The notes under the pieces were generated by a model. It was not told the DNA's origin. It did no database searches and worked only from the letters and a program-made list of their open reading frames with translations. A stretch of 64,000 nucleotides of DNA from an uncultured Treponema sp. (lineage in GTDB: Bacteria > Spirochaetota > Spirochaetia > Treponematales > Treponemataceae), in contig CAMOIE010000001.1 in the NCBI GenBank assembly GCA_946615905.1, forward strand, positions 108,318 through 172,317, in the 5' to 3' direction. The translations under genes were made by a program, and so were the position numbers. Below, piece after piece: positions 1 through 64,000 of the stretch (its first letter is position 1; every line of letters starts with the position of its first letter).

Positions 1-246
1 TGCGACGATAAATGCAAAAACGTTGTCGCGGATTCCACCGACCAAGGCGGTCTGAAAATCCTTTTTGTTTTTGTAGACAAGAAAACCCGCGATGACTGAC
101 AAAAATCCTGCTGACCAGAAATTTTTCGTTGACCGCATTCCGAAGGCCACCAATGTCACCATTGTGCCAATCATCACGATTAGCGGCAAAAAGGCTCCGA
201 AAGAACCCAAATAGGTTTCGGAAACCTTCTTCTCCTTTTGTTCCAT
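1..246 (-). CDS. N-terminal part of a probable NhaC-family Na+/H+ antiporter (runs off the window)
   Basis: Only the first 82 codons are inside the window. The ATG (complement of 244-246) follows a good Shine-Dalgarno, AAGGAG. After a short charged, Lys/Glu-rich start there are at least two hydrophobic segments, roughly residues 14-36 and 44-58, then a conserved-looking KKDFQTALVGGIRDNVFAF stretch. That pattern (short polar N-terminus, TM pair, amphipathic link) recalls NhaC-type antiporters, but so little is visible that another multi-pass transporter is possible. The LanC-like gene lies just upstream on the same strand, so the two are likely co-transcribed. Confidence 0.45.
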   Translation of the reverse strand, partial: MEQKEKKVSETYLGSFGAFLPLIVMIGTMVTLVAFGMRSTKNFWSAGFLSVIAGFLVYKNKKDFQTALVGGIRDNVFAFIVA

Positions 247-291
247 AATGTTGCTCCTTATTTTTCACGTCAGTTTTTGTGATGACGTTTT

Positions 292-1671
292 TTACTTTTG
301 AAATTCCGCTTCTTCGGGGTATGGGGCATCGATTTCGCGGGAGGCATGAAATTTTCCTTTTGCGGCAAGATAATATTGCAGGCAGAGCCAGCCCATTCCG
401 GCCGCTCCGTCATAAAGTCCGATGTTCGCGGTGATTTTAGTCTGGTCAGCGTAGGTGAAAGCCTGATTCCATTTTGCAGCGATTCCTTCTTTCGTCTCAA
501 AATGGATTGACTGCCCCAACAGGACATTTCCACAGCGGCGGGCGTATTCAAGGTATTCAGAACCGTTGCCGCAAGCCCATTCGCCTAAAAACATGTCCAT
601 CATGCCGGTGGTTCCGCAACAGTAGCAGTAAATGTTCCAGTAGCCCGCTGAGTGGACTTCTGGTGCACCTGTGTATAAAAGTCCCTTTATGATTTTTTCT
701 TCCCATTCTTTTGCACGCGGGGATTTTGTGACTTTGTACAGTTCGTAAAAAAATCTTGCGGTTCCGGAAGGCCCGTGGCAGTAGCCCAGATAATAGACAT
801 CAGTTTTTGTAGATGGAATCCCGTGTGGGAGCAGGGCTGCTTTTTTGTCATCCGAGTAAATGGCGGCGGCAGCAAAAAAGTCTAGAAGTCCGTCTGTCGC
901 ATCCAGAAATTCCTTGCGACCGCTGACCTCGTAAGCTTTTAAAAGGGTGTAGCCAATTCCGGCTGCCCCCATCGGAAAATTCGGGTCGATGTAGTCCTTG
1001 CCAGAGCCAAAATATTCTGGTTTTACGCCTAAATAATAAATTCCACCGCCAGAATAGGACTTAGCCCTGTCTAGAAAAATTTCTGCGGCATCTGCACCGA
1101 ATTCTGTGAATTTCGGGATTGAAAGTCTTTTTCCGGCTTCCATCAAAAAAAGCATGATTCCAGCATCGCCAACTATTCCTGGATAGTCACCCCAAGTGTA
1201 ACCCCGTCCATTTTCACCTTTTTGCGCGGAAGCGATGATTGCCCGGCAGATTTCCACGGCGGCGGACTTGTATTTTTCTTCTTTTGATATTTCGTAGAGT
1301 TCGATTAAATAAAATGCGGCGCCAGAATATCCTGTTGAAAATGCCCATGGCGAGAAATTCTTGCCGAGATTTTTTTCGTTTTTCCAGCGGTAAATCAGGT
1401 AGTTTCCGGCAGCTTTTGCGTCTGTCAAAAAATTTTCGCCTTTCACGGCCCTGTAAAGCTCCAAATAAAAGTGTCCGATTCCGCTAGCCCCTGCGTACAT
1501 GCAAAGGTCGTCATAGCTTGACTCGGCTGAAATATCCCAGTGGAGCAAATCCCCGTATTCTGGATTTTGTGAGCGGACGGCCCTCGTGTTGATGTAGCGG
1601 GCAACGGCAAGTGCTTCTTCTAAAAAATCTTCTGTTTTTGCTGAGTTTAGAATATTGCGGTAAAGGGGCAT
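292..1671 (-). CDS. LanC-like protein (lanthionine synthetase C fold)
   Basis: A 459-residue protein with the repeated Gly-rich turns of the LanC alpha/alpha toroid: GASGIGH (61-67), GYSGAAF (114-120), GDAGI (168-172), GAAGIG (235-240), CHGPSG (298-303), CCGTTG (351-356) and GAAGMG (422-427). Zinc ligands are expected from Cys298 and the Cys349/351/352 cluster. In classical LanC the last ligand pair is Cys-His; here it is Cys-Cys, while the CHG triplet sits in the earlier loop. No signal peptide, no LanB/LanM dehydratase domain and no visible precursor peptide gene, so lanthipeptide synthesis is not supported; a LanCL-like enzyme acting on protein or small-molecule thiols is more likely. No clear Shine-Dalgarno precedes the ATG. 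It is followed downstream by the antiporter-like gene on the same strand. Confidence 0.8.
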   Translation of the reverse strand: MPLYRNILNSAKTEDFLEEALAVARYINTRAVRSQNPEYGDLLHWDISAESSYDDLCMYAGASGIGHFYLELYRAVKGENFLTDAKAAGNYLIYRWKNEKNLGKNFSPWAFSTGYSGAAFYLIELYEISKEEKYKSAAVEICRAIIASAQKGENGRGYTWGDYPGIVGDAGIMLFLMEAGKRLSIPKFTEFGADAAEIFLDRAKSYSGGGIYYLGVKPEYFGSGKDYIDPNFPMGAAGIGYTLLKAYEVSGRKEFLDATDGLLDFFAAAAIYSDDKKAALLPHGIPSTKTDVYYLGYCHGPSGTARFFYELYKVTKSPRAKEWEEKIIKGLLYTGAPEVHSAGYWNIYCYCCGTTGMMDMFLGEWACGNGSEYLEYARRCGNVLLGQSIHFETKEGIAAKWNQAFTYADQTKITANIGLYDGAAGMGWLCLQYYLAAKGKFHASREIDAPYPEEAEFQK

Positions 1672-1773
1672 TTTTTTTCTATCCGAATAACAGTTTTTTA
1701 CTAATGATTATTTTAAGGAAAATTGACTTCGTGGTAAAGCGGCAGGACATGGAAAAGGTCGGGACTTTCTATA

Positions 1774-1803
1774 TTGAAGTTTGATTGGCTTTTACAGTAT
1801 AAT
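1774..1803 (+). promoter_or_regulatory. Sigma70-type promoter of the KDG kinase gene
   Basis: TTGAAG (1774-1779), 18-base spacer, TATAAT (1798-1803). A leader of about 45 bases ends in AAGGAG (1844-1849), seven bases before the ATG. Confidence 0.55.
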
Positions 1804-1856
1804 TTATTAAATTTTGCAAAATTTCCGGCATTGACCGGATTATAAGGAGTCCTTAA

Positions 1857-2882
1857 ATGGCAAAAGTAGTAACTTTTGGTGAAGTAATGCTTCGCATTCA
1901 GCCTGCTGACTATTATCGCTTTGTTCAGGTTGACACAATGACAACAACATTCGGTGGCGGCGAGGCTAACGTTTCTGTTTCTCTGGCTAACTACGGCGAG
2001 GAATCTTACTTCGTTACAAAGCTCCCGACTCACGAAATCGGTCAGGCTGCTGTGAACTCACTCCGCAAATACGGCGTTCACACAGAGTATATCGTTCGCG
2101 GCGGCCCCCGCGTTGGTATCTACTACAATGAAAAAGGCGCTTCACAGCGTGGCTCAAAATGCGTTTACGACCGCGCAGGCTCTTCAATCCAGCTCGCAAA
2201 ACCGGAAGAATTCAACTGGAAAGAAATCTTGAAGGACGCTAAATGGTTCCACATCACAGGAATCACTCCGGCTCTCGGCCCGAACATGGTAGAAGCTTGT
2301 ATCGAAGCTTGCAAAACAGCCCGCGAGATGGGAATCACAACTTCTTGCGACCTTAACTACCGCGGAAAGCTCTGGACAAAAGACGAAGCCCGCAAAGCAA
2401 TGACAGAAATCTGCAAATACGTTGACGTATGTATCTCTAACGAGGACGATGCAAACGACGTATTCGGAATCAAATCAGAAGGAACTGACACAACTAAGGG
2501 TGAACTCAACACAGAAGGCTACAAATCAGTTGCTCGCCAGCTCAAAGAAAAGTTCGGCTTCAAAAAGGTTGCTATCACATTGCGCACTTCTATCAACGCA
2601 AACCGCAACCTCTGGCAGGCTCTTCTCTATGTAGATGACAAGGACTTCGCTTTCTCTAAGCAGTACGATATGCAGATTGTTGACCGCGTTGGCGGCGGCG
2701 ACTCATTCGGTGGCGGTCTCATCCACTCACAGCTCAAAGGAATGAACACTCAGGATTCAATCAACTGGGCAGTTGCAGCTTCTTGCTTGAAGCACTCAAT
2801 CATCGGAGACTACAACATGGTTTCTGAAGACGAAGTTAACAAGCTCGCAGGTGGCGACGGATCTGGAAGAATTCAGAGATAA
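1857..2882 (+). CDS. kdgK: PfkB-family sugar kinase, probable 2-dehydro-3-deoxygluconokinase
   Basis: A 341-residue PfkB/ribokinase-fold kinase. The N-terminal substrate motif GGGEANVSVSLA (33-44) is typical of KDG and related kinases, and the anion-hole/base motif GGGDSFGGG has its catalytic Asp at 282. The family phosphorylates 2-keto-3-deoxygluconate with ATP to give KDPG for the lower Entner-Doudoroff or pectin/uronate route in the cytoplasm. Start fixed by AAGGAG seven bases upstream. It is monocistronic: own promoter before it and a strong terminator after it. Codon use is biased toward optimal C-ending codons, suggesting high expression. No KDPG aldolase is next to it. A fructokinase or other PfkB specificity cannot be excluded from sequence alone. 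Confidence 0.75.
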   Translation: MAKVVTFGEVMLRIQPADYYRFVQVDTMTTTFGGGEANVSVSLANYGEESYFVTKLPTHEIGQAAVNSLRKYGVHTEYIVRGGPRVGIYYNEKGASQRGSKCVYDRAGSSIQLAKPEEFNWKEILKDAKWFHITGITPALGPNMVEACIEACKTAREMGITTSCDLNYRGKLWTKDEARKAMTEICKYVDVCISNEDDANDVFGIKSEGTDTTKGELNTEGYKSVARQLKEKFGFKKVAITLRTSINANRNLWQALLYVDDKDFAFSKQYDMQIVDRVGGGDSFGGGLIHSQLKGMNTQDSINWAVAASCLKHSIIGDYNMVSEDEVNKLAGGDGSGRIQR

Positions 2883-2889
2883 ATCCTTG

Positions 2890-2916
2890 CGGTGGTTTCG
2901 ACAAGATTAACCACCG
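2890..2916 (+). repeat. Short palindromic repeat, GGTTTCGACAAG..AACC family
   Basis: The element has arms CGGTGGTT (2890-2897) and AACCACCG (2909-2916) around the core TTTCGACAAGATT. A second copy (2933-2960) forms the stem of the following terminator. The same core recurs at 44441 and 47112, and inverted at 6108 and 41350. Confidence 0.7.
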
Positions 2917-2924
2917 TGAATACG

Positions 2925-2972
2925 AACGCTCTCCGTGGTTTCGATAAACTCAACCACCGGGAGCGTTTTTTT
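2925..2972 (+). terminator. Rho-independent terminator after kdgK, built from a repeat copy
   Basis: Long stem: AACGCTC plus CCGTGGTT on the left pair with AACCACC plus GGGAGCGTT on the right. The loop is TCGATAAACTC, and a T-run follows. Two mismatches lie mid-stem. The inner stem is the repeat element itself. Confidence 0.8.
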
Positions 2973-3015
2973 ATGTGCCTTGCCCACATCCCGCCCATCA
3001 TGCTACCCTTTTCCC

Positions 3016-3219
3016 ATGACATTTTTTCTCGTAATCGCATTTTTATTCTTCGCGGGGAGCCTGATTGGCTGGGGAATCGAAGTCTTTTGGCGACGGTTTT
3101 TCTCCAAAAACAACCCAGAACGCAAATGGCTCAACCCCGGCTTTTTGAACGGGCCGTACCTGCCGCTCTACGGACTCAGCCTCTGCCTGCTCTTTTCGCT
3201 TTCGTTCATCGACGCATGA
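3016..3219 (+). pseudogene. Truncated CmpB-type (putative ABC transporter permease family) gene
   Basis: The 67 codons encode one TM segment (residues 2-19) and the motif WLNPGFLNGPYLPLYG, typical of the ABC_trans_CmpB family (PF06541 as I remember it), whose members are normally well over 150 residues. The frame closes at TGA just after a second hydrophobic stretch begins, and nothing of the rest of the family follows. I read this as a 5' gene fragment left by a deletion. A small functional membrane peptide is less likely. No Shine-Dalgarno is evident before the ATG. Confidence 0.6.
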
Positions 3220-3246
3220 GAAACTGACGCAAAAAGCGTGATACTG

Positions 3247-3255
3247 TGATATAAT
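3247..3255 (+). promoter_or_regulatory. Extended -10 promoter of the first toxin-antitoxin pair
   Basis: TGA directly before TATAAT (3250-3255) forms an extended -10. There is no good -35 at the right distance (CTGACG at 3224 is 20 bases off). Autoregulation by the antitoxin-toxin complex is usual in such pairs; no operator was identified with confidence. Confidence 0.45.
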
Positions 3256-3275
3256 AAGAATTGGAGGTAGGACAA

Positions 3276-3497
3276 ATGACTTTGACAATGACCGTGAGCA
3301 ATGCCGACACAAGCCTTATCGATGCATTGAAGAGCGTAATCAAGCTTTCTCCAAAGGCAAAAGTCTCGTTCGAGGAAACTTCCCAGCTTGAGGACGAGCT
3401 TTTGTCCGAGCGTGACGAAATCCGCACAAAAATCGCGGACGGGACACTCCAGACGTATTCCAACATGGAAGAATATAGAAGAAGCCATGCGCTATAA
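3276..3497 (+). CDS. Antitoxin of a DinJ/YafQ-like pair
   Basis: 73 residues, placed directly before a YafQ-like toxin. The ATG at 3276 is chosen because GGAGG (3263-3267) lies eight bases upstream; an in-frame TTG at 3261 lies upstream of that site. The sequence has a short N-terminal beta strand (TLTMTVSNADTSLIDALKSV) that could form a DNA-binding element, followed by an acidic helical region (EETSQLEDELLSE) of the kind that wraps the toxin. I do not recognise a named antitoxin family beyond that. It overlaps the toxin gene by 11 bases, implying translational coupling. The surroundings are degraded, typical of a mobile addiction module. Confidence 0.7.
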   Translation: MTLTMTVSNADTSLIDALKSVIKLSPKAKVSFEETSQLEDELLSERDEIRTKIADGTLQTYSNMEEYRRSHAL

Positions 3498-3759
3498 GTT
3501 CACGACGACCAAAAAGTTCGACAAGGAATATGCAAAACTTTCCGAAAGCGACAAAAAATTGGTTGATTCGGTCGTGAATATGCTCCTTGAAGGCAGCCCC
3601 CTTCCTGAAAAGTACCGTGATCATCCTCTCAAGGGCAACCTGAAGGACTTCCGCGACTGCCATGTAAAGCCAGACCTCGTATTGATTTACGGCAAGGAAG
3701 ATGATGTCTTGCTTATCACGGCATACCGGGTGAATTCTCACAGCGAACTAGGGCTATAG
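3487..3759 (+). CDS. YafQ-type RelE-superfamily toxin (mRNA interferase)
   Basis: 90 residues with the YafQ hallmark run: HPLKGNLKDFRDCHVKPDLVL, then LIY, then SHSELGL at the C-terminus. The His of HPLKG, the His and Asp of CHVKPD and the His of SHSEL match the catalytic His/His/Asp/His positions known in E. coli YafQ. The family cleaves mRNA on the ribosome in response to stress or antitoxin decay. Start: ATG 3487, inside the antitoxin gene. Function is inferred from family and operon order; all the key residues appear intact, so the toxin should be active. Confidence 0.85.
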   Translation: MRYKFTTTKKFDKEYAKLSESDKKLVDSVVNMLLEGSPLPEKYRDHPLKGNLKDFRDCHVKPDLVLIYGKEDDVLLITAYRVNSHSELGL

Positions 3760-4112
3760 GTTTCGACCGCAAGATGAGCGAAGCCCGTCATTCTCTAGCG
3801 AAGCGAGGAATCTACAGATGTTTCGCTTGCACTCAACATGATGGCGAAATGACATTTCCCCAGACCTGCATTTTCCCAAAAAATCAAAATAACGTTTCCG
3901 CACCTGCTGATTTTCTGCAAGCGTCAAAATGTCGTTCTCTGTCCGAGCGACTTTCCGCGAGCGTCAAAATAACGCAAGCTTTCCGCGTCACACTTCCCCG
4001 AACGTCAGGATAACGCTCTGCGGATTTGCCGCTTGAAACTTCATCAGGCCTGTTTCAATGAGCAATGCACAATAATTTCTGTTTATTATAGCAACTTGTT
4101 TAATATTTTTAT
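3760..4112. other. Gene-free stretch with degenerate repeats
   Basis: No credible gene before 4216. It starts with text of the kind CGTCATTCTCTAGCGAAGCGAGG, seen as dispersed repeats in many bacterial genomes, followed by three loosely repeated GCGTCAAAATAACG/GCGTCAAAATGTCG phrases (about 3920-4015). An open frame across 3774-4013 has no Shine-Dalgarno and no protein-like composition. Confidence 0.5.
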
Positions 4113-4140
4113 TTGCCTTTATAACTGCAATTACTATATT
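4113..4140 (+). promoter_or_regulatory. Possible promoter of the flavin reductase gene
   Basis: TTGCCT (4113-4118), 16-base spacer, TATATT (4135-4140) in a very A/T-rich stretch; alternatives in the same stretch are possible. Confidence 0.35.
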
Positions 4141-4215
4141 TTTTATATATATCGAGCGGCGGGCTTTCCGCTCGGTGAGCGGATATTTTGACGAATTGAA
4201 AATTGGAGGCAATTT

Positions 4216-4755
4216 GTGAAGAAAAAAATTGATGCGTTTGATTATGCAAAAGAAATTTTGCTGGCAACGAAAAAGGGAATTTTGATTACCACGAAGGCTG
4301 ACAAAGTGAACAGCATGGCTGTCAGTTGGGGTTCTCTTGGAATCGAGTGGGGAAAGCCGACTTTTACGATTTATATCCGAGAAAGCCGTTTTACGCACGA
4401 GCAACTTGAAAAAAATCCCGAATTTACCGTCAATATCCCGCTTGGCGAATACGACCGCTCGATAATCGGAAAAACTGGCACAAAAACAGGCTGGAAAATC
4501 GACAAAATCAAGGAATTTGGCTTGACGATGGAGGAGCCTGAAATCGTAAGCGTGCCAGCCATAAAGGAATTTCCGCTCACCCTTGAGTGCAAAGTGCTTT
4601 ACCGCAAAACTCAGCAACTCGACGAAATAAAAATCTCCCCAGAAGAGCGCGAATACGAATATCCGCACGTAGTCAGTGACAAATTCGCCGTGTTGAACAA
4701 CGTCCCGCACACAGCCTACATCGCGGAAATCGTCTCAGCCTACATAATCGAATAA
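4216..4755 (+). CDS. Flavin reductase-like, FMN-binding split-barrel protein
   Basis: 179 residues with a GTG start, supported by GGAGG (4205-4209) six bases upstream. Hallmarks of the flavin-reductase-like split barrel are visible: the N-terminal GILITTKADKVNSMAVSWGSLGIEW segment, which in the family contacts FMN, then TIYIRESRFTHEQLEKNPEFTVNIP, and a C-terminal HTAYIAEIVSAYI strand. Such proteins bind FMN and either reduce free flavins with NAD(P)H or act as flavoproteins of unknown substrate. No partner monooxygenase is adjacent. Cytoplasmic, no signal. It stands alone between degraded or repeat-rich stretches. Confidence 0.8.
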   Translation: MKKKIDAFDYAKEILLATKKGILITTKADKVNSMAVSWGSLGIEWGKPTFTIYIRESRFTHEQLEKNPEFTVNIPLGEYDRSIIGKTGTKTGWKIDKIKEFGLTMEEPEIVSVPAIKEFPLTLECKVLYRKTQQLDEIKISPEEREYEYPHVVSDKFAVLNNVPHTAYIAEIVSAYIIE

Positions 4756-4845
4756 AAATTCCCATCCATTGCAAAGATTCTGTAATGGAAAGCCGAGGAA
4801 CGACAAGTCGGTACTCGGCCGAAGCCTAAATAGGAGTCCTGTCTT

Positions 4846-5961
4846 ATGCACAAACTCACGCTAATCATACTAATCATCATCTTGCTCGCGGCAAGCCCCT
4901 TGTACGCGATTCTCTTTTTGCCGGGCGTGGGCGGGAAGCCTTCAAAAGCCGACCGTGCGGACTATGCAAAGCGCGCGGCAAACTATGACGGAAAGAAATT
5001 CCACAACGAAAAAGAGACTTCGGTGATGACAAAGACTGAAAGTGCCGACCCCAACACCGCCTCGACGAAGGATTCAAAACCAAAGGAGCAGCTGCCTGCC
5101 TTAAAGCCCGCTTTTCTTGAAAATCCTTCCAAAGACGATTTTACGCTGACTTGGTTCGGACATTCGTCGCTTTTGATTCAGTTTGACGGCAAGAACATTT
5201 TGATCGACCCTGTTTTGAGCAAAAAACTTTCGCCGGTCTCTTGGATTGGCGTGAACCGATTTACGCCGTCTCCTGTTACGGTCGAAGATTTGCCCCAAAT
5301 CGACATTTTGCTTATTTCGCACGACCACTACGACCATCTCGACTACAAAGTGATGAAAAAACTCCGAAAACTTTCTGGCAAGGTCAAGAAAATCATCGTT
5401 CCGCTCGGAGTTGAATGTCACCTGCGAAAATGGAAATTCGACATGACGAAAGTTGAAAACATGGCTTGGTGGGAAGAAACTGAAATCGACGGACTCAAAA
5501 TCGCCTGCACGCCCGCACAGCATTTTTCGGGCAGGTGGGTCACAGGCGGGAGCCGGACGCTCTGGGCGAGCTGGGTCTTTTCAAACGGCACGCGTCAATT
5601 TTTCTACAACGGAGACTCAGGCTTCAACGACCACTACGAACGCATTCACGCCCAATACGGTGACTTTGACTTTGCGCTCATGGAGTGCGGTCAATACAAT
5701 ACGCGCTGGTCACAAATCCACTCGTTCCCTGAGCAGGGCGCGGATGCAATGAAAATCTTGGGGGCAAAACTTGCGATGCCGATTCACTGGGGAGCCTTTG
5801 TCCTCGCTCCGCACGCATGGGACGACCCAATCCGCCGCTTCGTCCGCCACGCTGAGGAGACGGAGCTAAAAATCATCACGCCAAAAATCGGCGAAACGGT
5901 TGATTTGACGAGCGAAGATTTGACCGCATGGCAGGAAAAATGGTGGGAAGGGATTGAGTAA
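4846..5961 (+). CDS. Membrane-anchored MBL-fold hydrolase (NAPE-PLD/UlaG-like)
   Basis: 371 residues. An N-terminal hydrophobic segment (4-24) acts as membrane anchor or signal, followed by a low-complexity linker to about 95. The metallo-beta-lactamase domain follows: WFGHSSLLIQF, LLISHDHYDHLD with the HxHxDH metal motif, a His in PAQHFSGRW, YNGDSGF and a final IHWGAF. This order, with HFSGR and GDSGF, fits the NAPE-phospholipase D/UlaG branch, and by analogy the protein may hydrolyse a phosphodiester or lactone outside the cytoplasm; the substrate is unknown. AGGAG (4832-4836) supports the start. No neighbours share an obvious pathway. Confidence 0.8.
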   Translation: MHKLTLIILIIILLAASPLYAILFLPGVGGKPSKADRADYAKRAANYDGKKFHNEKETSVMTKTESADPNTASTKDSKPKEQLPALKPAFLENPSKDDFTLTWFGHSSLLIQFDGKNILIDPVLSKKLSPVSWIGVNRFTPSPVTVEDLPQIDILLISHDHYDHLDYKVMKKLRKLSGKVKKIIVPLGVECHLRKWKFDMTKVENMAWWEETEIDGLKIACTPAQHFSGRWVTGGSRTLWASWVFSNGTRQFFYNGDSGFNDHYERIHAQYGDFDFALMECGQYNTRWSQIHSFPEQGADAMKILGAKLAMPIHWGAFVLAPHAWDDPIRRFVRHAEETELKIITPKIGETVDLTSEDLTAWQEKWWEGIE

Positions 5962-5962
5962 A

Positions 5963-6035
5963 TAGTGAGGAGTAAGTAGTTAGGAGTGAGGAGTATGTAG
6001 TGAGGAGTAAGTAGTTAGGGGTTAGGAGTGAGGAG
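5963..6035 (+). repeat. Two tandem purine-rich repeats (TAGTGAGGAGTAAGTAGTTAGG)
   Basis: Two imperfect units of about 35-38 bases begin at 5963 and 5998, right after the MBL gene stop. Each is itself made of GAGGAGT/TTAGGAGT words. A G-run follows at 6053-6059. No coding potential. Confidence 0.75.
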
Positions 6036-6066
6036 TTTTTTTGGGGGGGAAAGTTAGGAGTATGTG

Positions 6067-6190
6067 AGTGCGGCAGGGATAGGAGCACCGCCGGAGGCGT
6101 TCGCGGAGGTTGAGCTTGGCGAAACTGCCGCGAATGCAGCGATAGCGGAAGTGCGGATAGCCCGACCCGACGCATGGCGGGTGCCGCCCA
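6067..6190 (+). repeat. Dispersed repeat, copy A (about 120 bp)
   Basis: Shares a long imperfect match with 41311-41437, with blocks such as GTTCGCGGAGGTTGAGCTTG, CGAAAC, GAATG.AGCG and AGCGGAA in the same order and spacing. It contains the complement of the palindromic core (6108-6125) and ends in a GCGGGTGCCGCCCA hairpin, which recurs near 7258-7272. Confidence 0.7.
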
Positions 6191-6232
6191 AATTGCTGAA
6201 GCTGTGGTTACGATTCAGAGCGAAAGCAAAAA

Positions 6233-6355
6233 GTCTTTTATGGATGGCTTTCTGGCGAGGACATTCCCGAAATCGCGCGGATTATCTGCGTCGCCGACTC
6301 CTACGACGGCATGACATCAAACCGAAAACAAGATCAAGAACAAAAGGCAGAATGA
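6233..6355 (+). pseudogene. Relic of an HD-GYP-type phosphodiesterase gene
   Basis: One frame reads YGWLSGEDIPEIARIICVAD followed by SYDGMTSNR and a stop at 6353. This matches the conserved region after the HD-GYP motif in c-di-GMP phosphodiesterases (GLxGEDIPxxARIIxVADxYDAMTSxR). The HD and GYP parts upstream are missing, and repeat copy A abuts the 5' side. It is a fragment, not a working enzyme. Confidence 0.65.
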
Positions 6356-6423
6356 AATCTATGCAAGATGATTTGGAATTATAATTAATCATTTTTTTTG
6401 TCGATAAATTCTCATTACTTTTC

Positions 6424-6452
6424 TTGTTTTTTACATTGACCTGTGCTATATT
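6424..6452 (+). promoter_or_regulatory. Promoter of the second toxin-antitoxin pair
   Basis: TTGTTT (6424-6429), 17-base spacer with a TGC extended element, TATATT (6447-6452). The antitoxin start lies 20 bases downstream with GGAGG in between. Confidence 0.55.
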
Positions 6453-6472
6453 TAAAATCACTGGAGGAAAAG

Positions 6473-6796
6473 ATGGCACAGGTTCAACAGTTATTAAAGA
6501 GCTTTGTTCCGGTAACAATGTTCAACCGAGGAAAGGCTTCACAAATTTTTGACAGACTTCACAATGAAAACAGACTTATAGTTCTAAAAAATAACCAGCC
6601 GTCGGCAATTATACTTTCTCCAACCGAATATGATAGACTTACAGAAATCGAAGAAAATTATGCATTAATGCTTGAAGCACAAGAACGGCTTGAAAAAAAT
6701 GCAGGAAAAACTGGATTGAGCGAGACTCAGGTAATGAAAGATTTGGGGCTTACGGAGGAAGTCATTTCAAACGCAGAAGAACCGGAGTTTGAATGA
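6473..6796 (+). CDS. Phd/YefM-family antitoxin
   Basis: 107 residues. The N-terminal half carries the Phd/YefM pattern: SFVPVTMFNRGKASQIFDRL, then RLIVLKNNQPSAIILSPTEYDRL, a DNA-binding and dimer domain. An acidic C-terminal tail (ERLEKNAGKTGLSETQ to EEPEFE) is of the kind that neutralises the toxin. GGAGG (6463-6467) is five bases before the ATG. It overlaps the toxin start by four bases (ATGA). The family represses its own promoter and is degraded by proteases to free the toxin. A+T content is higher than in the housekeeping genes around it, in line with acquisition by transfer. Confidence 0.85.
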   Translation: MAQVQQLLKSFVPVTMFNRGKASQIFDRLHNENRLIVLKNNQPSAIILSPTEYDRLTEIEENYALMLEAQERLEKNAGKTGLSETQVMKDLGLTEEVISNAEEPEFE

Positions 6797-7128
6797 ACTG
6801 GATTTTAGAATATCTTCCAGAAGCAGAAGATGACTTAAAGAAGCTGGACGGCTCAATTCGCCCTCAGGTTGTCAAAGGAATTCGCAAAGTTTTGCAAAAT
6901 CCACTTCCAAAAGAAAAAGGCGGTTACGGAAATCCACTAGGAAATAAAGGCAATAACAATTTAACAGAATTGCTTAAAATAAAGTTTAAAAGAATTGGAA
7001 TCCGAGTTGTTTATAAAACAGTTCAAATTCCTGAAAAAAACATCATGAAGGTAATCGTTGTTTCAGCAAGAAGCGACAATGAAGTTTATGACTTAGCAGG
7101 AAAAAGAAGGAAAGAAAATCGCTTGTAG
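6793..7128 (+). CDS. RelE/ParE-superfamily toxin
   Basis: 111 residues, encoded by an ATG overlapping the antitoxin stop. The RelE/ParE fold is indicated by LEYLPEAEDDLKKLDGSIRPQV at the N-terminus, a central ELLKIKFKRIGIRVVYKTV strand pair and the C-terminal MKVIVVSARSDNEVYDLAGKR. It is slightly longer than most RelE toxins owing to an Asn/Gly-rich loop (YGNPLGNKGNNN). Whether it is a ribosome-dependent nuclease or a gyrase poison cannot be decided. It lies in an accessory, repeat-rich stretch like the first pair. Confidence 0.8.
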   Translation: MNWILEYLPEAEDDLKKLDGSIRPQVVKGIRKVLQNPLPKEKGGYGNPLGNKGNNNLTELLKIKFKRIGIRVVYKTVQIPEKNIMKVIVVSARSDNEVYDLAGKRRKENRL

Positions 7129-7497
7129 TTGGTCAAACTATTCGGTATAACTCAGTTTTCGTGCGGACATTTTGCTTGTCACTTCGCTCCTTCATGCAAA
7201 AAACGTGCCAATTTTGTCTGAAGACAAAACGCAAAATGCAGCACAAAACGACGTACGGCGGGTGCCGCCCAGTCGGAAAAGTGCAAATATTGCTTGATTT
7301 TTATTAAAAACGTTCAATTTTGGCCGAAAAATATCACATTTTGCGACATTCCTGCAAAAAAAAGAAGGGCACGGACAAAAGTTCCTTGTTATAGTGGTAG
7401 TACGCTTGGTTTTGAAAATCTTTTGGCTTTTTGAGAAGTCGTTTTAGTTCAAGACCGCATAATTTTACGAATAACATGATAAGGAGGACGTACTATC
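7129..7497. other. Intergenic region before the TRAP operon
   Basis: No gene is seen. It holds a perfect hairpin TTTTGTCT/AGACAAAA (7212-7229), a GGCGGGTGCCGCCC palindrome (7259-7272) related to the end of repeat copy A, and an AT-rich leader with a possible -10 TATAGT (7390-7395). AGGAGG (7481-7486) precedes the dctP start at 7498. No binding site could be assigned to the AraC protein encoded downstream. Confidence 0.5.
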
Positions 7498-8511
7498 ATG
7501 ATTAAGAATTCATTTCGTAAGGCGCTGACTGCTACTGTTTCTGGTTTGCTTTTGGTCGGTATGTTGGCAGGCTGCAACAAGTCCGGTGCATCTGGATCAA
7601 AGTCTGTAAACCTTAAACTCGGACACAATCTTGCAGAAGACCACGCGGTTCACATTCAGCTTTCCGCATTTGCAAATGCTGTCAAAGAGAAGACAGGCGG
7701 AGCTGTGACAATCCAGATTTATCCTAACGGAACACTCGGCTCTGAGTCAGACATGGTTTCACAGATTCAGGCTGGAGCCTTGGACATGGCAAAAGTTTCT
7801 GCCTCTACACTCGGAAACTTCAACGAGGCATGGAACGCTCTTTCAGTTCCCTACGTTTTCAACAACAAAGACCACTACTATTCTGTGATGGACGGCTTAA
7901 TCGCTGAGGATTTGTATCAGATGACAGAAGGAGACGGATTCAAGGGTCTGACATGGCTTGATTCTGGTTCACGCTCTTTCTACACAAAGAACACTCCGAT
8001 AAGAACTCCCGCTGACTTGAAGGGGCTCAAAATCCGTACTATGGACAGCCAGGTCGCAATCGACATGATGAAGTGCTTGGGTGGTTCTGCCACAGTCATG
8101 GGCTACAGCGAAATCTACACAGGTTTGCAGCAGGGTGTTATTGACGGCGCAGAGAACAACGTGACTGCCCTCCGCGACCATGGTGATGTTGCAAAATACT
8201 ACTGCTTTGACGAGCATACTAGAATCCCGGATATCGTTGTAATCGCGACAAAGAGCTGGGCAAAACTTACTCCCGACCAGCAGAAAATCGTAAAAGAATG
8301 TGCTAAAGAAGCTACACAGGAGTACAAGCAGGCTTGGCTCAACTTTGAGAACGACGTTTTGGACAAGGCTGTGAACGTTAACCACGTCACTTTGATTAAA
8401 GACGTTGACACTGCTGCTTTCCAGAAGGCTTGCGAGCCGATTTACAGCGGACTTAAATCTTCCAAACCGGCGGTATACGCCATCGTAGAAAAAATCCAGA
8501 ACTGGAAATAA
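7498..8511 (+). CDS. dctP: TRAP transporter substrate-binding lipoprotein, DctP type
   Basis: 337 residues. A signal peptide ends in the lipobox LAGC (Cys26), so this is a membrane-tethered lipoprotein as is usual in spirochaetes. The mature part shows the DctP pattern: LKLGHNLAEDHAVHIQ near the start, IYPNGTLGSESDMVSQIQAG, and DLKGLKIRTM with the Arg that usually salt-bridges a substrate carboxylate. YTGLQQGVIDGAENN follows. The family binds organic acids, including sugar acids, for sodium-driven import. AGGAGG sits upstream. A hairpin terminator lies between this gene and dctQ, which would give more binding protein than permease. Confidence 0.92.
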   Translation: MIKNSFRKALTATVSGLLLVGMLAGCNKSGASGSKSVNLKLGHNLAEDHAVHIQLSAFANAVKEKTGGAVTIQIYPNGTLGSESDMVSQIQAGALDMAKVSASTLGNFNEAWNALSVPYVFNNKDHYYSVMDGLIAEDLYQMTEGDGFKGLTWLDSGSRSFYTKNTPIRTPADLKGLKIRTMDSQVAIDMMKCLGGSATVMGYSEIYTGLQQGVIDGAENNVTALRDHGDVAKYYCFDEHTRIPDIVVIATKSWAKLTPDQQKIVKECAKEATQEYKQAWLNFENDVLDKAVNVNHVTLIKDVDTAAFQKACEPIYSGLKSSKPAVYAIVEKIQNWK

Positions 8512-8526
8512 ACGGCTACATGGCAA

Positions 8527-8564
8527 GGCAGTTTGAAACGCTCTTTCAGACTGCCTTTTATTTT
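8527..8564 (+). terminator. Intra-operon terminator between dctP and dctQ
   Basis: Stem GGCAGTTTGAAA (8527-8538) with TTTCAGACTGCC (8544-8555), one G-T pair, loop CGCTC, then TTTTATTTT. It probably allows partial read-through. Confidence 0.75.
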
Positions 8565-8581
8565 ACTTTTAGGGAGATACT

Positions 8582-9055
8582 ATGAATAAAATCAATAAGG
8601 CAATTGACATGGTAATGAATTTCTTCCTTGCTTTGTCTATGTTTGCCTTGCTGCTCGGCGGCACCTGGCAGATTTTTACACGTTGGATATTGCGTGACCC
8701 CTCGACTTTTACAGATGAATTTTTACGTTACGCACTCATTTGGTCGTCAATGATTGGTTCGGCCTACTGTTTTTATAAGAACGAACATTTGGCGCTTGAC
8801 CTTTTTTCTTCAAAAGCGACGGGCGTTGCAAAAATAATTATCTCTTGTTTTATCGAATTTTCAATTATCTTTTTTGTCGTCTATGTATTTGTCTGGGGCG
8901 GCTTGAAAGTTTCAATGAACGCGACGAATTCTTCTTCAGTTATGAGAATTCCTTTTAAAGTCCTGTATGCCGTGCTTCCAGTTTCAGGAGTGCTTATTGT
9001 CATTACGCGCATCATCAAATATGTGATGCTCTTTCTTGGAAAGGAGGAAAAATAG
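8582..9055 (+). CDS. dctQ: TRAP transporter small permease, DctQ type
   Basis: 157 residues with four hydrophobic segments (about 12-30, 48-66, 85-108, 125-145) and the DctQ signature FTRWILRDPSTFTDEFLRYALIW. In TRAP systems the small subunit pairs with DctM in the inner membrane. AGGGAG lies six bases before the ATG. It is separated by only 3 bases from dctM, so the two membrane subunits are translationally linked. Confidence 0.9.
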   Translation: MNKINKAIDMVMNFFLALSMFALLLGGTWQIFTRWILRDPSTFTDEFLRYALIWSSMIGSAYCFYKNEHLALDLFSSKATGVAKIIISCFIEFSIIFFVVYVFVWGGLKVSMNATNSSSVMRIPFKVLYAVLPVSGVLIVITRIIKYVMLFLGKEEK

Positions 9056-9058
9056 ACT

Positions 9059-10381
9059 ATGGTTCTTCAAGCTACCGTAATGCTTTTCGGCTCATTCTTT
9101 GTAATGCTTGCCGCTGGTATACCTATTTCTGCCGGTATCGGCATTGCCTCTGTTATTACCGCTTTGATGTGCGGTATGGATTTTGACCTCTTCAGTCTTC
9201 TTGCAGCCCAGCGTTGTTTTTCTGGCGTAGACTCATTCTCATTGCTTGCCCTGCCGCTTTTCTCTTTGGGTGGAAACATCATGAACAAGGGCGGTATCGC
9301 AAAACGCTTGGTTCGCCTTGCCCGTCTTTTGGTCGGCTGGGTTCCCGGCTACCTTGCCGCTTCCAACGTTCTTGCAAATATGTTCTTCGGTGCGGTTTCC
9401 GGCTCTTCTGTCGCCGCGACTTCCGCAATGGGTTCAATCATGGGGCCTCTCGAAAAAGATGAGGGCTACGACCCCAATTATTCTGCTGCCGTAAACATCT
9501 GCTCTGCCCCGACAGGAATTCTTATTCCCCCGTCAGGCCCCCTTATCTTGTATTCAATCACTGCCGGTGGTGTTTCTGTCGCAGCACTCTTTATGGGTGG
9601 CTACCTCACAGGTCTTTTGCTCGGTATTGCTGTTCTTGCCGTTGCGATTTTCCTTGCCGTTAAAAAAGGCTACAAGGCTTCAACTGTAAAAGAAGAAGAT
9701 TCTGCGCTTAAAATCTTTATCGATGCTTTGCCGAGCCTTTTTGCGGTAATCATCGTTATGGGCGGAATCCTCGCAGGAATCTTTACAGCCACAGAAGCCG
9801 GTGTCGTCATGTGTCTTTACTGCGGTTTGCTTTCATTGATTTACCGCGAGATGGACGGAAAGACATTCTACAAATTGCTTGCCGACACGATGAGAAGCAG
9901 CGCGACGATACTTTTCTTGATTGCCGCTTCTTCAATCATGAGCTACGTAATGTCTTACACAGGCATTCCGGCTGCAATCTCTGATGCCCTGATGAGCATT
10001 TCAAGCAACCGCTACGTGATCCTGCTGATTATGAATGTCTTCCTTCTGGTTATGGGCATGTTCCTTGACTTGACTCCTGCCGTTCTTATCTTCACACCGA
10101 TTTTCCTGCCGATTGCACGTTCAATCGGAATGAGTGAAGTTCACTTCGGTCTTATGCTGATTATGAACCTCGGAATCGGTTCTGTCACTCCGCCGGTCGG
10201 CTCCTGCCTCTTTGTCGGTTGTGGCGTTGGCAAAGTCAAGATTGAAGGCGTTACAAAGTATATCGTCCCGATTTTTGCGGCTATGGTTGTCGCCCTCTTG
10301 CTCATCACGTTTATTCCGGCGATTTCAATGGTTGTTCCTTACCTCTGCAAACTGGTTCCGAACATCGGTTGGCTTAACTGA
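9059..10381 (+). CDS. dctM: TRAP transporter large permease, DctM type
   Basis: 440 residues, about a dozen TM segments. Conserved DctM stretches are present: SLLALPLFSLGGNIMNKGGIAKRLV, FFGAVSGSSVAATSAMGSIM, APTGILIPPSGPLILYS and the C-terminal MNLGIGSVTPPVGSCLFVG. It forms the sodium-coupled channel of the TRAP transporter and interacts with the lipoprotein DctP. Shine-Dalgarno GGAGG lies within the end of dctQ. Next gene, GH31, starts 18 bases after the stop, so import and glycosidase are in one operon. Confidence 0.93.
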   Translation: MVLQATVMLFGSFFVMLAAGIPISAGIGIASVITALMCGMDFDLFSLLAAQRCFSGVDSFSLLALPLFSLGGNIMNKGGIAKRLVRLARLLVGWVPGYLAASNVLANMFFGAVSGSSVAATSAMGSIMGPLEKDEGYDPNYSAAVNICSAPTGILIPPSGPLILYSITAGGVSVAALFMGGYLTGLLLGIAVLAVAIFLAVKKGYKASTVKEEDSALKIFIDALPSLFAVIIVMGGILAGIFTATEAGVVMCLYCGLLSLIYREMDGKTFYKLLADTMRSSATILFLIAASSIMSYVMSYTGIPAAISDALMSISSNRYVILLIMNVFLLVMGMFLDLTPAVLIFTPIFLPIARSIGMSEVHFGLMLIMNLGIGSVTPPVGSCLFVGCGVGKVKIEGVTKYIVPIFAAMVVALLLITFIPAISMVVPYLCKLVPNIGWLN

Positions 10382-10398
10382 TAAGGGAGCTGAAGGCC

Positions 10399-12909
10399 AT
10401 GCTGTTAAAGTCATTTGTCAATTTGGAAAAAATTGATTCTGGCTACATCATTCATGGGGATGCGGCGGATGTCATGCTGGTTTTTATGACCGATGACATC
10501 TTCCGTTTCCGCGTGAGCTTTGCCAGAAATTTTAAGGAAGAATCATACACCCTCATTCGGACTGCCTGGAAAGACCGAATGGACGACTTACTGAAAGACG
10601 AGCGTGTAAGAATCAAGGCTCTCGATGTTCCGGTCACGGAAGAAGAAAAGACCCTGACTTTTGAGACCAAGAATTTAAAACTCGTCGTGAACAAGGAACC
10701 CTTTAGTTTTAAAGTTTACGACAAGAGCGGTAACTGCATCTATCAGGACTTGACTGAGCGGGCTTTTGAGGTTGACCAGCTTGGACGCTTGAGCCATTAC
10801 AGCAAGATGGACCGGGATTTTGACCACTTCTACGGATTTGGCGAGAAGACTGGCTTTCTTGACAAAAAAGGCCGCCGCCTGCGGATGAGCCCGAAGGACG
10901 CAATCGGTCATGACCCGGAGAACGGCGACCCAATGTACAAGCACATTCCATTTTATGTGCGCGTGAACGAAAAGCAAAAGCATGCTGTCGGTTTGTTCTA
11001 TCATAACTCCTATGACTGCGTGTTCGACTTGGGCCAGGAAATCTCCGGTTACTGGGACCGCTACTGCTATTACCAGACTGACGGCGGGGACATCGACCTC
11101 TTTTTCTTGAACGGACCGACTGTGGCTGACTGTATCCGCGGCTACACTTTCCTGACAGGCACAACGATTCTGCCGACCAAACAGTCACTCGGCTACTGTG
11201 CCTCAACCATGTACTACTGCGAGCTTGAGAAGGACTGTGACAAGGAGATTTTGCGCGTCATCGACAAGCACGAGGAAGACGATATAAACATCGACAACTT
11301 TTGGCTTGCAAGCGGCTACTCAAGCGGTGAAGAGGACAACCTCCGCTATGTGTTCAACTGGAACAAAAAGCGTTTCCCCAACCCCAAGGATTTCTTTGAC
11401 AAGATGAACAAAAAGGGCATCAACGTCATGGTGAATTTGAAGCCCGGAATCCTCAAGCGTCATCCCTTCATCAAAGAATTTGAAGAAAATGATGTTTTTA
11501 TCAAAACTCCTGACGGGAGCGGCCCTTATTTTGGCAGGTGGTGGGGAGGAGTCGGACGATTCTTCGACTTCACGAATCCGGCCGCCCGCAAGGTTTGGGC
11601 AAAGCATTTGAAGGAAAACGTTCTGTCTCTCGGCACAAAATCTGTCTGGAACGACAACTGCGAGATGGACGGTATCGAGGATCGAAACGCCCAGTGCGAC
11701 TTTGAGGGTGCCAAGGGAACTATGGCGGAGCTTAAAATCCTCCACAGCAACCTGATGGCCTATCTTGCAAAGCAGACTGTCAAAGAAGTTTATCCCGGTG
11801 AGAGACCCCACATCATAAACCGGGCGGGCTTCTCAGGAATTCAGCGTTATGCCCAGGTTTGGGGCGGTGACAACTTGACCGACTGGCGGACTTTGAAATT
11901 CAACATCGCGACCATCATCGGCATGGGAATTTCCGGCTGCGCCAACATGGGCTGTGACATCGGTGGATTTGCCGGTGGGGCACCTGAAGGAGAGCTGATG
12001 CTCCGCTGGATTCAGTCCGGTGTATTCCAGCCCCGTTTCTGCATGAACTCGGCCAACAACGACAACACCGTCACCCAGCCGTGGATGTATGGTGAGCTGA
12101 CGGATTACGTGCGGCAGGCCTATAAGCTCCGCTACCGCCTTTTGCCATATCTCTACAGCCTTATGTACGAGGCCAGCGTTGACGGAAGTCCTGCCATGCG
12201 ACCGCTCTTTATGGAATTTCCGGATGATGAGAAGACCTACAGTGACAAGAGCCTCACATTTATGTTCGGAAAGAGTCTTTTGGTTGCGAACGTTGTTGAG
12301 AAGGGGGCGAAAAGCCGTACTCTCTACCTTCCGGCCGGGACGACTTGGTACGATTTGAACGACAATTTCCGCGCCTACAAGGGCGGTCAGGAAATCTCTG
12401 TGCCGGTCAGTCTGGAGACTATTCCGATGTTCTTGCGGGGCAGCGGCCTTGTCGCAATGTCAGATGACGTGCAGAAAATCCTCCGTGACAAGATGAGGCA
12501 CATTGACCTTTTGGTTTCCGCCGAAGGAGACAGCTCCTTTACCCTTTATGATGACGACGGTCACACCGAAGATTATCAGAAGGGGGGCTTTGCGAAGACT
12601 GACATCACGGTTACGGCCGGAGACAAAACGACCATTCACTTTGCGAAGACCGGCTCCTACAAGACTGACCTTGAAACTATGTCTGTGCGGCTTGTCAGCA
12701 AGGCGAAAGGTGCATTTTGGGTAAGCGTTGCCGGAAAGCAGCTTGAGCGTTTCCTTGTAAAAGAACGTTTTGAGGAAAGTGAAAGCGGCTGGTACTACGA
12801 GCTTACTGACCGGACGATTTGCGTAAAATTCCCGCTGCCGAAAACTGATGATTTTTCTGTCGTCATTTCAACAGAAAAATTTGACCTTATCGGCATGAAC
12901 GAAGACTGA
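10399..12909 (+). CDS. Cytoplasmic GH31-family alpha-glycosidase
   Basis: 836 residues without signal peptide. An N-terminal beta-sandwich spans about 1-250 (FYGFGEK motif at 144-150). The GH31 barrel follows, with WNDNCEMDG carrying the likely nucleophile Asp419 and WGGDNLTDW carrying the likely acid/base Asp491. MLRWIQSGVFQPRF and RYRLLPYLYSLMYE then lead into C-terminal beta domains. The family retains alpha-glucosidases, alpha-xylosidases, sulfoquinovosidases and transglycosylases. WNDN in place of the common WNDMNEP is unusual and the specificity is open. Being downstream of a TRAP transporter, it probably acts on an imported oligosaccharide or acidic glycoside; that is inference. GGGAG supports the ATG. 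Confidence 0.88.
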   Translation: MLLKSFVNLEKIDSGYIIHGDAADVMLVFMTDDIFRFRVSFARNFKEESYTLIRTAWKDRMDDLLKDERVRIKALDVPVTEEEKTLTFETKNLKLVVNKEPFSFKVYDKSGNCIYQDLTERAFEVDQLGRLSHYSKMDRDFDHFYGFGEKTGFLDKKGRRLRMSPKDAIGHDPENGDPMYKHIPFYVRVNEKQKHAVGLFYHNSYDCVFDLGQEISGYWDRYCYYQTDGGDIDLFFLNGPTVADCIRGYTFLTGTTILPTKQSLGYCASTMYYCELEKDCDKEILRVIDKHEEDDINIDNFWLASGYSSGEEDNLRYVFNWNKKRFPNPKDFFDKMNKKGINVMVNLKPGILKRHPFIKEFEENDVFIKTPDGSGPYFGRWWGGVGRFFDFTNPAARKVWAKHLKENVLSLGTKSVWNDNCEMDGIEDRNAQCDFEGAKGTMAELKILHSNLMAYLAKQTVKEVYPGERPHIINRAGFSGIQRYAQVWGGDNLTDWRTLKFNIATIIGMGISGCANMGCDIGGFAGGAPEGELMLRWIQSGVFQPRFCMNSANNDNTVTQPWMYGELTDYVRQAYKLRYRLLPYLYSLMYEASVDGSPAMRPLFMEFPDDEKTYSDKSLTFMFGKSLLVANVVEKGAKSRTLYLPAGTTWYDLNDNFRAYKGGQEISVPVSLETIPMFLRGSGLVAMSDDVQKILRDKMRHIDLLVSAEGDSSFTLYDDDGHTEDYQKGGFAKTDITVTAGDKTTIHFAKTGSYKTDLETMSVRLVSKAKGAFWVSVAGKQLERFLVKERFEESESGWYYELTDRTICVKFPLPKTDDFSVVISTEKFDLIGMNED

Positions 12910-12928
12910 GAATCTTCAATTTTGACTG

Positions 12929-12977
12929 GGGCTGTCTGATAAAGTTTTATACTTTTTTGGACAGCCCTTTTGTCTTT
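12929..12977 (+). terminator. Terminator of the TRAP-GH31 operon
   Basis: Stem GGGCTGTC (12929-12936) with GACAGCCC (12960-12967), a 23-base loop and the tail TTTTGTCTTT. It covers the upstream alternative start of the AraC gene at 12957. Confidence 0.75.
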
Positions 12978-13006
12978 AAAAGACTGATGTCAGAATCCGC
13001 CTTTGG

Positions 13007-13015
13007 TGATATAAT
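13007..13015 (+). promoter_or_regulatory. Extended -10 promoter of the araC-type gene
   Basis: TGA followed by TATAAT (13010-13015), ten bases before the chosen ATG at 13026; no convincing -35. The predicted transcript start leaves only a few bases of leader. Confidence 0.45.
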
Positions 13016-13025
13016 TTTTTTTCAG

Positions 13026-13934
13026 ATGGTTCTGCAAACAATCGCACATTATTATGATTCCCGACTTTCAAAGGAGCTGGCCCGCATCGCGCTAAAGGAA
13101 ATTCCTGTGGTCGTGGGCTATTATACTAACAAACGTAATACAAGTTCTGTTGTCCACAGTCATTCCTACCATGAATTTGTCTACAATGTTTCCGGCAGCG
13201 ACGTGCTTTATTCGGTTGATGACAGTCAGTACGTCCTGCGTAAGGGGGAATTGATGTTTTTCCCAGCCGAGCATTTTCATAGCGGAAAATTCAATCTGAC
13301 CGATGACCATTCAGTCCGGCTTGTAGCTCAAATAGACTCTGACTTGTGGAATTCCGCAAAAAAAGAATCAGAAATCCAATGGGATGACAAACCCCTGCTT
13401 GTAGAATCAGGGACAGTTGCAAAATGGGATTTACGCGGACTTTTTGAACGGATGGCGCAGACTGCTTTTGCCGACAAGGATTTCAGAAAGCCGATTTTTG
13501 CGGGGCAGGTTTTGGAGCTTCAGCTGCTGATTCATCAATTTATAAAGGAACATAAAGTCAGTGCTTTTAAGGCAAAAAACGACACGATAACCCGCGCGAT
13601 AAAATATTTGCAGCAAAACTATACGAATCCAGGGCTTACTGCTGAGGCCTTGGCTGATTATGCTTGCGTGAGCCGTGCCCACCTTTCCCGACTATTTAAA
13701 GCCTACACGATGGAAAGCATCCATGAGTATTTGACCAATTTGAGGATGCAAATGTGCCGGCAACTGATTGCTGACGGTCAGAGCGTCCTTGATTCTTCAA
13801 TTGAAAGCGGATTTTCAAACTACAGCAGCTTTGTCAAATCTTTTAAAAAACTGTACGGCATGACTCCTTTGGACTTTAGAAAAAAACTGCTTGAGGAAAT
13901 AAAAAAGACTGGCGCAAAAGGGGCTGCTTCTTAA
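13026..13934 (+). CDS. AraC-family transcriptional regulator
   Basis: 302 residues from ATG 13026. An in-frame ATG at 12957 is rejected because it lies inside the preceding terminator and before the promoter. The N-terminal cupin-like sensor shows SHSYHEFVYNVSG and LRKGELMFFPAEHFHSG (residues about 40-95). The C-terminal AraC/XylS domain holds two helix-turn-helix units: NPGLTAEALADYACVSRAHLSRLFK and a second one ending SGFSNYSSFVKSFKKLYGMTPLDFR. It most likely senses a sugar and controls the TRAP-GH31 operon next to it. A separate promoter and terminator imply independent expression. Confidence 0.88.
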   Translation: MVLQTIAHYYDSRLSKELARIALKEIPVVVGYYTNKRNTSSVVHSHSYHEFVYNVSGSDVLYSVDDSQYVLRKGELMFFPAEHFHSGKFNLTDDHSVRLVAQIDSDLWNSAKKESEIQWDDKPLLVESGTVAKWDLRGLFERMAQTAFADKDFRKPIFAGQVLELQLLIHQFIKEHKVSAFKAKNDTITRAIKYLQQNYTNPGLTAEALADYACVSRAHLSRLFKAYTMESIHEYLTNLRMQMCRQLIADGQSVLDSSIESGFSNYSSFVKSFKKLYGMTPLDFRKKLLEEIKKTGAKGAAS

Positions 13935-13998
13935 TTGCTTTAAAATAAAAAAAGCTGGCTTAAAAAAGTCAGCTTTATGGAGATAATCGGACTCGAAC
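13931..13998 (-). repeat. 68-bp direct repeat, copy 1: partial tRNA-Ala 3' end plus terminator
   Basis: Perfect match to 14132-14199, offset 201 bases. It contains the tRNA terminator and the last 21 bases or so of the tRNA-Ala gene (complement), then diverges into a palindromic insert. It starts at the stop codon of the araC-type gene. Confidence 0.9.
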
Positions 13999-14054
13999 GG
14001 AGGCGGGCTTCAGCTTTCGACCTCCTGTCTCAAGCAGAAGCCCGCCTCCGTTCG
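13994..14054. repeat. Perfect 18-bp inverted repeat inside the tRNA-adjacent insert
   Basis: CGAACGGAGGCGGGCTTC (13994-14011) and its exact complement GAAGCCCGCCTCCGTTCG (14037-14054), loop of 25 bases. The left arm begins within the T-loop sequence of the truncated tRNA copy. A second hairpin, CGGAGAC/GTCTCC, follows immediately. Confidence 0.85.
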
Positions 14055-14131
14055 CTGACGGAGACTTCCTGTCTCCTTTTCCTCCCGTTGGTCGGCGCTC
14101 ACTTCGGAGGTCGGTTCGCTTCGTGTTATAT

Positions 14132-14199
14132 TTAATTGCTTTAAAATAAAAAAAGCTGGCTTAAAAAAGTCAGCTTTATGGAGATAATCGGACTCGAAC
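14132..14199 (-). repeat. 68-bp direct repeat, copy 2: the intact tRNA-Ala 3' end plus terminator
   Basis: The functional counterpart of copy 1. The region between the copies (13999-14131) has no gene and is made of palindromes. Confidence 0.9.
14142..14177 (-). terminator. Terminator of tRNA-Ala
   Basis: Read on the minus strand: AAAGCTGAC, loop TTTTTTAA, GCCAGCTTT, then a T-rich tail. One non-Watson-Crick pair. The same structure is repeated in copy 1 (13941-13976), where it may serve the araC-type gene from the other side. Confidence 0.7.
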
Positions 14200-14251
14200 C
14201 GACCACCTACAGATTGCGAACCTGTCGCTCTACCAGATGAGCTATATCCCC
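14179..14251 (-). tRNA. tRNA-Ala (anticodon CGC)
   Basis: 73 bases, 5' end at 14251. Acceptor GGGGATA/TATCTCC has the G3:U70 pair that defines alanine identity. The D stem is GCTC/GAGC, the anticodon arm is ACAGG-TTCGCAA-TCTGT with anticodon CGC, and the T arm is GTCGG-TTCGAGT-CCGAT. Discriminator A; CCA is not encoded. Reads GCG codons. Confidence 0.95.
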
Positions 14252-14303
14252 AAAGAAGTACGCTAATATTATCAAAAAAAATATTTTAAATCAATTGAAA
14301 ATT

Positions 14304-16232
14304 TTAAACCGCAAGTTCTTCCCAGCGGGCGTAGTCAGCCTCTAGTTTTTCGGAGACTTTTTTGTATTCTTCGCCGGCTTTTTGGACAATCGAATAGTCG
14401 CTTGAGTTCATCTGTTCTTCAAGTTCCTTCTGTTTGTCCTCAAGCTGGGCGATTTCAATCTCCAGGGCCTCGAATTCTTTCTGCTCTTTGAATGAAAGTT
14501 TTCGGGGCTTTTGACTGTCCGCCGTCTGTACGGGCTTTTCCTGCTTTTTTTCCTGAGATTTTGCTTCTTCTTTTTTGCGGGCTTCGTCTTCCTTTGCCTT
14601 TTCCTCTTTAAAATCGATGTACTCTGAGCATTTTCCAACAAAGCCTGAGACAGACCCGTCTTCTTCCATTATGAAGAGGGTGTCGGCAACCTTGTCCATA
14701 AAATAGCGGTCGTGGCTGACGATTAAAAGGCAGCCGGAATACTGTGTTAAGAACTGCTCCAAAATGTTCATCGTGAAAATGTCAAAGTCGTTGGTCGGCT
14801 CGTCCAAAATCAGAAAATTCGGGTTTGAAATCAAAAGTCTGACCAAAAAGACCCGCTTGCGCTCTCCGCCGCTCAAAGTTGAAAGCATTGAGTGCTGGAT
14901 TTTTCCCTCAAAGCCGAATTCGTTCAAAAATTGACCTGCGCTTAACTCCTTGCCGTCATTTCTCTTGATGACTTCCGCAGCCTCTTTGATATAGTCGAGT
15001 ACGGTCAGGCTTAAGTCCTTGAATTCCGGGTTTTGCTGGTAGTAGCCGAAAAATGTGTTTTCTCCTTTGACGATTGTTCCTGTGTCCGGCGGAATTGCCC
15101 CGGTGATTATGTTTAGCAGGGTTGATTTTCCTGACCCGTTCCCGCCAAAAATTCCGATTTTTTCGCCCTTATTGAATGTGTAGGAGAAATTTTTGAGGAC
15201 CGGAGTTCCCTTGCCGGATTTGACACCTTCCTCTGAGACATATCCCTTGGGAAAATTTTTGCTGATATTATGCAGTTCAAGAATTTTTCCGCCAAGGCGA
15301 CGGCCTGCAACTTCAAATGTAAAGCCCTTGTCCGCAGCGAATTTCTCACGATTAATCATCTGCATGTCACGCTGAATGCGGGCTTTTGCCTTTGTTCCGC
15401 GTGCGCAGGGGCCTCTCATAAGCCAGTCTCGCTCAACCCGCAGGACTGACTCAATTCTCCGCTCTGTGTTCGCCTCGATTTGGGCTTCAATCTGCTTTTT
15501 CTCCAGATAGTCAGAATAATTTCCCTCGTAAAGCTTTAGCGAATGGCGGAAAAGCTCGTAGATGTTGGTGCAAACCGCGTCCAAAAAATAACGGTCGTGT
15601 GTGACCATCAGAACTGACCGCTTTGTATTTTTCAAATAATTTTGTAGCCAGTAAATCGTTGGAATGTCCAGATGGTTTGTAGGCTCGTCCAACAGAAGAA
15701 GTTTTGTGTCCTCAACCAGAACTTGGGCAAGGGCGACTTTCTTTTTCATGCCGCCTGAAAGGCTTTTGATTTTGCGGCTCATGTCGTGGATTCCAAGGGT
15801 GGACAGAATCGACTTTATCTGTGCCTCGTAGTTCCAAAGGTCCCTCTGGTTCATCTCAAGAGTCAGCTCGTCAAATCTCTTTTGCTCCCCGCCTGAAAAT
15901 CCCCGCTCCATCGCAAGGCAAAGCCCCTCGTACTCTCGGATTGTCTTTAATTTTGGCGAGTCCGATTTGAAGATATGGCTTTCAATCGTGTCCTCTGGAT
16001 TAAAAGCAGGGTTTTGGCTCAAAAAAGAGACCCCGGATTCCTTGTTGATTACAACCTGCCCATCGTCAGCGGCCAATGCCCCGGCGATTACGGAAAGCAG
16101 CGTTGATTTTCCTGTGCCGTTTTTACCGATTATCGCGGCCTTTTCGCCTTCGTTGAGACCGAATGTCACGCCAGAAAAAAGCGGGGCTTCACGACCCATT
16201 TTTGAAATGCCTGAGACTGAGAGGATGTTCAT
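14304..16232 (-). CDS. uup: ABC-F ATPase, Uup-like
   Basis: 642 residues with two ABC domains. The first has Walker A GKNGTGKST (36-44), LSGGMKKK and LLLLDEPTNHLD. The second has GGNGSGKST, LSGGERKR and LILDEPTNDFD. The linker contains WLMRGPCARGTKAKARIQR, resembling the Uup-type arm WLRRGxKARxTK. The Lys/Glu-rich C-terminus (about 560-642) is a coiled coil, as in Uup. There are no membrane segments. ABC-F proteins act on the ribosome or translation factors; Uup is also tied to DNA/transposon stability. The gene overlaps the preceding TPR-lipoprotein gene by four bases. Downstream lies only the tRNA. Confidence 0.88.
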   Translation of the reverse strand: MNILSVSGISKMGREAPLFSGVTFGLNEGEKAAIIGKNGTGKSTLLSVIAGALAADDGQVVINKESGVSFLSQNPAFNPEDTIESHIFKSDSPKLKTIREYEGLCLAMERGFSGGEQKRFDELTLEMNQRDLWNYEAQIKSILSTLGIHDMSRKIKSLSGGMKKKVALAQVLVEDTKLLLLDEPTNHLDIPTIYWLQNYLKNTKRSVLMVTHDRYFLDAVCTNIYELFRHSLKLYEGNYSDYLEKKQIEAQIEANTERRIESVLRVERDWLMRGPCARGTKAKARIQRDMQMINREKFAADKGFTFEVAGRRLGGKILELHNISKNFPKGYVSEEGVKSGKGTPVLKNFSYTFNKGEKIGIFGGNGSGKSTLLNIITGAIPPDTGTIVKGENTFFGYYQQNPEFKDLSLTVLDYIKEAAEVIKRNDGKELSAGQFLNEFGFEGKIQHSMLSTLSGGERKRVFLVRLLISNPNFLILDEPTNDFDIFTMNILEQFLTQYSGCLLIVSHDRYFMDKVADTLFIMEEDGSVSGFVGKCSEYIDFKEEKAKEDEARKKEEAKSQEKKQEKPVQTADSQKPRKLSFKEQKEFEALEIEIAQLEDKQKELEEQMNSSDYSIVQKAGEEYKKVSEKLEADYARWEELAV

Positions 16233-16873
16233 TTTTTTCCTCCCGTCTGGCTGCCATCAAGCAAATCTTCCACTCGCTCGCGGAAGGAGTCTATATTTTC
16301 GCACTTTAATTCCTCTGCTTTTTTGAGTTCTGAGAGGGCGGCGTCAGATTTTTTTTGCATCGCGTAGGCTACCGCCAGATTTGCGTGGATTACAGCGATT
16401 TTCGGGTCATTTTTGATTCCTTGCTCAAAATAATCCGCGGCAGAATCTGCGTCCCCTTTGAGCAGGTATAAGGCTCCCAGGCTTGCGTAGGCCTCTCCCT
16501 TTTTCGGGTCGAGATTTATAGCCTCTTTGTAAAATTCTTTAGCTTTTTGGTCGTCTCCAAGGGTGTGAAAGTTCATGCCCAAAGTGACAAGTCCCCTGTA
16601 TTCCGGTCGGACGCTGAGGGCTTTTTCTTGATAGATTACGGCATTTTCCAAGTCGTCCTGAGCCTGATAGACTGTGCCCATGAAATTGTAAATCAGTTCG
16701 TCTGAATAATTGCGGCTTTCGTCTAAAGCCTGCGTAAAAAGGGCAAGGGATTTTTCGTAGTCACCGTCTGAATATGCACGGATTGCGGACTGCACTGTTA
16801 CGTCACCAGGTCTTGAGCAGGCTGAAAGTGAAAAAATTATTGCAAAAACTGGAAGGATTTTCTTTAACTTCAT
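16229..16873 (-). CDS. TPR-repeat lipoprotein
   Basis: 214 residues from ATG 16873 (an in-frame ATG 15 bases upstream would spoil the signal sequence). Signal peptide MKLKKILPVFAIIFSLSAC with lipobox LSAC. The mature part consists of about five tetratricopeptide repeats (YSDGDYEKSLALFTQAL, NFMGTVYQAQDDLENAVIYQ, LGMNFHTLGDDQKAKEFY, ASLGALYLLKGDADSAADYF, ANLAVAYAMQKKSDAALSEL). It is probably a periplasmic scaffold or assembly factor; partner unknown. Its ATGA overlap couples it to the Uup-like gene, an odd pairing of envelope and translation functions. A near-leaderless promoter precedes it. Confidence 0.85.
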   Translation of the reverse strand: MKLKKILPVFAIIFSLSACSRPGDVTVQSAIRAYSDGDYEKSLALFTQALDESRNYSDELIYNFMGTVYQAQDDLENAVIYQEKALSVRPEYRGLVTLGMNFHTLGDDQKAKEFYKEAINLDPKKGEAYASLGALYLLKGDADSAADYFEQGIKNDPKIAVIHANLAVAYAMQKKSDAALSELKKAEELKCENIDSFRERVEDLLDGSQTGGKK

Positions 16874-16879
16874 GCAATA

Positions 16880-16908
16880 AAAATACAAAAGACCGGCAGA
16901 AAAAGCAA
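16880..16908 (-). promoter_or_regulatory. Leaderless-type promoter of the TPR lipoprotein/uup operon
   Basis: On the minus strand: TTGCTT (16908-16903), 17-base spacer, TATTTT (16885-16880), then six bases to the ATG. No Shine-Dalgarno. Confidence 0.5.
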
Positions 16909-16940
16909 TCAGATGAATTTTCGAATTAGGAATTTTTTAC

Positions 16941-16969
16941 TTGAAGAAGAGCTTTAAGACCAGTATTTT
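16941..16969 (+). promoter_or_regulatory. Leaderless-type promoter of the Nudix gene
   Basis: TTGAAG (16941-16946), 17-base spacer, TATTTT (16964-16969), six bases to the ATG at 16976, where transcription itself should begin. It lies back to back with the promoter of the TPR lipoprotein gene. Confidence 0.5.
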
Positions 16970-16975
16970 AAAGGC

Positions 16976-17500
16976 ATGAATGATTTTAAATTCTGTCCTG
17001 ACTGCGGGAAACCCGTCTTGAAAAACGTGGATATGCGCAAGTGGCTCTGCCCTGAATGCGGTTTTGACCTTTACAACAACGTGGCCACTGCGGTCGGACT
17101 TGTGATTTGTGATTCTGACGGAAAAATCCTCTTGGAAAAACGGGCAAAAGAACCCCGCAAGGGATTTTTGGCTCTGCCCGGAGGCTTTGTTGACCCCGAC
17201 GAAACTGCCGAGGAAGCAGCCTTCCGCGAGTCAAAAGAAGAGACCGGAGTGGAGCCGCTTTCGTTAAAATACATCGGCTCTTATCCAAACACTTACGTCT
17301 ATAAAAATATTCAGTACAAAACCTGCGACTTGTTTTTTGAGGCTAAATTTCCAGCGGCTGCCGAGCTTAAGGCGCAAGAGGGAGAAGTTCTCGCCTTTGA
17401 AAAACATTCAGCTTCGAGTGAGGAAGAAATCGATGCTTTGCCGCTTGCCTTTGGGTCAGCCCGCGAGATTTTAAAAAACTGGCTGAATTCCAAGAAATAA
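16976..17500 (+). CDS. Nudix hydrolase with N-terminal zinc ribbon
   Basis: 174 residues. A four-Cys zinc ribbon (CPDCG at 8-12, CPECG at about 25-29) precedes a Nudix domain with the full box GGFVDPDETAEEAAFRESKEETGV, fitting GX5EX7REUXEEXGU. The zinc ribbon plus Nudix layout recalls NudC-type NAD(H) pyrophosphatases/decapping enzymes, although the protein is shorter than NudC. The substrate is likely a nucleoside diphosphate derivative. Cytoplasmic. The ATG appears leaderless. The next gene begins 22 bases on and may be co-transcribed. Confidence 0.85.
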   Translation: MNDFKFCPDCGKPVLKNVDMRKWLCPECGFDLYNNVATAVGLVICDSDGKILLEKRAKEPRKGFLALPGGFVDPDETAEEAAFRESKEETGVEPLSLKYIGSYPNTYVYKNIQYKTCDLFFEAKFPAAAELKAQEGEVLAFEKHSASSEEEIDALPLAFGSAREILKNWLNSKK

Positions 17501-17522
17501 AAGTAAATATATGGAGAAAACT

Positions 17523-18044
17523 ATGTCACCCGTAATTATTTTAACCGTGATCGCCGCCGTAATTTATGCGGGAATTTTGATTTCGATTCCCTTCCGCATA
17601 AAAAAAATTGAGAACCTCATTGGAGAATTAAAAATCCGCCTTGAGTCCGTTTCCGTAATCCGCATTGCGGTGATTTTTATTGTCTGCGCAGGACTTTTGT
17701 CTGTCGTTCCCTTGCGTAGTTTTCCGACTTACATTGCGGCAATCTTTTTGGGAGTCGCCCTTTTGGGTGCCTACATCGCCTCGAACGAAGCTCTTTCAGT
17801 GAATCGGGCGGGCATTTATCAAAACGGCCTGATTTTCGGAACCGAGGCACTTTTGTATGACAAAATTGAAGCCCTTCCGACCCTTGCCTACGAAAAGGAT
17901 TCAGAGACGACTATGGTGGACTATTCTGTTCTGCAAATCCTCAAAAAAGACGGGGGAAAGGCCGAGCTTATCTTTTCATCGCCAGACAAGCGCGAGGAAG
18001 CCCTTGCCGCAATTCTTGAGGCTTGTCCGAGGCTGAAAGTCTAG
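17523..18044 (+). CDS. Conserved membrane protein of unknown function
   Basis: 173 residues. I take ATG 17523 because GGAG (17513-17516) lies just before it; an in-frame ATG at 17511 includes that site. Three hydrophobic segments (about 4-20, 45-62 and 65-86) are followed by a cytoplasmic region of about 85 residues (SVNRAGIYQNGLIFGTEALLYDKIEALPTL and on). The alternating strands there resemble a small bacterial PH-like/DUF5673-type domain, but I cannot name the family firmly. Convergent with the pyrimidine gene, ending four bases before that gene's stop. Confidence 0.65.
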   Translation: MSPVIILTVIAAVIYAGILISIPFRIKKIENLIGELKIRLESVSVIRIAVIFIVCAGLLSVVPLRSFPTYIAAIFLGVALLGAYIASNEALSVNRAGIYQNGLIFGTEALLYDKIEALPTLAYEKDSETTMVDYSVLQILKKDGGKAELIFSSPDKREEALAAILEACPRLKV

Positions 18045-18048
18045 TTTT

Positions 18049-19848
18049 TTACCGCTGGGCGATTCCTCTAAAGTCATCGAGAGATTTGTAGCCTTTTCTG
18101 GTCATAAAGGCTGACATTCCCTCGATGATTTCTTTCATAGCTTTCGGGTTTGAGAAAGTCGCTGTTCCGACTTCGATTGCAGTTGCTCCCGCCATGATGA
18201 ATTCGATTGCGTCCTGCCAGCAAGAAATTCCGCCGAGTCCGATAATCGGAATCCTCTCGTTTTGCGGGACTTTGTTCATTGCGGCGACCAAATCGTAAAC
18301 CATGCGGAGGGCAATCGGTTTTACTGCCGGGCCGGAAAATCCCGCGCGGATATTCTCAAAAACAGGACAGCCGGTCTCTATGTCAATCGCGGTAGCCTGA
18401 AATGTGTTCACAAGACTTATTGCGTCAGCTCCGGCTTGCCGAACGGCCATCGCGACTCCGATTAAATCCGGGGCATTTGGCGAAAGTTTTACCATCAGGG
18501 GCTTTTTTGTGGCCTTGCGGACTGCCTCTGTCACTTTTGCTGCGGCATCGCACTGCATTCCGAAAGCCATTCCGCCGGCCTTAACATTCGGGCATGAAAT
18601 ATTCAGCTCAATCATTTTGACTTCGGTCTTGTCGAGGAGTTCCGCCCCTTTTACGTAGCCCTCAAGTGAAGAGCCTGAAAGATTTGCAATCGTCACAGGG
18701 CTTAAAGTCAACATTGATGGAAGTTCATGCTCAATAAAATGGGGAATTCCTGGGTTTTCAAGACCGATTGAATTAATCAAGCCTGACGGAGTTTCAACCA
18801 GGCGGTTTCCGGGATTTCCTGCCTTTGCCTCAAGAGTCAGTCCCTTTGAACAGATTCCTCCGAGAAGATTAACGTCAAAAATCGGCTCGTACTCATGTCC
18901 GTAACCGAATGTTCCGCTGGCGGCAATCACAGGATTCTTAAAGTCGACTCCGGCAATTTTTACGGAAAGGTCGGGCTTTTCATTTTCCAACGGAGGAAGT
19001 CTTACAGGACGATTTTTTGGAGGAGTAAAGTCAAGAATCGCTCCGTCAAAAACCGGGCCGTCCTTGCAGACTCTTTTGTTCCCCTCGGAAGTCGTAATCG
19101 TGCAGCCCAGGCAGGCTCCAAGTCCGCAGGCCATTTGTTTTTCCATGGAAAGCCAGCATTTTACGCCGGATTCAAGGCAGATTTTCTGAATATAGGCCAG
19201 CATCGGTGTAGGGCCGCAAGCAAAAACTTCTGAATAATTTTTAACATTTTCTGCGGTCAGGACGGCGGAAATCATTCCCTTTGTTCCAACAGAACCATCG
19301 TCAGTAGTAACATAAAGATTTTCGGGCTGAATGTTGTCCAGTCCGTAGGAGCCGGATTTGAATGCCGCATAAAAATCGTAGGATTTTTCTTTTAAAGTCG
19401 AGGCGAATCCTGCTACCGGGGCGATTCCGATTCCGCCACCGGCAATGCAGATTTTTTTCCCTGAATCTTTGGGACGGGGAAAACAGTTTCCAAGCGGGCC
19501 TATAAGTTCGACTTCTTCTTCTGGAATCAGATTGCAAAGTTCCTGAGTTCCCTTGCCTTTTTTCAAAATCAAAAATTCAATTTTCATCGGGTCAAGGGCA
19601 GCGTTTGATGTGGCTGAGTAGACCGAAATCGGGCGGCCGAGCAGAACACCGGATTTTTTTGACCGCAGCATATAAAACTGGCCGGCCAAAGGTTCGTCTT
19701 TGTTTTCAAATGAACGCCCACCAATGGCGACTTTCAACAAATACACGCTTCCTTCAGGTTTTGCGCCTTTTACCTGCCCGCAAAAAATTACCTTTCCGTC
19801 TGCAAAAATCGGCAGGGGTTTTCCTGAACAATCGGTAGCTGTATTCAT
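18049..19848 (-). CDS. pyrKD: Fused dihydroorotate dehydrogenase: PyrK electron-transfer part plus PyrD (class 1B)
   Basis: 599 residues. Residues 1-275 are PyrK-like: FAD-binding RPISVYS, NAD-binding GGGIGIAPV, and the [2Fe-2S] cluster Cys241, 246, 249 and 261 (MACGLGACLGC, VCKDGPVF). A Pro-rich linker (about 275-290) leads to PyrD: SGTFGYGHEY, NSIGLENPG, NISCPN with the catalytic base Cys419, VKLSPNAP, and GLGGISCWQDAIEFIMAGA. In most bacteria PyrK and PyrDB are separate subunits of a heterotetramer; here one chain carries both. It oxidises dihydroorotate to orotate with NAD+. GGAG lies seven bases before the ATG. No other pyr gene is next to it. Confidence 0.93.
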   Translation of the reverse strand: MNTATDCSGKPLPIFADGKVIFCGQVKGAKPEGSVYLLKVAIGGRSFENKDEPLAGQFYMLRSKKSGVLLGRPISVYSATSNAALDPMKIEFLILKKGKGTQELCNLIPEEEVELIGPLGNCFPRPKDSGKKICIAGGGIGIAPVAGFASTLKEKSYDFYAAFKSGSYGLDNIQPENLYVTTDDGSVGTKGMISAVLTAENVKNYSEVFACGPTPMLAYIQKICLESGVKCWLSMEKQMACGLGACLGCTITTSEGNKRVCKDGPVFDGAILDFTPPKNRPVRLPPLENEKPDLSVKIAGVDFKNPVIAASGTFGYGHEYEPIFDVNLLGGICSKGLTLEAKAGNPGNRLVETPSGLINSIGLENPGIPHFIEHELPSMLTLSPVTIANLSGSSLEGYVKGAELLDKTEVKMIELNISCPNVKAGGMAFGMQCDAAAKVTEAVRKATKKPLMVKLSPNAPDLIGVAMAVRQAGADAISLVNTFQATAIDIETGCPVFENIRAGFSGPAVKPIALRMVYDLVAAMNKVPQNERIPIIGLGGISCWQDAIEFIMAGATAIEVGTATFSNPKAMKEIIEGMSAFMTRKGYKSLDDFRGIAQR

Positions 19849-19897
19849 TTTTTTCTCCAGTGAAATTTGTTTTGACCCATAGTATCGCGAAAAATTT

Positions 19898-21631
19898 TTA
19901 TTTTTTAAAGCGTTTTACCTTCTGCGTTGTCGTCATTTCAAGAGGCTTGTGCAAAAGGGTGATTTTTGAAATTTTCTCGTAGGGCTGCAAGACTTTGTTC
20001 ACCTCGGAGACCTCTGCCTCAATCAAATTTCTGACTTCGGGATTTTCCTCGTTACCTTCGCGGGAGATTTTTAATTTTTCAAATACAGAGTCAGAAGGAT
20101 AAATCAAAGCCTCGATTTCTTCTGATTTTGACTTTGCGTCCTCAACGTAAGCCTGAACTGTAATCTGCCCTATGCTCAATGAAAGCTGGAAGCGGTTTTC
20201 GATTTCCTCCGGGTAGACGTTTTTTCCGCCGGAAGTGACAATCATGTTCTTTGCGCGTCCTGCAAGCATTAAATAGCCTTCGCTGTCCAGCCAACCCAAA
20301 TCTCCAGTTTTGAACCAACCATCTTCCGTAAAGACTTTTGCCGTCTCCTCTTCCATTTTATAGTAGCCCTTGAAAACCATCGGGCCTTTTACGCAGACTT
20401 CACCAACGCCGTCTTCCGCAGGATTTAAAATCTTCATTTCTGAATATGGAAAAAAATACTGGCCGACGCTTTCAATTTTAAAATGGTCAACAGGATTCAG
20501 TGCGATAATCGGACTAGTCTCCGTAAGTCCGTAACCTTGAACAAAGTTGATTCCCATCTGATTGTAAATCTTGAATACAGAATCCGCCAAAGGTCCGCCG
20601 CCGCAAATTGCAATCCGCAGGGAATGTAAATTCGCTTTTTTGAGAATCGGTGCAAAGAGGACTTTTCCGACATTGACTTTGAATATTTTTTTCACGAAGC
20701 CTGATAAGGCCAGCATTATGTGGAAGCCCAAATTCATCAGGGGACCGGCTTTTTTTACCCCGGCAAGAATTCCGTTCAAAAGTTTGTTGAAAAGCATGGG
20801 AACTCCGAGCAACATCGTGATTTTGCCTTCTTTCAGCTCCTTCATGATTTTACTGACAGCCAGGGATTTTCCAAAGACGATTTCCGCCCCGATTGCCAGG
20901 GACTCGATAAAAACTGCCTGTAGCGTATAGGCGTGATGAATCGGAAGAAGGGCATAAAAAACGTCATTTTGGTCGATGTACATGCGGGTCTGGGCGATAT
21001 AAGCATCACTCACAAGATTTTTATGGGTCAGCATTGCCCCTTTTGGATTCCCAGTCGTGCCGCTCGTAAATAAAATTACCGCCAAATCGTCTTCGGTCGG
21101 AGGCTCAATGGAAACCTCTTCGTCGGCGGCAAGGTTGTAAACGTAGCGTTCGGCAAATTTTGGGCTTAATGAAAAAACATAAGAACCGATTTCCTCTTCT
21201 TTTTGTGAAAAATACTCATATTTTTCCTCGTCTACAAAAAAGAATTTTGGCTTTGCGGTGTTCAAAAGATTTTCTGTTTCGGCTTCTCGTAAGGCATAGT
21301 CAATCGGGCAGACAACGGCTCCGCAAATCAGTCCGGCGATAAAAAGAACAGCCCATTCCGGGGAATTTTTCCCGCTCACTGCAATCCTGTCACCTTTTTT
21401 GAGACCGTTCGCAGAAAGCCAGGAAGCGACAGCCCAGATGATTTCGTAGGCTTGGGCATAAGTCAAAGTATTTTTGCTTCCGCCAGTGCCTTCAAAATCT
21501 GTAAAAGCAGGCCGGTCGCCAAATCTTTTTACCGTGATGGCAACTAATTCCGGCAGGGTAGGCCATTCGCCTTTAAAATAATTTCCTCTGAATTCATCTA
21601 AAAATTTCCACGGGGTATAATTATTTGCCAT
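19898..21631 (-). CDS. AMP-forming long-chain acyl-CoA ligase
   Basis: 577 residues of the ANL superfamily. The P-loop SGTTGNPKGAMLTH, the A4-type YGLTETSP, GWFKTGDLGWLDSEGYLMLAGRAKNMI and a C-terminal subdomain with VYPEEIENR and a final KVKRFKK are all present. It activates fatty acids as acyl-AMP and then acyl-CoA; spirochaetes depend on host or dietary fatty acids, which fits. AAGGTGA precedes the ATG. There is no N-terminal TM. The substrate chain length cannot be read from the sequence. Confidence 0.9.
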   Translation of the reverse strand: MANNYTPWKFLDEFRGNYFKGEWPTLPELVAITVKRFGDRPAFTDFEGTGGSKNTLTYAQAYEIIWAVASWLSANGLKKGDRIAVSGKNSPEWAVLFIAGLICGAVVCPIDYALREAETENLLNTAKPKFFFVDEEKYEYFSQKEEEIGSYVFSLSPKFAERYVYNLAADEEVSIEPPTEDDLAVILFTSGTTGNPKGAMLTHKNLVSDAYIAQTRMYIDQNDVFYALLPIHHAYTLQAVFIESLAIGAEIVFGKSLAVSKIMKELKEGKITMLLGVPMLFNKLLNGILAGVKKAGPLMNLGFHIMLALSGFVKKIFKVNVGKVLFAPILKKANLHSLRIAICGGGPLADSVFKIYNQMGINFVQGYGLTETSPIIALNPVDHFKIESVGQYFFPYSEMKILNPAEDGVGEVCVKGPMVFKGYYKMEEETAKVFTEDGWFKTGDLGWLDSEGYLMLAGRAKNMIVTSGGKNVYPEEIENRFQLSLSIGQITVQAYVEDAKSKSEEIEALIYPSDSVFEKLKISREGNEENPEVRNLIEAEVSEVNKVLQPYEKISKITLLHKPLEMTTTQKVKRFKK

Positions 21632-21712
21632 ACAATCACCTTTATATAATGATTAATTATTACATAAAACTCTGGAAAAGTAAAATCTGGAAACAAATTA
21701 TCAAAAATAACC

Positions 21713-21718
21713 GATAAT
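21713..21718 (+). promoter_or_regulatory. Possible leaderless -10 box of the NlpC/P60 gene
   Basis: GATAAT six bases before the ATG at 21725. No good -35 and no Shine-Dalgarno. Confidence 0.35.
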
Positions 21719-21724
21719 TTTACT

Positions 21725-22885
21725 ATGAGACTTTCTTACAAAACCCGCCTTTTTTTGATTTCCTTCGTGACCCTTTTTATAATGTTAGTTCCCCAGGTCT
21801 GCGCCCAGTCAAAAGAAAATTCCCGCAAGGAGGCCGCAGAATTACGGCAAAAATTTGTTGATTATGGAAAAAAATTCATAGGCTGTCCTTATGCTTCCGG
21901 GGCGACTGGTCCGACTTCATTTGACTGCTCAGGTTATGTTTATGCCGTTTCACGCGAGTCAGTCGGCTACCAGCTGCCAAGAATGACTAAAAACATGCTC
22001 AAATATTCAAAAGTGATTGATGACTCAAAGCGGGAGCCGGGAGACTTGGTGTTTTTCAAAACGACTTCTTCGGGCGATGTCTCACACGTCGGAATTTACA
22101 TGGGCAAGAGTCAGTTTTTGCACTGCGCAAGTGACGGTCCAAATACAGGAGTAATCGTCTCATCGTTAAAAGAAAGCTACTGGAAGACCCATTATTATTG
22201 TACGGCCAGATTTTTACCCGCTTCCGAAGAAAATGGAGAAAAGTCGGCATCTATGAATTCGACAGATTCAACTGATGGAAAAAGCGCAAAAAAATTGGCA
22301 TCGGAATCTTCTGAATCCGCAAGTACAGGCGGGGCGAATTCTTATGAAATTGTTGCAAACGGGTCGTCAAACCGTACTTTTTTGGACAGACTTTTTATTG
22401 ACAGCTCCTTTGATTTGGATTGGAATTTTTTTACCCCGGATGAATTTCGCCTTTTTTTTCGCGGACTTTCTGCAAACGGACAGGTTCGGTACGCCGGTGA
22501 CAAAATTCAGCCTGGACTCGGTTTTATTGCCAGGTGGGATGCGGGAACAAAGGTCTTTCAGCTTCCTTTGATTGCCAGTTTGACGGTCGGAGAATATTTT
22601 AAAATTTTTGCGGGGCCGGTCTTTACTTTTGGAAACCCCCGCCTTCCGGGAGACAGTGATAAAAAAATCAAGGGGTCGGTTTTTCCAGGAATAATCGGAC
22701 TTTGCTGGAACACGCCTTCATTTAGCATAAAATCAACAAAAATTTGCTTTGAGCAGGATTTGCATTATACTGTATATAACCGCCGTGACGGGGCTGCCCT
22801 TTCTGCGAACAAAAGTTTTGCTTCTGGACTTGTCTTTTCTAGCGGAATCCGAGTAACTTTACCAATGAAGGAATTTTTTAAATAG
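21725..22885 (+). CDS. Secreted NlpC/P60 cell-wall peptidase with a C-terminal outer-membrane-like domain
   Basis: 386 residues. A signal peptide probably ends VCAQ (24-27). The C40 peptidase domain (36-165) has catalytic Cys68 in FDCSGYV, His121 in HVGIYMG and His133 in FLHCASD. The enzyme should cleave murein stem peptides (D-gamma-Glu to diamino acid). A Ser/Glu-rich linker (165-210) leads to a beta-rich region (215-386) with alternating aromatic strands such as QVRYAGDKIQPGLGFIARWD and YFKIFAGPVF, and a C-terminal strand ending TLPMKEFFK. It may form a small barrel or outer-membrane-associated sandwich. That peptidase plus barrel-like layout is unusual. The next gene, a lipoprotein, starts two bases after the stop. 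Confidence 0.82.
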   Translation: MRLSYKTRLFLISFVTLFIMLVPQVCAQSKENSRKEAAELRQKFVDYGKKFIGCPYASGATGPTSFDCSGYVYAVSRESVGYQLPRMTKNMLKYSKVIDDSKREPGDLVFFKTTSSGDVSHVGIYMGKSQFLHCASDGPNTGVIVSSLKESYWKTHYYCTARFLPASEENGEKSASMNSTDSTDGKSAKKLASESSESASTGGANSYEIVANGSSNRTFLDRLFIDSSFDLDWNFFTPDEFRLFFRGLSANGQVRYAGDKIQPGLGFIARWDAGTKVFQLPLIASLTVGEYFKIFAGPVFTFGNPRLPGDSDKKIKGSVFPGIIGLCWNTPSFSIKSTKICFEQDLHYTVYNRRDGAALSANKSFASGLVFSSGIRVTLPMKEFFK

Positions 22886-22886
22886 T

Positions 22887-23555
22887 ATGAAAAGAGCAAA
22901 CAAATCTTTATTTTCGATGATTCTCATGGCTGGAACAGCATCCCTGCTTTTTCTTATGACATCTTGCGGGCCGGAAGTAAATATTCAGGCCTATGCAAAC
23001 GAAGGTGCGTCTTTTTCTTTCCAGACAGGATTTTCAGAAAAGACAACGGAAATTATAAAGTCTTTTTCTGGAACATCTGCTGACATGCCCCTTTTTACAA
23101 AAGAAAGTATCGGTGCGGTTTTAAAAGCTGCCGGAGTGCAAAAAATTGTTTCAGAAGTTCCGTCTCCGTCTGAAATTTTTACTTCCGGTACGGTTGAGAA
23201 TTTTAAGGAAGTTCCCGCTGGAAAATTTCAGTTTATAAGCAGAACGAAAAATTCTTTGACCCTGACACTTGGACCGGAGCAGATAAACCGCTTTTATAAT
23301 CTTTCTAACGAGGAATCAAAAAGTTATCTCGACTTGTTGATGATTCCTTCTATAACCGGTGAAAAACTTGACGTAAAAGGCTACAAGGAACTTTTGGAAT
23401 CTGTGTATGGCCCGGAATTGGCGGAAGAAATTGTTTCCGGTCAATTGAAAATTACCCTGCTTTCTCAGAACGGCAAGTCAAAGAAAACCGCGAAAGTTTC
23501 TCTTGGAGAACTTTTGACATCAACAAAAGACATGACTTGGACTGTAACTTGGTAA
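22887..23555 (+). CDS. Lipoprotein of unknown function
   Basis: 222 residues. Signal peptide with lipobox LMTSC (Cys27). The mature protein (GPEVNIQAYANEG..) has no motif I recognise; it is rich in Ser, Thr and Lys with likely alternating helices and strands, and ends TKDMTWTVTW. It directly follows the NlpC/P60 gene and very likely shares its transcript, so a role beside that peptidase, for example as an inhibitor or localisation factor, is conceivable but unproven. Confidence 0.75.
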   Translation: MKRANKSLFSMILMAGTASLLFLMTSCGPEVNIQAYANEGASFSFQTGFSEKTTEIIKSFSGTSADMPLFTKESIGAVLKAAGVQKIVSEVPSPSEIFTSGTVENFKEVPAGKFQFISRTKNSLTLTLGPEQINRFYNLSNEESKSYLDLLMIPSITGEKLDVKGYKELLESVYGPELAEEIVSGQLKITLLSQNGKSKKTAKVSLGELLTSTKDMTWTVTW

Positions 23556-23573
23556 ACTAAAATCCTATTATAA

Positions 23574-23602
23574 TTGCTAATCAGCGTCGATTTCGGTAAA
23601 AT
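23574..23602 (+). promoter_or_regulatory. Leaderless-type promoter of tex
   Basis: TTGCTA (23574-23579), 17-base spacer, TAAAAT (23597-23602), seven bases to ATG 23610. It decides for the start at 23610 over an upstream in-frame codon at 23574. Confidence 0.6.
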
Positions 23603-23609
23603 ACCGCCT

Positions 23610-26003
23610 ATGGAATTCACACAAGAAGGAATCGACGCGCTCGTTGTAAACGAGGTCGATATTATCAAAAAAGTCGCGGGGGAACTCACGATTCGCCCGT
23701 CACAAGTTGAAGCTGTCATCTCTCTGGTCAAAGAAGGATGCACAATCCCCTTTATCGCACGTTACCGCAAAGAGAAGCACGGTTCTCTGGACGAGTTGCA
23801 AGTCCGCGAGTCCGACCACCTCTTTACACAATATAAAAATCTTGAAGAACGCCGTCTGGAAATAGTCCGCGGAATTTTCGCCCAGGGCAAACTGACAGAG
23901 ACTCTTTACAAGGCCGTCATGGACGCAAAGACCCTCACAGAGCTTGAGGATTTGTGGGCACCCTTCAAAAAGAAGAAGAAGACTCGCGGAATGGTCGCCG
24001 CGGAAAAAGGTCTGGAGCCGCTTGCTGACGCAATGCTGGAGCTTGACGATGCCGCAATTGAAGAAAAGGCCAAGGAATTCATAAAGACTGACAATGAGGA
24101 CGAAAAACTCAACGTCAACACAGCCGAGGAAGCCTTGCAGGGGGCGCAGGATATTATCGCCGAGCGCACAAGCCAGGACTCTTCAAACCGCGAGAAAGTC
24201 CACGACCTCTATATGTCAGCCGGAACAATTCAGACAAAGGGAATCGTTCCCGAAGGTCAGGACGCAGAGACCGCTGAAAAGACTTCTACATACAAGATGT
24301 ACTGGGACTACACGGAGCCTCTTAATCAGGTAAAGCCACACCGCATTCTGGCGATTAACCGCGCCGAGCGTGAGGGAGCTTTGGACGTTACAATCGATGT
24401 CCCGGTTGATGACGCTGTAGCTCTTTTGCAGAAACAAGTTAAAATCAACAACAAATATCACAAGGAAGCCATTGAGGACGGTCTTGTCCGCCTGCTTTCA
24501 CCGGCAGTTGTCCGCGAAATCCGCTCAGACGAGACTGACGAGGCTGATGACCACGGAATCGGTATTTTCTCCGAGAACCTCAAAAACCTCTTGATGACCC
24601 AGCCGATCAAGGGAAGCCGTGTCCTTGGAATCGATCCTGGTATCCGCACCGGAACAAAATGCGCCGCCCTTGACGAGACTGGAAAATTCTTGGGCTACTT
24701 TAAATTCTTCCAGGTGACAGACCCGGCAGACTCATACAACCAGATTAACGAGGCAATCGACAAGTACGACATTCAGGTTGTCGCCGTTGGAAACGGAACT
24801 GGAAGCCCTGAGGTTCAGGCCATTGTCTCAAAAGTTATTTCTGAGAACTATGCGGACTCCGGCGTTATGTTCACAGTCGTTGACGAGTCTGGAGCCTCTG
24901 TTTATTCAGCGAGCGATGTTGCCCGCGAGGAATTCCCTGAGCTCGATTTGACAATCCGTGGAGCAATCTCAATGGGTCGCCGTCTTCAGGACCCTCTGGC
25001 CGAGCTTGTGAAAATCGATCCAAAGGCAATCGGTGTCGGACTTTACCAGCACGATGTTAACCAGAAAAAACTTGCCGAGACTTTGGATGAGGTTGTCGGT
25101 TCTGTCGTAAACCAGGTTGGCGTGAACTTGAACACAGCAAGCTACATGCTCTTGAAATACGTTTCTGGAATCAACGCCTCAACCGCAAAGAAAATCGTCG
25201 CTTACCGCGATGCCAACGGAAAAATCACAAGCCGCGAGGATTTGAAAAAAGTTCCCGGACTCGGACCTAAGGCCTTTGAGCAGTGCGCTGGCTTCCTTAA
25301 AATCCCGGAGTCATCCGACCCACTGGATAACACTTGGGTTCACCCGGAAAATTATGCCGCCGCCCGCGAGCTTTTGCCTCTCGTAAAAGAGAACAAGACT
25401 ATTACCGCTGACCTCAAAAAGCAGCTTGAGGAAAAATACTCACTCGGCGAAACAACCCTCAATGACATTGTTGACGAGCTTGGAAAACCCAACCGCGACC
25501 CCCGCGACGGCTACCCGGCTCCGATTATGCAGAAGGGAGTCGTCAAGTTTGAGGATTTGACCCTTGGCATGAAAGTCACAGGAAAAATCAAGAATGTCGT
25601 TGACTTTGGTGCATTCGTTGACATCGGACTCCACGAGACTGGTTTGATTCACATCTCTGAATTGAGCGACAACTATGTCTCAGATCCGATGGACGTGATT
25701 AAAGTTGGCGATGTGAAGGAATTCACGATTATCGGTCTTGACGTTGACCGCAGACGCATCTCCCTCTCATTGAAGAGCGATGCCCAAATCCGCGGAAAAG
25801 AGGGTGACGGCTCTGTGAAAGTCGAGCGCAAGCCCGGCACCCGCAAGGTTGTCGTGGTCAAAAAAGGCTCTGCGTCCGCATCAAAAGGCGAGCATTCATA
25901 CGCTGGTCGCAATGACCGCCCCCGCCGTGACAACAACCGCTCTTATGGCGGAAATGACGACGGAACGACATACAATCCTTTCGCCGCATTGCTTAAACGG
26001 TAA
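23610..26003 (+). CDS. tex: Tex-family RNA-binding transcription accessory protein
   Basis: 797 residues. The Tex N-terminal helical domain (RPSQVEAVISLVKEGCTIPFIARYRKE) comes first. The central YqgF/RNase H-like domain begins VLGIDPGIRTGTKCAALD, a helix-hairpin-helix pair includes VSGINASTAKKIVAYRD and KKVPGLGPKAFEQCAGFL, and an S1 domain spans about 650-720 (GMKVTGKIKNVVDFGAFVDIGLHETGLIHISEL). The Arg/Asn-rich tail (RNDRPRRDNNRSYGGNDDG) is an added RNA-binding-like extension. Tex proteins bind RNA and affect transcription and translation fitness. Codon choice suggests strong expression. Start chosen from promoter position. Confidence 0.93.
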   Translation: MEFTQEGIDALVVNEVDIIKKVAGELTIRPSQVEAVISLVKEGCTIPFIARYRKEKHGSLDELQVRESDHLFTQYKNLEERRLEIVRGIFAQGKLTETLYKAVMDAKTLTELEDLWAPFKKKKKTRGMVAAEKGLEPLADAMLELDDAAIEEKAKEFIKTDNEDEKLNVNTAEEALQGAQDIIAERTSQDSSNREKVHDLYMSAGTIQTKGIVPEGQDAETAEKTSTYKMYWDYTEPLNQVKPHRILAINRAEREGALDVTIDVPVDDAVALLQKQVKINNKYHKEAIEDGLVRLLSPAVVREIRSDETDEADDHGIGIFSENLKNLLMTQPIKGSRVLGIDPGIRTGTKCAALDETGKFLGYFKFFQVTDPADSYNQINEAIDKYDIQVVAVGNGTGSPEVQAIVSKVISENYADSGVMFTVVDESGASVYSASDVAREEFPELDLTIRGAISMGRRLQDPLAELVKIDPKAIGVGLYQHDVNQKKLAETLDEVVGSVVNQVGVNLNTASYMLLKYVSGINASTAKKIVAYRDANGKITSREDLKKVPGLGPKAFEQCAGFLKIPESSDPLDNTWVHPENYAAARELLPLVKENKTITADLKKQLEEKYSLGETTLNDIVDELGKPNRDPRDGYPAPIMQKGVVKFEDLTLGMKVTGKIKNVVDFGAFVDIGLHETGLIHISELSDNYVSDPMDVIKVGDVKEFTIIGLDVDRRRISLSLKSDAQIRGKEGDGSVKVERKPGTRKVVVVKKGSASASKGEHSYAGRNDRPRRDNNRSYGGNDDGTTYNPFAALLKR

Positions 26004-26041
26004 AATGATTTTCCCCCGGCAACTTGTCGGGGAGAGCAAAA

Positions 26042-26093
26042 AAAATCCCGCGTTTGGAGAATTTTCTTCTAAAACGCGGGATTTTTATTTAAT
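26042..26093. terminator. Bidirectional terminator between tex and a lipoprotein gene
   Basis: AAAATCCCGCGTTT (26042-26055) pairs with AAACGCGGGATTTT (26072-26085), loop about 16 bases, T-run on the plus side and A-run (T-run on the minus side) before it. It can serve both convergent genes. Confidence 0.85.
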
Positions 26094-26111
26094 AACGAGC
26101 TGCTTTCAAAA

Positions 26112-26492
26112 TTATTTTGCTTTTTCTGCGGCAGCCGCTGAATCCAAAGCGGCCTTGAGCTCATCAAGTGTGGAATCGCTTGAGAGGGCTGCCATTGCGA
26201 TTACATAGCGGTTTGTAAGCTCTGAAACCTTGTCTTCGTCTTTCTTTGACCATCCTTCGTAATCATCAAGTTTGTCCAATTTTTCCATCAAAGCGTCATT
26301 TTTTGCTGCCAAAGTCATGAATGAGTCCAAATTCTTTGCGTTGGCTTCTTTTTCCGCTTCTTTTACAACCGCTTCGCATTCATTAAAGAAAGCGTTGATT
26401 TCCTTGCGCTGTTCATTTGCACAAGAAACAAAAAGGACTGAAAAAATTGAGAGTGCGGCTGTTAAACCGAGAATTTTTTTCGATAAAGACAT
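26112..26492 (-). CDS. Small helical lipoprotein of unknown function
   Basis: 126 residues from ATG 26492, which has GGAGG eight bases upstream; the in-frame TTG at 26504 overlaps that site. Signal peptide with lipobox LFVSC. The mature part is mostly charged alpha helix (KEINAFFNECEAVVKEAEKEANAKNLDSF..) and Ala-rich at the end (LDSAAAAEKAK). No family recognised. Monocistronic, ending at the shared terminator. Confidence 0.75.
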   Translation of the reverse strand: MSLSKKILGLTAALSIFSVLFVSCANEQRKEINAFFNECEAVVKEAEKEANAKNLDSFMTLAAKNDALMEKLDKLDDYEGWSKKDEDKVSELTNRYVIAMAALSSDSTLDELKAALDSAAAAEKAK

Positions 26493-26565
26493 AAAAGCCT
26501 CCAAAATAAGTTTAGCTTAAGCTATTGTAACATATTTACAAGTCTTTGCCAATTTTCATTTTAAA

Positions 26566-27456
26566 TTAATTGAGGTCTACGATTACAAGTTCTGGATTAT
26601 TAAAGATCCTTGGGAAATTCGGACATTGGTAAGAAAGTCCCCGGCTGATTATAAAGACCGTATCGTTTTTCGCTTTGCGACCGCCCGCATATCGTGGAAA
26701 AAGTCCCTGGTGGGGAGCGTAAAGGCCATTCAAAATTCCAGGAATTCTCCATTGACCGCCGTGTGCATGGCCAGAAAATACTAGGTCAAAGTCATATTGT
26801 GAGTATTCATTTAAATATTCAGGCCTGTGGGCAAGCAAGATTGAGGCCAAGACGTTTTTCCCTGAATTTTCAAGGTCTTTTTTTATTTTGTTAGATTTTT
26901 CTGCAACAGATTTTAGCCGGTTAAGATAGGCTTCCCGGTTGTCCTTGGAATCTGCAAGTCTTTGGGCTTCCGTCAGGTCTTCATAAGGGTCGTACAGTCC
27001 CCCAATGATGAGGAATCCTGCAGCAAAGTCGATGGAAACTGACGTATCTTTTAAAACTCTTCCGCCAAAATCTTCAATTAAAGTTGAGCATTCATCAACG
27101 TGACCGGCCATATATTCATGGTTTCCTGCGACATAATAAAATGGTGCGATTTTTGAAATTCCTTCTAGCAGGACTGCCACATTTTTTACGGGGAGATTTC
27201 CTTCTCGCTCAAAATCAAAAATGTCACCGGTCAGTAAAATTACATCGGGCTTGGCGTCGGCGACTTTTTCAATAAGAACAGACTCATCTTTGCCAAAGTC
27301 ATTGGAATGGAAATCTGAAATTTGGACGATTCTGAGTTTTCCGTCATTTTTTGATTTGTCCACGTAATCTCTGACAACGATTGACCGGCAGGAACAAAAT
27401 AAAAGAGCAGAAAATAAAAGTGAAAATTCGAGTAATTTTTTTAGTGTTGCTTGCAT
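26566..27456 (-). CDS. Membrane-anchored metallophosphoesterase (YkuE-like)
   Basis: 296 residues from ATG 27456. A near-leaderless promoter at 27492-27464 rules out the longer frame starting inside it. An N-terminal hydrophobic stretch ends LLFCSC, a possible lipobox. The calcineurin-like metal motifs are complete: DFHSND, GDIFD, GNHEY, the His in AHRPEY and GHAHGGQW. In the YkuE branch the enzyme sits at the membrane surface and may hydrolyse phospholipid-type or lipid A-type phosphodiesters; the substrate is not known here. Monocistronic. Confidence 0.87.
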   Translation of the reverse strand: MQATLKKLLEFSLLFSALLFCSCRSIVVRDYVDKSKNDGKLRIVQISDFHSNDFGKDESVLIEKVADAKPDVILLTGDIFDFEREGNLPVKNVAVLLEGISKIAPFYYVAGNHEYMAGHVDECSTLIEDFGGRVLKDTSVSIDFAAGFLIIGGLYDPYEDLTEAQRLADSKDNREAYLNRLKSVAEKSNKIKKDLENSGKNVLASILLAHRPEYLNEYSQYDFDLVFSGHAHGGQWRIPGILNGLYAPHQGLFPRYAGGRKAKNDTVFIISRGLSYQCPNFPRIFNNPELVIVDLN

Positions 27457-27463
27457 ATTCAAA

Positions 27464-27492
27464 AGTATAAAAACGCATAAATAAAAGTTCAA
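27464..27492 (-). promoter_or_regulatory. Leaderless-type promoter of the metallophosphoesterase gene
   Basis: On the minus strand: TTGAAC (27492-27487), 17-base spacer, TATACT (27469-27464), seven bases to the ATG. Confidence 0.6.
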
Positions 27493-27525
27493 TCACACTT
27501 TATAAAATCCTGAGTAGCAGATTTC

Positions 27526-27554
27526 TTGACAGGTGAAAGACATGCTTGTATCTT
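27526..27554 (+). promoter_or_regulatory. Promoter of the SH3/M48/cyclase operon
   Basis: Perfect TTGACA (27526-27531), 17-base spacer, TATCTT (27549-27554). The leader holds AGGTGG before the ATG at 27585. Confidence 0.6.
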
Positions 27555-27584
27555 TAAAATAAGATTATTTTTTTCAGGTGGCTC

Positions 27585-28070
27585 ATGAAAAAATCACTTT
27601 GCATTTTGGCGGCAATTTTCTTTTGCGCGGAAATTTTCGCCGCATCTTTTAAAAATGGGGCGCAGGTTTATGTATCTGTAAAATCAGCCTCTCTCAGGCA
27701 GACGACTGGAATTTTTGCGAAAAAGACAGGACTTGTCTCTTATGGAGAGTCCTGCATCGTATTGCAATCAAAAGGCAAAAAAACTCAGATTCAGCTTAAA
27801 AACAATCCGAAAATCATTGGTTGGATTTCCAACGGAAGCCTGACCTCAAGAAAAATCGTCGCGTCCGCAAGCGGCTCTAAAGTTTCCGCCTCCGCTGATG
27901 AAATCGCCCTCGCCGGAAAAGGATTTTCAGAGGAAGCGGAGAACGCCTACAAGGCCGCGAACAAAAATCTGGATTTTAAAACAGTCGATGCGATTGAAAA
28001 AATCACGGTTTCAGAGGCGGAGCTTTCCAACTTTGCCGCCGAAGGAAAATTGAACGGAGGGGCAGAATGA
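27585..28070 (+). CDS. Secreted SH3-like domain protein
   Basis: 161 residues. Signal peptide MKKSLCILAAIFFCAEIFA. A bacterial SH3-like region follows (about 22-90): QVYVSVKSASLRQTTGIFAKKTGLVSYGESCIVLQSKGKKTQIQL, then GWISNGSLTSRK. The C-terminal third is Ala/Glu-rich helix. The protein has no lipobox, so it should be free in the periplasm. It starts an operon of three genes whose reading frames overlap (four bases with the next), so it probably works with the M48 lipoprotein, perhaps as its substrate adaptor or regulator; that is inference. Confidence 0.78.
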   Translation: MKKSLCILAAIFFCAEIFAASFKNGAQVYVSVKSASLRQTTGIFAKKTGLVSYGESCIVLQSKGKKTQIQLKNNPKIIGWISNGSLTSRKIVASASGSKVSASADEIALAGKGFSEEAENAYKAANKNLDFKTVDAIEKITVSEAELSNFAAEGKLNGGAE

Positions 28071-28981
28071 AAAAGTCAATGATAAAAATCGCCATCGGAA
28101 TTTTCGCTTTCTCTTTTATTTCCTGTGGAACTACAAAAGTTCTGTCAACAGTTTTGGAAACTACTGCAGAAGTCGCCAAGGCTCAGGGAAATGATGAGGT
28201 CGCAGCTATTGCTTCTGCCGGAGCAAAAACTTCTGCTGCTGTGGATTCGGCCCTAGAAGAAATCACTCCTGAAAACGAGTATTACATCGGCCGATCTGTC
28301 GCCGCCACTATTCTAACGAACTATAAAACTTATGAGTCTGCCGCCCTTGAAAAATATCTAAATGAAATCTGCGGAATCCTAGTTGCGAATTCTGATGCGG
28401 CGGAAATGTTCAACGGCTACCATGTGAAAATGCTCGATTCAAAGGAAGTGAATGCCTTTTCAACTTCCGGCGGGCATATCTTGGTGACGCGGGGACTGAT
28501 TGAATGTTCTGCTTCCGAGGATGAGCTTGCTGCGGTAATTGCCCATGAAATCGCCCATGTCCAGTTAAAGCACAGCTTAAAGGCTATAAAAACTAGCCGG
28601 TGGAAGAATGCCGGACTTGCCGGAGCGAATGCTGCCCTCACAGCCGTTTCTGGTGCTAAGGCGGCGGAAGCCCTTGACAATATGGTTGGTGACGTAATCA
28701 CGCAGATGGTGAACACTGGTTATTCGAAATCTCAGGAATACGATGCGGATAGCCTTGCCCTTACCCTGATGTCGGACGCTGGATACAATCCTTCCGCAAT
28801 GAAATCTATGCTCAACCGCATGGAATCTGCCCAAAACACAAAGGGCGGCTTCTTTAAAACCCATCCGACTCCGGCCCAGAGAATCGCCAACGTGAACAAA
28901 GAGGTCGAAAAGATTTCTCTTCCCGCTGACACTTCTGCCAGCCGCAAAAGCCGGTTTGCAAAAGTTTCCGGGGCATTATGA
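28067..28981 (+). CDS. M48-family metalloprotease lipoprotein
   Basis: 304 residues. Lipoprotein signal with FISC (Cys20). The peptidase domain (about 70-285) has HEIAHVQLKH (zinc ligands His160 and His164, catalytic Glu161) and the third ligand Glu224 in SQEYDADSLAL. THPTPAQRIAN near the end is the usual M48 closing motif. Relatives such as BepA and LoiP degrade or help fold outer-membrane proteins on the periplasmic side. There is no TPR domain. It overlaps both neighbours by four bases (ATGA), so protease, SH3 protein and cyclase should be made in fixed ratio. Confidence 0.9.
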   Translation: MKKSMIKIAIGIFAFSFISCGTTKVLSTVLETTAEVAKAQGNDEVAAIASAGAKTSAAVDSALEEITPENEYYIGRSVAATILTNYKTYESAALEKYLNEICGILVANSDAAEMFNGYHVKMLDSKEVNAFSTSGGHILVTRGLIECSASEDELAAVIAHEIAHVQLKHSLKAIKTSRWKNAGLAGANAALTAVSGAKAAEALDNMVGDVITQMVNTGYSKSQEYDADSLALTLMSDAGYNPSAMKSMLNRMESAQNTKGGFFKTHPTPAQRIANVNKEVEKISLPADTSASRKSRFAKVSGAL

Positions 28982-31005
28982 AAAGCAGCAGATTGAACAA
29001 ACGCTCAGTTCAAATTTTGGTCACAAGTCTTGCGGTCGGACTTTTTGCCTGTCTTTTGCATTTTGCAGGGGCTTTTACCTGGCTTGAACATAAGTCCTAC
29101 GACAGCCGCACAAAATTTTCCGCTCATTTTCAAAATGTAAACGAAAAGGTCGGCCTTATTTTGATTGACCAGCAGAGCCTTGACTGGGCGAAAAAAGAAA
29201 GAGGCTGGGGCTGGCCTTGGCCTCGTCAGGCTTATGCTGAAATCACGGATTTCTGCCGTCTCGGCAATGTTTCTTCCCTGGCCTTTGATATGGTCTTTTC
29301 TGAGGATTCTGTTTACGGCCCTGCCGATGACGAGTCTTTTGCCGCCGCTTCCCGCGAATACGGAAAAGTCATCCAGACCGTTTATTACGACTCCAACGGG
29401 AATAAGGTCCTGCCCGTTCCGAGTCTTGAAAAATCCGCCGCTTTGATTGCGAACGTGACTTCAACTTTGGACAACGATGGAATCGCCCGCCGTTCCTTTT
29501 TTTATTCAAAAGAAAATTCAAATGAAGCGGGAATGGCCGCCGCAAGCCTGAAAGTCAGCGGTGAAAAATCAGATTTTTCAGAAATTCCTGCTGCCGAAGA
29601 TGGCGGAATGTACATCCGCTACCTGCCTTCGATGGACTCCTTTTTTCCATATAACGCCGAGCAGATTTTGCGCAGCTACGAGGCATTAAAGTCTGGAAAG
29701 TCAGATGAGTCACTTTTAAAGCCTGAGGACTTTCAGGGAATGCATTTGTTCCTCGGTGTCTATGCCCCCGGACTTTTTGATATTTGCTCAACGCCGATTT
29801 CCGCGACCGCTCCTGGAATTGGAGTTCATGCCAGTCAGCTCAACACAATCCTGAACGGCAACTTTTTGCAGGATTTTCCCGCCGGACTTGTGATTGCCTT
29901 TACAATTCTTTTTGCTCTTTTGGGAAGCGTCTTAGGACTCGCTTTCACAAAGGGCTTTATGTCGTCGATAATCCGCCGTGTGATTCTTTTTCTCCTGCTG
30001 ATTACCGGCTACATGATTTTTACTTACGTAATGTTCAACGCGGGAACGATAATGCCAGTCTCAGCCCCGGCTTTTGCAATAACGCTTTCATTCGTGGCTG
30101 CGATTTCTGTGAATTACGTCACGGAAGGAGCGCAAAAACGCTATTTGAAAGCCGCTTTCAGCCAGTATTTAAGCCCGACCGTAATCAATAATCTGATTGA
30201 AAATCCAGGGCTTTTAAAGCTTGGCGGCGAAAAGCGTGAAATCACGGCGTATTTTTCCGATGTTCAGGGTTTCACTACGATTTCCGAAGGTTTGGAGCCA
30301 GACGCCCTTACGGAACTTTTGAATATTTATCTTTCCGCCATGACGGACATAATCCTCGACTTTGGCGGAACAATCGACAAATACGAGGGCGACGCGATTA
30401 TCGCATTTTGGAACGCCCCGACTTATCAAAAAGACCACGCAAAGCGGGCATTGGAAGCGGCACTCGAATGTCAGAAAAAACTTCTTGAAATGCAGGAAGA
30501 GCTTGTCGCAAAAGCGGGCAAGCCTTTCAAGCAGAGAATCGGTTTGAACACGGGTTACGCGGTAATCGGAAACATGGGCTCACGGAAGCGTTTTGACTAC
30601 ACGATGCTGGGCGATACTGTGAACCTGGCCTCCCGCCTTGAGGGAATCAACAAGCAGTTCGGAACTTATACGATGTGTTCCGAGGCGACAAAAAATTCCG
30701 CGCTTGAAAACGGCTGCAAACTGGCTTTTCATGAAGTCGGAAATATCGCGGTTGTCGGACGAAAGGAAGGTGTCCGCGTTTATAATCCGATGGACGTGCA
30801 GGAATTTGAGAATTCAAAAAATCTTCTGGAGCCTTTCGACCGTGCCTACGGATTGTTCACAAAAGGTGATTTTTCCGCAGCCCGCGAGATTTTTGTCGCA
30901 AATGCGAATTTTTCGCCCTGCGAAAAATATATTGAAAAATGCGACAAACTGATAAAAAATCCGCCTGCAAATTGGGACGGTGTTATCCGTGCGACAGAAA
31001 AATAG
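28978..31005 (+). CDS. CHASE2-domain adenylate/guanylate cyclase (class III)
   Basis: 675 residues. TM1 (11-32) is followed by a periplasmic CHASE2 sensor (about 38-298, with WGWPWPRQAYAEI and the LAFDMVFSE motif). Three TM segments follow (about 302-325, 334-352, 358-380), then the cyclase domain (415-600). Metal-binding Asp428 and Asp472, purine-site Lys468 and Asp546, and transition-state Asn549 and Arg553 are all present, so the enzyme should be active; Lys/Asp at the purine site favours ATP. A C-terminal TPR-like tail is present. It is operonic with an envelope protease, which suggests that cAMP is made in response to an envelope signal. Confidence 0.92.
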   Translation: MKSSRLNKRSVQILVTSLAVGLFACLLHFAGAFTWLEHKSYDSRTKFSAHFQNVNEKVGLILIDQQSLDWAKKERGWGWPWPRQAYAEITDFCRLGNVSSLAFDMVFSEDSVYGPADDESFAAASREYGKVIQTVYYDSNGNKVLPVPSLEKSAALIANVTSTLDNDGIARRSFFYSKENSNEAGMAAASLKVSGEKSDFSEIPAAEDGGMYIRYLPSMDSFFPYNAEQILRSYEALKSGKSDESLLKPEDFQGMHLFLGVYAPGLFDICSTPISATAPGIGVHASQLNTILNGNFLQDFPAGLVIAFTILFALLGSVLGLAFTKGFMSSIIRRVILFLLLITGYMIFTYVMFNAGTIMPVSAPAFAITLSFVAAISVNYVTEGAQKRYLKAAFSQYLSPTVINNLIENPGLLKLGGEKREITAYFSDVQGFTTISEGLEPDALTELLNIYLSAMTDIILDFGGTIDKYEGDAIIAFWNAPTYQKDHAKRALEAALECQKKLLEMQEELVAKAGKPFKQRIGLNTGYAVIGNMGSRKRFDYTMLGDTVNLASRLEGINKQFGTYTMCSEATKNSALENGCKLAFHEVGNIAVVGRKEGVRVYNPMDVQEFENSKNLLEPFDRAYGLFTKGDFSAAREIFVANANFSPCEKYIEKCDKLIKNPPANWDGVIRATEK

Positions 31006-31118
31006 AATTCGGGAGTTGCGGCAGCAAGCTGCCGCCGGCACTTCCAGCCTTCGGTAGCCCTCATAGCACTTCGTGCTACTAAAGGGCTTCCAGCGCCTAA
31101 CTCGCTTACTGCGGCAGA
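31006..31118. repeat. Intergenic palindrome cluster between convergent operons
   Basis: GCGGCAG/CTGCCGC (31032-31050 area), then a nested hairpin AGCCCT..AGCAC-TTCG-TGCT..AGGGCT, and further GCGGCAG. No T-run, so it is not a standard terminator; more like REP-type intergenic elements. Confidence 0.5.
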
Positions 31119-33380
31119 CTATTGCATCATCCATTGGACGGTTTTCGCCGGAGTGATTCCGTAATACAAAAATCCGTACATGGCGGCCGCTGAGACCAAT
31201 TTTCTTCCGTATTCGCGGGTCTCAGAAAAGGGCAGGGTCTCCAAAAACAAATCCGGGGCAAAACCGGCCTTGCTCATAGACGCTCTTCCTGTTGTCGACC
31301 AGTCGTTGTAAGATGCCCTCAGCCAGCGGCGCACGTGGGTAAGCCCCGCGTTGTAGGCAAAAAGGGCCAGCAGCGGAGATTCTCCTGCCCTCTCAATCAA
31401 GTCCGCCAGATATTTTGCCCCCAGCCTGATGTTGTCCTGGGCATCGTATTCATCGTAAGAATTCATCTTTAATTTTCTTGCCGTGTCTTCCGCCGTTGTC
31501 GGCATGAGCTGGGTCAGTCCGATTGCCCCCGCAGAAGAGACGATGTTCGGGTCAAAAAAACTTTCGCTGCGAATCAAAGCGTAAAGGGCGTATTCCGGGA
31601 GATTGTTTTCATTTGCCGCCGAAGAAACTTCGGTCAAAAAAAGCCTTGGAAAATTCAGCTGCAAAAGGTCTGCCGGAATTTTTGAGTTGAAATTCGCCTT
31701 TGTCCAACCTGCGATTCTCAAACTCTGCACGGAATAAATATTTTCGTGTTCCCCGCATTCTTTTAAAAAGCGGCTCATGCGAATATTTGTGTCAAGCGAA
31801 AGATTCTTGCGGTTTTTAAGCCATTCAGAGTAAATCTTCTGCGGAAATCCAAAGGCGGCGTAGCCTTCAAGAAGTCGGCGGGCATCCGCGTCCTCTTCCT
31901 TTTTTTCGTCTGTTCCACCGGCAAGAAGAAAATCCTCAACGATTTTTTTGTCGGTAATGTTCAGCCGTTCGATTGCGCAGACTTTGTAATACAAATCGGC
32001 GTTCCCGTTCAAAACGCGGGTAAATGCCTCCACTGCCTGACGGGTTCTCAAGCCTTCGGAGCCTGTCGCAAGTCCGTCCTCAAGCAAACGGCCGGAAATA
32101 TATGCGAATTTGCAGGAAACTTCTTCGCTTGCTTTGCCGTCAATGGCCTTCCAAACCTTATAGAATTCCTGCCAGCTGTGGTTTGAAAGCAACAAAATCG
32201 AAAGCGATTCAAAAAAATCGTCAAAATAAGACTTGTCGCTGATTCTTGCGGAATATTTTTGCAATGTCGAAAGAATGTCGTCTGTCGAAGTCCTCAGCTC
32301 CATGTTCAGCAGATACCAAAGGCAGTTGTCGAATTTTTCAGGGTCAGTGGTGGCTTCCAGCGCGGACTCGAACCGTTTGATTGTCGTGTTTTGGTAGCGT
32401 CCGGCTTTGTCAAAAAGTCTTGCCGAATAAAACCATGCATAATAGGCGGCTTCTTTGTCGGAGACTTCGAGTTCTTTTGCCAGATTGTCGAACCTCGCGG
32501 CGGATGTGAAAAAATCATTTGTCCCGTAAAGGGCAGCTTTTCCCAAGTCAGAGAGAATTTGAAAGTCCAAGGGCTTTCCTGCGTTTTTGTAAAGGCCTAT
32601 TATTTCTTCCATATTATTGAAGGCCTGGACATAATCCTTGCGGAAAACCTTTATTCTGAATGCCATAATCAAATGCTCGTCAGTTACGGGCATTTCTTCC
32701 GCCGGCGGAGGGGCAAGTTCCGGCATCTGATTTGCATTTTCCGGCGTGAATTTTTTCTCAAGCTCTAAGGCTGCCTTTTTTTTGTTGAACTGTAGGAATT
32801 GTTTCTGCTGATTCTCAACGAATTTTTCCATTTTCCAAGAAAGGTAAAAATTGTAAAGTTCGCTGTGAAAATTTGAAATCGGGCGGCAGGTCATCCACTT
32901 GTAGAATTCTTTCTCAAAGCGGGAATCTTCCTTTTTTATCATGGAGTCCAGCCGCATTTTTACAAGTTTGTTCGGGGCTTGCTCCAAATCGAGCTTTTCT
33001 GTGATTTCTATGATTTTTGCGTATTCTTCCGCGTCTTTTAGGGTCTGGCAGGCAATCAAAAGCGCGTCATCATCGCCGTAATTTTTGGCCAGATAAAGGG
33101 CTGACTCGATTTTCTGACCGGCAGTTCCGACCAAAGTTAAATCTTCGGCGGCTCGGCGGGCTACAAGGGACGAGGACTTTGAGCGGGCGGCCAAAAGCAG
33201 GCGGAAGCTTTCGCTCTCGTCGCCTGAATCCGCAGCTTTCAAAGCCATAAAGTAGGGGGCGTCATTTTTATATTTTTTTTGACTGGCGTTGGCTTTTGTT
33301 CCCCCGCATGATGACAAAGCGAAGAGAAACAAAAAAGTCACCGGCAAAAACCGGTGAGCTGGTCGAGAAAAATTCATCAT
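31119..33380 (-). CDS. Soluble-lytic-transglycosylase-like lipoprotein (Slt family)
   Basis: 753 residues. Lipoprotein signal with LSSC (Cys25). A long alpha-superhelical region (about 35-560), like the U-shaped ring of Slt70, precedes the catalytic domain. Catalytic Glu606 lies in ALIRSESFFDP, followed by SSAGAIGLTQLMPTTA, NIRLGAKYL, LALFAYNAGLTHVRRW and ETLPFSETREYGRKL. The enzyme cleaves the MurNAc-GlcNAc bond with 1,6-anhydro ring formation. It directly follows the LysM gene (four bases apart) on the same strand, so both serve the cell wall. A Met-Met start; either could be used. Confidence 0.9.
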   Translation of the reverse strand: MMNFSRPAHRFLPVTFLFLFALSSCGGTKANASQKKYKNDAPYFMALKAADSGDESESFRLLLAARSKSSSLVARRAAEDLTLVGTAGQKIESALYLAKNYGDDDALLIACQTLKDAEEYAKIIEITEKLDLEQAPNKLVKMRLDSMIKKEDSRFEKEFYKWMTCRPISNFHSELYNFYLSWKMEKFVENQQKQFLQFNKKKAALELEKKFTPENANQMPELAPPPAEEMPVTDEHLIMAFRIKVFRKDYVQAFNNMEEIIGLYKNAGKPLDFQILSDLGKAALYGTNDFFTSAARFDNLAKELEVSDKEAAYYAWFYSARLFDKAGRYQNTTIKRFESALEATTDPEKFDNCLWYLLNMELRTSTDDILSTLQKYSARISDKSYFDDFFESLSILLLSNHSWQEFYKVWKAIDGKASEEVSCKFAYISGRLLEDGLATGSEGLRTRQAVEAFTRVLNGNADLYYKVCAIERLNITDKKIVEDFLLAGGTDEKKEEDADARRLLEGYAAFGFPQKIYSEWLKNRKNLSLDTNIRMSRFLKECGEHENIYSVQSLRIAGWTKANFNSKIPADLLQLNFPRLFLTEVSSAANENNLPEYALYALIRSESFFDPNIVSSAGAIGLTQLMPTTAEDTARKLKMNSYDEYDAQDNIRLGAKYLADLIERAGESPLLALFAYNAGLTHVRRWLRASYNDWSTTGRASMSKAGFAPDLFLETLPFSETREYGRKLVSAAAMYGFLYYGITPAKTVQWMMQ

Positions 33381-33384
33381 GAAA

Positions 33385-34836
33385 TCACTCTGCTGGAATT
33401 TTGATGTCTGTGCCGGAGATAATCAAATCTGGATTCTTGATATGATTGTAGGCGGCAAGTTTTTTATACTTCCACGGATTCTTATAGTAGGCTTCTGAAA
33501 TATCCCAAAGGGTGTCGCCCCAACGGATGTGGTATTTGATGTCGGCCTTTTTTACGGGAGCGGGTTTTGGTGGCTCTGGAACGACTTTTGGAGTCTCGGC
33601 GACAACGATTTTGTCCTCTTTAGCTTCGATTGGAGCAGGGGGAACTTCTTCTTTTTGCGGAGTGACATCGATTTCAATGTCCTGAGATGGAGTCGAATCT
33701 TCGGTTGCCGCGATTTCTGTGTTCTGCTCAATTTTCTGGTTGCGGGTGTTGCGGGACTTAATCAGGTTGTATTTTGACGGAACGACAAAGAGAATCAACA
33801 GAGTCGCGATTACACAGATGATTGCGCAGATTATGCAGATAATCATCGGAACGCGGGTTTTTCTCTCATCGTCTTCGCCGCCTTCGAGGGTTTCCTTGTC
33901 ATAAAGGTCTGAAAAATCCATCGCTGGGGAGGTCGCCGTCACGTTTGATGCCATTGAATCTGAATCAAGGCTGCTTGTGTCAAAAACGCTGTTGTCAAAT
34001 GATGAGTCGGAGCTTTCGGAAGAGCTTGTTGACTCTGTAAAAGCCGGATGGCTGTCAAAGTCGTCAAAAAGTCCGTCCAAATCGCTGGTGTCTGTTTCTG
34101 TCAAATTTTCGGAATTTACCTCTGTTAAATCTGATGAATCAGAGCTGCTTGTGTCATCAAAATCCGGCAGGGAAAAATCTGTGACTTCCAAGTTATCAGA
34201 GTCGTCTGTGTTGTCGGCAAGCGTTGTATCGCTTGCGGGCGCAGTGTCATCTGCCAAGGTCGTGTCGTCAAAAATCGATTCTGCCGGGTCAGGAAGATTC
34301 TCAGCTGAATCGGAAGAGTCTGCGATTGTCGCATCATCGTCAAAAATTCCTGCGGCGGGGTCTTTTGCAGGCTCGGCAAAGGTTTCGTCAGAAAGGTCGT
34401 CAAAACTGAAATCTTCGAGAGGATTTTTGTCGTCGAATTTTGTCTCTTCCTCTGAGGATTCTGCGTCAGCGATTGCGAAATTTGCCGGCTCGCTGCGTTC
34501 TTCCAATGTGCGGGAAACAAGGCTGACTTGTGTTCCGCTTTTTTTTCCGGTCTCAGGGTCAACTACTTCGGCGGTAAGCTGGTTGTTTTCGTCAATTCCG
34601 ACTGAAAGATTTAATTCCGGGTCTTCTGCAGGATGTTCCTTTAAATTTGAAATTTCCAAAGTGTCAACGTACTGGGCGTCGTCCATTGAATTTGATTCGG
34701 ATCGGTAAAGGTCAATTTGAACTTTTGTCTGGTTGTCTTTTACGGTTGTTAGGGCCAAGCGCCGTGTTTTTGGCGACCCTTCCTCAATTACCGGATAAAA
34801 AGTTCCGTCTGCGAGTTTAATTCCGATTGTTTTCAT
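33385..34836 (-). CDS. Single-pass LysM protein with N-terminal DnaK substrate-binding-like domain
   Basis: 483 residues. Residues 1-110 follow the beta-sandwich substrate-binding domain of DnaK: GIKLADGTFYPVIEEG, LTTVKDNQTKVQIDLYRSE, LEISNLKE, LNLSVGIDENNQLTAEV and DPETGKKSG line up with the order in Hsp70. A long Asp/Ser-rich acidic region (120-325), one TM helix (331-353), a Pro/Glu/Lys linker and a C-terminal LysM domain (434-482, YHIRWGDTLWDIS..) follow. The topology should put the DnaK-like domain in the cytoplasm and LysM on murein. There is no ATPase domain. First gene of an operon with the transglycosylase. GAGGGGA precedes the ATG. The function is unknown; a link between cytoplasmic clients and wall sites is possible. 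Confidence 0.82.
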   Translation of the reverse strand: MKTIGIKLADGTFYPVIEEGSPKTRRLALTTVKDNQTKVQIDLYRSESNSMDDAQYVDTLEISNLKEHPAEDPELNLSVGIDENNQLTAEVVDPETGKKSGTQVSLVSRTLEERSEPANFAIADAESSEEETKFDDKNPLEDFSFDDLSDETFAEPAKDPAAGIFDDDATIADSSDSAENLPDPAESIFDDTTLADDTAPASDTTLADNTDDSDNLEVTDFSLPDFDDTSSSDSSDLTEVNSENLTETDTSDLDGLFDDFDSHPAFTESTSSSESSDSSFDNSVFDTSSLDSDSMASNVTATSPAMDFSDLYDKETLEGGEDDERKTRVPMIICIICAIICVIATLLILFVVPSKYNLIKSRNTRNQKIEQNTEIAATEDSTPSQDIEIDVTPQKEEVPPAPIEAKEDKIVVAETPKVVPEPPKPAPVKKADIKYHIRWGDTLWDISEAYYKNPWKYKKLAAYNHIKNPDLIISGTDIKIPAE

Positions 34837-35072
34837 ATTTTTAAAGTCCCCTCTTGAAAGTTAAACATCTGCTTCATTTACTTTATCGGAAAGTTAAAAT
34901 GAATTCCTAAGAATTTTTCTTTGTCGAGGTAAAAGTCGACATTCACACTGACAAAATTATAATAAAAAATTAATTGCTTTTCGGCAATTTGCAATCTAGG
35001 ATTTAAGGTACGGTTTAATAAGAGTTGATATTATTCAGCCGTACAAAATCTTATTTTATACGAGGTACTTTT

Positions 35073-35618
35073 ATGACAGAGAATATCAAGGGAACTCAGA
35101 CTGAAAAAAATCTCCAGACCGCTTTCGCCGGAGAATCTCAGGCCCGCAATAAATACACATATTTTGCCAGCAAGGCACGCAAGGACGGCTACGAGCAGAT
35201 TGCTGCGATTTTTGAGGAAACCGCCCTCAACGAAAAAGAACACGCGAAAATCTGGTTCAAACTTTTGAACGGCGGAGACATTCCCTCAACAAAAGAGAAT
35301 CTCAAAGCCGCCGCAGCCGGTGAGAACTACGAATGGACAGACATGTACGCGGAATTCGCAAAGACTGCAAAAGAGGAAGGTTTTGACCGCATCGCGAAAC
35401 TTTTTGAGATGGTCGGCGCAATCGAAAAGGAGCATGAAAAACGCTACCTCAAGTTGCTCGACAACGTGGAAAAAGAAGTCGTATTCTCATCAGAGGGCGA
35501 CAAAATCTGGCAGTGCCGCAACTGCGGACACATTGTCATTGGAAAGAAAGCTCCCGGTGCCTGCCCTGTTTGCGCTCACCCGCAGAGCTTCTTTGAAGTC
35601 AAGGCTGAGAATTACTAG
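35073..35618 (+). CDS. rbr: Rubrerythrin
   Basis: 181 residues from ATG 35073 (GAGG upstream); an in-frame start at 35025 would lie in the promoter region. The ferritin-like diiron domain has [62 protein letters not shown]; the rubredoxin domain closes with [10 protein letters not shown] and [11 protein letters not shown], four Cys for iron. Rubrerythrin reduces hydrogen peroxide in anaerobes, fed by rubredoxin-type donors. Own terminator; monocistronic. Codon use indicates strong expression. Confidence 0.95.
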
Positions 35619-35638
35619 AAATTTTTGACAGGGGTGGC

Positions 35639-35672
35639 GGACTGTCTTGTGATGGGACAGTCCGTTTTTTTT
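35639..35672 (+). terminator. Terminator of rubrerythrin
   Basis: GGACTGTC (35639-35646), loop TTGTGATGG, GACAGTCC (35656-35663), then G and eight T. Confidence 0.88.
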
Positions 35673-35696
35673 ACTAAACGCGTCTTAATTGTACAC

Positions 35697-35725
35697 TTGA
35701 CGGGCTTCCTTTCTGTCTTTATTAT
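35697..35725 (+). promoter_or_regulatory. Promoter of the small membrane protein gene
   Basis: TTGACG (35697-35702), 17-base spacer, TATTAT (35720-35725). GAGG (35745-35748 area) stands before the ATG at 35755. Confidence 0.55.
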
Positions 35726-35754
35726 TATGTTATATTCAGAAACAGAGGTTTTAT

Positions 35755-35934
35755 ATGGGCACAGATGTTCAGGGAAATACAAAATTTGACAAACTTCCTT
35801 TTGCCGTTCAGTTGCTAGCAGGAATCGGTGGATTGGCTGTCATCGCTATCGTTGGATTTTTGTTCCTTTTCGCAGTCGATATTGTTCTTCTTGATGTTGA
35901 TCCAATTGGAAGTCTTTTCAGAGCAATTTTCTAA
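35755..35934 (+). CDS. Small single-pass membrane protein (59 residues)
   Basis: A short frame of 59 codons with every sign of a real gene: promoter, GAGG six bases upstream, and an intrinsic terminator 38 bases after the stop. The protein starts MGTDVQGNTKFDKLPF, then has one long hydrophobic segment (about 18-46, LLAGIGGLAVIAIVGFLFLF) and ends DPIGSLFRAIF. No family recognised. It stands alone between rubrerythrin and the PanE-like gene; a regulator or subunit of some membrane complex is possible, but nothing points to the partner. Confidence 0.7.
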   Translation: MGTDVQGNTKFDKLPFAVQLLAGIGGLAVIAIVGFLFLFAVDIVLLDVDPIGSLFRAIF

Positions 35935-35972
35935 TTTTATAGAAATTGATTTGTAATTTAAGATAGATAAAG

Positions 35973-35999
35973 CTCCGCCTGTTTGTGCGGAGTTTTTTT
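35973..35999 (+). terminator. Terminator of the small membrane protein gene
   Basis: CTCCGC (35973-35978), loop CTGTTTGT, GCGGAG (35987-35992), seven T. Confidence 0.85.
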
Positions 36000-36018
36000 A
36001 TGTCCGAAGGAGAATTTT

Positions 36019-36933
36019 ATGAAAATCGAAAAAGTCACCGTGATTGGGATGGGAGCTGTCGGAACTGTTGTCGCCGCAAAATTGCACAAAAATATCGGGG
36101 CAAAAAATCTTGAATGCCTTGCCGACGGCGAGCGGCTTGAACGCTACCAAAAAAACGGCCTGATTTTAAACGGCGAAAAAATCGACTTCAATTACGTTGA
36201 CTCCAAGGATGCTCAAAAATCCGACCTAATCATAATCGCGACAAAAAATCTCCAGCTGCCGGCAGCAATCAAAATGGCAAAAACCGCCTGCGGCCCCGAC
36301 ACTATGATTCTTTCGCTTTTGAACGGAATCCAGAGTGAGCGGGACTTGGAAGAAGTTTTTGGCGCAAAAAACGTTTTGTATTCATTCGTAATCAGCCTGA
36401 ATTCGATTCACGTGGGCAATAAAATCGACTGCACCGATGACGGAATCCTCTTTTTCGGCGAAAAGGACAATTCAAAAACAGAGCGGACTGCGGCACTGAC
36501 AGAACTTTTTGACCGCTGCGGAATCAGAAGCAAAAATCCAGAGGACATCCACCTGGAGCTTTGGCGAAAATATCTGTTAAACGTCACTTTCAACACGCTG
36601 ACTGCCATCACCCGGTCTTCTTACGGGGGCTTTCGTTTTGAGGTCATGCAGACTCTTGCCCGCCTTGTCGGAAAAGAAGTCATCGCCGTTGCAAATGCGG
36701 AAGGCGTTCCCCTGACCCAAGAGGATTTGGAGAATGATATAAAAATGCAGTTGCACCACGACCCGCACGGAAAAACCTCAATGCTCCAGGATATGGAAGC
36801 CGGACGCAAAAGTGAAAATCCCTGGTTTTGCGGGACAGTCGTAAAGCTGGCGAAAAATCACGGAATCCAAGTTCCATACTGCGATTTTTTGGAAAAACTA
36901 GTCGAAGGCAGCGAGCAAGTCCGTAGTATTTAG
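36019..36933 (+). CDS. panE: 2-dehydropantoate 2-reductase family protein
   Basis: 304 residues from ATG 36019, with AGGAG seven bases upstream; an earlier in-frame start lies inside the preceding terminator. Rossmann motif GMGAVGTVVAAKL (8-20), IIIATKN, LSLLNGIQSE, and the C-terminal ApbA domain with catalytic Lys in LWRKYLLNVTFN and later Asn, Ser and Glu residues. The enzyme reduces ketopantoate to pantoate with NADPH for CoA synthesis, but this family also has many paralogues with other ketoacid substrates, and no panB/panC is close by. The symbol is therefore tentative. Confidence 0.75.
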   Translation: MKIEKVTVIGMGAVGTVVAAKLHKNIGAKNLECLADGERLERYQKNGLILNGEKIDFNYVDSKDAQKSDLIIIATKNLQLPAAIKMAKTACGPDTMILSLLNGIQSERDLEEVFGAKNVLYSFVISLNSIHVGNKIDCTDDGILFFGEKDNSKTERTAALTELFDRCGIRSKNPEDIHLELWRKYLLNVTFNTLTAITRSSYGGFRFEVMQTLARLVGKEVIAVANAEGVPLTQEDLENDIKMQLHHDPHGKTSMLQDMEAGRKSENPWFCGTVVKLAKNHGIQVPYCDFLEKLVEGSEQVRSI

Positions 36934-37068
36934 GGCACTTCCCCGCTGTCGCGGAGCGATTTGTGTCGGGTGAGCGTAAGCATGGATGCTGATGCTCACC
37001 CAAGCCTAGTGCATAATGGCCGAGGCTTTTTAAGCCGATTAATATATAGAAAAACTCAAGGAATTCTA

Positions 37069-37962
37069 ATGAAAATCAATATAAAAACTCTGCTTGCCTC
37101 CGCCGCGATTTTAAGCCTTTTCACTACCTGCAAAAAAGAAGAAAAATCTGCCGCAGAAGCTGTCCAACAAACAAAGCCTGCAGAAATTTTTACGCAAAGC
37201 GTGATTCTCTCAAAAACAGCCGACCTCTGTCTTTTAGGCAGGGACGAGAAAATGCATTCCGTAAAAAAACTTTCCCGTGGCGACACGCTCGATGTTATTT
37301 TTATTGAGGATTCTGCGGACAAAGTTGGAATTCCGATAATTCATCCCCAAGAACTTCCCGATGGAGAAAAATCAGGCGAAAAGGTCGAGCCGGAGATACA
37401 AAAGCCTGTTCACCAGGATTTTTACTTTCACGTTGTCTACGATTCTGTCGACTACTGGCTTTTAGAGACAGATGTCGCAATTAATGCGGAAAACGCCGTG
37501 ACAATCGCAAAAACACCTCTTTACGAAGACCCCAAACTTGAAAGCGGAAAAATCCTCTCGCCGGAAAGTCTGGGCTTCGGAACTGCAATCGCAAAATCCA
37601 CTTTGCGCGAAGATTCCGGGGAAAATTCCGAGAAAATTTACTTTTGGAACTCAGATTCAAAAAAAGTTGAATACGCCTATGCCAGGGCGGAAAATATTTC
37701 CACTGTAAAAGACGATGTGGCCGTCATGGAAATTGTCGATGCCCTAAAAGTCACAAAACGCGCCGTTCCCCGCAACGAGCTTTTTAAAAAAGCCGCAAAA
37801 TACAAGCCTTCCGCAAAAGTCAAGGCAGCCCTTGATGCCCAATCTGTCGAAACGAGGACATATTCTTATAGCGAGGTTTTAAAAGCCATGTCAAAGCAGA
37901 GGTACGGGGTCTCCGTTCCAGAGCTTTTGACAGTCGACCAGAGCAAAGACCCCTTTAAATGA
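37069..37962 (+). CDS. Lipoprotein of unknown function, possibly SH3-like
   Basis: 297 residues from ATG 37069, with AAGGA seven bases upstream. Signal MKINIKTLLASAAILSLFTTC with Cys21 as a relaxed spirochaete-type lipobox. The mature protein begins KKEEKSAAEAVQ. Later strands (SVILSKTADLCLLG, VKKLSRGDTLDVIFIEDSADKVG, FYFHVVYDSVDYWLLETDVAINAE) look like one or two SH3-type folds: a short beta barrel that senses or binds. The C-terminal part (245-297) is helical. No catalytic motif. Monocistronic; function unknown. Confidence 0.72.
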   Translation: MKINIKTLLASAAILSLFTTCKKEEKSAAEAVQQTKPAEIFTQSVILSKTADLCLLGRDEKMHSVKKLSRGDTLDVIFIEDSADKVGIPIIHPQELPDGEKSGEKVEPEIQKPVHQDFYFHVVYDSVDYWLLETDVAINAENAVTIAKTPLYEDPKLESGKILSPESLGFGTAIAKSTLREDSGENSEKIYFWNSDSKKVEYAYARAENISTVKDDVAVMEIVDALKVTKRAVPRNELFKKAAKYKPSAKVKAALDAQSVETRTYSYSEVLKAMSKQRYGVSVPELLTVDQSKDPFK

Positions 37963-37982
37963 TTTGATGCAAGGGCCTGGAG

Positions 37983-39635
37983 CTATTTCAGCTCGTAGGT
38001 CTCCCCGTATTTCACGACCGTCACGTCCTTGTAGCCGTGCATAAAGAGGTACTGTTGGAAGTATTCCTGAGCGTCTTTTTCACCGTGAACCATGAAGATT
38101 TGCTTTAGTCGGCTGGTGTCGATTGAGTCAAGCCATTTAGTCATTTCCTCGTAGTCAGCGTGGGCGGAAAATGCGTTGATTTGCTCAACGTCGGCTTTGA
38201 CTTCATACCAGTCGTCGAGGATTTTTACTTCTTTTTCTCCGTCACGGATTCGCCGACCTAAAGTGTTTTCTGCCATGTAGCCTACAATCAAAATCGTGTT
38301 CTTCGGGTTTGAGATTCCGTTGGCAAGATGGTGGACAACTCGTCCGGCTTCACACATTCCATCGGCGGCCAAAATAATCATGGGGCCGGGCTTTTCGTTC
38401 AGGGCCTTTGACTCGTCAACACTGGTCACAAAGGACAGAGCGTTGAATCCGAATGGATTTTTGTGGTGCTTTAAGAAGGCTTCCTCAACTTCCGATGAGT
38501 AACATTCAGGGTGAACTTGGAAAATTGAAGTCGCGTTCACGGCCATCGGGGAGTCAACATAAATCGGAATCGCCGGAATGATTTTCTTATCTACCAAAAC
38601 GTGTAAATAGTAGACAAGTTCCTGTGTTCGCTCGATTGCAAATGACGGAATTATGACCTTGCCCTTTTTTGCGATTGCCCGCTTTACGACTGAGGCAAGC
38701 TCTTCCATGGCGATGTCAGTTCCCTCGTGCTTTCGGTTTCCGTAAGTTGACTCCATGAAAATGTAGTCCGGGGCTGGCAGTTTGATTTCCGGGTTACGGA
38801 TAATGGGCTTTTCGTTGCGGCCCAAGTCTCCCGTAAAGAGAATGCGGATTTCGTCCTTGCCCTCACGCCTGTCGTAACCAGACCGGCGTTTCTCGCCCTT
38901 GTATTTTGCCTGTTCCTCTGCGGTCGCCTGCCGTCTGTCCTGTCCTGACCGGCGGTCGCTTCCAGGAAGCTCGAAGTCTTTTTTCTCAAGGGCGGAATTC
39001 TTCCAGCCGAATAGGCGGTTCCAAAGGCGGGGCTTTCCCTCTGAATTTTTGCCGCTTTTATTGCCCGCGTTCTTGGCGTTTTTGTCTTCGGAGGGGCGCT
39101 GACCTTTTATCGTAACGTAGGCAAATGCGGAGCCTAAAATGTGTCCCGCGTCAAAAAATTCAAGTTCCACGTCCGGGGCAATGTACATTTTTCGGTTGTA
39201 GGAAAGTGTGATGATTTGGTTTGCGGCTTTTATACAGTCTTTTTCTGTAAAAAGCGGCTCCCAAGTGAATTTTTTTCCTTTTTTCTTGGCCTGCTTGCGC
39301 AAATACTGGGCATCGCGAGCCTGAATGCGGGCTGAATCCATCATAATCAGGTCGGCAAGGTCTCGGGTTGCGGGGGTCGCGTAGATGTTGCCCTCAAAAC
39401 CTTTTTTTGTGAGAACAGGCAAAAGTCCGCAATGGTCGTAATGGGCATGGGTCAAAATTACAGCTTCAACTTTGTCAGCGGAAATATCGAAGTTTCGGTT
39501 TTTTTCATCTGCTTCTGCGCGCTTACCTTGAAAGGCCCCGCAGTCAATCATGAATGAGCGTCCGTCAATTTCAAAAACGTGTTTTGAACCGGTGACCTCT
39601 TCTGCGGCTCCGAGGGAATAAACTGATACTGCCAT
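37983..39635 (-). CDS. MBL/beta-CASP family ribonuclease-like protein with a basic insert
   Basis: 550 residues. The metallo-beta-lactamase part has HAHYDH (63-68), His165 in DAGHILGS and Asp270 in FTGDLGR. The beta-CASP part has VIIPSFAIERTQELVYYL, SPMAVNATSIF, ILAADGMCEAGRVVHHL, and NAFSAHADYEEM with the final metal His. This matches the YSH1/CPSF73-like bacterial branch of RNA nucleases. Unusual is an 85-residue insert (about 178-261) between strands of the MBL domain, rich in Lys/Asn and holding two DRR motifs (SDRRSGQDRRQ and RRSGYDRRE). It may bind RNA. GGCGG precedes the ATG. Confidence 0.87.
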   Translation of the reverse strand: MAVSVYSLGAAEEVTGSKHVFEIDGRSFMIDCGAFQGKRAEADEKNRNFDISADKVEAVILTHAHYDHCGLLPVLTKKGFEGNIYATPATRDLADLIMMDSARIQARDAQYLRKQAKKKGKKFTWEPLFTEKDCIKAANQIITLSYNRKMYIAPDVELEFFDAGHILGSAFAYVTIKGQRPSEDKNAKNAGNKSGKNSEGKPRLWNRLFGWKNSALEKKDFELPGSDRRSGQDRRQATAEEQAKYKGEKRRSGYDRREGKDEIRILFTGDLGRNEKPIIRNPEIKLPAPDYIFMESTYGNRKHEGTDIAMEELASVVKRAIAKKGKVIIPSFAIERTQELVYYLHVLVDKKIIPAIPIYVDSPMAVNATSIFQVHPECYSSEVEEAFLKHHKNPFGFNALSFVTSVDESKALNEKPGPMIILAADGMCEAGRVVHHLANGISNPKNTILIVGYMAENTLGRRIRDGEKEVKILDDWYEVKADVEQINAFSAHADYEEMTKWLDSIDTSRLKQIFMVHGEKDAQEYFQQYLFMHGYKDVTVVKYGETYELK

Positions 39636-39704
39636 AATTTTACCGCCTTATGATTGGATTTCCTCTCCCTTCCAATAAGCAATTTTAAGTCACATTTCAA
39701 TAAT

Positions 39705-39732
39705 TTGCAAAAATTTTCTTTTGAATTACAAT
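39705..39732 (+). promoter_or_regulatory. Leaderless-type promoter of the GH43 gene
   Basis: TTGCAA (39705-39710), 16-base spacer, TACAAT (39727-39732), six bases to ATG 39739. Confidence 0.5.
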
Positions 39733-39738
39733 TGATAC

Positions 39739-41310
39739 ATGAAAAATTATAAAAATCCGATTATTCTCTGCGACTATTCTGACCCTGACGTGATTCGAGT
39801 TGGCGATACTTTTTATATGACGGCTTCTTCCTTCAATTTTACGCCCGGACTGCCGCTTCTCGCCTCAAAAAATCTTGTGGACTGGAAATTAATCAGCTAT
39901 GCGGCAAAAAGTGTGAATATTCCGGGTTATGAATTTCCCCGCCATGCCTGCGGACTTTGGGCACCTTCAATCCGTTTTCACGATGGATTTTTCTATATTT
40001 TTGTCGCGACTCCTGACGAGGGGATTTTTTACACAAAAACGTCCGACCCATACGGAATTGACGATAACTGGACTCCGCTTGAAGCCGTTTGGCTGGGAAA
40101 AGGCTTTGAAGACCCCTGCCCACTTTGGGACGATGACGGAAAAGTTTACCTTGTGCACGGCTATGTAAAATCGCGGATTGGATTCAACTCAAAACTCGGA
40201 CTTTTGGAGCTTGACCCGGAGACTTTAAAGGCAAAATCCGAGGACAAGATAATTTTTGACGGAAGCAAGACCCAGCCCACGATTGAAGGTCCGAAATTCT
40301 ACAAAATCGGAAAGCTCTATTATATCCTTGCACCGGCCGGAGGCGTTACGGAAGGCTGGCAGACAGCATTGAGAAGTCTCTCGCCATTCGGACCTTATGA
40401 GGAGAAAATCGTGATGTCTCAAGGAGATGCAAAAATCAACGGCCCCCATCAGGGCGGACTTGTTGACACATTGGCCGGCGAATGGTGGTTCATGCATTTT
40501 CAAGAGCGGGGAATTTTCGGGCGGATTGTCCATTTGCAGCCGGTAAAATGGCATTTTGGCTGGCCCTGCATGGGAACAGCGGCTCTTGACGGGAATTTGC
40601 CCGGAAAGCCCTTTGACGAATACAAAATGCCCAAGGTCGCGCTTTTGGGAAACGGCGGAAATCTTGATTTTACGGAAAATCCAGACGCGAACTGGCAGTG
40701 GTCGGCCAACGGGCGGGAGGACTTTGCGGAATTTCTGTCTGGCAAAAAATCTTCGGGGAAAAAGCAAAAATATTCGGACATAAAATTGAATGTGCTGGAT
40801 ACGCGGGAAAATCTGGATGGGGAAATTCCAAATCTTTGGGATTCTGCGAATGTTTTGACGCAGAAAATCAGCCGTGAGAATTTTACTTTTTCATGCAAAA
40901 TCGACATTTCTAAAATGGGCGAAAATTCCCGGACTGGCTTGATTTTTATGGGCGGAAGTTACGCAAGCCTTGCCCTTGAAAAATCCGGCGGGGAAGTGAA
41001 AGTTCTTTATTTGACTTCAAAGGATGACGGAAGCGATAAAAAACAAAGTGAAAATATCGAGAATAAAATAATATTTGATAAAAGATACTCTAATAATCTG
41101 TTAAATTTGAAAATTTGCTTTAAAAAGACTGGTGAACGCAGCGGAAAAGCAGTATTTTTAATTCAGACAGGGGGAATCTTCAAGCCCTTCAAATGGCAAA
41201 GCCCTGAATACGAATGCGGCAAAGCCCACTGGGTCGGAGGAAGATTCGGAATTTACGCGGTTGGAAAGGAATCTGGCTGTGTAACTGTCAGTGACATTAA
41301 AATTTACTGA
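39739..41310 (+). CDS. Cytoplasmic GH43-family glycosidase (beta-xylosidase/arabinofuranosidase type)
   Basis: 523 residues, no signal peptide. The five-bladed propeller starts NPIILCDYSDPDVIRVGDTFYM with the likely base Asp15, has Asp125 in FEDPCPLWDDDG as the pKa modulator, and the likely acid Glu183 in TIEGPKFYKI. HGYVKSRIGFNSK and NGPHQGGLVDT are further GH43 features. A C-terminal beta sandwich (about 330-523) follows, as in two-domain beta-xylosidases. It would hydrolyse imported xylo- or arabino-oligosaccharides. Near-leaderless promoter; a dispersed repeat follows the stop, so it is probably monocistronic. Confidence 0.87.
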   Translation: MKNYKNPIILCDYSDPDVIRVGDTFYMTASSFNFTPGLPLLASKNLVDWKLISYAAKSVNIPGYEFPRHACGLWAPSIRFHDGFFYIFVATPDEGIFYTKTSDPYGIDDNWTPLEAVWLGKGFEDPCPLWDDDGKVYLVHGYVKSRIGFNSKLGLLELDPETLKAKSEDKIIFDGSKTQPTIEGPKFYKIGKLYYILAPAGGVTEGWQTALRSLSPFGPYEEKIVMSQGDAKINGPHQGGLVDTLAGEWWFMHFQERGIFGRIVHLQPVKWHFGWPCMGTAALDGNLPGKPFDEYKMPKVALLGNGGNLDFTENPDANWQWSANGREDFAEFLSGKKSSGKKQKYSDIKLNVLDTRENLDGEIPNLWDSANVLTQKISRENFTFSCKIDISKMGENSRTGLIFMGGSYASLALEKSGGEVKVLYLTSKDDGSDKKQSENIENKIIFDKRYSNNLLNLKICFKKTGERSGKAVFLIQTGGIFKPFKWQSPEYECGKAHWVGGRFGIYAVGKESGCVTVSDIKIY

Positions 41311-41437
41311 AGCGTTAAGGCGTGGAGGGGCGGAGGAGCCGTTCGCGGAGGTTGAGCTTGTCGAAACCTTCCGTGAATGTAGCGTAAGCGGAACCCCGGA
41401 AGGCCTGACCCGCCGCACGGCGGGGAACGCCCAAAAA
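41311..41437 (+). repeat. Dispersed repeat, copy B
   Basis: Homologous to 6067-6190, with GTTCGCGGAGGTTGAGCTTG, CGAAAC, GAATGTAGCG and AGCGGAA in the same order, and a terminal CCGCACGGCGG hairpin. It includes GGTTGAGCTTGTCGAAACC (41350-41368), the exact complement of the core at 44441-44459. Confidence 0.75.
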
Positions 41438-41450
41438 ACGGAGGCAAATT

Positions 41451-42317
41451 ATGACAGACATCGCAATCATCGGAGCTGGAGCGGCTGGAATTTCTGCTGC
41501 AATCACCGCAAAAATCAGGAACAAGTCCGTCTTGCTTTTCGGGAACGCAAACTCCGGCGGAAAACTTTCTGGCGGCCACATAATCAACAATTACCCCGGA
41601 TTCTACGGAAAAACTGGCGAAGAAATTCAAAAGGCATTTTTGGAACATTTGAAATCTCTCGAAATCGGCGTTGAGACAGACAAAATCACAAATATTTACG
41701 ACATGGGCGGATATTTTTCGCTTCTTTCCGGGCAAAAATCATTTGAGGCAAAGTCCGTGATAATCGCGACTGGAATCTCGTTTGGAAAAGCTATGGTCGG
41801 GGAAGTCGAATTTTTGGGCAGGGGAGTCTCCTACTGCGCGACCTGCGATGGAATGCTTTACAAAGGAAAAAAAGTCGCCGTTTTGAATTACGAGAAGTCT
41901 GAGGAAAAAGAAGCAGATTTTTTGGCGGATTTGGCGGAAAAAGTTTACTATCTACCCTTGTACAAAGAAGACGTTGAAATCAGCCCCAAATGCGAGATTT
42001 TAAAGGCAAAGCCAGTAAGCATTGGAGGCGCGATGAAAGTCAACTCGCTCACAGTGAACGCTGACGATGGAGAAAAAACTCTGGAAGTGGACGGTGTTTT
42101 TATCCTCCGCAAGAATATTCCGCCAAGCCAGTTGATTTCTGGCATCACGCTTGACGGCAACCACATCGCTGTTGACTTGCAGATGCGGACGAATATCCCT
42201 GGAATTTTTGCTGCCGGAGATATTGCTGGAACTCCATACCAGTACGTAAAAGCTGCCGGTCAGGGCAACGTGGCCGCTTTGAGCGCAGTAGATTATCTGG
42301 CAAAGCTGGCGAAATAG
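41451..42317 (+). CDS. Thioredoxin reductase-like flavoprotein lacking the usual NADPH motif
   Basis: 288 residues. FAD-binding GAGAAGISAAI (8-18) and the C-terminal GIFAAGDIAG are standard, and the redox motif CATC (Cys129, Cys132) is intact. Where thioredoxin reductases have GGGxSAxEEA for NADPH, this protein reads VAVLNYEKSEEKEADF (143-158), and the HRR/R pair for the 2'-phosphate is absent. Proteins of this type in anaerobes have been described as ferredoxin-linked or NADPH-independent reductases. So the electron donor may not be NADPH. GGAGG lies right after the repeat; no thioredoxin gene is adjacent. About 25 residues shorter than typical TrxB. Confidence 0.83.
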   Translation: MTDIAIIGAGAAGISAAITAKIRNKSVLLFGNANSGGKLSGGHIINNYPGFYGKTGEEIQKAFLEHLKSLEIGVETDKITNIYDMGGYFSLLSGQKSFEAKSVIIATGISFGKAMVGEVEFLGRGVSYCATCDGMLYKGKKVAVLNYEKSEEKEADFLADLAEKVYYLPLYKEDVEISPKCEILKAKPVSIGGAMKVNSLTVNADDGEKTLEVDGVFILRKNIPPSQLISGITLDGNHIAVDLQMRTNIPGIFAAGDIAGTPYQYVKAAGQGNVAALSAVDYLAKLAK

Positions 42318-42345
42318 CTAACCTTTAGAAAAGTGGACTTTTGTG

Positions 42346-42392
42346 TATAATAGATTTGTTATGGAAACTGACGTTTTTGTAACAAATCTATT
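42346..42392 (+). promoter_or_regulatory. -10 box followed by a perfect 13-bp inverted repeat in the leader
   Basis: TATAAT (42346-42351) overlaps AATAGATTTGTTA (42349-42361); its exact complement TAACAAATCTATT is at 42380-42392. The 18-base loop sits where transcription should start. No T-run follows, so it is an operator or leader hairpin and not a terminator. Confidence 0.65.
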
Positions 42393-42413
42393 AAAATCAA
42401 GAGACAAGAGGCC

Positions 42414-43802
42414 ATGCAGCGACTTTTCAATATCATTTCCGAGCTTTGCTCGTTCATAATTTCGCATTGCACGGAAGATTTTTTCGTGCGCTACAGTTGC
42501 GTCTCAACGGGCGAAACTCAGCGGGTCGAGGACTTGGTGCGTTCTGTTTTGCCCCCGCTTTTTCGCTCGGAGGGTGTGGTTCACACTCTTTCTCAAGACG
42601 ACTGCACAGAAGATTTTTACGAAAGCCTCTGCACACTGATAGAAAATCTGAAGTCGAACCAAGATTTTTTTGCGGTGATGGGACTCACACAGATTTTGGA
42701 CGAGGCGATTGAGTCTGCGCTGAAGGCGAAAATCGCGGAATTCCAGATAGACGATTTTTCAGTCGTTCTGAATACGAACCGCGAAACCACGGGAATCGGA
42801 CTTTTGCCACGCTGCTCGTGCTGGTGGGAGCGAAAACGCAGGCTTTCCCACGTCTACAACCGGATGGACAACTTTTTGTTCAACCTTCTGCTTCTTGAGA
42901 ATTCGATTTTGGGCGAGCTTATCGACAGGCACTTTTTCCTTCCCAAGACGCTTTTTCCGGGATTTGCGAAAAAGAAATCCTTAAAAATCGCCGCTACCCC
43001 GCTCCGGTTGAGCCGGGATTTTGAAGTCGAGCCGTTCGACGAGAACCAAGTCCAATATTTTAAAATCTCCTACAACAAATCGGATTTTGAAAAGGAAAAC
43101 GAGCTTGTCTTCCAAAAAATCCTTGACGCGGCAAAAAACGAGGGCGACATTATCGTCTTTCCAGAAATGCTCGGAAACCCAGAGATGGCGGATTTCATCG
43201 GCGAAAAAATCAAAAAACTCGCCTCGGAAAATCCCGAACTCGCGCAAAAGATTCCTTCGCTGATTGTCCTTCCCTCCTTCTGGGAAAAGAAGCGGAACAC
43301 GGTCACGATTCTCGACAAATTCGGGAACGTCCTTTGCAGGCAGAGCAAGCAGAACCCCTTCCGAGCCGAGCTTGACGGAAAGGGCTACCTTGAGGGAATC
43401 GTCTCGAGCCTCGTCGTGAACATCTTCCACTTCGAGGGAATCGGGCGGATAGCGATTTTGATTTGCAAGGACTTTTTGACGACGAAATATATGGAGCAGC
43501 TGATGAGGTGCTTCAAGCTCACGCTGATAATCGTTCCGTCGTTTTCGACAGGCTCTTATGACTTCAGGCAGTCGTTCGACCTGTGCGCACATGATGACTG
43601 CAACGTTGTCTGGATAAACACCTGCGCCGCCTTCGAGCCGGGCAAGGAGGCGAACTTCGAGAACATCGGCTATGTGCGAAAGAGAATCTCAAGAAGCGAG
43701 GACGAGTCGCAGAAACTCTGCAAGATGCCGATTTGCCCCACGGCGTTCAAGGGCGAGTGCAGGCAGGACTGCATTTTTTACGAGACCATAGGGGCTGTTT
43801 GA
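42414..43802 (+). CDS. Nitrilase-fold (carbon-nitrogen hydrolase) protein with novel N-terminal domain
   Basis: 462 residues. The C-terminal half (about 210-415) has a nitrilase-like triad in correct order: Glu251 in IIVFPEMLG, Lys312 in RQSKQNPF and Cys351 in AILICKDF. The N-terminal 200 residues carry no motif I can name; they are helical and hold CSCWW (134-138). The tail has a compact four-Cys cluster (436, 441, 449, 453) that could bind zinc. No signal or TM. Whether it is an amidase, or an N-acyltransferase-type member, cannot be told. It overlaps the Nudix gene by one base, and an inverted repeat sits in its leader. Confidence 0.72.
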   Translation: MQRLFNIISELCSFIISHCTEDFFVRYSCVSTGETQRVEDLVRSVLPPLFRSEGVVHTLSQDDCTEDFYESLCTLIENLKSNQDFFAVMGLTQILDEAIESALKAKIAEFQIDDFSVVLNTNRETTGIGLLPRCSCWWERKRRLSHVYNRMDNFLFNLLLLENSILGELIDRHFFLPKTLFPGFAKKKSLKIAATPLRLSRDFEVEPFDENQVQYFKISYNKSDFEKENELVFQKILDAAKNEGDIIVFPEMLGNPEMADFIGEKIKKLASENPELAQKIPSLIVLPSFWEKKRNTVTILDKFGNVLCRQSKQNPFRAELDGKGYLEGIVSSLVVNIFHFEGIGRIAILICKDFLTTKYMEQLMRCFKLTLIIVPSFSTGSYDFRQSFDLCAHDDCNVVWINTCAAFEPGKEANFENIGYVRKRISRSEDESQKLCKMPICPTAFKGECRQDCIFYETIGAV

Positions 43803-44362
43803 TGAAATTCAAGTCAATCCAGAAAATCCACGAGGGAAAATTCATAACCCGATACAACCTTGAGTACGAAAGCGAAAAAGGGCGGAACAAGACATACGAG
43901 ATGATAAGCCGCGAAAAAAATCTCTCCTCGCTCGACGACATCCACACGAGCCACATCGACGCGGTTGTGATGATAATCCACGACGAGTCAAGGGATCAAA
44001 TCTTGCTGAACCGCGAATTCCGAATGGCGACGGGCGAATTCGTGTTCAATTTTCCGGCGGGGCTTATTGATGAGGGCGAGACCTCTGGCTTTGCCGCGAT
44101 GAGGGAACTTCGGGAGGAGACGGGACTGCACCTCGACCACATCGACGAGGTTTGGAAGGAAAGCTATTCCGCCGTCGGCTTTTCAAACGAAAAAAACATC
44201 GTGATTGTGGGGACCGCGAGCGGCGAAATCAAGCCGAGCGACAGCGACATGGAAGAAATCGAGGCCGACTGGTACACAAAGGCGGAGGTTCGCGCGCTCT
44301 TGAACGTGGCGCGATTCGCCGCAAGGACACAGGCGTATTGCGCGCTTTGGAGCAGAAAATAA
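43802..44362 (+). CDS. Nudix hydrolase, ADP-ribose pyrophosphatase type
   Basis: 186 residues from ATG 43802 (TGATG junction with the previous stop). The fold starts with a strand-rich region (KFITRYNLEYESEKGRNKTYEMISR), then VVMIIHDE, and the Nudix box GLIDEGETSGFAAMRELREETGL, which fits the consensus. The pattern with REFR before the box is usual in ADP-ribose/NDP-sugar hydrolases. Being translationally coupled to a nitrilase-fold protein suggests a shared substrate route, for example an NAD- or ADP-ribose-derived compound; the pairing recalls NAD recycling, but this is inference. Confidence 0.85.
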   Translation: MKFKSIQKIHEGKFITRYNLEYESEKGRNKTYEMISREKNLSSLDDIHTSHIDAVVMIIHDESRDQILLNREFRMATGEFVFNFPAGLIDEGETSGFAAMRELREETGLHLDHIDEVWKESYSAVGFSNEKNIVIVGTASGEIKPSDSDMEEIEADWYTKAEVRALLNVARFAARTQAYCALWSRK

Positions 44363-44402
44363 AAATCCCGCCGCACCAGTTAGCGACTGATGGGCGGGAT
44401 TT
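44363..44402 (+). terminator. Terminator of the nitrilase-fold/Nudix operon
   Basis: AAATCCCGCC (44363-44372) pairs with GGCGGGATTT (44393-44402), 20-base loop. Confidence 0.7.
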
Positions 44403-44432
44403 ATTAATTGCACATCAATTGTAAATTAACTA

Positions 44433-44467
44433 CGGGCAGAGGTTTCGACAAGCTCAACCACCGCCCG
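44433..44467 (+). repeat. Palindromic repeat copy, GGTTTCGACAAGCTCAACC
   Basis: CGGGC (44433-44437) and GCCCG (44463-44467) flank GGTTTCGACAAGCTCAACC (44441-44459). Confidence 0.75.
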
Positions 44468-44498
44468 AAATTATTCATTGACTTTACGGTCTGACGAT

Positions 44499-44523
44499 GA
44501 GAATTGGCGAAACGCCAATTCTC
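44499..44523. repeat. Perfect 11-bp hairpin before the ackA stop
   Basis: GAGAATTGGCG, loop AAA, CGCCAATTCTC. It may act as the transcript end of ackA (minus strand), but without a T-run. Confidence 0.7.
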
Positions 44524-44533
44524 ACAGTGAGGG

Positions 44534-45868
44534 CTACGGACGAACAATGATTTTCGCCAAATCAGGACACTTCTCCAAATCCTTTTTGAGACCTTCTTCG
44601 CGTGCCTTGTTTTTGTAGGCCGGGTCCTGGAAAGAATATGTGAAGTTCGTGTGAACATCGTAAGTTCCGTTCATGATTGCGAAAGCGTCCTCTGTCATAA
44701 CGAGTTCCTCGTCAGTCGGGATTACGAAAACCTTGACTTTTGAGTCGTCGGCAGAGATGCAAGTTTCTGCGTTGCCTGTGTTTGCAAGCTTGTTCTTTAC
44801 AGGGTCGATTTTGACTCCCATCCACTCCAAGCCTTCCAGAGCCTTTCCGCGGATCATTGCAGAGTGTTCGCCAACGCCGGCAGTGTAGACGATTGCGTCA
44901 ACCGGGCCGATTGCTGCCATGTATGCGCCGAAATATTTCTTGAGGCGGTAGCATTCCATGTCAACTGCGAGCTGTGCGTCCGCGTTGCCTTTTTCTGCTG
45001 CGTCTGCGATGTCGCGGCGGTCAGAAGAAAGACCTGTGAGACCGAGAAGACCTGACTTTTTGTTCATTGCAGTGTCCATTTCGGCAGGAGTCATGCCAGT
45101 TTTGCGCATGATGTAGAATGGAAGTGCCGGGTCCATGTCGCCTGTGCGAGTTCCCATTACGAGACCTTCGAGCGGTGTGATACCCATTGAAGTGTCGTAG
45201 CAGCAGCCGTTTTTGACAGCACACATTGAAGCACCGTTTCCGACATGTGCGATGATGACGTTAGTGTCTTTTGGTGCCTTGTGGAGCAAGACAGAAGCGC
45301 GTTTTGCTGTGTACAAGAAGCTCGTGCCGTGGAAGCCGTAGCGGCGGGCGGCGTATTTTTCGTACCACTCTTTTGGAATTGCATAGCGGTAGCTTGAAGC
45401 TGGCATTGTCTGGTGCCAAGCGGTGTCCAAAACTGCAACATGAGGAACATTCGGAAGAACTTTCTGAGCCGCTTCGATACCCATGATGTTTGCTGGGTTG
45501 TGCAAAGGTCCCAAATCCTGAACAGAGCGGAATGTGTCCAAAACTTCTGGAGTGACTTTGACAGACTTTGTGAATTTGTCTCCGCCGTGAAGAACACGAT
45601 GACCTACAGCTCCGATAACGCTCATGTCAGAGATAACGCCGTGGTCTTTGTCTGTGATAGCCTTCAAAATCAATTCGATTGCTTCTTTGTGAGTTGGGCA
45701 GGGGCTTTCAAGAACGAACTTGTCCTTTCCCTTTGCCTTGTGTGTGATTACAGAGCCGGGAGCAGTAACGCGCTCCACAACGCCAGTCGCCAAAACGTCT
45801 TTGTTGTCCCAATCGTAAACCTGATACTTTGCGGAAGATGAACCGCAGTTCAAAGTCAAAATAACCAT
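44534..45868 (-). CDS. ackA: Acetate kinase
   Basis: 444 residues. Signature [16 protein letters not shown] at the start, [18 protein letters not shown]-like [20 protein letters not shown] with the active-site Arg/His, [13 protein letters not shown] and VFTAGVGEH-like [15 protein letters not shown]. The enzyme makes ATP and acetate from acetyl phosphate, a main energy step in fermentative treponemes. Monocistronic here; pta is not adjacent. Codon use is strongly biased, as expected for an abundant enzyme. It is somewhat longer than typical (about 400) owing to the C-terminal tail after [11 protein letters not shown]. Confidence 0.96.
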
Positions 45869-45942
45869 TGTGATCCTTCTTAAAAATAAAAATTATGGAA
45901 ATATTTTATAAAAAAAATGCCATTTATGGAAGTGAGGGCACA

Positions 45943-45971
45943 TTGTACAAAGCCCTGCATTTAACTAAAAT
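45943..45971 (+). promoter_or_regulatory. Near-leaderless promoter of aspS
   Basis: TTGTAC (45943-45948), 17-base spacer, TAAAAT (45966-45971), nine bases to ATG 45981. Confidence 0.55.
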
Positions 45972-45980
45972 ATCGCTATT

Positions 45981-47831
45981 ATGGAAAACTCAAAGAGAAC
46001 TGTTACCTGCGGCGGTTTGACCGCAAAAGACGTTGGTAAAAATGTAATATTAAACGGATGGGTTCACCGCACTCGTGAACTTGGCGGACTCACTTTTATT
46101 TTGTTGCGTGACCGCTATGGAATCACTCAGGTCATGGTCGGTGACAAGGCTTCTGACGAAGTAAAAAATATCGCCCGCTCACTCAAGCCTGAATACTGCG
46201 TCGCAATCAAGGGAACTGTCGCTGCCCGCGCCGAAAAAGACGTGAACAAGGACATGGCCACTGGAGAAATCGAGCTTGAGGCCGAGGAAATCCAGATTTT
46301 CACGACATCTGAAGCTCTGCCATTCTCAATCGATGAGGTTCGTCAGAAGGACGGAACAATCGTTCTTCCAAACGAGGACTTGCGCCTGAAATACCGCTAC
46401 CTTGACCTCCGCCGCGCTCCCATGCAGCACAATATCATTTTGAGGAGCCAAGTGGCATTCGCAACACGCGAGTATTTGACTTCAAAAGGCTTTTTGGAAA
46501 TCGAAACTCCGACTTTTATCAAGTCAACCCCGGAAGGAGCGAGAGACTATTTGGTTCCTTCACGCGTTCACCCCGGAAAATTTTATTCACTTCCCCAGTC
46601 ACCCCAGCTTTACAAGCAGCTTTTGATGGTCTCTGGATTTGACAAATACTTCCAGATTGCCCGCTGCTACCGTGACGAGGATGCCCGTGGAGACCGCCAG
46701 CCTGAGTTCACACAGATTGACATGGAGCTTTCATTCACAAACCGCGAGGAAGTTCTCACGACAACTGAAGGTCTTATGCAGTACATCTTCAAAAAGACTA
46801 TGAACTACGAGCTTCCTGCCAAATTCGACAGAATCAGTTGGGACGATGCATTTGACTTCTACGGAAGCGACAAGCCAGACCTCCGATTCGGCCTCAAAAT
46901 GCAGGACGCGGCTTTTATGGCTGACTTGAGCGACTTCAACGCATTCAAAGCCGGAGCCGCAAACGCTGACCATTCAATCGAACGCCACAAGAGAAGCGGA
47001 CTCAAAGCATTGGTCGTAAAGGGCGTTGCCGAACAGTATTCCCGCAAAAAGGTCGAGGAACTTGAGGCAGTGGCAAAAATCAACCATGCAAAAGGCCTTG
47101 CTTGGATGAAAGTGGTTTCGACAGGCTCAACCACCGGCGATGTTAAATTCGAGGGCGGAATCTCAAAATTCTTCGCTGGAAAAGAATCTGAAATCTGCTC
47201 AAAACTCGGAGCCGAAAAAGGTGACTTGCTACTCTTTGTCAGCGATGAAAAATGGCAGACAGCCTGTGTGGCACTCGGAGCTGTCCGCAAGCAGCTTGGA
47301 AAAGACTTGAACCTCTACGACCCGAAAGACGAATTCCACTTCGCTTGGATTATCGACTTCCCATATTTTGCATGGAATGAGGACGAAAACCACTGGGAGA
47401 CCGAACACCACATGTTCACCCTGCCCCAGGAAAAATACTGGCCAACTCTTGAGTCAGACCCTGGTGCCGTAAAGGGCGACTTGTACGACTTGGTTCTGAA
47501 CGGTTACGAGCTGGCTTCCGGCTCTATGCGTATCAACGATCCGGCCTTGCAGCAGCGTATTTTCAAAATCGTCGGATACTCAAACGAACGGGCACAGAAG
47601 GCTTTCGGATTTTTGGTACAGGCATTCAAATTCGGCGCACCGCCCCACGGAGGAATCGCTCCTGGACTTGACCGCCTAGTCATGCTCATGTGCCACGAGG
47701 ATTCAATCCACGAGGTTATCGCATTCCCAAAGAACAACTTGGCCGCGTCACCAATGGATGAATGTCCGTCAGAAGTAGACGACCAGCAGCTCAAAGACTT
47801 GCACATCGTCTGCACAGAAAAAGAGGAATAG
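45981..47831 (+). CDS. aspS: Aspartyl-tRNA synthetase (bacterial type)
   Basis: 616 residues. An OB-fold anticodon domain comes first (NVILNGWVHRTRELGGLTFILLRDRYG). Class II motif 2 is FQIARCYRDEDARGDRQPEFTQID and motif 3 is GIAPGLDRLVMLM. The bacterial GAD insertion domain lies between, about 290-420. At 378-386 it contains VVSTGSTTG, encoded by GTGGTTTCGACAGGCTCAACCACC, a copy of the palindromic repeat scattered in this window, so a repeat seems to have been taken into the reading frame in a tolerant loop. The other catalytic motifs look normal. Near-leaderless promoter. aroA follows after eight bases. Confidence 0.95.
   Translation: MENSKRTVTCGGLTAKDVGKNVILNGWVHRTRELGGLTFILLRDRYGITQVMVGDKASDEVKNIARSLKPEYCVAIKGTVAARAEKDVNKDMATGEIELEAEEIQIFTTSEALPFSIDEVRQKDGTIVLPNEDLRLKYRYLDLRRAPMQHNIILRSQVAFATREYLTSKGFLEIETPTFIKSTPEGARDYLVPSRVHPGKFYSLPQSPQLYKQLLMVSGFDKYFQIARCYRDEDARGDRQPEFTQIDMELSFTNREEVLTTTEGLMQYIFKKTMNYELPAKFDRISWDDAFDFYGSDKPDLRFGLKMQDAAFMADLSDFNAFKAGAANADHSIERHKRSGLKALVVKGVAEQYSRKKVEELEAVAKINHAKGLAWMKVVSTGSTTGDVKFEGGISKFFAGKESEICSKLGAEKGDLLLFVSDEKWQTACVALGAVRKQLGKDLNLYDPKDEFHFAWIIDFPYFAWNEDENHWETEHHMFTLPQEKYWPTLESDPGAVKGDLYDLVLNGYELASGSMRINDPALQQRIFKIVGYSNERAQKAFGFLVQAFKFGAPPHGGIAPGLDRLVMLMCHEDSIHEVIAFPKNNLAASPMDECPSEVDDQQLKDLHIVCTEKEE
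47112..47134 (+). repeat. In-frame palindromic repeat copy within aspS
   Basis: GTGGTT (47112-47117), TCGACAGGCTC, AACCAC (47129-47134). It differs by one base from the 44441 core (GG for AG). Confidence 0.75.
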
Positions 47832-47839
47832 TAAAAATT

Positions 47840-49234
47840 ATGAATATCCGTTCGCAAAAAACTAGCCTGTCCGGTTCGATTTGTGTTCCGGGATCAAAAT
47901 CGCACACAATCCGCGCCCTTTTGCTCGCTTCTCTTGCGGACGGAATTTCCCGCATAAAAAATCCCCTGCCGTCTGCGGACTGTCTTTCAACTGCGGCGGC
48001 CCTGCCTTTAATCGGTTCGGAAGTTGACTTGAATCTTTCGCCTGATGGCGAGTCTGGCTCCGAGTGGACGGTTTCCGGGGCGGGGAAAAATCTTCATTTG
48101 CCGACTGACGTGGTGAACGTCGGAAACTCCGGCTCTCTTCTTTATTTTCTTTCACCGATTGCCGCGACTTTTGAGGGCTTTTCGGTTTTCACGGGCGATG
48201 AGTCAATCCGCAAGAGACCGGTTTTTCATGTTGTTGATGCATTGAATCAGCTGGGGGCAAAAGCTGCCTGCTCTGTCCCAAAAGCAAAGACCTGCCCGTT
48301 GGTAATTCAGGGGCCGGTCACAAAAAATCACGTAGTGACAGCCGGTGAAGTCTCAAGTCAGTATATTTCAGGTTTGATGATGGCCGCAATTTTGATGAAA
48401 GGCGGAATCACAATCGAGCTGACAAATCCAAAGGAAACTCCATATTTGACGATGACCCAAAAATGGCTTGAAAAAGTCGGGGTCAAATGTGAAATCTCAA
48501 GTGACTACAAAAAAATCTCGGTTGAAGGCCCAGTAAATCTCAAAGCTTTTGACGCTAGCGTTCCTTCTGACTGGGAGGGAGTCGCCTTTCCGCTGATTGC
48601 TGCACTGATTACGGACAGCGAAATCACAATTGAAAACGTCGATTCTTCTGGAACCCAGGGGGATGATGCGATTGTGGAGCTTTTAAAATCAGTCGGGGCT
48701 GACATCGACTGGAATAAAAAAAATCAGACTTTGACTGTCCGAGGACTTTCAAAATCCAAGGACGGAATCGGCCGCCTGACCACAGAAAATCTTCCCGGTG
48801 GGGAGCTTCACGCAAATCTTTCCGGCTACCCGGACGCAATCTGTGCAGTTGCCGCAATCGCCTGCTTTATCGAAGGAAAAACTGTAATTGAGGACATAGC
48901 AGTCTGTCGCCGCAAGGAAACCGACAGAATCAAGGTTTTGAAAACAGAGCTTGAGAAATTCGGGGCGGAAGTTGAAGAGGGCGAAGATTTCATGGTGATT
49001 CACGGTCACTCGCCGATTTTGTCAGACGGAAAGGCAAACCCGGAATTCAAGCTGCACGGGGCACTTTGTGATTCTTATGCGGATCACCGTGTCGCAATGG
49101 CTCTTTCCTGTTTGGGACTTGGACTTCCAGCGGGAGAAAAGACAGTCGTCAGCGGGGCTGAGTGTTGCTCGGTATCATTCCCGCATTTTTACGAGCTTAT
49201 GAACGCAATCGGCGCGAATTTTGCCGAATGTTAA
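47840..49234 (+). CDS. aroA: 3-phosphoshikimate 1-carboxyvinyltransferase (EPSP synthase)
   Basis: 464 residues from ATG 47840; the frame stays open upstream into aspS, but the family begins here with SLSGSICVPGSKSHTIRALLLASLADG, containing the phosphoenolpyruvate-binding Lys and Ser. VGNSGSLLYFLSPI, IRKRPV, SSQYISGLMMAA and ADHRVAMALSCLGL follow. It condenses shikimate-3-phosphate with PEP in aromatic amino-acid synthesis. No Shine-Dalgarno close to the ATG; GAGG at 47824 is rather far, so coupling to aspS is likely. The combination with aspS looks accidental. Other shikimate genes are not present in the window. Confidence 0.93.
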   Translation: MNIRSQKTSLSGSICVPGSKSHTIRALLLASLADGISRIKNPLPSADCLSTAAALPLIGSEVDLNLSPDGESGSEWTVSGAGKNLHLPTDVVNVGNSGSLLYFLSPIAATFEGFSVFTGDESIRKRPVFHVVDALNQLGAKAACSVPKAKTCPLVIQGPVTKNHVVTAGEVSSQYISGLMMAAILMKGGITIELTNPKETPYLTMTQKWLEKVGVKCEISSDYKKISVEGPVNLKAFDASVPSDWEGVAFPLIAALITDSEITIENVDSSGTQGDDAIVELLKSVGADIDWNKKNQTLTVRGLSKSKDGIGRLTTENLPGGELHANLSGYPDAICAVAAIACFIEGKTVIEDIAVCRRKETDRIKVLKTELEKFGAEVEEGEDFMVIHGHSPILSDGKANPEFKLHGALCDSYADHRVAMALSCLGLGLPAGEKTVVSGAECCSVSFPHFYELMNAIGANFAEC

Positions 49235-49245
49235 AAGCCGCAGCT

Positions 49246-50343
49246 TTACTCTACGATTAAATTCCAATCGTCATTGTCTGGGGAAATTCCAAACTGTATG
49301 TTTTTTAATTCCCTGCCAAGTTTTTCTGCAACTGAAAGATTTTTTTCATCAGAAAGTCTGAAAGTCTTCTTTTTTCCTTTTAAATCAGTTATGGATGTTA
49401 CGGCCGTTAGTCCGACTGCGGTTCCAGTGAGAAAGCATTCGCAGGCATTTTTAAATACTTCTTTGACGGAAATCTTTCTGACTTCAACTTTTATTCCGGC
49501 TTCTTGTGCCAAGGAAATTACTGATTTTCGTATAATGCCAGAAATTACAGTGTCGTTCAATTCTGGAGTGACTAAAGTTCCGTCTTTCATTACAAAAAAA
49601 ACGTTGCTGGCCGAGGCTTCTTGAAAGTATTTTTGCTTTTCTGAATCCAAAAAGAGGCATTCCGCATAACCGCAGTCTTCCGCCTCTTTTTTTGCCAGTG
49701 CGGGAATCAAATAATTTGCGGCAACCTTGATGTATCCTGTTCCGTGTGGAGTCGCCCTGATTCTGTCTGAAATTACGGCTCCCTCAAGTCCCTTCTTGTA
49801 ATAGGACGTTACCGTTGTTCCTGCAATTACAATCTGGGGAATTTTCGCCACGCCGAGACCGATTCCGCTTTCTGCGAACATCACAGGGCGGATATAAGTC
49901 GTTTCGGCATCGGCAAAGGAATTTTCTTCCCAGACGGGATTATACTGTGGAATGTAACCTAATTTTGCATTGCGTCTGACGAATTCTTGTACTGCGGACA
50001 AAAATTGTTCTTTTGGAAAAGGGGGGCAGTAAAGCATCTTTATTGATGAATAAAATCTAGACCCGTGGTCTTTTGCCCTAAAAATTGAAATCGCCCCGTT
50101 TTTTTGCGAGAATGCCTTTAGACCTTCAAAAACTGAATAGCCATACTGGCTTGAAAGCGAAAATGCCGGAAATCCTAACTGATTGCGTTTTTCTAAAATC
50201 TCACGCCTGTCGGATTCCCGCATTTTTGCAAGTTCGGAGCAAGAAACTTTATCCTGTTCAAGCCAAGCTTCATCCCAAGATTTTGTGTCAGGATTGTATT
50301 TCGCCGTGTAAACTACAGGATATAAATTCAAGTTAAATGCCAT
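49246..50343 (-). CDS. ilvE: Branched-chain amino acid aminotransferase
   Basis: 365 residues from ATG 50343 (upstream TATAAT and GGAGCAAGG; a longer frame from 50373 covers the promoter). Fold type IV PLP enzyme: SSQYGYSVFEGLKAF, FRAKDHGSRFYSS, TYIRPVMF, and catalytic Lys206 in GTGYIKVAANYLIPA. EASASNVFFVMKDGTLVTPELND and LTGTAVGLTAVTSI also fit the BCAT family. It interconverts Leu, Ile and Val with their 2-oxo acids. Only 33 bases separate it from metQ upstream. Confidence 0.9.
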   Translation of the reverse strand: MAFNLNLYPVVYTAKYNPDTKSWDEAWLEQDKVSCSELAKMRESDRREILEKRNQLGFPAFSLSSQYGYSVFEGLKAFSQKNGAISIFRAKDHGSRFYSSIKMLYCPPFPKEQFLSAVQEFVRRNAKLGYIPQYNPVWEENSFADAETTYIRPVMFAESGIGLGVAKIPQIVIAGTTVTSYYKKGLEGAVISDRIRATPHGTGYIKVAANYLIPALAKKEAEDCGYAECLFLDSEKQKYFQEASASNVFFVMKDGTLVTPELNDTVISGIIRKSVISLAQEAGIKVEVRKISVKEVFKNACECFLTGTAVGLTAVTSITDLKGKKKTFRLSDEKNLSVAEKLGRELKNIQFGISPDNDDWNLIVE

Positions 50344-50376
50344 TTGCCTTGCTCCGAGCAAATTATACCGCAATCA

Positions 50377-51174
50377 TTAGAAAGTTGCTACGACTTCTCC
50401 GTTAGGATATTTTTTTGCAACGTAATCTTTGATTTTCTGGCTCTGGAGGGCTTTTACGAGGGCTGTAATTTTGGGAAGTTTTTCATTTCCTGCCTTTACC
50501 GCAACGATGTTGACATAAGGAGAGTCGGCTCCTTCAACATAAAGTCCGTCTTTTGTTGCGACGAGTCCTGCCGGAATCGCATAGTTTCCGTTGATTACGG
50601 CTGCGTCTGTGTCCGCAAGAACGCGGGGGAGGGCAGCGGCTTCAACTTCGCTGAATTTGAAATTCTTCGGATTGCTTGCAATGTCAATCGGTGTTGCTTC
50701 AAGTCCAGCGTTTTCTTTTAAAGTAATCAGTCCGGCTGACTGCAAGAGGAGGAGGGCGCGGCCTTCGTTTGTCGGGTCGTTGGGAATTCCGATTACGCCA
50801 CCTGACGGCAAGTCGTTGAGAGAAGAAACTTTCTTTGAGTAAAGAGCCATCGGCTCGATATGGATTCCACCGGCATTTACAAGGTGAAAACCTCTTTCTT
50901 TATTGAATGAATCCATGTATGGCAGGTGCTGGAAGAAATTCGCGTCAAGTTCGCCGGCTTCCAAGGCCTCGTTCGGTGTTACGTAGTCGTTGAAGTCCAC
51001 GATTTTGAGGGTAAAGCCTTCTGCTGTCAAATCGTCTTTTACAAGTTCCAGAAATGCTGCGTGTGGCTCCGGGGTTGCCCCGACAGAAATTACTTTTGAA
51101 TCTGCTTTCTTGCTGCATGAAACTAGTGCTGTTAAGGCAAGAGCTGCGGCTGCCAAAAAAATGATTTTTTTCAT
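50377..51174 (-). CDS. metQ: MetQ/NlpA-family methionine-binding lipoprotein
   Basis: 265 residues. Lipobox ALVSC (Cys20). The mature NlpA fold shows VISVGATPEPHAAFLELVKDDL, VDFNDYVTPNEALEAGELDANFFQHLPYMDSF, ALYSKKVSSLNDLPSGGVIGIPNDPTNEGRALLLL and the final ITALVKALQSQKIKDYVAKKY. These lipoproteins deliver D- or L-methionine to the MetNI transporter. metN and metI are not next to it, so it must work with a transporter elsewhere. GGAGG lies five bases before the ATG. No S-box leader is seen upstream. Likely co-transcribed with ilvE. Confidence 0.92.
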   Translation of the reverse strand: MKKIIFLAAAALALTALVSCSKKADSKVISVGATPEPHAAFLELVKDDLTAEGFTLKIVDFNDYVTPNEALEAGELDANFFQHLPYMDSFNKERGFHLVNAGGIHIEPMALYSKKVSSLNDLPSGGVIGIPNDPTNEGRALLLLQSAGLITLKENAGLEATPIDIASNPKNFKFSEVEAAALPRVLADTDAAVINGNYAIPAGLVATKDGLYVEGADSPYVNIVAVKAGNEKLPKITALVKALQSQKIKDYVAKKYPNGEVVATF

Positions 51175-51220
51175 AAAAATCCTCCATTCTGTTTTTAATT
51201 CCTACTGGAATAATATGTAT

Positions 51221-51249
51221 TTATAATAATTTGTAGCCTTGTGTGTCAA
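51221..51249 (-). promoter_or_regulatory. Promoter of metQ
   Basis: On the minus strand: TTGACA (51249-51244), then TTATAA (51226-51221) at 17 bases or TATAAA at 18. The leader of about 40 bases has no fold resembling a SAM riboswitch. Confidence 0.6.
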
Positions 51250-51262
51250 CAAAAGATTCGTT

Positions 51263-51290
51263 TTGATTTTTGAAAAAAAGCGATTATAAT
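51263..51290 (+). promoter_or_regulatory. Promoter of the 51319 membrane protein gene
   Basis: TTGATT (51263-51268), 16-base spacer, TATAAT (51285-51290). AAGGAG precedes the ATG. Confidence 0.55.
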
Positions 51291-51318
51291 CATTAATTAC
51301 TTATAAAAGGAGTTTTTT

Positions 51319-51714
51319 ATGTCTAAAAAAAGCGGGTCTTTGCCTCTCTATCTGATTGGCATGATTTTGGTTGCGGTCGGATTCTTCCTGCCGATTTTCA
51401 AAGTTTCAATCGGGCCATTCTCCGGTTCAACAAACGGATTCGACCTTGTTGGCAACGGCAATTCAATGATGAAAATCGCGGCCCTTTTGGTCTTTGCCGG
51501 TGCCGTAGTCGGAGTCATCTGCTCTTTCATAAATAAAGGCGGATTGTTAAAACTTTTGGCTCTCATTGTTTCTATTGCAGGCGGACTCTACTGCTTTTTC
51601 AACACATCAAGCACGGCTCACAGCATTCTCTTTAAGATTGTGGGCGTAGGATTCTACCTGATTATCGCAGGTTGGGTTATAGCACTGCTCGGTTATCTTG
51701 CCTCCAAAAAATAA
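51319..51714 (+). CDS. Small four-helix membrane protein of unknown function
   Basis: 131 residues with four hydrophobic segments (about 7-26, 48-68, 76-92 and 102-127), short loops and a Lys-rich end (LASKK). Between the first two helices is a polar loop, GPFSGSTNGFDLVGNGNSMMK. No family recognised beyond a general small membrane protein type. AAGGAG gives a clear start. It sits between the divergent metQ and the amino-acid transporter with a promoter of its own, so it need not belong to either. Confidence 0.72.
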   Translation: MSKKSGSLPLYLIGMILVAVGFFLPIFKVSIGPFSGSTNGFDLVGNGNSMMKIAALLVFAGAVVGVICSFINKGGLLKLLALIVSIAGGLYCFFNTSSTAHSILFKIVGVGFYLIIAGWVIALLGYLASKK

Positions 51715-51729
51715 CATTTTTATGCATTA

Positions 51730-51758
51730 TTGACCAAAAAACTGTATTTTTATACAAT
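51730..51758 (+). promoter_or_regulatory. Promoter of the amino-acid ABC transporter operon
   Basis: TTGACC (51730-51735), 17-base spacer, TACAAT (51753-51758); transcription should begin near 51765, just before a terminator-like hairpin. Confidence 0.6.
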
Positions 51759-51767
51759 TCTAAATGT

Positions 51768-51810
51768 AAGGGACAATGGCGTTTGACGTCCGGAGTCCCT
51801 TTTTATTTTT
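51768..51810 (+). terminator. Hairpin with T-run in the transporter leader: attenuator or end of the upstream gene
   Basis: AAGGGAC (51768-51774) pairs with GTCCCTT (51795-51801), followed by a T-rich tail to 51810. The loop holds a smaller possible hairpin, GACGTC. It lies downstream of the best promoter, so it could also end the 51319 transcript. Confidence 0.6.
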
Positions 51811-51836
51811 CACGATTTTTAAATTTGGAGGAAATT

Positions 51837-52637
51837 ATGAAAAGAATTGTATCAGTCCTTTTGATTGCGGCAGCCCTCTTTGCAGTGACTGGATGCGGCA
51901 AAAAAGTTGAAAAAGGAGAATTCACAATAGAAAAGGGAAAGTTCAAGGTCGGAATGGAAATCGGCTACCCGCCCATGGAATATTATGACGCGGACGGAAA
52001 GACCCCGGTCGGATTTGACGTGGAACTTGGAAAGGCTCTCGCCGCCAAATTCGGTCTTGAGGCAGAATTCATCGATACAGCTTGGGATGGAATTTTCGCC
52101 GGACTTGAGACTGACAAATATGATGCGATTATTGCGGCAGTCACAATCACACCTGAGCGTGTGCAGACAATGGAATTCTCTGCCCCCTATCTCGGAAACG
52201 GACAGGCAATCGTCCTTGCAAAAAATTCAGGAAAGAACGTCTCCCAGCCAGAAGATTTGAAAGGACTCACGGTCGGCTATCAGGCGGAAACAACCTCCGA
52301 CATCTTCATGACAAAACTCGCTGAGGGCGGACTTAAATTCACACCCGCAGAGTATGACAAAGTTCTCAATGCCTACGATGACCTCAAATTGAACCGCTGC
52401 GATGCTGTTGTCTCTGACGATTTGGTTTCTGCCGCTTATTTGACTGGCGATAACTGCCCCTATGTAAAAGTTTGGCACGGTTCTGCCGATGAATACTTCG
52501 GAATCGCAATCAAAAAGGGAAACAAAGCCCTCCTCGACAAAGTTAATGCCGCTCTCTCAGAAATTCAGTCTGACGGCACAATGAAGTCAATCTCAGAAAA
52601 AATCTTCGGTGCTGATTTGACCGATTCTGTAAAATAA
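51837..52637 (+). CDS. Amino-acid ABC transporter substrate-binding lipoprotein
   Basis: 266 residues from ATG 51837, GGAGG eight bases upstream. Lipobox AVTGC (Cys19). Family 3 solute-binding features: FKVGMEIGYPPMEYYDADGKTPVGFDVELGKALAAKFGLEAEFI, WDGIFAGLETDKYDAIIAAVTITPERVQTMEFSAPY, and an FGIAIKKGNKALL strand. The ligand is likely a polar or cyst(e)ine/glutamine-type amino acid; the sequence does not settle it. First gene of a complete binding-protein/permease/ATPase operon. Confidence 0.92.
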   Translation: MKRIVSVLLIAAALFAVTGCGKKVEKGEFTIEKGKFKVGMEIGYPPMEYYDADGKTPVGFDVELGKALAAKFGLEAEFIDTAWDGIFAGLETDKYDAIIAAVTITPERVQTMEFSAPYLGNGQAIVLAKNSGKNVSQPEDLKGLTVGYQAETTSDIFMTKLAEGGLKFTPAEYDKVLNAYDDLKLNRCDAVVSDDLVSAAYLTGDNCPYVKVWHGSADEYFGIAIKKGNKALLDKVNAALSEIQSDGTMKSISEKIFGADLTDSVK

Positions 52638-52661
52638 TAAAGGAAAAAAACGGAGTTCTAA

Positions 52662-53318
52662 ATGTTGGAAAAAATTATAGGCTGGATTCCGGCTCTCTTG
52701 AACGGAGCCAAAATTACGATTTTGCTTACTCTCGCCGCTGTTTCGGCAGGAATTGTCTTCGGACTTTTCCTCGCTTTGGGAAAAATGTCAAAGAACAAGG
52801 TGATAAACAAAATTTCCTCGGCTTATATTTTCTTCTTCCGTGGGACTCCGCTTTTGATGCAGCTCTACTTTATTTACTTCGGCCTGCCGAAAATCTGCCC
52901 ATTTTTGACACTCCGCTCGAAATTCCTTGCGGCTTTTATCGCATTCGGGCTTAACTCGGCGGCCTACATGGCTGAATACGTCCGTGCGGCAATCCAGTCA
53001 ATCGACAAAGGTCAGTTTGAGGCCTCTCGCGCACTCGGCTTTGGCTATGCGCAGACTATGGCTTTGGTCATCGTTCCCCAGTCAATCAGGCGTCTTATCC
53101 CTTCAATCGGAAACGAATTCATCATGGTTTTGAAGGATGCTTCTCTTGTTTCGCTGATTGCATTGGAAGACATCACAAAAATCACGCGGTCAATCGCGTC
53201 TTCTGCCGGCAACGAGTTGGTCTACCTCCCGGCTATGATTTTGTATTTGATTATTACGGCGGTATTTTCCTTCGTCTTTAACAAAACGGAAAAACACTAC
53301 TCGGTCTACGAGAACTAA
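52662..53318 (+). CDS. Amino-acid ABC transporter permease
   Basis: 218 residues, about five TM segments. HisM/GlnP-type motifs: FFRGTPLLMQLYFIYFGLP and the EAA loop EASRALGFGYAQTMALVIVPQSIRRLIPSIGNEFI. Only one permease gene is present, so the channel should be a homodimer. 24 bases after the binding-protein gene and 18 before the ATPase gene. Confidence 0.93.
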   Translation: MLEKIIGWIPALLNGAKITILLTLAAVSAGIVFGLFLALGKMSKNKVINKISSAYIFFFRGTPLLMQLYFIYFGLPKICPFLTLRSKFLAAFIAFGLNSAAYMAEYVRAAIQSIDKGQFEASRALGFGYAQTMALVIVPQSIRRLIPSIGNEFIMVLKDASLVSLIALEDITKITRSIASSAGNELVYLPAMILYLIITAVFSFVFNKTEKHYSVYEN

Positions 53319-53336
53319 GGATGGAGGGAAAAAGCT

Positions 53337-54098
53337 ATGCCAATGATTCAAACAGAAAATATCTGCACACGCTTCGGGGATTTGGAAGTCCTCAAAAATG
53401 TGTCACTGAATATAGAAGAAAAGGAAGTTGTCTGCATTATCGGGCCTTCCGGAGCTGGAAAGTCCACTTATTTGCGGACTCTGAACCATCTTGAGCATAT
53501 CGACAACGGCAAAATCTACGTTGACGGAAAGCTTCTCGATGATTTTGAAAACGGCGTCTGCAAATTCAAAATGTCAAAAAAAGAACGCAATGAAGTTCTT
53601 CTTGAGATGGGAATGGTTTTCCAGCGTTTTAACCTCTTTCCCCATAAGACTGTCCTTGAGAACGTAATGCTGGCTCCTGTCCATGTAAAAGGCATTTCCA
53701 AGGATCAGGCGAAAGCCAAAGCCCTTGAACTGCTGAAACGCGTAGGACTTGAGGCAAAGGTGAACGAATATCCGGCAAAATTGAGCGGCGGTCAGCAGCA
53801 GCGTGTCGCGATTGCCAGGGCACTTGCCATGGAGCCGAAAATCATGCTTTTTGACGAGCCGACTTCTGCCCTTGACCCGGAACTTGTCGGTGAGGTTTTG
53901 AACGTAATGAAAGGCCTTGCCGAGTCTGGAATGACTATGATTTGCGTCACCCACGAGATGGGATTTGCCCGTGAGGTTGCAAACCGCGTTGTCTTTATGG
54001 AAAACGGTTCTATCGTTGAGCAGGGCAAGCCAGAGGAAATCTTCGAGTCTCCAAAAAGCGAGCGTTTACAGCAGTTCCTTAAGTCTGTGCTGAAATAG
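53337..54098 (+). CDS. glnQ: Amino-acid ABC transporter ATPase (GlnQ type)
   Basis: 253 residues. Walker [11 protein letters not shown]-loop [20 protein letters not shown], signature [15 protein letters not shown], Walker [17 protein letters not shown], and the H-loop [19 protein letters not shown], all as in polar amino-acid transporters. GGAGG lies upstream. A loop of about 15 residues ([17 protein letters not shown]) after the D-strand is a common extension in some anaerobes. The symbol names the family, not the proven substrate. Last gene of the operon, followed by a run of hairpins. Confidence 0.93.
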
Positions 54099-54101
54099 GG
54101 C

Positions 54102-54189
54102 GGGTAGGCTTCGTCGTCCATGACTCAGCCTACCCGACAGAAATCGCTGGCACGATTTCTGTCTCTGCTTATGTCGGCTCCATGCCGAC
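54102..54189 (+). repeat. Three consecutive stem-loops after the ABC transporter operon
   Basis: GGGTAGGCT/AGCCTACCC (54102-54110 and 54127-54135), GACAGAAATCG/CGATTTCTGTC (54136-54146 and 54153-54163), GTCGGC/GCCGAC (54173-54178 and 54184-54189). None has a T-run. Confidence 0.8.
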
Positions 54190-54227
54190 GAATTATCCCC
54201 GAAAAAAAATCAGTGGGGACGCCCCGT

Positions 54228-55232
54228 TTAGAGGCTTTTTATCTTTTCCCAAACCCGTTCGTCAACTGGGATTCCATTTGCGAGATTTTCCTGCCGGGTT
54301 CTAAACTCACGCTCAGCCGGGTAACGGAGCTCTTTTACACCGTCTTCTTTCGGCGTGTTTTTTATCAGCTCTATAGTCTCGTCCATCATTTTGTCGCGCT
54401 CTTCGGCCGTTCCAAGGCGGGAAACGTCAATCGCCATAAGGACTTGGGATAGCGAGTACTCTTCCTTGCAGTTTTTGCCGATTTGCGGTGTGGAAAGTCC
54501 CCCGGCAACAAGGGCTGCGAACATGTCCAGACCAATTGAAAGGGCAGAGCCTTTCCAGTAGCCGACCGTGAGAGGTCTCCAAGATTTTATTATTTCCGCA
54601 GGATTTTTTGTAAGATTTCCTTTTGTGTCATAACCGCCTTCAACAGGTAAATCCTTCCCCGCAAGAGAATATTCTTCCATTTTGCCGAATGAAAACTGGG
54701 TCATCGCCATGTCAACGACAACGTGCTGGCCGTTTGAGCGTGGAATTGCGATTACAAATGGATTGTTGCCCAAAATTGCCTTTGTCGCCCCCCAGGCGGG
54801 AGTGTTAGGCCAGGTGTTTGTCCAGCAGATGGCGGCACAACCTTGATTCGCGGCCTGCCAGCCAAAATATCCGCCCCGCATCCAGTGGTTCGTGTTTCGT
54901 AGTGCGACTGCCCCGATTCCGTGCTGCTTTGCAAGCTCTATTGCCCTTGCCATCGCGTGTTTTGCCGTGATGTTGCCCATGGCCAGGTTTCCGTTCCAGC
55001 GTTCGATTGCACCGAGGGAGATTTCCACAGTCGGCTCTGCGTCTGGCTTTACATAGCCTTTTTTGATGTAATCCACGACTACAGGAAAGCGGTTGACCCC
55101 GTGGGAATAAATTCCGTCCAAGCTGTTCTGAACGAAAATCTCAGCAGATTCCAAGGCTTTTTCTTGGCTGAATCCGTTTTTGGTCAAAATGCGGACGAAT
55201 TCCGCAGTCATCTCATCTTTTGTAACGCGCAT
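54228..55232 (-). CDS. dlgD: 2,3-diketo-L-gulonate reductase
   Basis: 334 residues of the Ldh2/YlbC/YiaK family of NAD(P)H-dependent oxidoreductases. As I recall E. coli YiaK, the match is close along the chain: SGVYSHGVNRFP-like DGIYSHGVNRFPVVV, SLGAIERWNGNLAMGNITAKHAM, HGIGAVALRNTNHWMRGGYFGWQAA, CWTNTWPNTPAWG, GYWKGSALSIGLDM and the end DERVWEKIKSL. The His of SHG is the expected catalytic residue. It reduces 2,3-diketogulonate to 3-keto-L-gulonate in ascorbate/lyxose-type degradation. No yia/ula neighbours are present. Confidence 0.87.
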   Translation of the reverse strand: MRVTKDEMTAEFVRILTKNGFSQEKALESAEIFVQNSLDGIYSHGVNRFPVVVDYIKKGYVKPDAEPTVEISLGAIERWNGNLAMGNITAKHAMARAIELAKQHGIGAVALRNTNHWMRGGYFGWQAANQGCAAICWTNTWPNTPAWGATKAILGNNPFVIAIPRSNGQHVVVDMAMTQFSFGKMEEYSLAGKDLPVEGGYDTKGNLTKNPAEIIKSWRPLTVGYWKGSALSIGLDMFAALVAGGLSTPQIGKNCKEEYSLSQVLMAIDVSRLGTAEERDKMMDETIELIKNTPKEDGVKELRYPAEREFRTRQENLANGIPVDERVWEKIKSL

Positions 55233-55253
55233 GTCGGTCTCCTTCTGCCGGCC

Positions 55254-56858
55254 TTATGCAAGCAGTTTTTCGGCAATTTTTGCGGCGGCTTTTTCACCGT
55301 CCATTGCGGAAGAAACGATTCCGCCTGAATAACCAGAACCTTCGCCTGCCGGATAAAGATTTTTCAGGGCGGAACATTCCATTGTGTCTTTGTCGCGCAA
55401 AATTCGGACTGGGGTTGAAGTCCTTGTCTCGCTAGCGATTAAAAGAGCCTCATCACAGACAAAGCCCCGCATGTTTTTATTGAATTCGCCGAATGCCTTT
55501 TCAAGCCTCTTTTCCCAATCTGCGGGGAACCAGCTGTCAATTCGGCTGGGAATTATTCCAGGCGTGTAGCTTGTGCGTGGCAAGTCCTCTGAATTTTTGT
55601 GGGCGAGAAAATCCGTCAGTCTTTGGGCAGGAGCCTTTTGCCCCTGACCCTGGCGGGCAGTCTCTTCCTCAAGCCATGTCCGCCAGTAAAGTCCGGCCAT
55701 TGCAGGGCAAGATTCTTTTTTTGCCTTTTCTTTGAATTCTTCCGGGATGTCCTCCGGCTGGGTTTCCACAACGATTGCCGCGTTAGACCACTTTGAGTTG
55801 CGTTTTGCGTTGGACATACCGTTCACGACAATCTGACCGGGAGCCGTCGCGCTGGGAACCACAAAGCCGCCAGGGCACATGCAGAATGAATAAACTCCAC
55901 GGCCGTCAACCTGTGCAGTCACCCGGTATTCTGCGGCGTTGGGCATTTTCTTTCCGTGAAATTGAATTGCGTCGATTAATTCGCGCGGATGCTCGACCCT
56001 CATTCCGACTGCGAAAGTTTTTGCCTCAAGGGCTTCTGGAACGGTCTTAGCGACCAGCTTGTAAACGTCCAAGGCCGAGTGCCCGGTCGCCAAAATCACC
56101 GCGTCCGCAAAAATTTCTGACTCTCCGCCATTTTTTACAGAAGTGACTTTCAAGCCTGTGATTTTTTTTCCGTCCGGGGAATCTTCCGTCAAAAATCCCG
56201 TACACCGGCTCTCAAAATGAAATTCTCCGCCAAGAGAAATGATTTTTTCCCGCATGTTGTTGATAATCTGCGGAAGTCTGTCCGTTCCGATATGGGGGTG
56301 GGCGTCCGTCAAAATTGAATTGTCCGCCCCGAATGCCGCAAAAATCCTGTAAATTTTAGAAACGTCGCCCCGCTTGTTTGACCGTGTGTAGAGTTTTCCG
56401 TCAGAAAAAGTCCCTGCCCCGCCTTCGCCAAAGCAGTAATTTGAGTCGCCGTCAACGTCCCCGCGTGAAATCGAGGCGATGTCCATTTTGCGCTGGCCAG
56501 TCGTGCTTCCCCGCTCAATTATGACCGGCTTGATTCCGCTTTCAAGGAGCCTGAGAGCCGCAAAAAGTCCAGCTGGGCCTGCTCCGACGATAATTACCTT
56601 CTTGGAACCGGAAACATTCTTCCATTCCGGGATTTTACCGGCTGTCGCCTCTGGTTTTTCGCCTATGAAAATCTTGTACCGCATCAGGTATTTTACTTGA
56701 CCGTGGCGGGCATCGATTGATTTTTTTACGAAAACCGGAGAGACTTCCTCCTTTTTCGCCTGAATTTTCGCTTTTTTCAGTTCCGCAAAAATTTTCTCTT
56801 CAATTATTGAAGGCTTTTCTTCTTCCGGGCGGAGGATAAAATTTACTTCTGTTACCAT
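55254..56858 (-). CDS. FAD-dependent dehydrogenase (COG2509 type)
   Basis: 534 residues. An N-terminal alpha/beta region (1-75) precedes GAGPAGLFAALRLLESGIKPVIIERG, an FAD Rossmann motif. SRGDVDGDSNYCFGEGGAGTFSDGKLYTR and VILATGHSALDVYKLV are typical of this large uncharacterised flavoprotein family; the C-terminus has LYPAGEGSGYSGGIVSSAMDGEKAA. The reaction is unknown. It lies 21 bases from dlgD and ten bases from the chemoreceptor gene, all on the minus strand, so the three may form one operon. Confidence 0.82.
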   Translation of the reverse strand: MVTEVNFILRPEEEKPSIIEEKIFAELKKAKIQAKKEEVSPVFVKKSIDARHGQVKYLMRYKIFIGEKPEATAGKIPEWKNVSGSKKVIIVGAGPAGLFAALRLLESGIKPVIIERGSTTGQRKMDIASISRGDVDGDSNYCFGEGGAGTFSDGKLYTRSNKRGDVSKIYRIFAAFGADNSILTDAHPHIGTDRLPQIINNMREKIISLGGEFHFESRCTGFLTEDSPDGKKITGLKVTSVKNGGESEIFADAVILATGHSALDVYKLVAKTVPEALEAKTFAVGMRVEHPRELIDAIQFHGKKMPNAAEYRVTAQVDGRGVYSFCMCPGGFVVPSATAPGQIVVNGMSNAKRNSKWSNAAIVVETQPEDIPEEFKEKAKKESCPAMAGLYWRTWLEEETARQGQGQKAPAQRLTDFLAHKNSEDLPRTSYTPGIIPSRIDSWFPADWEKRLEKAFGEFNKNMRGFVCDEALLIASETRTSTPVRILRDKDTMECSALKNLYPAGEGSGYSGGIVSSAMDGEKAAAKIAEKLLA

Positions 56859-56867
56859 CGTTTTCCC

Positions 56868-59096
56868 TTAAATTTTGAATAGGTCAATCTGACTTCCGAT
56901 TTTTTTAATCGATTCCCGCATTGACGAAGAAATATTTGCCAAAGTCTTGCCGTTATTTTCGATTAACTGTGTGCCAGAAGACATTTCCTTAATGCTGGAG
57001 TGAATCGCATCAGTCGCAGTTTGCAGTCGCTCGACTTCTTCCAGAATCGCCTTGTTTTCCTGAGTCATGTTGGCGGATGAAGTGCGGACAGAGACTGTGC
57101 CATCGTTCATCATTTTGAGCGCATCGGTAATCTGCCGGCTGCCGGTGACGCTTTCTTCCATTGCCCCTCGGATTTGCTGGACAAGCTGGCCAGTTCCGGT
57201 GACTTGATCCATAACGGCGGAAAGGGATTCCTGTGCCAGAGACGAAGAATTCACGACATCTTCGATTGATTCCTGAATATTCTTGATTTCACCGGCAATT
57301 TTCTTTGATTGGGCTGAAGAATTTTCGCTGAGTTTGCGGATTTCATCTGCGACGACAGAGAATCCCGCTCCGGCAGTTCCCGCATGGGCGGCCTCGATTG
57401 CAGCATTCATTGCCAAAAGGTTTGTCTGGCTAGCGATATGACTGATTGTCTTGTTGGCTTCCAGCAAAGTCTGGCTCTGCTCGCCGATTTTTTTGATTCT
57501 GCGGTTCACGTCGGACTGCTTCAAAACGCCGGTCTGAGTGTGAGACTTCAACTGGTTGAAGGATTCCGCCATGAATTCCGTGTTTTTAGAAACTGACGTG
57601 ATGTTGCCAAGCATTTGCTCGACCGCAGCCGAAGCCTGGGTTACGCCTGAAGACTGGTCTTCAATCATGTCGTTGAGGGCGTTGATGTTCTGGGCGATTT
57701 TGTTTACCGCTTGCGCCGTTTCCTTGACGCTCTGACTTTGAGCTGAAACCCTGTCCGCCACGTTGGAAATATTTGATGCAATCTGGTGAATTGAAGAGGC
57801 TGTTTCCTGAGTTGTTGACTGCAAGTCGCCGTCAACGGAGTTGAGAGAATCTTTTGACGTTTTGACTTCCCTAATGATTGAGCGCAGGTTGCCCGTGAAT
57901 TTGTTGAAGCCCCTAACAACGTCCCCGATTTCATCTTTCGTGTTGATTTGAATCTCCTTGGTCAAGTCAGCGTCACCGGAAGCGATTTCTGTAATAGCGT
58001 TGTTGAGCTTTTCAAGCGGATTCAAGAAGAAATTCAAGGCGAAATTGATGATGCAGAGAACTAAAAGGGCGATTCCGACTGCAAAAATCGTGATTGTCAT
58101 GCGGCTTTTCACAGCTGAGGCATAGACCTCGGATTTTGGAACTGAAATCGCAAGAGTCCACGGGGTTCCGTCAATAGGCGTGTAGAAGAGATATTCCTGC
58201 TCGCCAGTCTTGATGTTTTTTATAACTCCATTCGCCGAATTTCCCATCAGCATGTCATCAATCAAGTCATGAAGGCCTGCATAACCGAAACTTTCGTCAC
58301 CGAGTTTATAGGGATTTTTCATTAGCATTTCCTGGTCAGGGTGGGCGATTATTCTGCCTGTTCCGTCAAGGATAAATGTCGTTCCGGTTGAATCTTCTGC
58401 AAAGCGTTCGATTTCATTTTGCAAAAAGTCAATTGAAATCGCCCCCATAAAAAGTCCGTAGAGAATTCCGTTTGAGTCAGTAAGCTGAACTGCGGCGTGA
58501 AACTCGTAATTTCCAGTGGAATATGACTTTTCGGGGTTGTCGATACATTCTGATTCACCGGCTGTCATAATCCTCGTGAAGTAGTCAGATTCCCCACCGG
58601 CAGAGGAACGCATAGCCTCGGTTGAATCATAAAGAAGGCCTGACATATCGCTTACACCCACGTAGTCAAAATCAGTGGAAATAAGTTGTGGATTTTCTAG
58701 CATAAAGTCGACATCCGCCTGAATGTCCCCTTCTTGGAAAATTTCGTTTTTTGTGAAGACGCGCAAATCTTTGTAGTAACTTCTCAGCCAGTATGACAGG
58801 GCGGAAGCCTGTTTTTGTGCAAGCTGGGTAGAAAAAGTCGTATAGGTGTTAGTGTTGTCATGGCCGATTGACCTGGCCAAGATTTCAATCAAAACTGTAA
58901 AAAGGACTAGAAGGACTAAGGCCGTGATAATCTGGATTTTAAAAGCGATTTTCTGCGTGTACTTTTTTTTGCTCTTGTTCTTGTCTTTTGATTTTTTCTC
59001 TTTTTTGCTTTTTGTAGTTTGAATTTCTTTAGCAAGGCTTGAGGCAGGATCGGTATTAACCATCAAAGTTCCTCCATTTGACTTTTTGTCATTCAT
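56868..59096 (-). CDS. Methyl-accepting chemotaxis protein with dCache sensor
   Basis: 742 residues. A cytoplasmic N-terminal stretch of about 48 residues, extremely Lys-rich ([17 protein letters not shown]), precedes TM1 (50-72). The periplasmic dCache sensor (about 80-325) shows [18 protein letters not shown] and [17 protein letters not shown]2 (332-356), HAMP (357-410) and the signalling hairpin with [26 protein letters not shown] follow. It detects a small molecule and works through CheA/CheW. The long basic tail before TM1 is unusual for a chemoreceptor. GGAGG precedes the ATG. Confidence 0.93.
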
Positions 59097-59264
59097 GATA
59101 TTTTACTATCATCAAAATAAGAATCTTACTTGCGCAGAGACTTACTTTTTAAGATAATCAATTATACACCGAAAGTTAGGGCTTTTGGCGATTTTTTTTA
59201 TGATAAATCAGCAGTTATTAAGCCGTCTGAATTTATCGATAATTTTTTGTTTTGTGAGGAATCT

Positions 59265-59978
59265 ATGGAAGTCAAAAATTTGGAAAAAACTCTTTCTGCG
59301 ACGACTTACCCCGGACGCGGAATCATTCTGGGAAAGTCAGCTGACGGAAAAAAAGCAGTGGCCGCCTACTTCATCATGGGCAGGTCAGAGAACTCCCGCA
59401 ACCGTGTTTTCGTCAAGGACGGAGACGGAATCCGCACTCAGGCTTTTGACCCCTCAAAAATGCAGGATCCTCACCTTATCATTTATTCACCGGTACGCGT
59501 TTTGGGCAACAAGACAATCGTCACCAACGGCGACCAAACTGACACAATCTACGAGGGCATGGACAAGCAGATGACTTTTGAGCAGTCCCTCCGCTGCCGA
59601 GAATTCGAGGATGATGCCCCGAATTTCACTCCCCGCATCTCAGGAATCATGCACGTTGATGGCGGAAAATACAATTTCGCCATGTCAATCTTAAAGTCCG
59701 ATGACGGCCGCGAGGAATCATGCAACCGCTTTACCTTTGCCTACAACAATCCCCGTTCAGGTGCAGGACGTTTTATCCACACATACATGGGTGACGGAAA
59801 GCCCCTTCCTTCTTTCGAGGGAGAACCTGAACTCGTTGAAATTTCCGGCGACATCGACGAATTCACTGACAAAGTTTGGAAGAATTTGAACGCTGACAAC
59901 AAAGTTTCCCTTTTCGTAAGATTCATCGACATAGAGTCCGGCAAATGGGAAGACCGAATCGTAAACAAAAACAACTAG
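59265..59978 (+). CDS. PurO-like IMP cyclohydrolase family protein
   Basis: 237 residues from ATG 59265 (GAGGA five bases upstream); the frame is open upstream, but the family begins here. TTYPGRGIILGKSADGKKAVAAYFIMGRSENSRNRVF is the characteristic start of the IMP_cyclohyd (PurO) family, followed by FTPRISGIM and YNNPRSGAGRFIHTYMGDGKPLPSFEGEP. Archaeal PurO closes FAICAR to IMP, the last purine step; bacterial members are less well studied. Radical SAM gene starts four bases after the stop. No other pur gene is in the window, so a purine-synthesis role is possible but not secured. Confidence 0.82.
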   Translation: MEVKNLEKTLSATTYPGRGIILGKSADGKKAVAAYFIMGRSENSRNRVFVKDGDGIRTQAFDPSKMQDPHLIIYSPVRVLGNKTIVTNGDQTDTIYEGMDKQMTFEQSLRCREFEDDAPNFTPRISGIMHVDGGKYNFAMSILKSDDGREESCNRFTFAYNNPRSGAGRFIHTYMGDGKPLPSFEGEPELVEISGDIDEFTDKVWKNLNADNKVSLFVRFIDIESGKWEDRIVNKNN

Positions 59979-59982
59979 AATT

Positions 59983-61674
59983 GTGCTTCCACGCGTAATC
60001 TGTACGACCCTTCTAGTAGAAACTTCTCCTCAGGCGATTCCTCTGGGGGCGGCATGTATTGCCTCTGCAATTAAAGCCGATCCGCTGACTGCCGGGCAAT
60101 TTTCTGTCGGACTGGCGGATTTTTCCCTTGAGGATGCCCCCGCTCCGACCCCTGCTTCTGTTGCGGAGGGGCTGGCAAAATCTGCCGGTGGAGGCGGACT
60201 TTTTGCGGTTTGTTTTTCTGTCTACGTTTGGAACCATAATTTTTTAGAGGAAGCCGCCCGCGAGCTGAAAAAACTTTTGCCGGATGTCGTCTGCATAGCC
60301 GGCGGCCCGGAAGTCACTGCCGCACCGACTAATTTCACGGCCTTTGACTACACGGTTGCGGGGCAGGGGGAAGGGGCTGTTCCCCGTCTTCTTGCGGACT
60401 TGTTTTTGAAAAAGGGTGAAAATCCCTCCGAAGTTCAGGGCGTTTACCAGCTCGAAAAAAAGTCAGATTTTGAAAAAAAAGATTTTGCTGTCGCGAGGGC
60501 TTTCCCATGTCCGACGGAAACTTTGGCCTCTCCATACCTTGACGGCACGATTGACTTAAAAAAATATGGCGGTGCTTTATGGGAGCTTGCCAGAGGCTGT
60601 CCATTTAAATGCGCCTACTGCTACGAGTCAAAGGGGGAGCCAAAAGTCACGAATTTTCCCCTTGACCGCCTTGAAAAGGAGATAGAGCTTTTTGCCCGCG
60701 AAAAAATCTCCCAGGTTTTTGTCCTTGACCCGACCTACAACGCCAACAAAGAGCGGGCGATTTCCATGCTCAGGCTGATTGCAAAAAAAGCTCCCGGAAT
60801 TTTCTTCTATTTTGAGGCCAGGGCGGAATTTATCGACCGTCAGCTGGCAAAGGCCTTTGCCTCGATTCCCTGCGCCCTGCAAATCGGCTTGCAGTCAGCT
60901 GACGAAAAAGTTTTGGCCAACGTCCACCGGACTCTGGACAAAAAGAAATTCATAAAAAACATAGGATTTTTAAATGAAGAAGGCGTAGTCTTCGGATTTG
61001 ACTTGATTTACGGTCTTCCCGGAGACACTTTCGGCGGATTTTGCAAGTCCATTGATTTTGCCCTGGAATTGTACCCCAACAATTTGGAGCTTTTTTGTCT
61101 TTCAGTTCTGCCCGGAACGACTTTGCACGACACTGCGGCCGGATTTGGCATGGAATGGGAGAAAAATCCTCCTTACCACGTGCTAAAAACTCCTCAATTC
61201 CCGCCGCAGGATTTAAAAAAGGCGGAAAGTCTTTCTCGTGCGGTGAATATTTTTTACACGCAGGGCAGGGCGGTTCCATATTTCAATGCGATTTTGGCCC
61301 CGCTTAAAATGCCCGCCCACAAATTCTTTGAAGGCTTTGAAAAATTCCTTGCGGAAAAGAAAATTCCCGCCGGCAAAAATCTGACTGACGGCGAGATTGA
61401 GAATTTGCAGTTGTCATTTGTTGAGAAAATCTACCGGGAGCGCAAAATCGAAAAACTCCTCCCCGCCGCCCGCGACCTGATTCTTGTGAACAACGGTCTT
61501 TCCCGCTGCACGAATGACGGCAGCCAGTCCATAGTGACAACGACCTACCACCCGGACGACATAATGAGCGAGTATGGTCAGGATTTGGCCTTTTTCTACG
61601 AGAATTTCAACAGGCAGAAGTGCAGGGTTCAAATTTTCATGGGTGGCAACGGCCCTGACTGGAGGACTATTTAA
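59983..61674 (+). CDS. B12-binding-domain radical SAM protein
   Basis: 563 residues, probable GTG start four bases after the previous stop (no clear Shine-Dalgarno, translational coupling). An N-terminal cobalamin-binding-like domain (1-140: PLGAACIASAIKADP, FSVYVWNHNFLEEAARELKKLLPDVVCIAGGPEV) precedes the radical SAM core with CPFKCAYC (the [4Fe-4S] ligands) and YGLPGDTFGGF. The typical DxHxxG of true B12 binders is not seen, so cobalamin binding is uncertain. DUF4080-like members have this layout. The substrate is unknown. Confidence 0.82.
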   Translation: MLPRVICTTLLVETSPQAIPLGAACIASAIKADPLTAGQFSVGLADFSLEDAPAPTPASVAEGLAKSAGGGGLFAVCFSVYVWNHNFLEEAARELKKLLPDVVCIAGGPEVTAAPTNFTAFDYTVAGQGEGAVPRLLADLFLKKGENPSEVQGVYQLEKKSDFEKKDFAVARAFPCPTETLASPYLDGTIDLKKYGGALWELARGCPFKCAYCYESKGEPKVTNFPLDRLEKEIELFAREKISQVFVLDPTYNANKERAISMLRLIAKKAPGIFFYFEARAEFIDRQLAKAFASIPCALQIGLQSADEKVLANVHRTLDKKKFIKNIGFLNEEGVVFGFDLIYGLPGDTFGGFCKSIDFALELYPNNLELFCLSVLPGTTLHDTAAGFGMEWEKNPPYHVLKTPQFPPQDLKKAESLSRAVNIFYTQGRAVPYFNAILAPLKMPAHKFFEGFEKFLAEKKIPAGKNLTDGEIENLQLSFVEKIYRERKIEKLLPAARDLILVNNGLSRCTNDGSQSIVTTTYHPDDIMSEYGQDLAFFYENFNRQKCRVQIFMGGNGPDWRTI

Positions 61675-63092
61675 TAGGCCAAGCCGAACGCAACAGAATA
61701 TCCCGACATGTGTTTTGGAATATTGTAGCTGAGACCGAATGCGAATGCCGGAAATGCGATTTTTGAAAGATAGAGCTTTATGCCACCTTCTGGTCCGTGT
61801 CCGAATTCATAGTCTTTGTCCCAGTCCTGTGCGATAACAGCTTCGTAGAGACCGTAGACTGAAAAGGAGCCGATTTTTGTTTTTGCGAAAATCAATTCCA
61901 ATCCTGCTGACCCGCCGGCGATTTTTTGCGTGCTGAAATTAGACGGTAAAATTGAAACTTTTGCTGCCTCACGCCCCTGCCAGTTAGAAATATGCAGGTC
62001 ATGGCCGTAAAAGCCCGCTCCATCGAGTAAAAATCTTAGCCGACCGAAAGATTCTGAGCCGAATGGCTGTTGGAATGTCAACTGACCTGAAGCTACTTCT
62101 GCAAACCTGTTGTTGCGGTTGTCGGTTCTTATTGCCCCTGCGGAAAGAGAAAGTTTTTTTGATGAGATGTACCAACCATTCCAGTCGGAAGTCGAAAATG
62201 TAATATTTGCCGAGCCGGAGCCTGATTTTTCGGACTTGACCATTTCTTGATAGCCGTCTTCATCATTATCGTTTACGTCAGTCCACTTGTAGCCGCCGTT
62301 GATTCCAATGGAAAGCCATTCTATGATTTTGTAAGAAAGCCCCAGACTGACTGAAAAGCCCTTTGAGTCGTATTTTAGGACGGTTTCATTTCTTATGTCG
62401 ACTTTTTCGTTTTCGTTCTTGGCGGACATGGCCGAAATAGAGTATCCGAAGGAGCCTGGTTCGATCGGTGGCTTTGAAAATGTCGCCATACCCAGCAGTG
62501 AGTTTTTTGAATAAATTCCACCGAATGCCGCCATATTGTGCATTCCGAGGGCGTTCATGTCCATTACGAAAAGTCCTGCCATGAACCCTCCGTCAGAGGA
62601 AGATGCGAATGGTAATGGAATGAAGGTGATTTTTTCTTTGACCCCTATACTTATGCTTGCCTCTCCATCTGTTTGGCTAGGCTGCCCTGAAACTTTGATT
62701 TCTGAGAAAAGTTCTTCCTTTTGCAGTGTTGATTCTATTTCCTTTAGAGTCTCAGAATCCGCTTTTTTTCCTTTGAATCTTTTTAAGACCCGCTGCATGT
62801 AAAAATTCTTTGTGCGCTTGAGCCCTTCGATTTTGAATTCTGAAATCACGAGGTTTGAGGTGTCTGGAACTTCTTCTTGATTTTCCGCTTCCCCTGATTT
62901 TTCACCTTCTTCTTGTGGCAGATTTCCCGCTGTTTCTGATTTCTTTGCTTCTGGTGAAGAGACGACTGTTGATTTTTCTTCGGTTTGGTCAGTTTCGACA
63001 GGTGGCAGGCCTTGTTGAGAAAATAAATTTTGTCCTGACAAAAAAACTGACAAAATGGCGATAAGGATTAGTTTAAGTTTCTGACTATTCAT
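61671..63092 (-). CDS. Omp85-superfamily-like outer membrane protein with one POTRA-type domain
   Basis: 473 residues. Signal peptide (1-25, ending NLFSQ), then a Glu/Pro/Ser-rich linker (26-80). The single POTRA-like domain (about 81-155) has ISEFKIEGLKRTKNFYMQRVLKRFKGKK and TLKEIESTLQKEELFSEIKVS, and a beta-barrel fills 160-473 with amphipathic strands and a C-terminal aromatic (GLAY). This resembles a shortened BamA/TamA layout; BamA normally has five POTRA domains. It may be a secretion pore or insertase. The stop overlaps the last bases of the convergent radical SAM gene. Its promoter is covered by a 28-bp palindrome. Confidence 0.82.
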   Translation of the reverse strand: MNSQKLKLILIAILSVFLSGQNLFSQQGLPPVETDQTEEKSTVVSSPEAKKSETAGNLPQEEGEKSGEAENQEEVPDTSNLVISEFKIEGLKRTKNFYMQRVLKRFKGKKADSETLKEIESTLQKEELFSEIKVSGQPSQTDGEASISIGVKEKITFIPLPFASSSDGGFMAGLFVMDMNALGMHNMAAFGGIYSKNSLLGMATFSKPPIEPGSFGYSISAMSAKNENEKVDIRNETVLKYDSKGFSVSLGLSYKIIEWLSIGINGGYKWTDVNDNDEDGYQEMVKSEKSGSGSANITFSTSDWNGWYISSKKLSLSAGAIRTDNRNNRFAEVASGQLTFQQPFGSESFGRLRFLLDGAGFYGHDLHISNWQGREAAKVSILPSNFSTQKIAGGSAGLELIFAKTKIGSFSVYGLYEAVIAQDWDKDYEFGHGPEGGIKLYLSKIAFPAFAFGLSYNIPKHMSGYSVAFGLAY

Positions 63093-63110
63093 AATTCTGT
63101 TTGTATTTAC

Positions 63111-63138
63111 ACAAGTTACCGAATATTCGGTAACTTGT
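63111..63138. promoter_or_regulatory. 28-bp perfect palindrome, operator-like
   Basis: ACAAGTTACCGAAT followed by its exact complement ATTCGGTAACTTGT. It spans the -10 box, the spacer and half of the -35 of the Omp85-like promoter on the minus strand. The inner TTACCGAATATTCGGTAA has the form of a TetR-type operator. Confidence 0.85.
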
Positions 63139-63141
63139 CAA
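63113..63141 (-). promoter_or_regulatory. Promoter of the Omp85-like gene
   Basis: On the minus strand: TTGACA (63141-63136), 17-base spacer, TAACTT (63118-63113). The ATG lies about 14 bases after the expected start site; no Shine-Dalgarno. Confidence 0.65.
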
Positions 63142-63154
63142 TTAATAGACAAGT
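63133..63154. repeat. Second inverted repeat between the divergent promoters
   Basis: ACTTGTC (63133-63139) and GACAAGT (63148-63154), eight-base gap, overlapping the edge of the 28-bp palindrome and the -35 of pheT. Confidence 0.7.
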
Positions 63155-63174
63155 CACTTTTAATTTAATATAAT
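63146..63174 (+). promoter_or_regulatory. Promoter of pheT
   Basis: TAGACA (63146-63151), 17-base spacer, TATAAT (63169-63174). A leader of about 75 bases contains GCAGCGA/TCGCTGC (63195-63201 and 63229-63235). Confidence 0.6.
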
Positions 63175-63255
63175 ATTTTATCTGAAATTCACAGGCAGCG
63201 ACAAAACGAGAAGTCAAAATCCGTGGGATCGCTGCTAATCTGTGGGAGACAAAAA

Positions 63256-64000
63256 ATGCCAAAAATTGAAGTAAATGAAAAACTTTTTTTTAATCTTCTT
63301 GGAACAAAATACGACTACGACACACTTGAGAAAAAACTGACATGCGGCAAGGCTGAACTTGACGAAAAGCCCGATATGAACGCAAAACCCGAAGACAGGG
63401 TTATAAAAATCGAACTTAATGACACGAACCGCCCAGACCTTTGGTCAACAGGTGGTGTTACCCGTCAGCTCCGCCTGCATGAGGGAGCCAAACGCTCTGA
63501 TTATTCAAAATTTATGTCAACGGCAGCGTCTGTTAAAGACTCTGGCGAGCGGGTGGCAATAGTCGACGAGGCTGTTAAAGAAGTCCGCCCCTACATGGTG
63601 AGCTTCGTGATTTCCGGCAAAGCGATTGACGACCCAATGCTCAAAGACATAATCCAGACACAGGAAAAACTCGCTTGGAACTTCGGTCGCAAGCGCCGGA
63701 CAATTTCAATGGGAGTTTACCGCGTTGATCAGATTCACTGGCCGGTTCATTACACCGCAGTTGACCCTGACAAGACTTCCTTTGTGCCACTCGGCTGCGA
63801 TTCTCCGATGACTTGCCGCCAGATTCTGACCGAGCATCCGAAAGGAAAGGACTTCGGTTGGATTCTTGATGGAGCGAAAAAATTCCCGCTTTTGAAAGAC
63901 GACAAGGGCGAAGTCATGTCTATGGCCCCGATTATCAACTCAGCGACACTTGGAGCCGTCAAAGTCGGTGACAAAGATTTGATGGTCGAGTTGACAGGAA
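63256..64000 (+). CDS. pheT: Phenylalanyl-tRNA synthetase beta subunit, archaeal/spirochaete type (5' part)
   Basis: The first 248 codons are in the window, and the frame is open to its edge. The protein begins MPKIEVNEKLFFNLLG and shows the short archaeal/eukaryotic-type N-terminus (EDRVIKIELNDTNRPDLWSTGGVTRQL, FVISGKAIDDPMLKDIIQTQEKLAWNFGRKRRTISMG), without the EMAP/tRNA-binding domain that opens most bacterial PheT. Spirochaetes are known to carry this type. GGGAG sits upstream. It pairs with PheS to charge tRNA-Phe; pheS is not in the window. Confidence 0.92.
   Translation, partial: MPKIEVNEKLFFNLLGTKYDYDTLEKKLTCGKAELDEKPDMNAKPEDRVIKIELNDTNRPDLWSTGGVTRQLRLHEGAKRSDYSKFMSTAASVKDSGERVAIVDEAVKEVRPYMVSFVISGKAIDDPMLKDIIQTQEKLAWNFGRKRRTISMGVYRVDQIHWPVHYTAVDPDKTSFVPLGCDSPMTCRQILTEHPKGKDFGWILDGAKKFPLLKDDKGEVMSMAPIINSATLGAVKVGDKDLMVELTG

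Follow-up and report, generated by a model that had tools for sequence, protein, structure and literature searches.

An Hsp70 substrate-binding domain joined across the membrane to LysM, encoded beside a flagellar transglycosylase, as a candidate docking hub in spirochaetes

Within the window, a 64,000-nucleotide stretch of DNA from an uncultured Treponema sp., the minus strand carries a 483-aa open reading frame that begins with ATG and whose boundaries fall exactly at 33385..34836. From the reading frame, Pfam and a full-length AlphaFold model, we divide its product into an Hsp70 substrate-binding domain (SBD; SBDbeta), an acidic linker, a transmembrane (TM) helix and a LysM domain. The SBDbeta occupies residues 1-107 (34516..34836, minus) and comes without an ATPase domain, interdomain linker or helical lid, as judged from Pfam/NCBIfam, AF2, Foldseek/VIA and a residue comparison with DnaK. 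It is followed by a disordered, probably cytoplasmic linker at residues 116-327 (33856..34491, minus), which has 65 Asp/Glu versus 6 Lys/Arg in 212 residues and contains a conserved short motif, FxxLYD, at residues 306-317 (MDFSDLYDKETL; 33886..33921, minus). The full-length model and a topology comparison place a single TM helix at residues 328-351 (33784..33855, minus), and model and composition give a Pro-rich, disordered and presumably periplasmic linker at residues 352-430 (33547..33783, minus). The LysM domain at residues 435-481 (33394..33534, minus) is complete, matching Pfam profile positions 1-43 of 43 with an E of 8.6e-9 and with pLDDT >90 over most of its length. In the full-length model, residues 119 to ~325 are disordered, helix 328-351 stands alone, and a further disordered linker leads to the confidently predicted LysM. 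A first-pass annotation of this DNA had proposed an acidic stretch, a single TM helix and an outer LysM, and composition, model and Pfam agree with it on all three.

By its family, LysM is expected to bind murein and to lie outside the cytoplasm, and the N-terminus is very probably cytoplasmic. The first-pass annotation had named an external N-terminus as the observation that would overturn its reading; we found no evidence for one, since the protein has no signal peptide, a long acidic region on the N-terminal side and a C-terminal LysM. Positive-inside counts favour the N-in topology outside the genus and are near-neutral within it, and we did not use them as proof.

The gene directly downstream (31119..33380, minus) encodes a 753-aa lytic transglycosylase of the BB0259 flagellar-assembly family, matching NF047373 over its full length (633.5 bits versus a cut-off of 234, E 6.1e-190) and Pfam SLT (E 1.4e-29), with a lipobox-like LSSC leader at its N-terminus. 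The stop codon of the SBD-LysM gene lies 4 nt ahead of the transglycosylase ATG, an arrangement consistent with a single transcript. A terminator-like hairpin of 8 pairs followed by CTTTTTT (33338-33357, minus) lies within the start of the transglycosylase gene that codes for the signal peptide, and it could attenuate the downstream gene. On the other side, a gene for a CHASE2 and adenylate/guanylate cyclase protein (28978-31005, plus) is convergent with the transglycosylase gene. In Borrelia burgdorferi, passage of the hook through murein requires the BB0259 transglycosylase, and the published model presumes that this enzyme is pre-localised at the wall (PMC8517470).

The Hsp70 assignment comes from both profile and fold comparisons. 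Residues 3-133 match positions 393-522 of the 599 in the Pfam HSP70 profile with an E of 2.5e-7, above the gathering cut-off, and phmmer with residues 1-120 retrieved the SBDs of solved Hsp70 structures (best E 1e-6). A match by chance or through low complexity was ruled out by the fold and by the orthologues of the genus, 38 of 40 of which match the DnaK model independently. For residues 1-115, AlphaFold was given an alignment of 50 family domains and returned the two-sheet fold with eight strands at a mean pLDDT of 88.9. The best Foldseek matches are Hsp70/DnaK SBDs, with E from 6.5e-9 and a query-normalised TM of 0.83-0.87 among the leading matches, and VIA also ranks Hsp70/DnaK SBDs first, with Z up to 16.6 over 110-114 residues. 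From these comparisons, we regard the Hsp70 SBD fold of residues 1-107 as practically certain. The protein is not a full Hsp70: the Pfam match starts only at profile position 393 and there is no ATPase domain, the interdomain linker is absent in 50 of 50 family domains, and the SBDbeta is followed not by a helical lid but by disorder from about residue 119. The first-pass annotation had thus correctly named an Hsp70 SBD without an ATPase domain, and the structure prediction it had suggested as a check against DnaK gave the two-sheet substrate fold. A third HSP70 match in the window's own genome is partial (G000:C3:177207-177503; profile positions 137-241, in a 354-aa frame).

We compared the 50 family domains with 17 spirochaete DnaK/Hsp70 domains and with those of E. 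coli and human, using established groove positions. The groove positions 401, 426, 427, 433, 436, 438 and 472 are kept in the family. By sequence conservation, the hydrophobic groove residues of Hsp70 are present: I401 is Ile in 44/50, F426 is replaced by Leu/Val in 48/50, I438 is Ile/Val/Leu in 49/50 and I472 is Ile/Leu/Val in all 50. S427 is Thr/Ser in 42/50, and Q433, found in 48/50, ranks first in conservation across the family SBD. Conservation is higher at groove positions than elsewhere in the domain (JS 0.565 versus 0.411, permutation p 1.5e-4), and the excess holds when the hydrophobic positions (p 0.003) or the polar positions (p 0.02) are taken alone. The coupling positions have gone the other way, with residues 417-418 deleted in 50/50, K414 changed to Glu/Asp in 42/50, P419 kept in only 14/50 and conservation at R445 and R467 lost. 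With the interdomain linker absent, 417-418 deleted, K414 reversed in charge and both arginines lost, coupling to an ATPase domain and lid is gone while the groove is still under constraint. Judging from this pattern of conservation, we think that the groove probably binds peptide. The SBD has a net charge of -6.4 versus -0.35 for DnaK, so its ligands would differ from those of DnaK.

The acidic tether contains one conserved element. An FxxLYD-like motif about 20-30 residues ahead of the TM helix is found in 89 of 98 long members versus a mean of 2.7 in shuffled linkers, and a GLYxK-like form occurs in 7 of 14 members of the order tested outside the genus.

Distribution was searched within Spirochaetota. 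A full-length search gave matches in 86 of 98 relatives, a count that may include LysM-only matches, and a narrower family alignment matches T. ruminis, T. zioleckii, T. berlinense, T. porcinum and T. bryantii. A search with the SBD found matches in other families and orders and in part of another class of the phylum, and the plan of SBD, linker, TM helix and LysM also occurs beyond the genus. The SBD gene is directly upstream of the transglycosylase gene at nearly all Treponema loci and at most of the loci read from the other families of the order; the pairing is also present in Borrelia and in a T. pallidum-like genome of 1.14 Mb, where the gene for a 310-aa orthologue is followed by the transglycosylase gene and then gidA. 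The phylogenetic spread of the fusion, which the first-pass annotation had asked about, is thus wide in Spirochaetia, and both fusion and gene pair are old.

A second form lacks LysM, ends shortly past the TM helix, and lies directly upstream of the transglycosylase gene in several class-level families. Because transglycosylase-adjacent members in Borrelia and several other families have no LysM, the family's conserved core does not include murein tethering. Genomes G210, G103, G311 and G336 carry both forms at separate loci (paralogue loci L082/L093, L085/L128, L089/L092 and L078/L079), and in the first three of these pairs the copy beside the transglycosylase gene is the one without LysM. 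The Borrelia gene upstream of the BB0259 homologue is a diverged member, as judged from a profile-profile comparison (E 4e-7 over 77 columns) together with synteny; Q433 is lost in it, and its domain profile gave no Hsp70 match among PDB sequences. About 3.4 kb from this SBD-TM gene is a gene for a 486-aa Hsp70 paralogue (L124:8792-10252) with an ATPase domain and SBDbeta and no space for a full lid, a possible relative or partner. A gene for a TPR protein of ~450 aa (L124:5516-6898; cluster c2, with homologues at L075, L079, L083 and others) adjoins the SBD gene, is mostly divergent to it in many families, and could be a functional partner. In genome G299 of family f16, a gene for a LysM protein, which by eye we take to resemble an M23 peptidase, occupies the SBD gene's empty place upstream of the transglycosylase gene (L126:4151-5017). 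A T. pallidum interactome link for TP0046-TP0048 was dropped because we judged these to be different genes. Literature searches on TP0042/TP0043, BB0260 and Treponema LysM plus DnaK returned nothing relevant, and we found no description of the SBD-LysM family in the papers searched.

No family member was detected in two lineages that have no flagella. FliG is absent from all 26 genomes of a Sphaerochaetaceae-like family, f13 (20 listed by name and 6 inferred from the tally), and all 21 of these that were searched with the family profile give true DnaK only. FliG is also absent from eight genomes of family f3, two of which show only spurious matches at E~1e-4, and here the family profile finds DnaK-type frames and no member. 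Seven of these eight f3 genomes retain the transglycosylase. In flagellated relatives, the SBD gene follows a methyltransferase gene; at the six f3 loci that we read, the methyltransferase and transglycosylase genes are still neighbours and the SBD gene alone is gone. In the transglycosylase tree, f3 is nested with flagellated genomes (fork support 89/80), and since its sister families also carry the SBD gene, the absence from f3 is best read as a loss. The flagellum losses would represent about two independent events. The SBD gene is retained at the same locus without the transglycosylase at L076, L079, L088, L091 and L246. FliG is present and no member was detected in G037, G079, G082, G299, G347, G240 and G290, which means that the gene is not strictly required, or is too diverged, or is missing from these assemblies. 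A search for FlhF matched SRP GTPases as well. From these distributions, we consider it quite likely that the family has a flagellar role.

What the domain does with its groove could be read in two other ways. The fold may have been taken over purely as a module for structure or protein-protein contact, with a groove that no longer binds peptide; lid, linker and allosteric residues are indeed lost, arch residue M404 is mostly Ala in the family, and the domain is far more acidic than that of DnaK. We nevertheless find this unlikely, because the groove is conserved above the remainder of the domain, also within the polar and hydrophobic subsets separately, and human Hsp70 (HSPA1A) has Ala at the 404 position too. 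Alternatively, the groove might be filled by the protein itself, with the linker's LYD motif docked there until a partner displaces it. DnaK SBD constructs bind their own tail, in entries such as 1bpr, and the motif is strongly conserved within an otherwise unconserved linker, but its pLDDT of only ~50 in the full-length model gives no sign of docking on the SBD, and motif and SBD are both acidic. We conclude that such docking is very improbable and unsupported by the model, which makes it likely that the LYD motif has a separate partner.

Two further explanations concern the process that the protein serves. It could be a membrane-tethered holdase for the neighbouring lipoprotein transglycosylase, with the SBD holding the signal region until export and LysM bringing the mature enzyme to murein. 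Short hydrophobic stretches are typical ligands of DnaK-type grooves, and the genes are spaced by 4 nt and deeply conserved as neighbours, but the SBD gene persists in f10, f11 and f18, where no transglycosylase was found, and is lost in f3 though the transglycosylase stays, so we rate this as quite unlikely. It could also be a scaffold for cell shape or cell division, whose loss accompanied that of helical shape and not that of flagella as such. We assume that both flagellum-less lineages may have lost helical shape too, in which case the link could be to shape and not to flagella; LysM and the transglycosylase are wall functions, and the wider locus holds genes that by eye we take to be uppP-like, ftsK-like and mnmG/rsmG-like. 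Against this, f3 keeps the other wall gene of the locus and loses only the SBD gene, and the partner transglycosylase has been characterised in Borrelia as a flagellar enzyme (PMC8517470). A shape or division scaffold is thus not a likely explanation.

The explanation that we prefer makes the SBD-LysM protein a docking hub of the periplasmic flagellum of spirochaetes that spans the envelope, and we see its chances as evenly balanced. The first-pass annotation's idea that the chain ties a cytoplasmic client-binding site to murein is plausible. As a mechanism, for which we hold only tentative confidence, the protein would act as hub and anchor: the groove, needing no ATP, would keep a constitutive grip on an extended hydrophobic segment of a cytoplasmic-side partner, LysM would hold murein across the membrane, and the tether with its conserved LYD motif would recruit a further partner. 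In this way, a cytoplasmic flagellar or positioning component would be kept at the point in the murein at which the transglycosylase makes an opening for the hook. In its most specific form, which we offer more tentatively still, an ATP-independent, membrane-anchored Hsp70 groove would take hold of a flagellar or positioning protein in the cytoplasm, and the link from LysM to murein would mark the wall-opening site as a spirochaete-specific polar hub. If the docking-hub reading is right, the protein is a concrete candidate for flagellum placement and transglycosylase pre-positioning in spirochaetes, and a rare case of an Hsp70 substrate domain that serves as a stable docking module with no ATPase to drive it. 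Its relatives in Treponema, in the T. pallidum-like genome and, more distantly, in Borrelia bring it to organisms where deletion and cryo-ET are feasible.

Among known systems, the SBDbeta of Hsp70/DnaK shares with this protein its eight-stranded fold from end to end (Z 16.6) and the conserved peptide groove, whereas the domain described here is membrane-anchored, has decayed coupling residues and carries a mean net charge of about -6. The BB0259 flagellar lytic transglycosylase of Borrelia (PMC8517470) gives its NCBIfam family to the downstream gene and is thus related to the partner, not to the SBD-LysM protein. SflA of Vibrio (PMC7226244), compared by domain plan, also has a single TM helix, a cytoplasmic chaperone-family domain and a link to polar flagellation, but it combines a J domain with periplasmic TPR/SLR where our protein has an Hsp70 SBD and LysM. 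The proteobacterial polar hubs HubP and FimV have a periplasmic LysM, a TM helix, an acidic cytoplasmic region and a terminal client domain (PMC12918733, PMC7226244). The protein described here shares with them LysM, one TM helix, a long, acidic, disordered cytoplasmic region, a terminal cytoplasmic client-binding domain and the flagellar context, with acidic residues making up 31% of its linker versus 25% of the P. putida FimV cytoplasmic region. The parts stand in reversed order, with a C-terminal LysM, no signal peptide and an Hsp70 SBD replacing the FimV TPR domain. The C-terminal FimV TPR domain (TIGR03504) has no match in the protein, which for this reason is not a HubP/FimV member, and no match to the FimV_Cterm model exceeded the cut-off in 11 spirochaete genomes. 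In the docking-hub reading, the SBD-LysM protein would work like HubP/FimV, but with its parts in the opposite order and an Hsp70 groove standing in for the TPR client domain.
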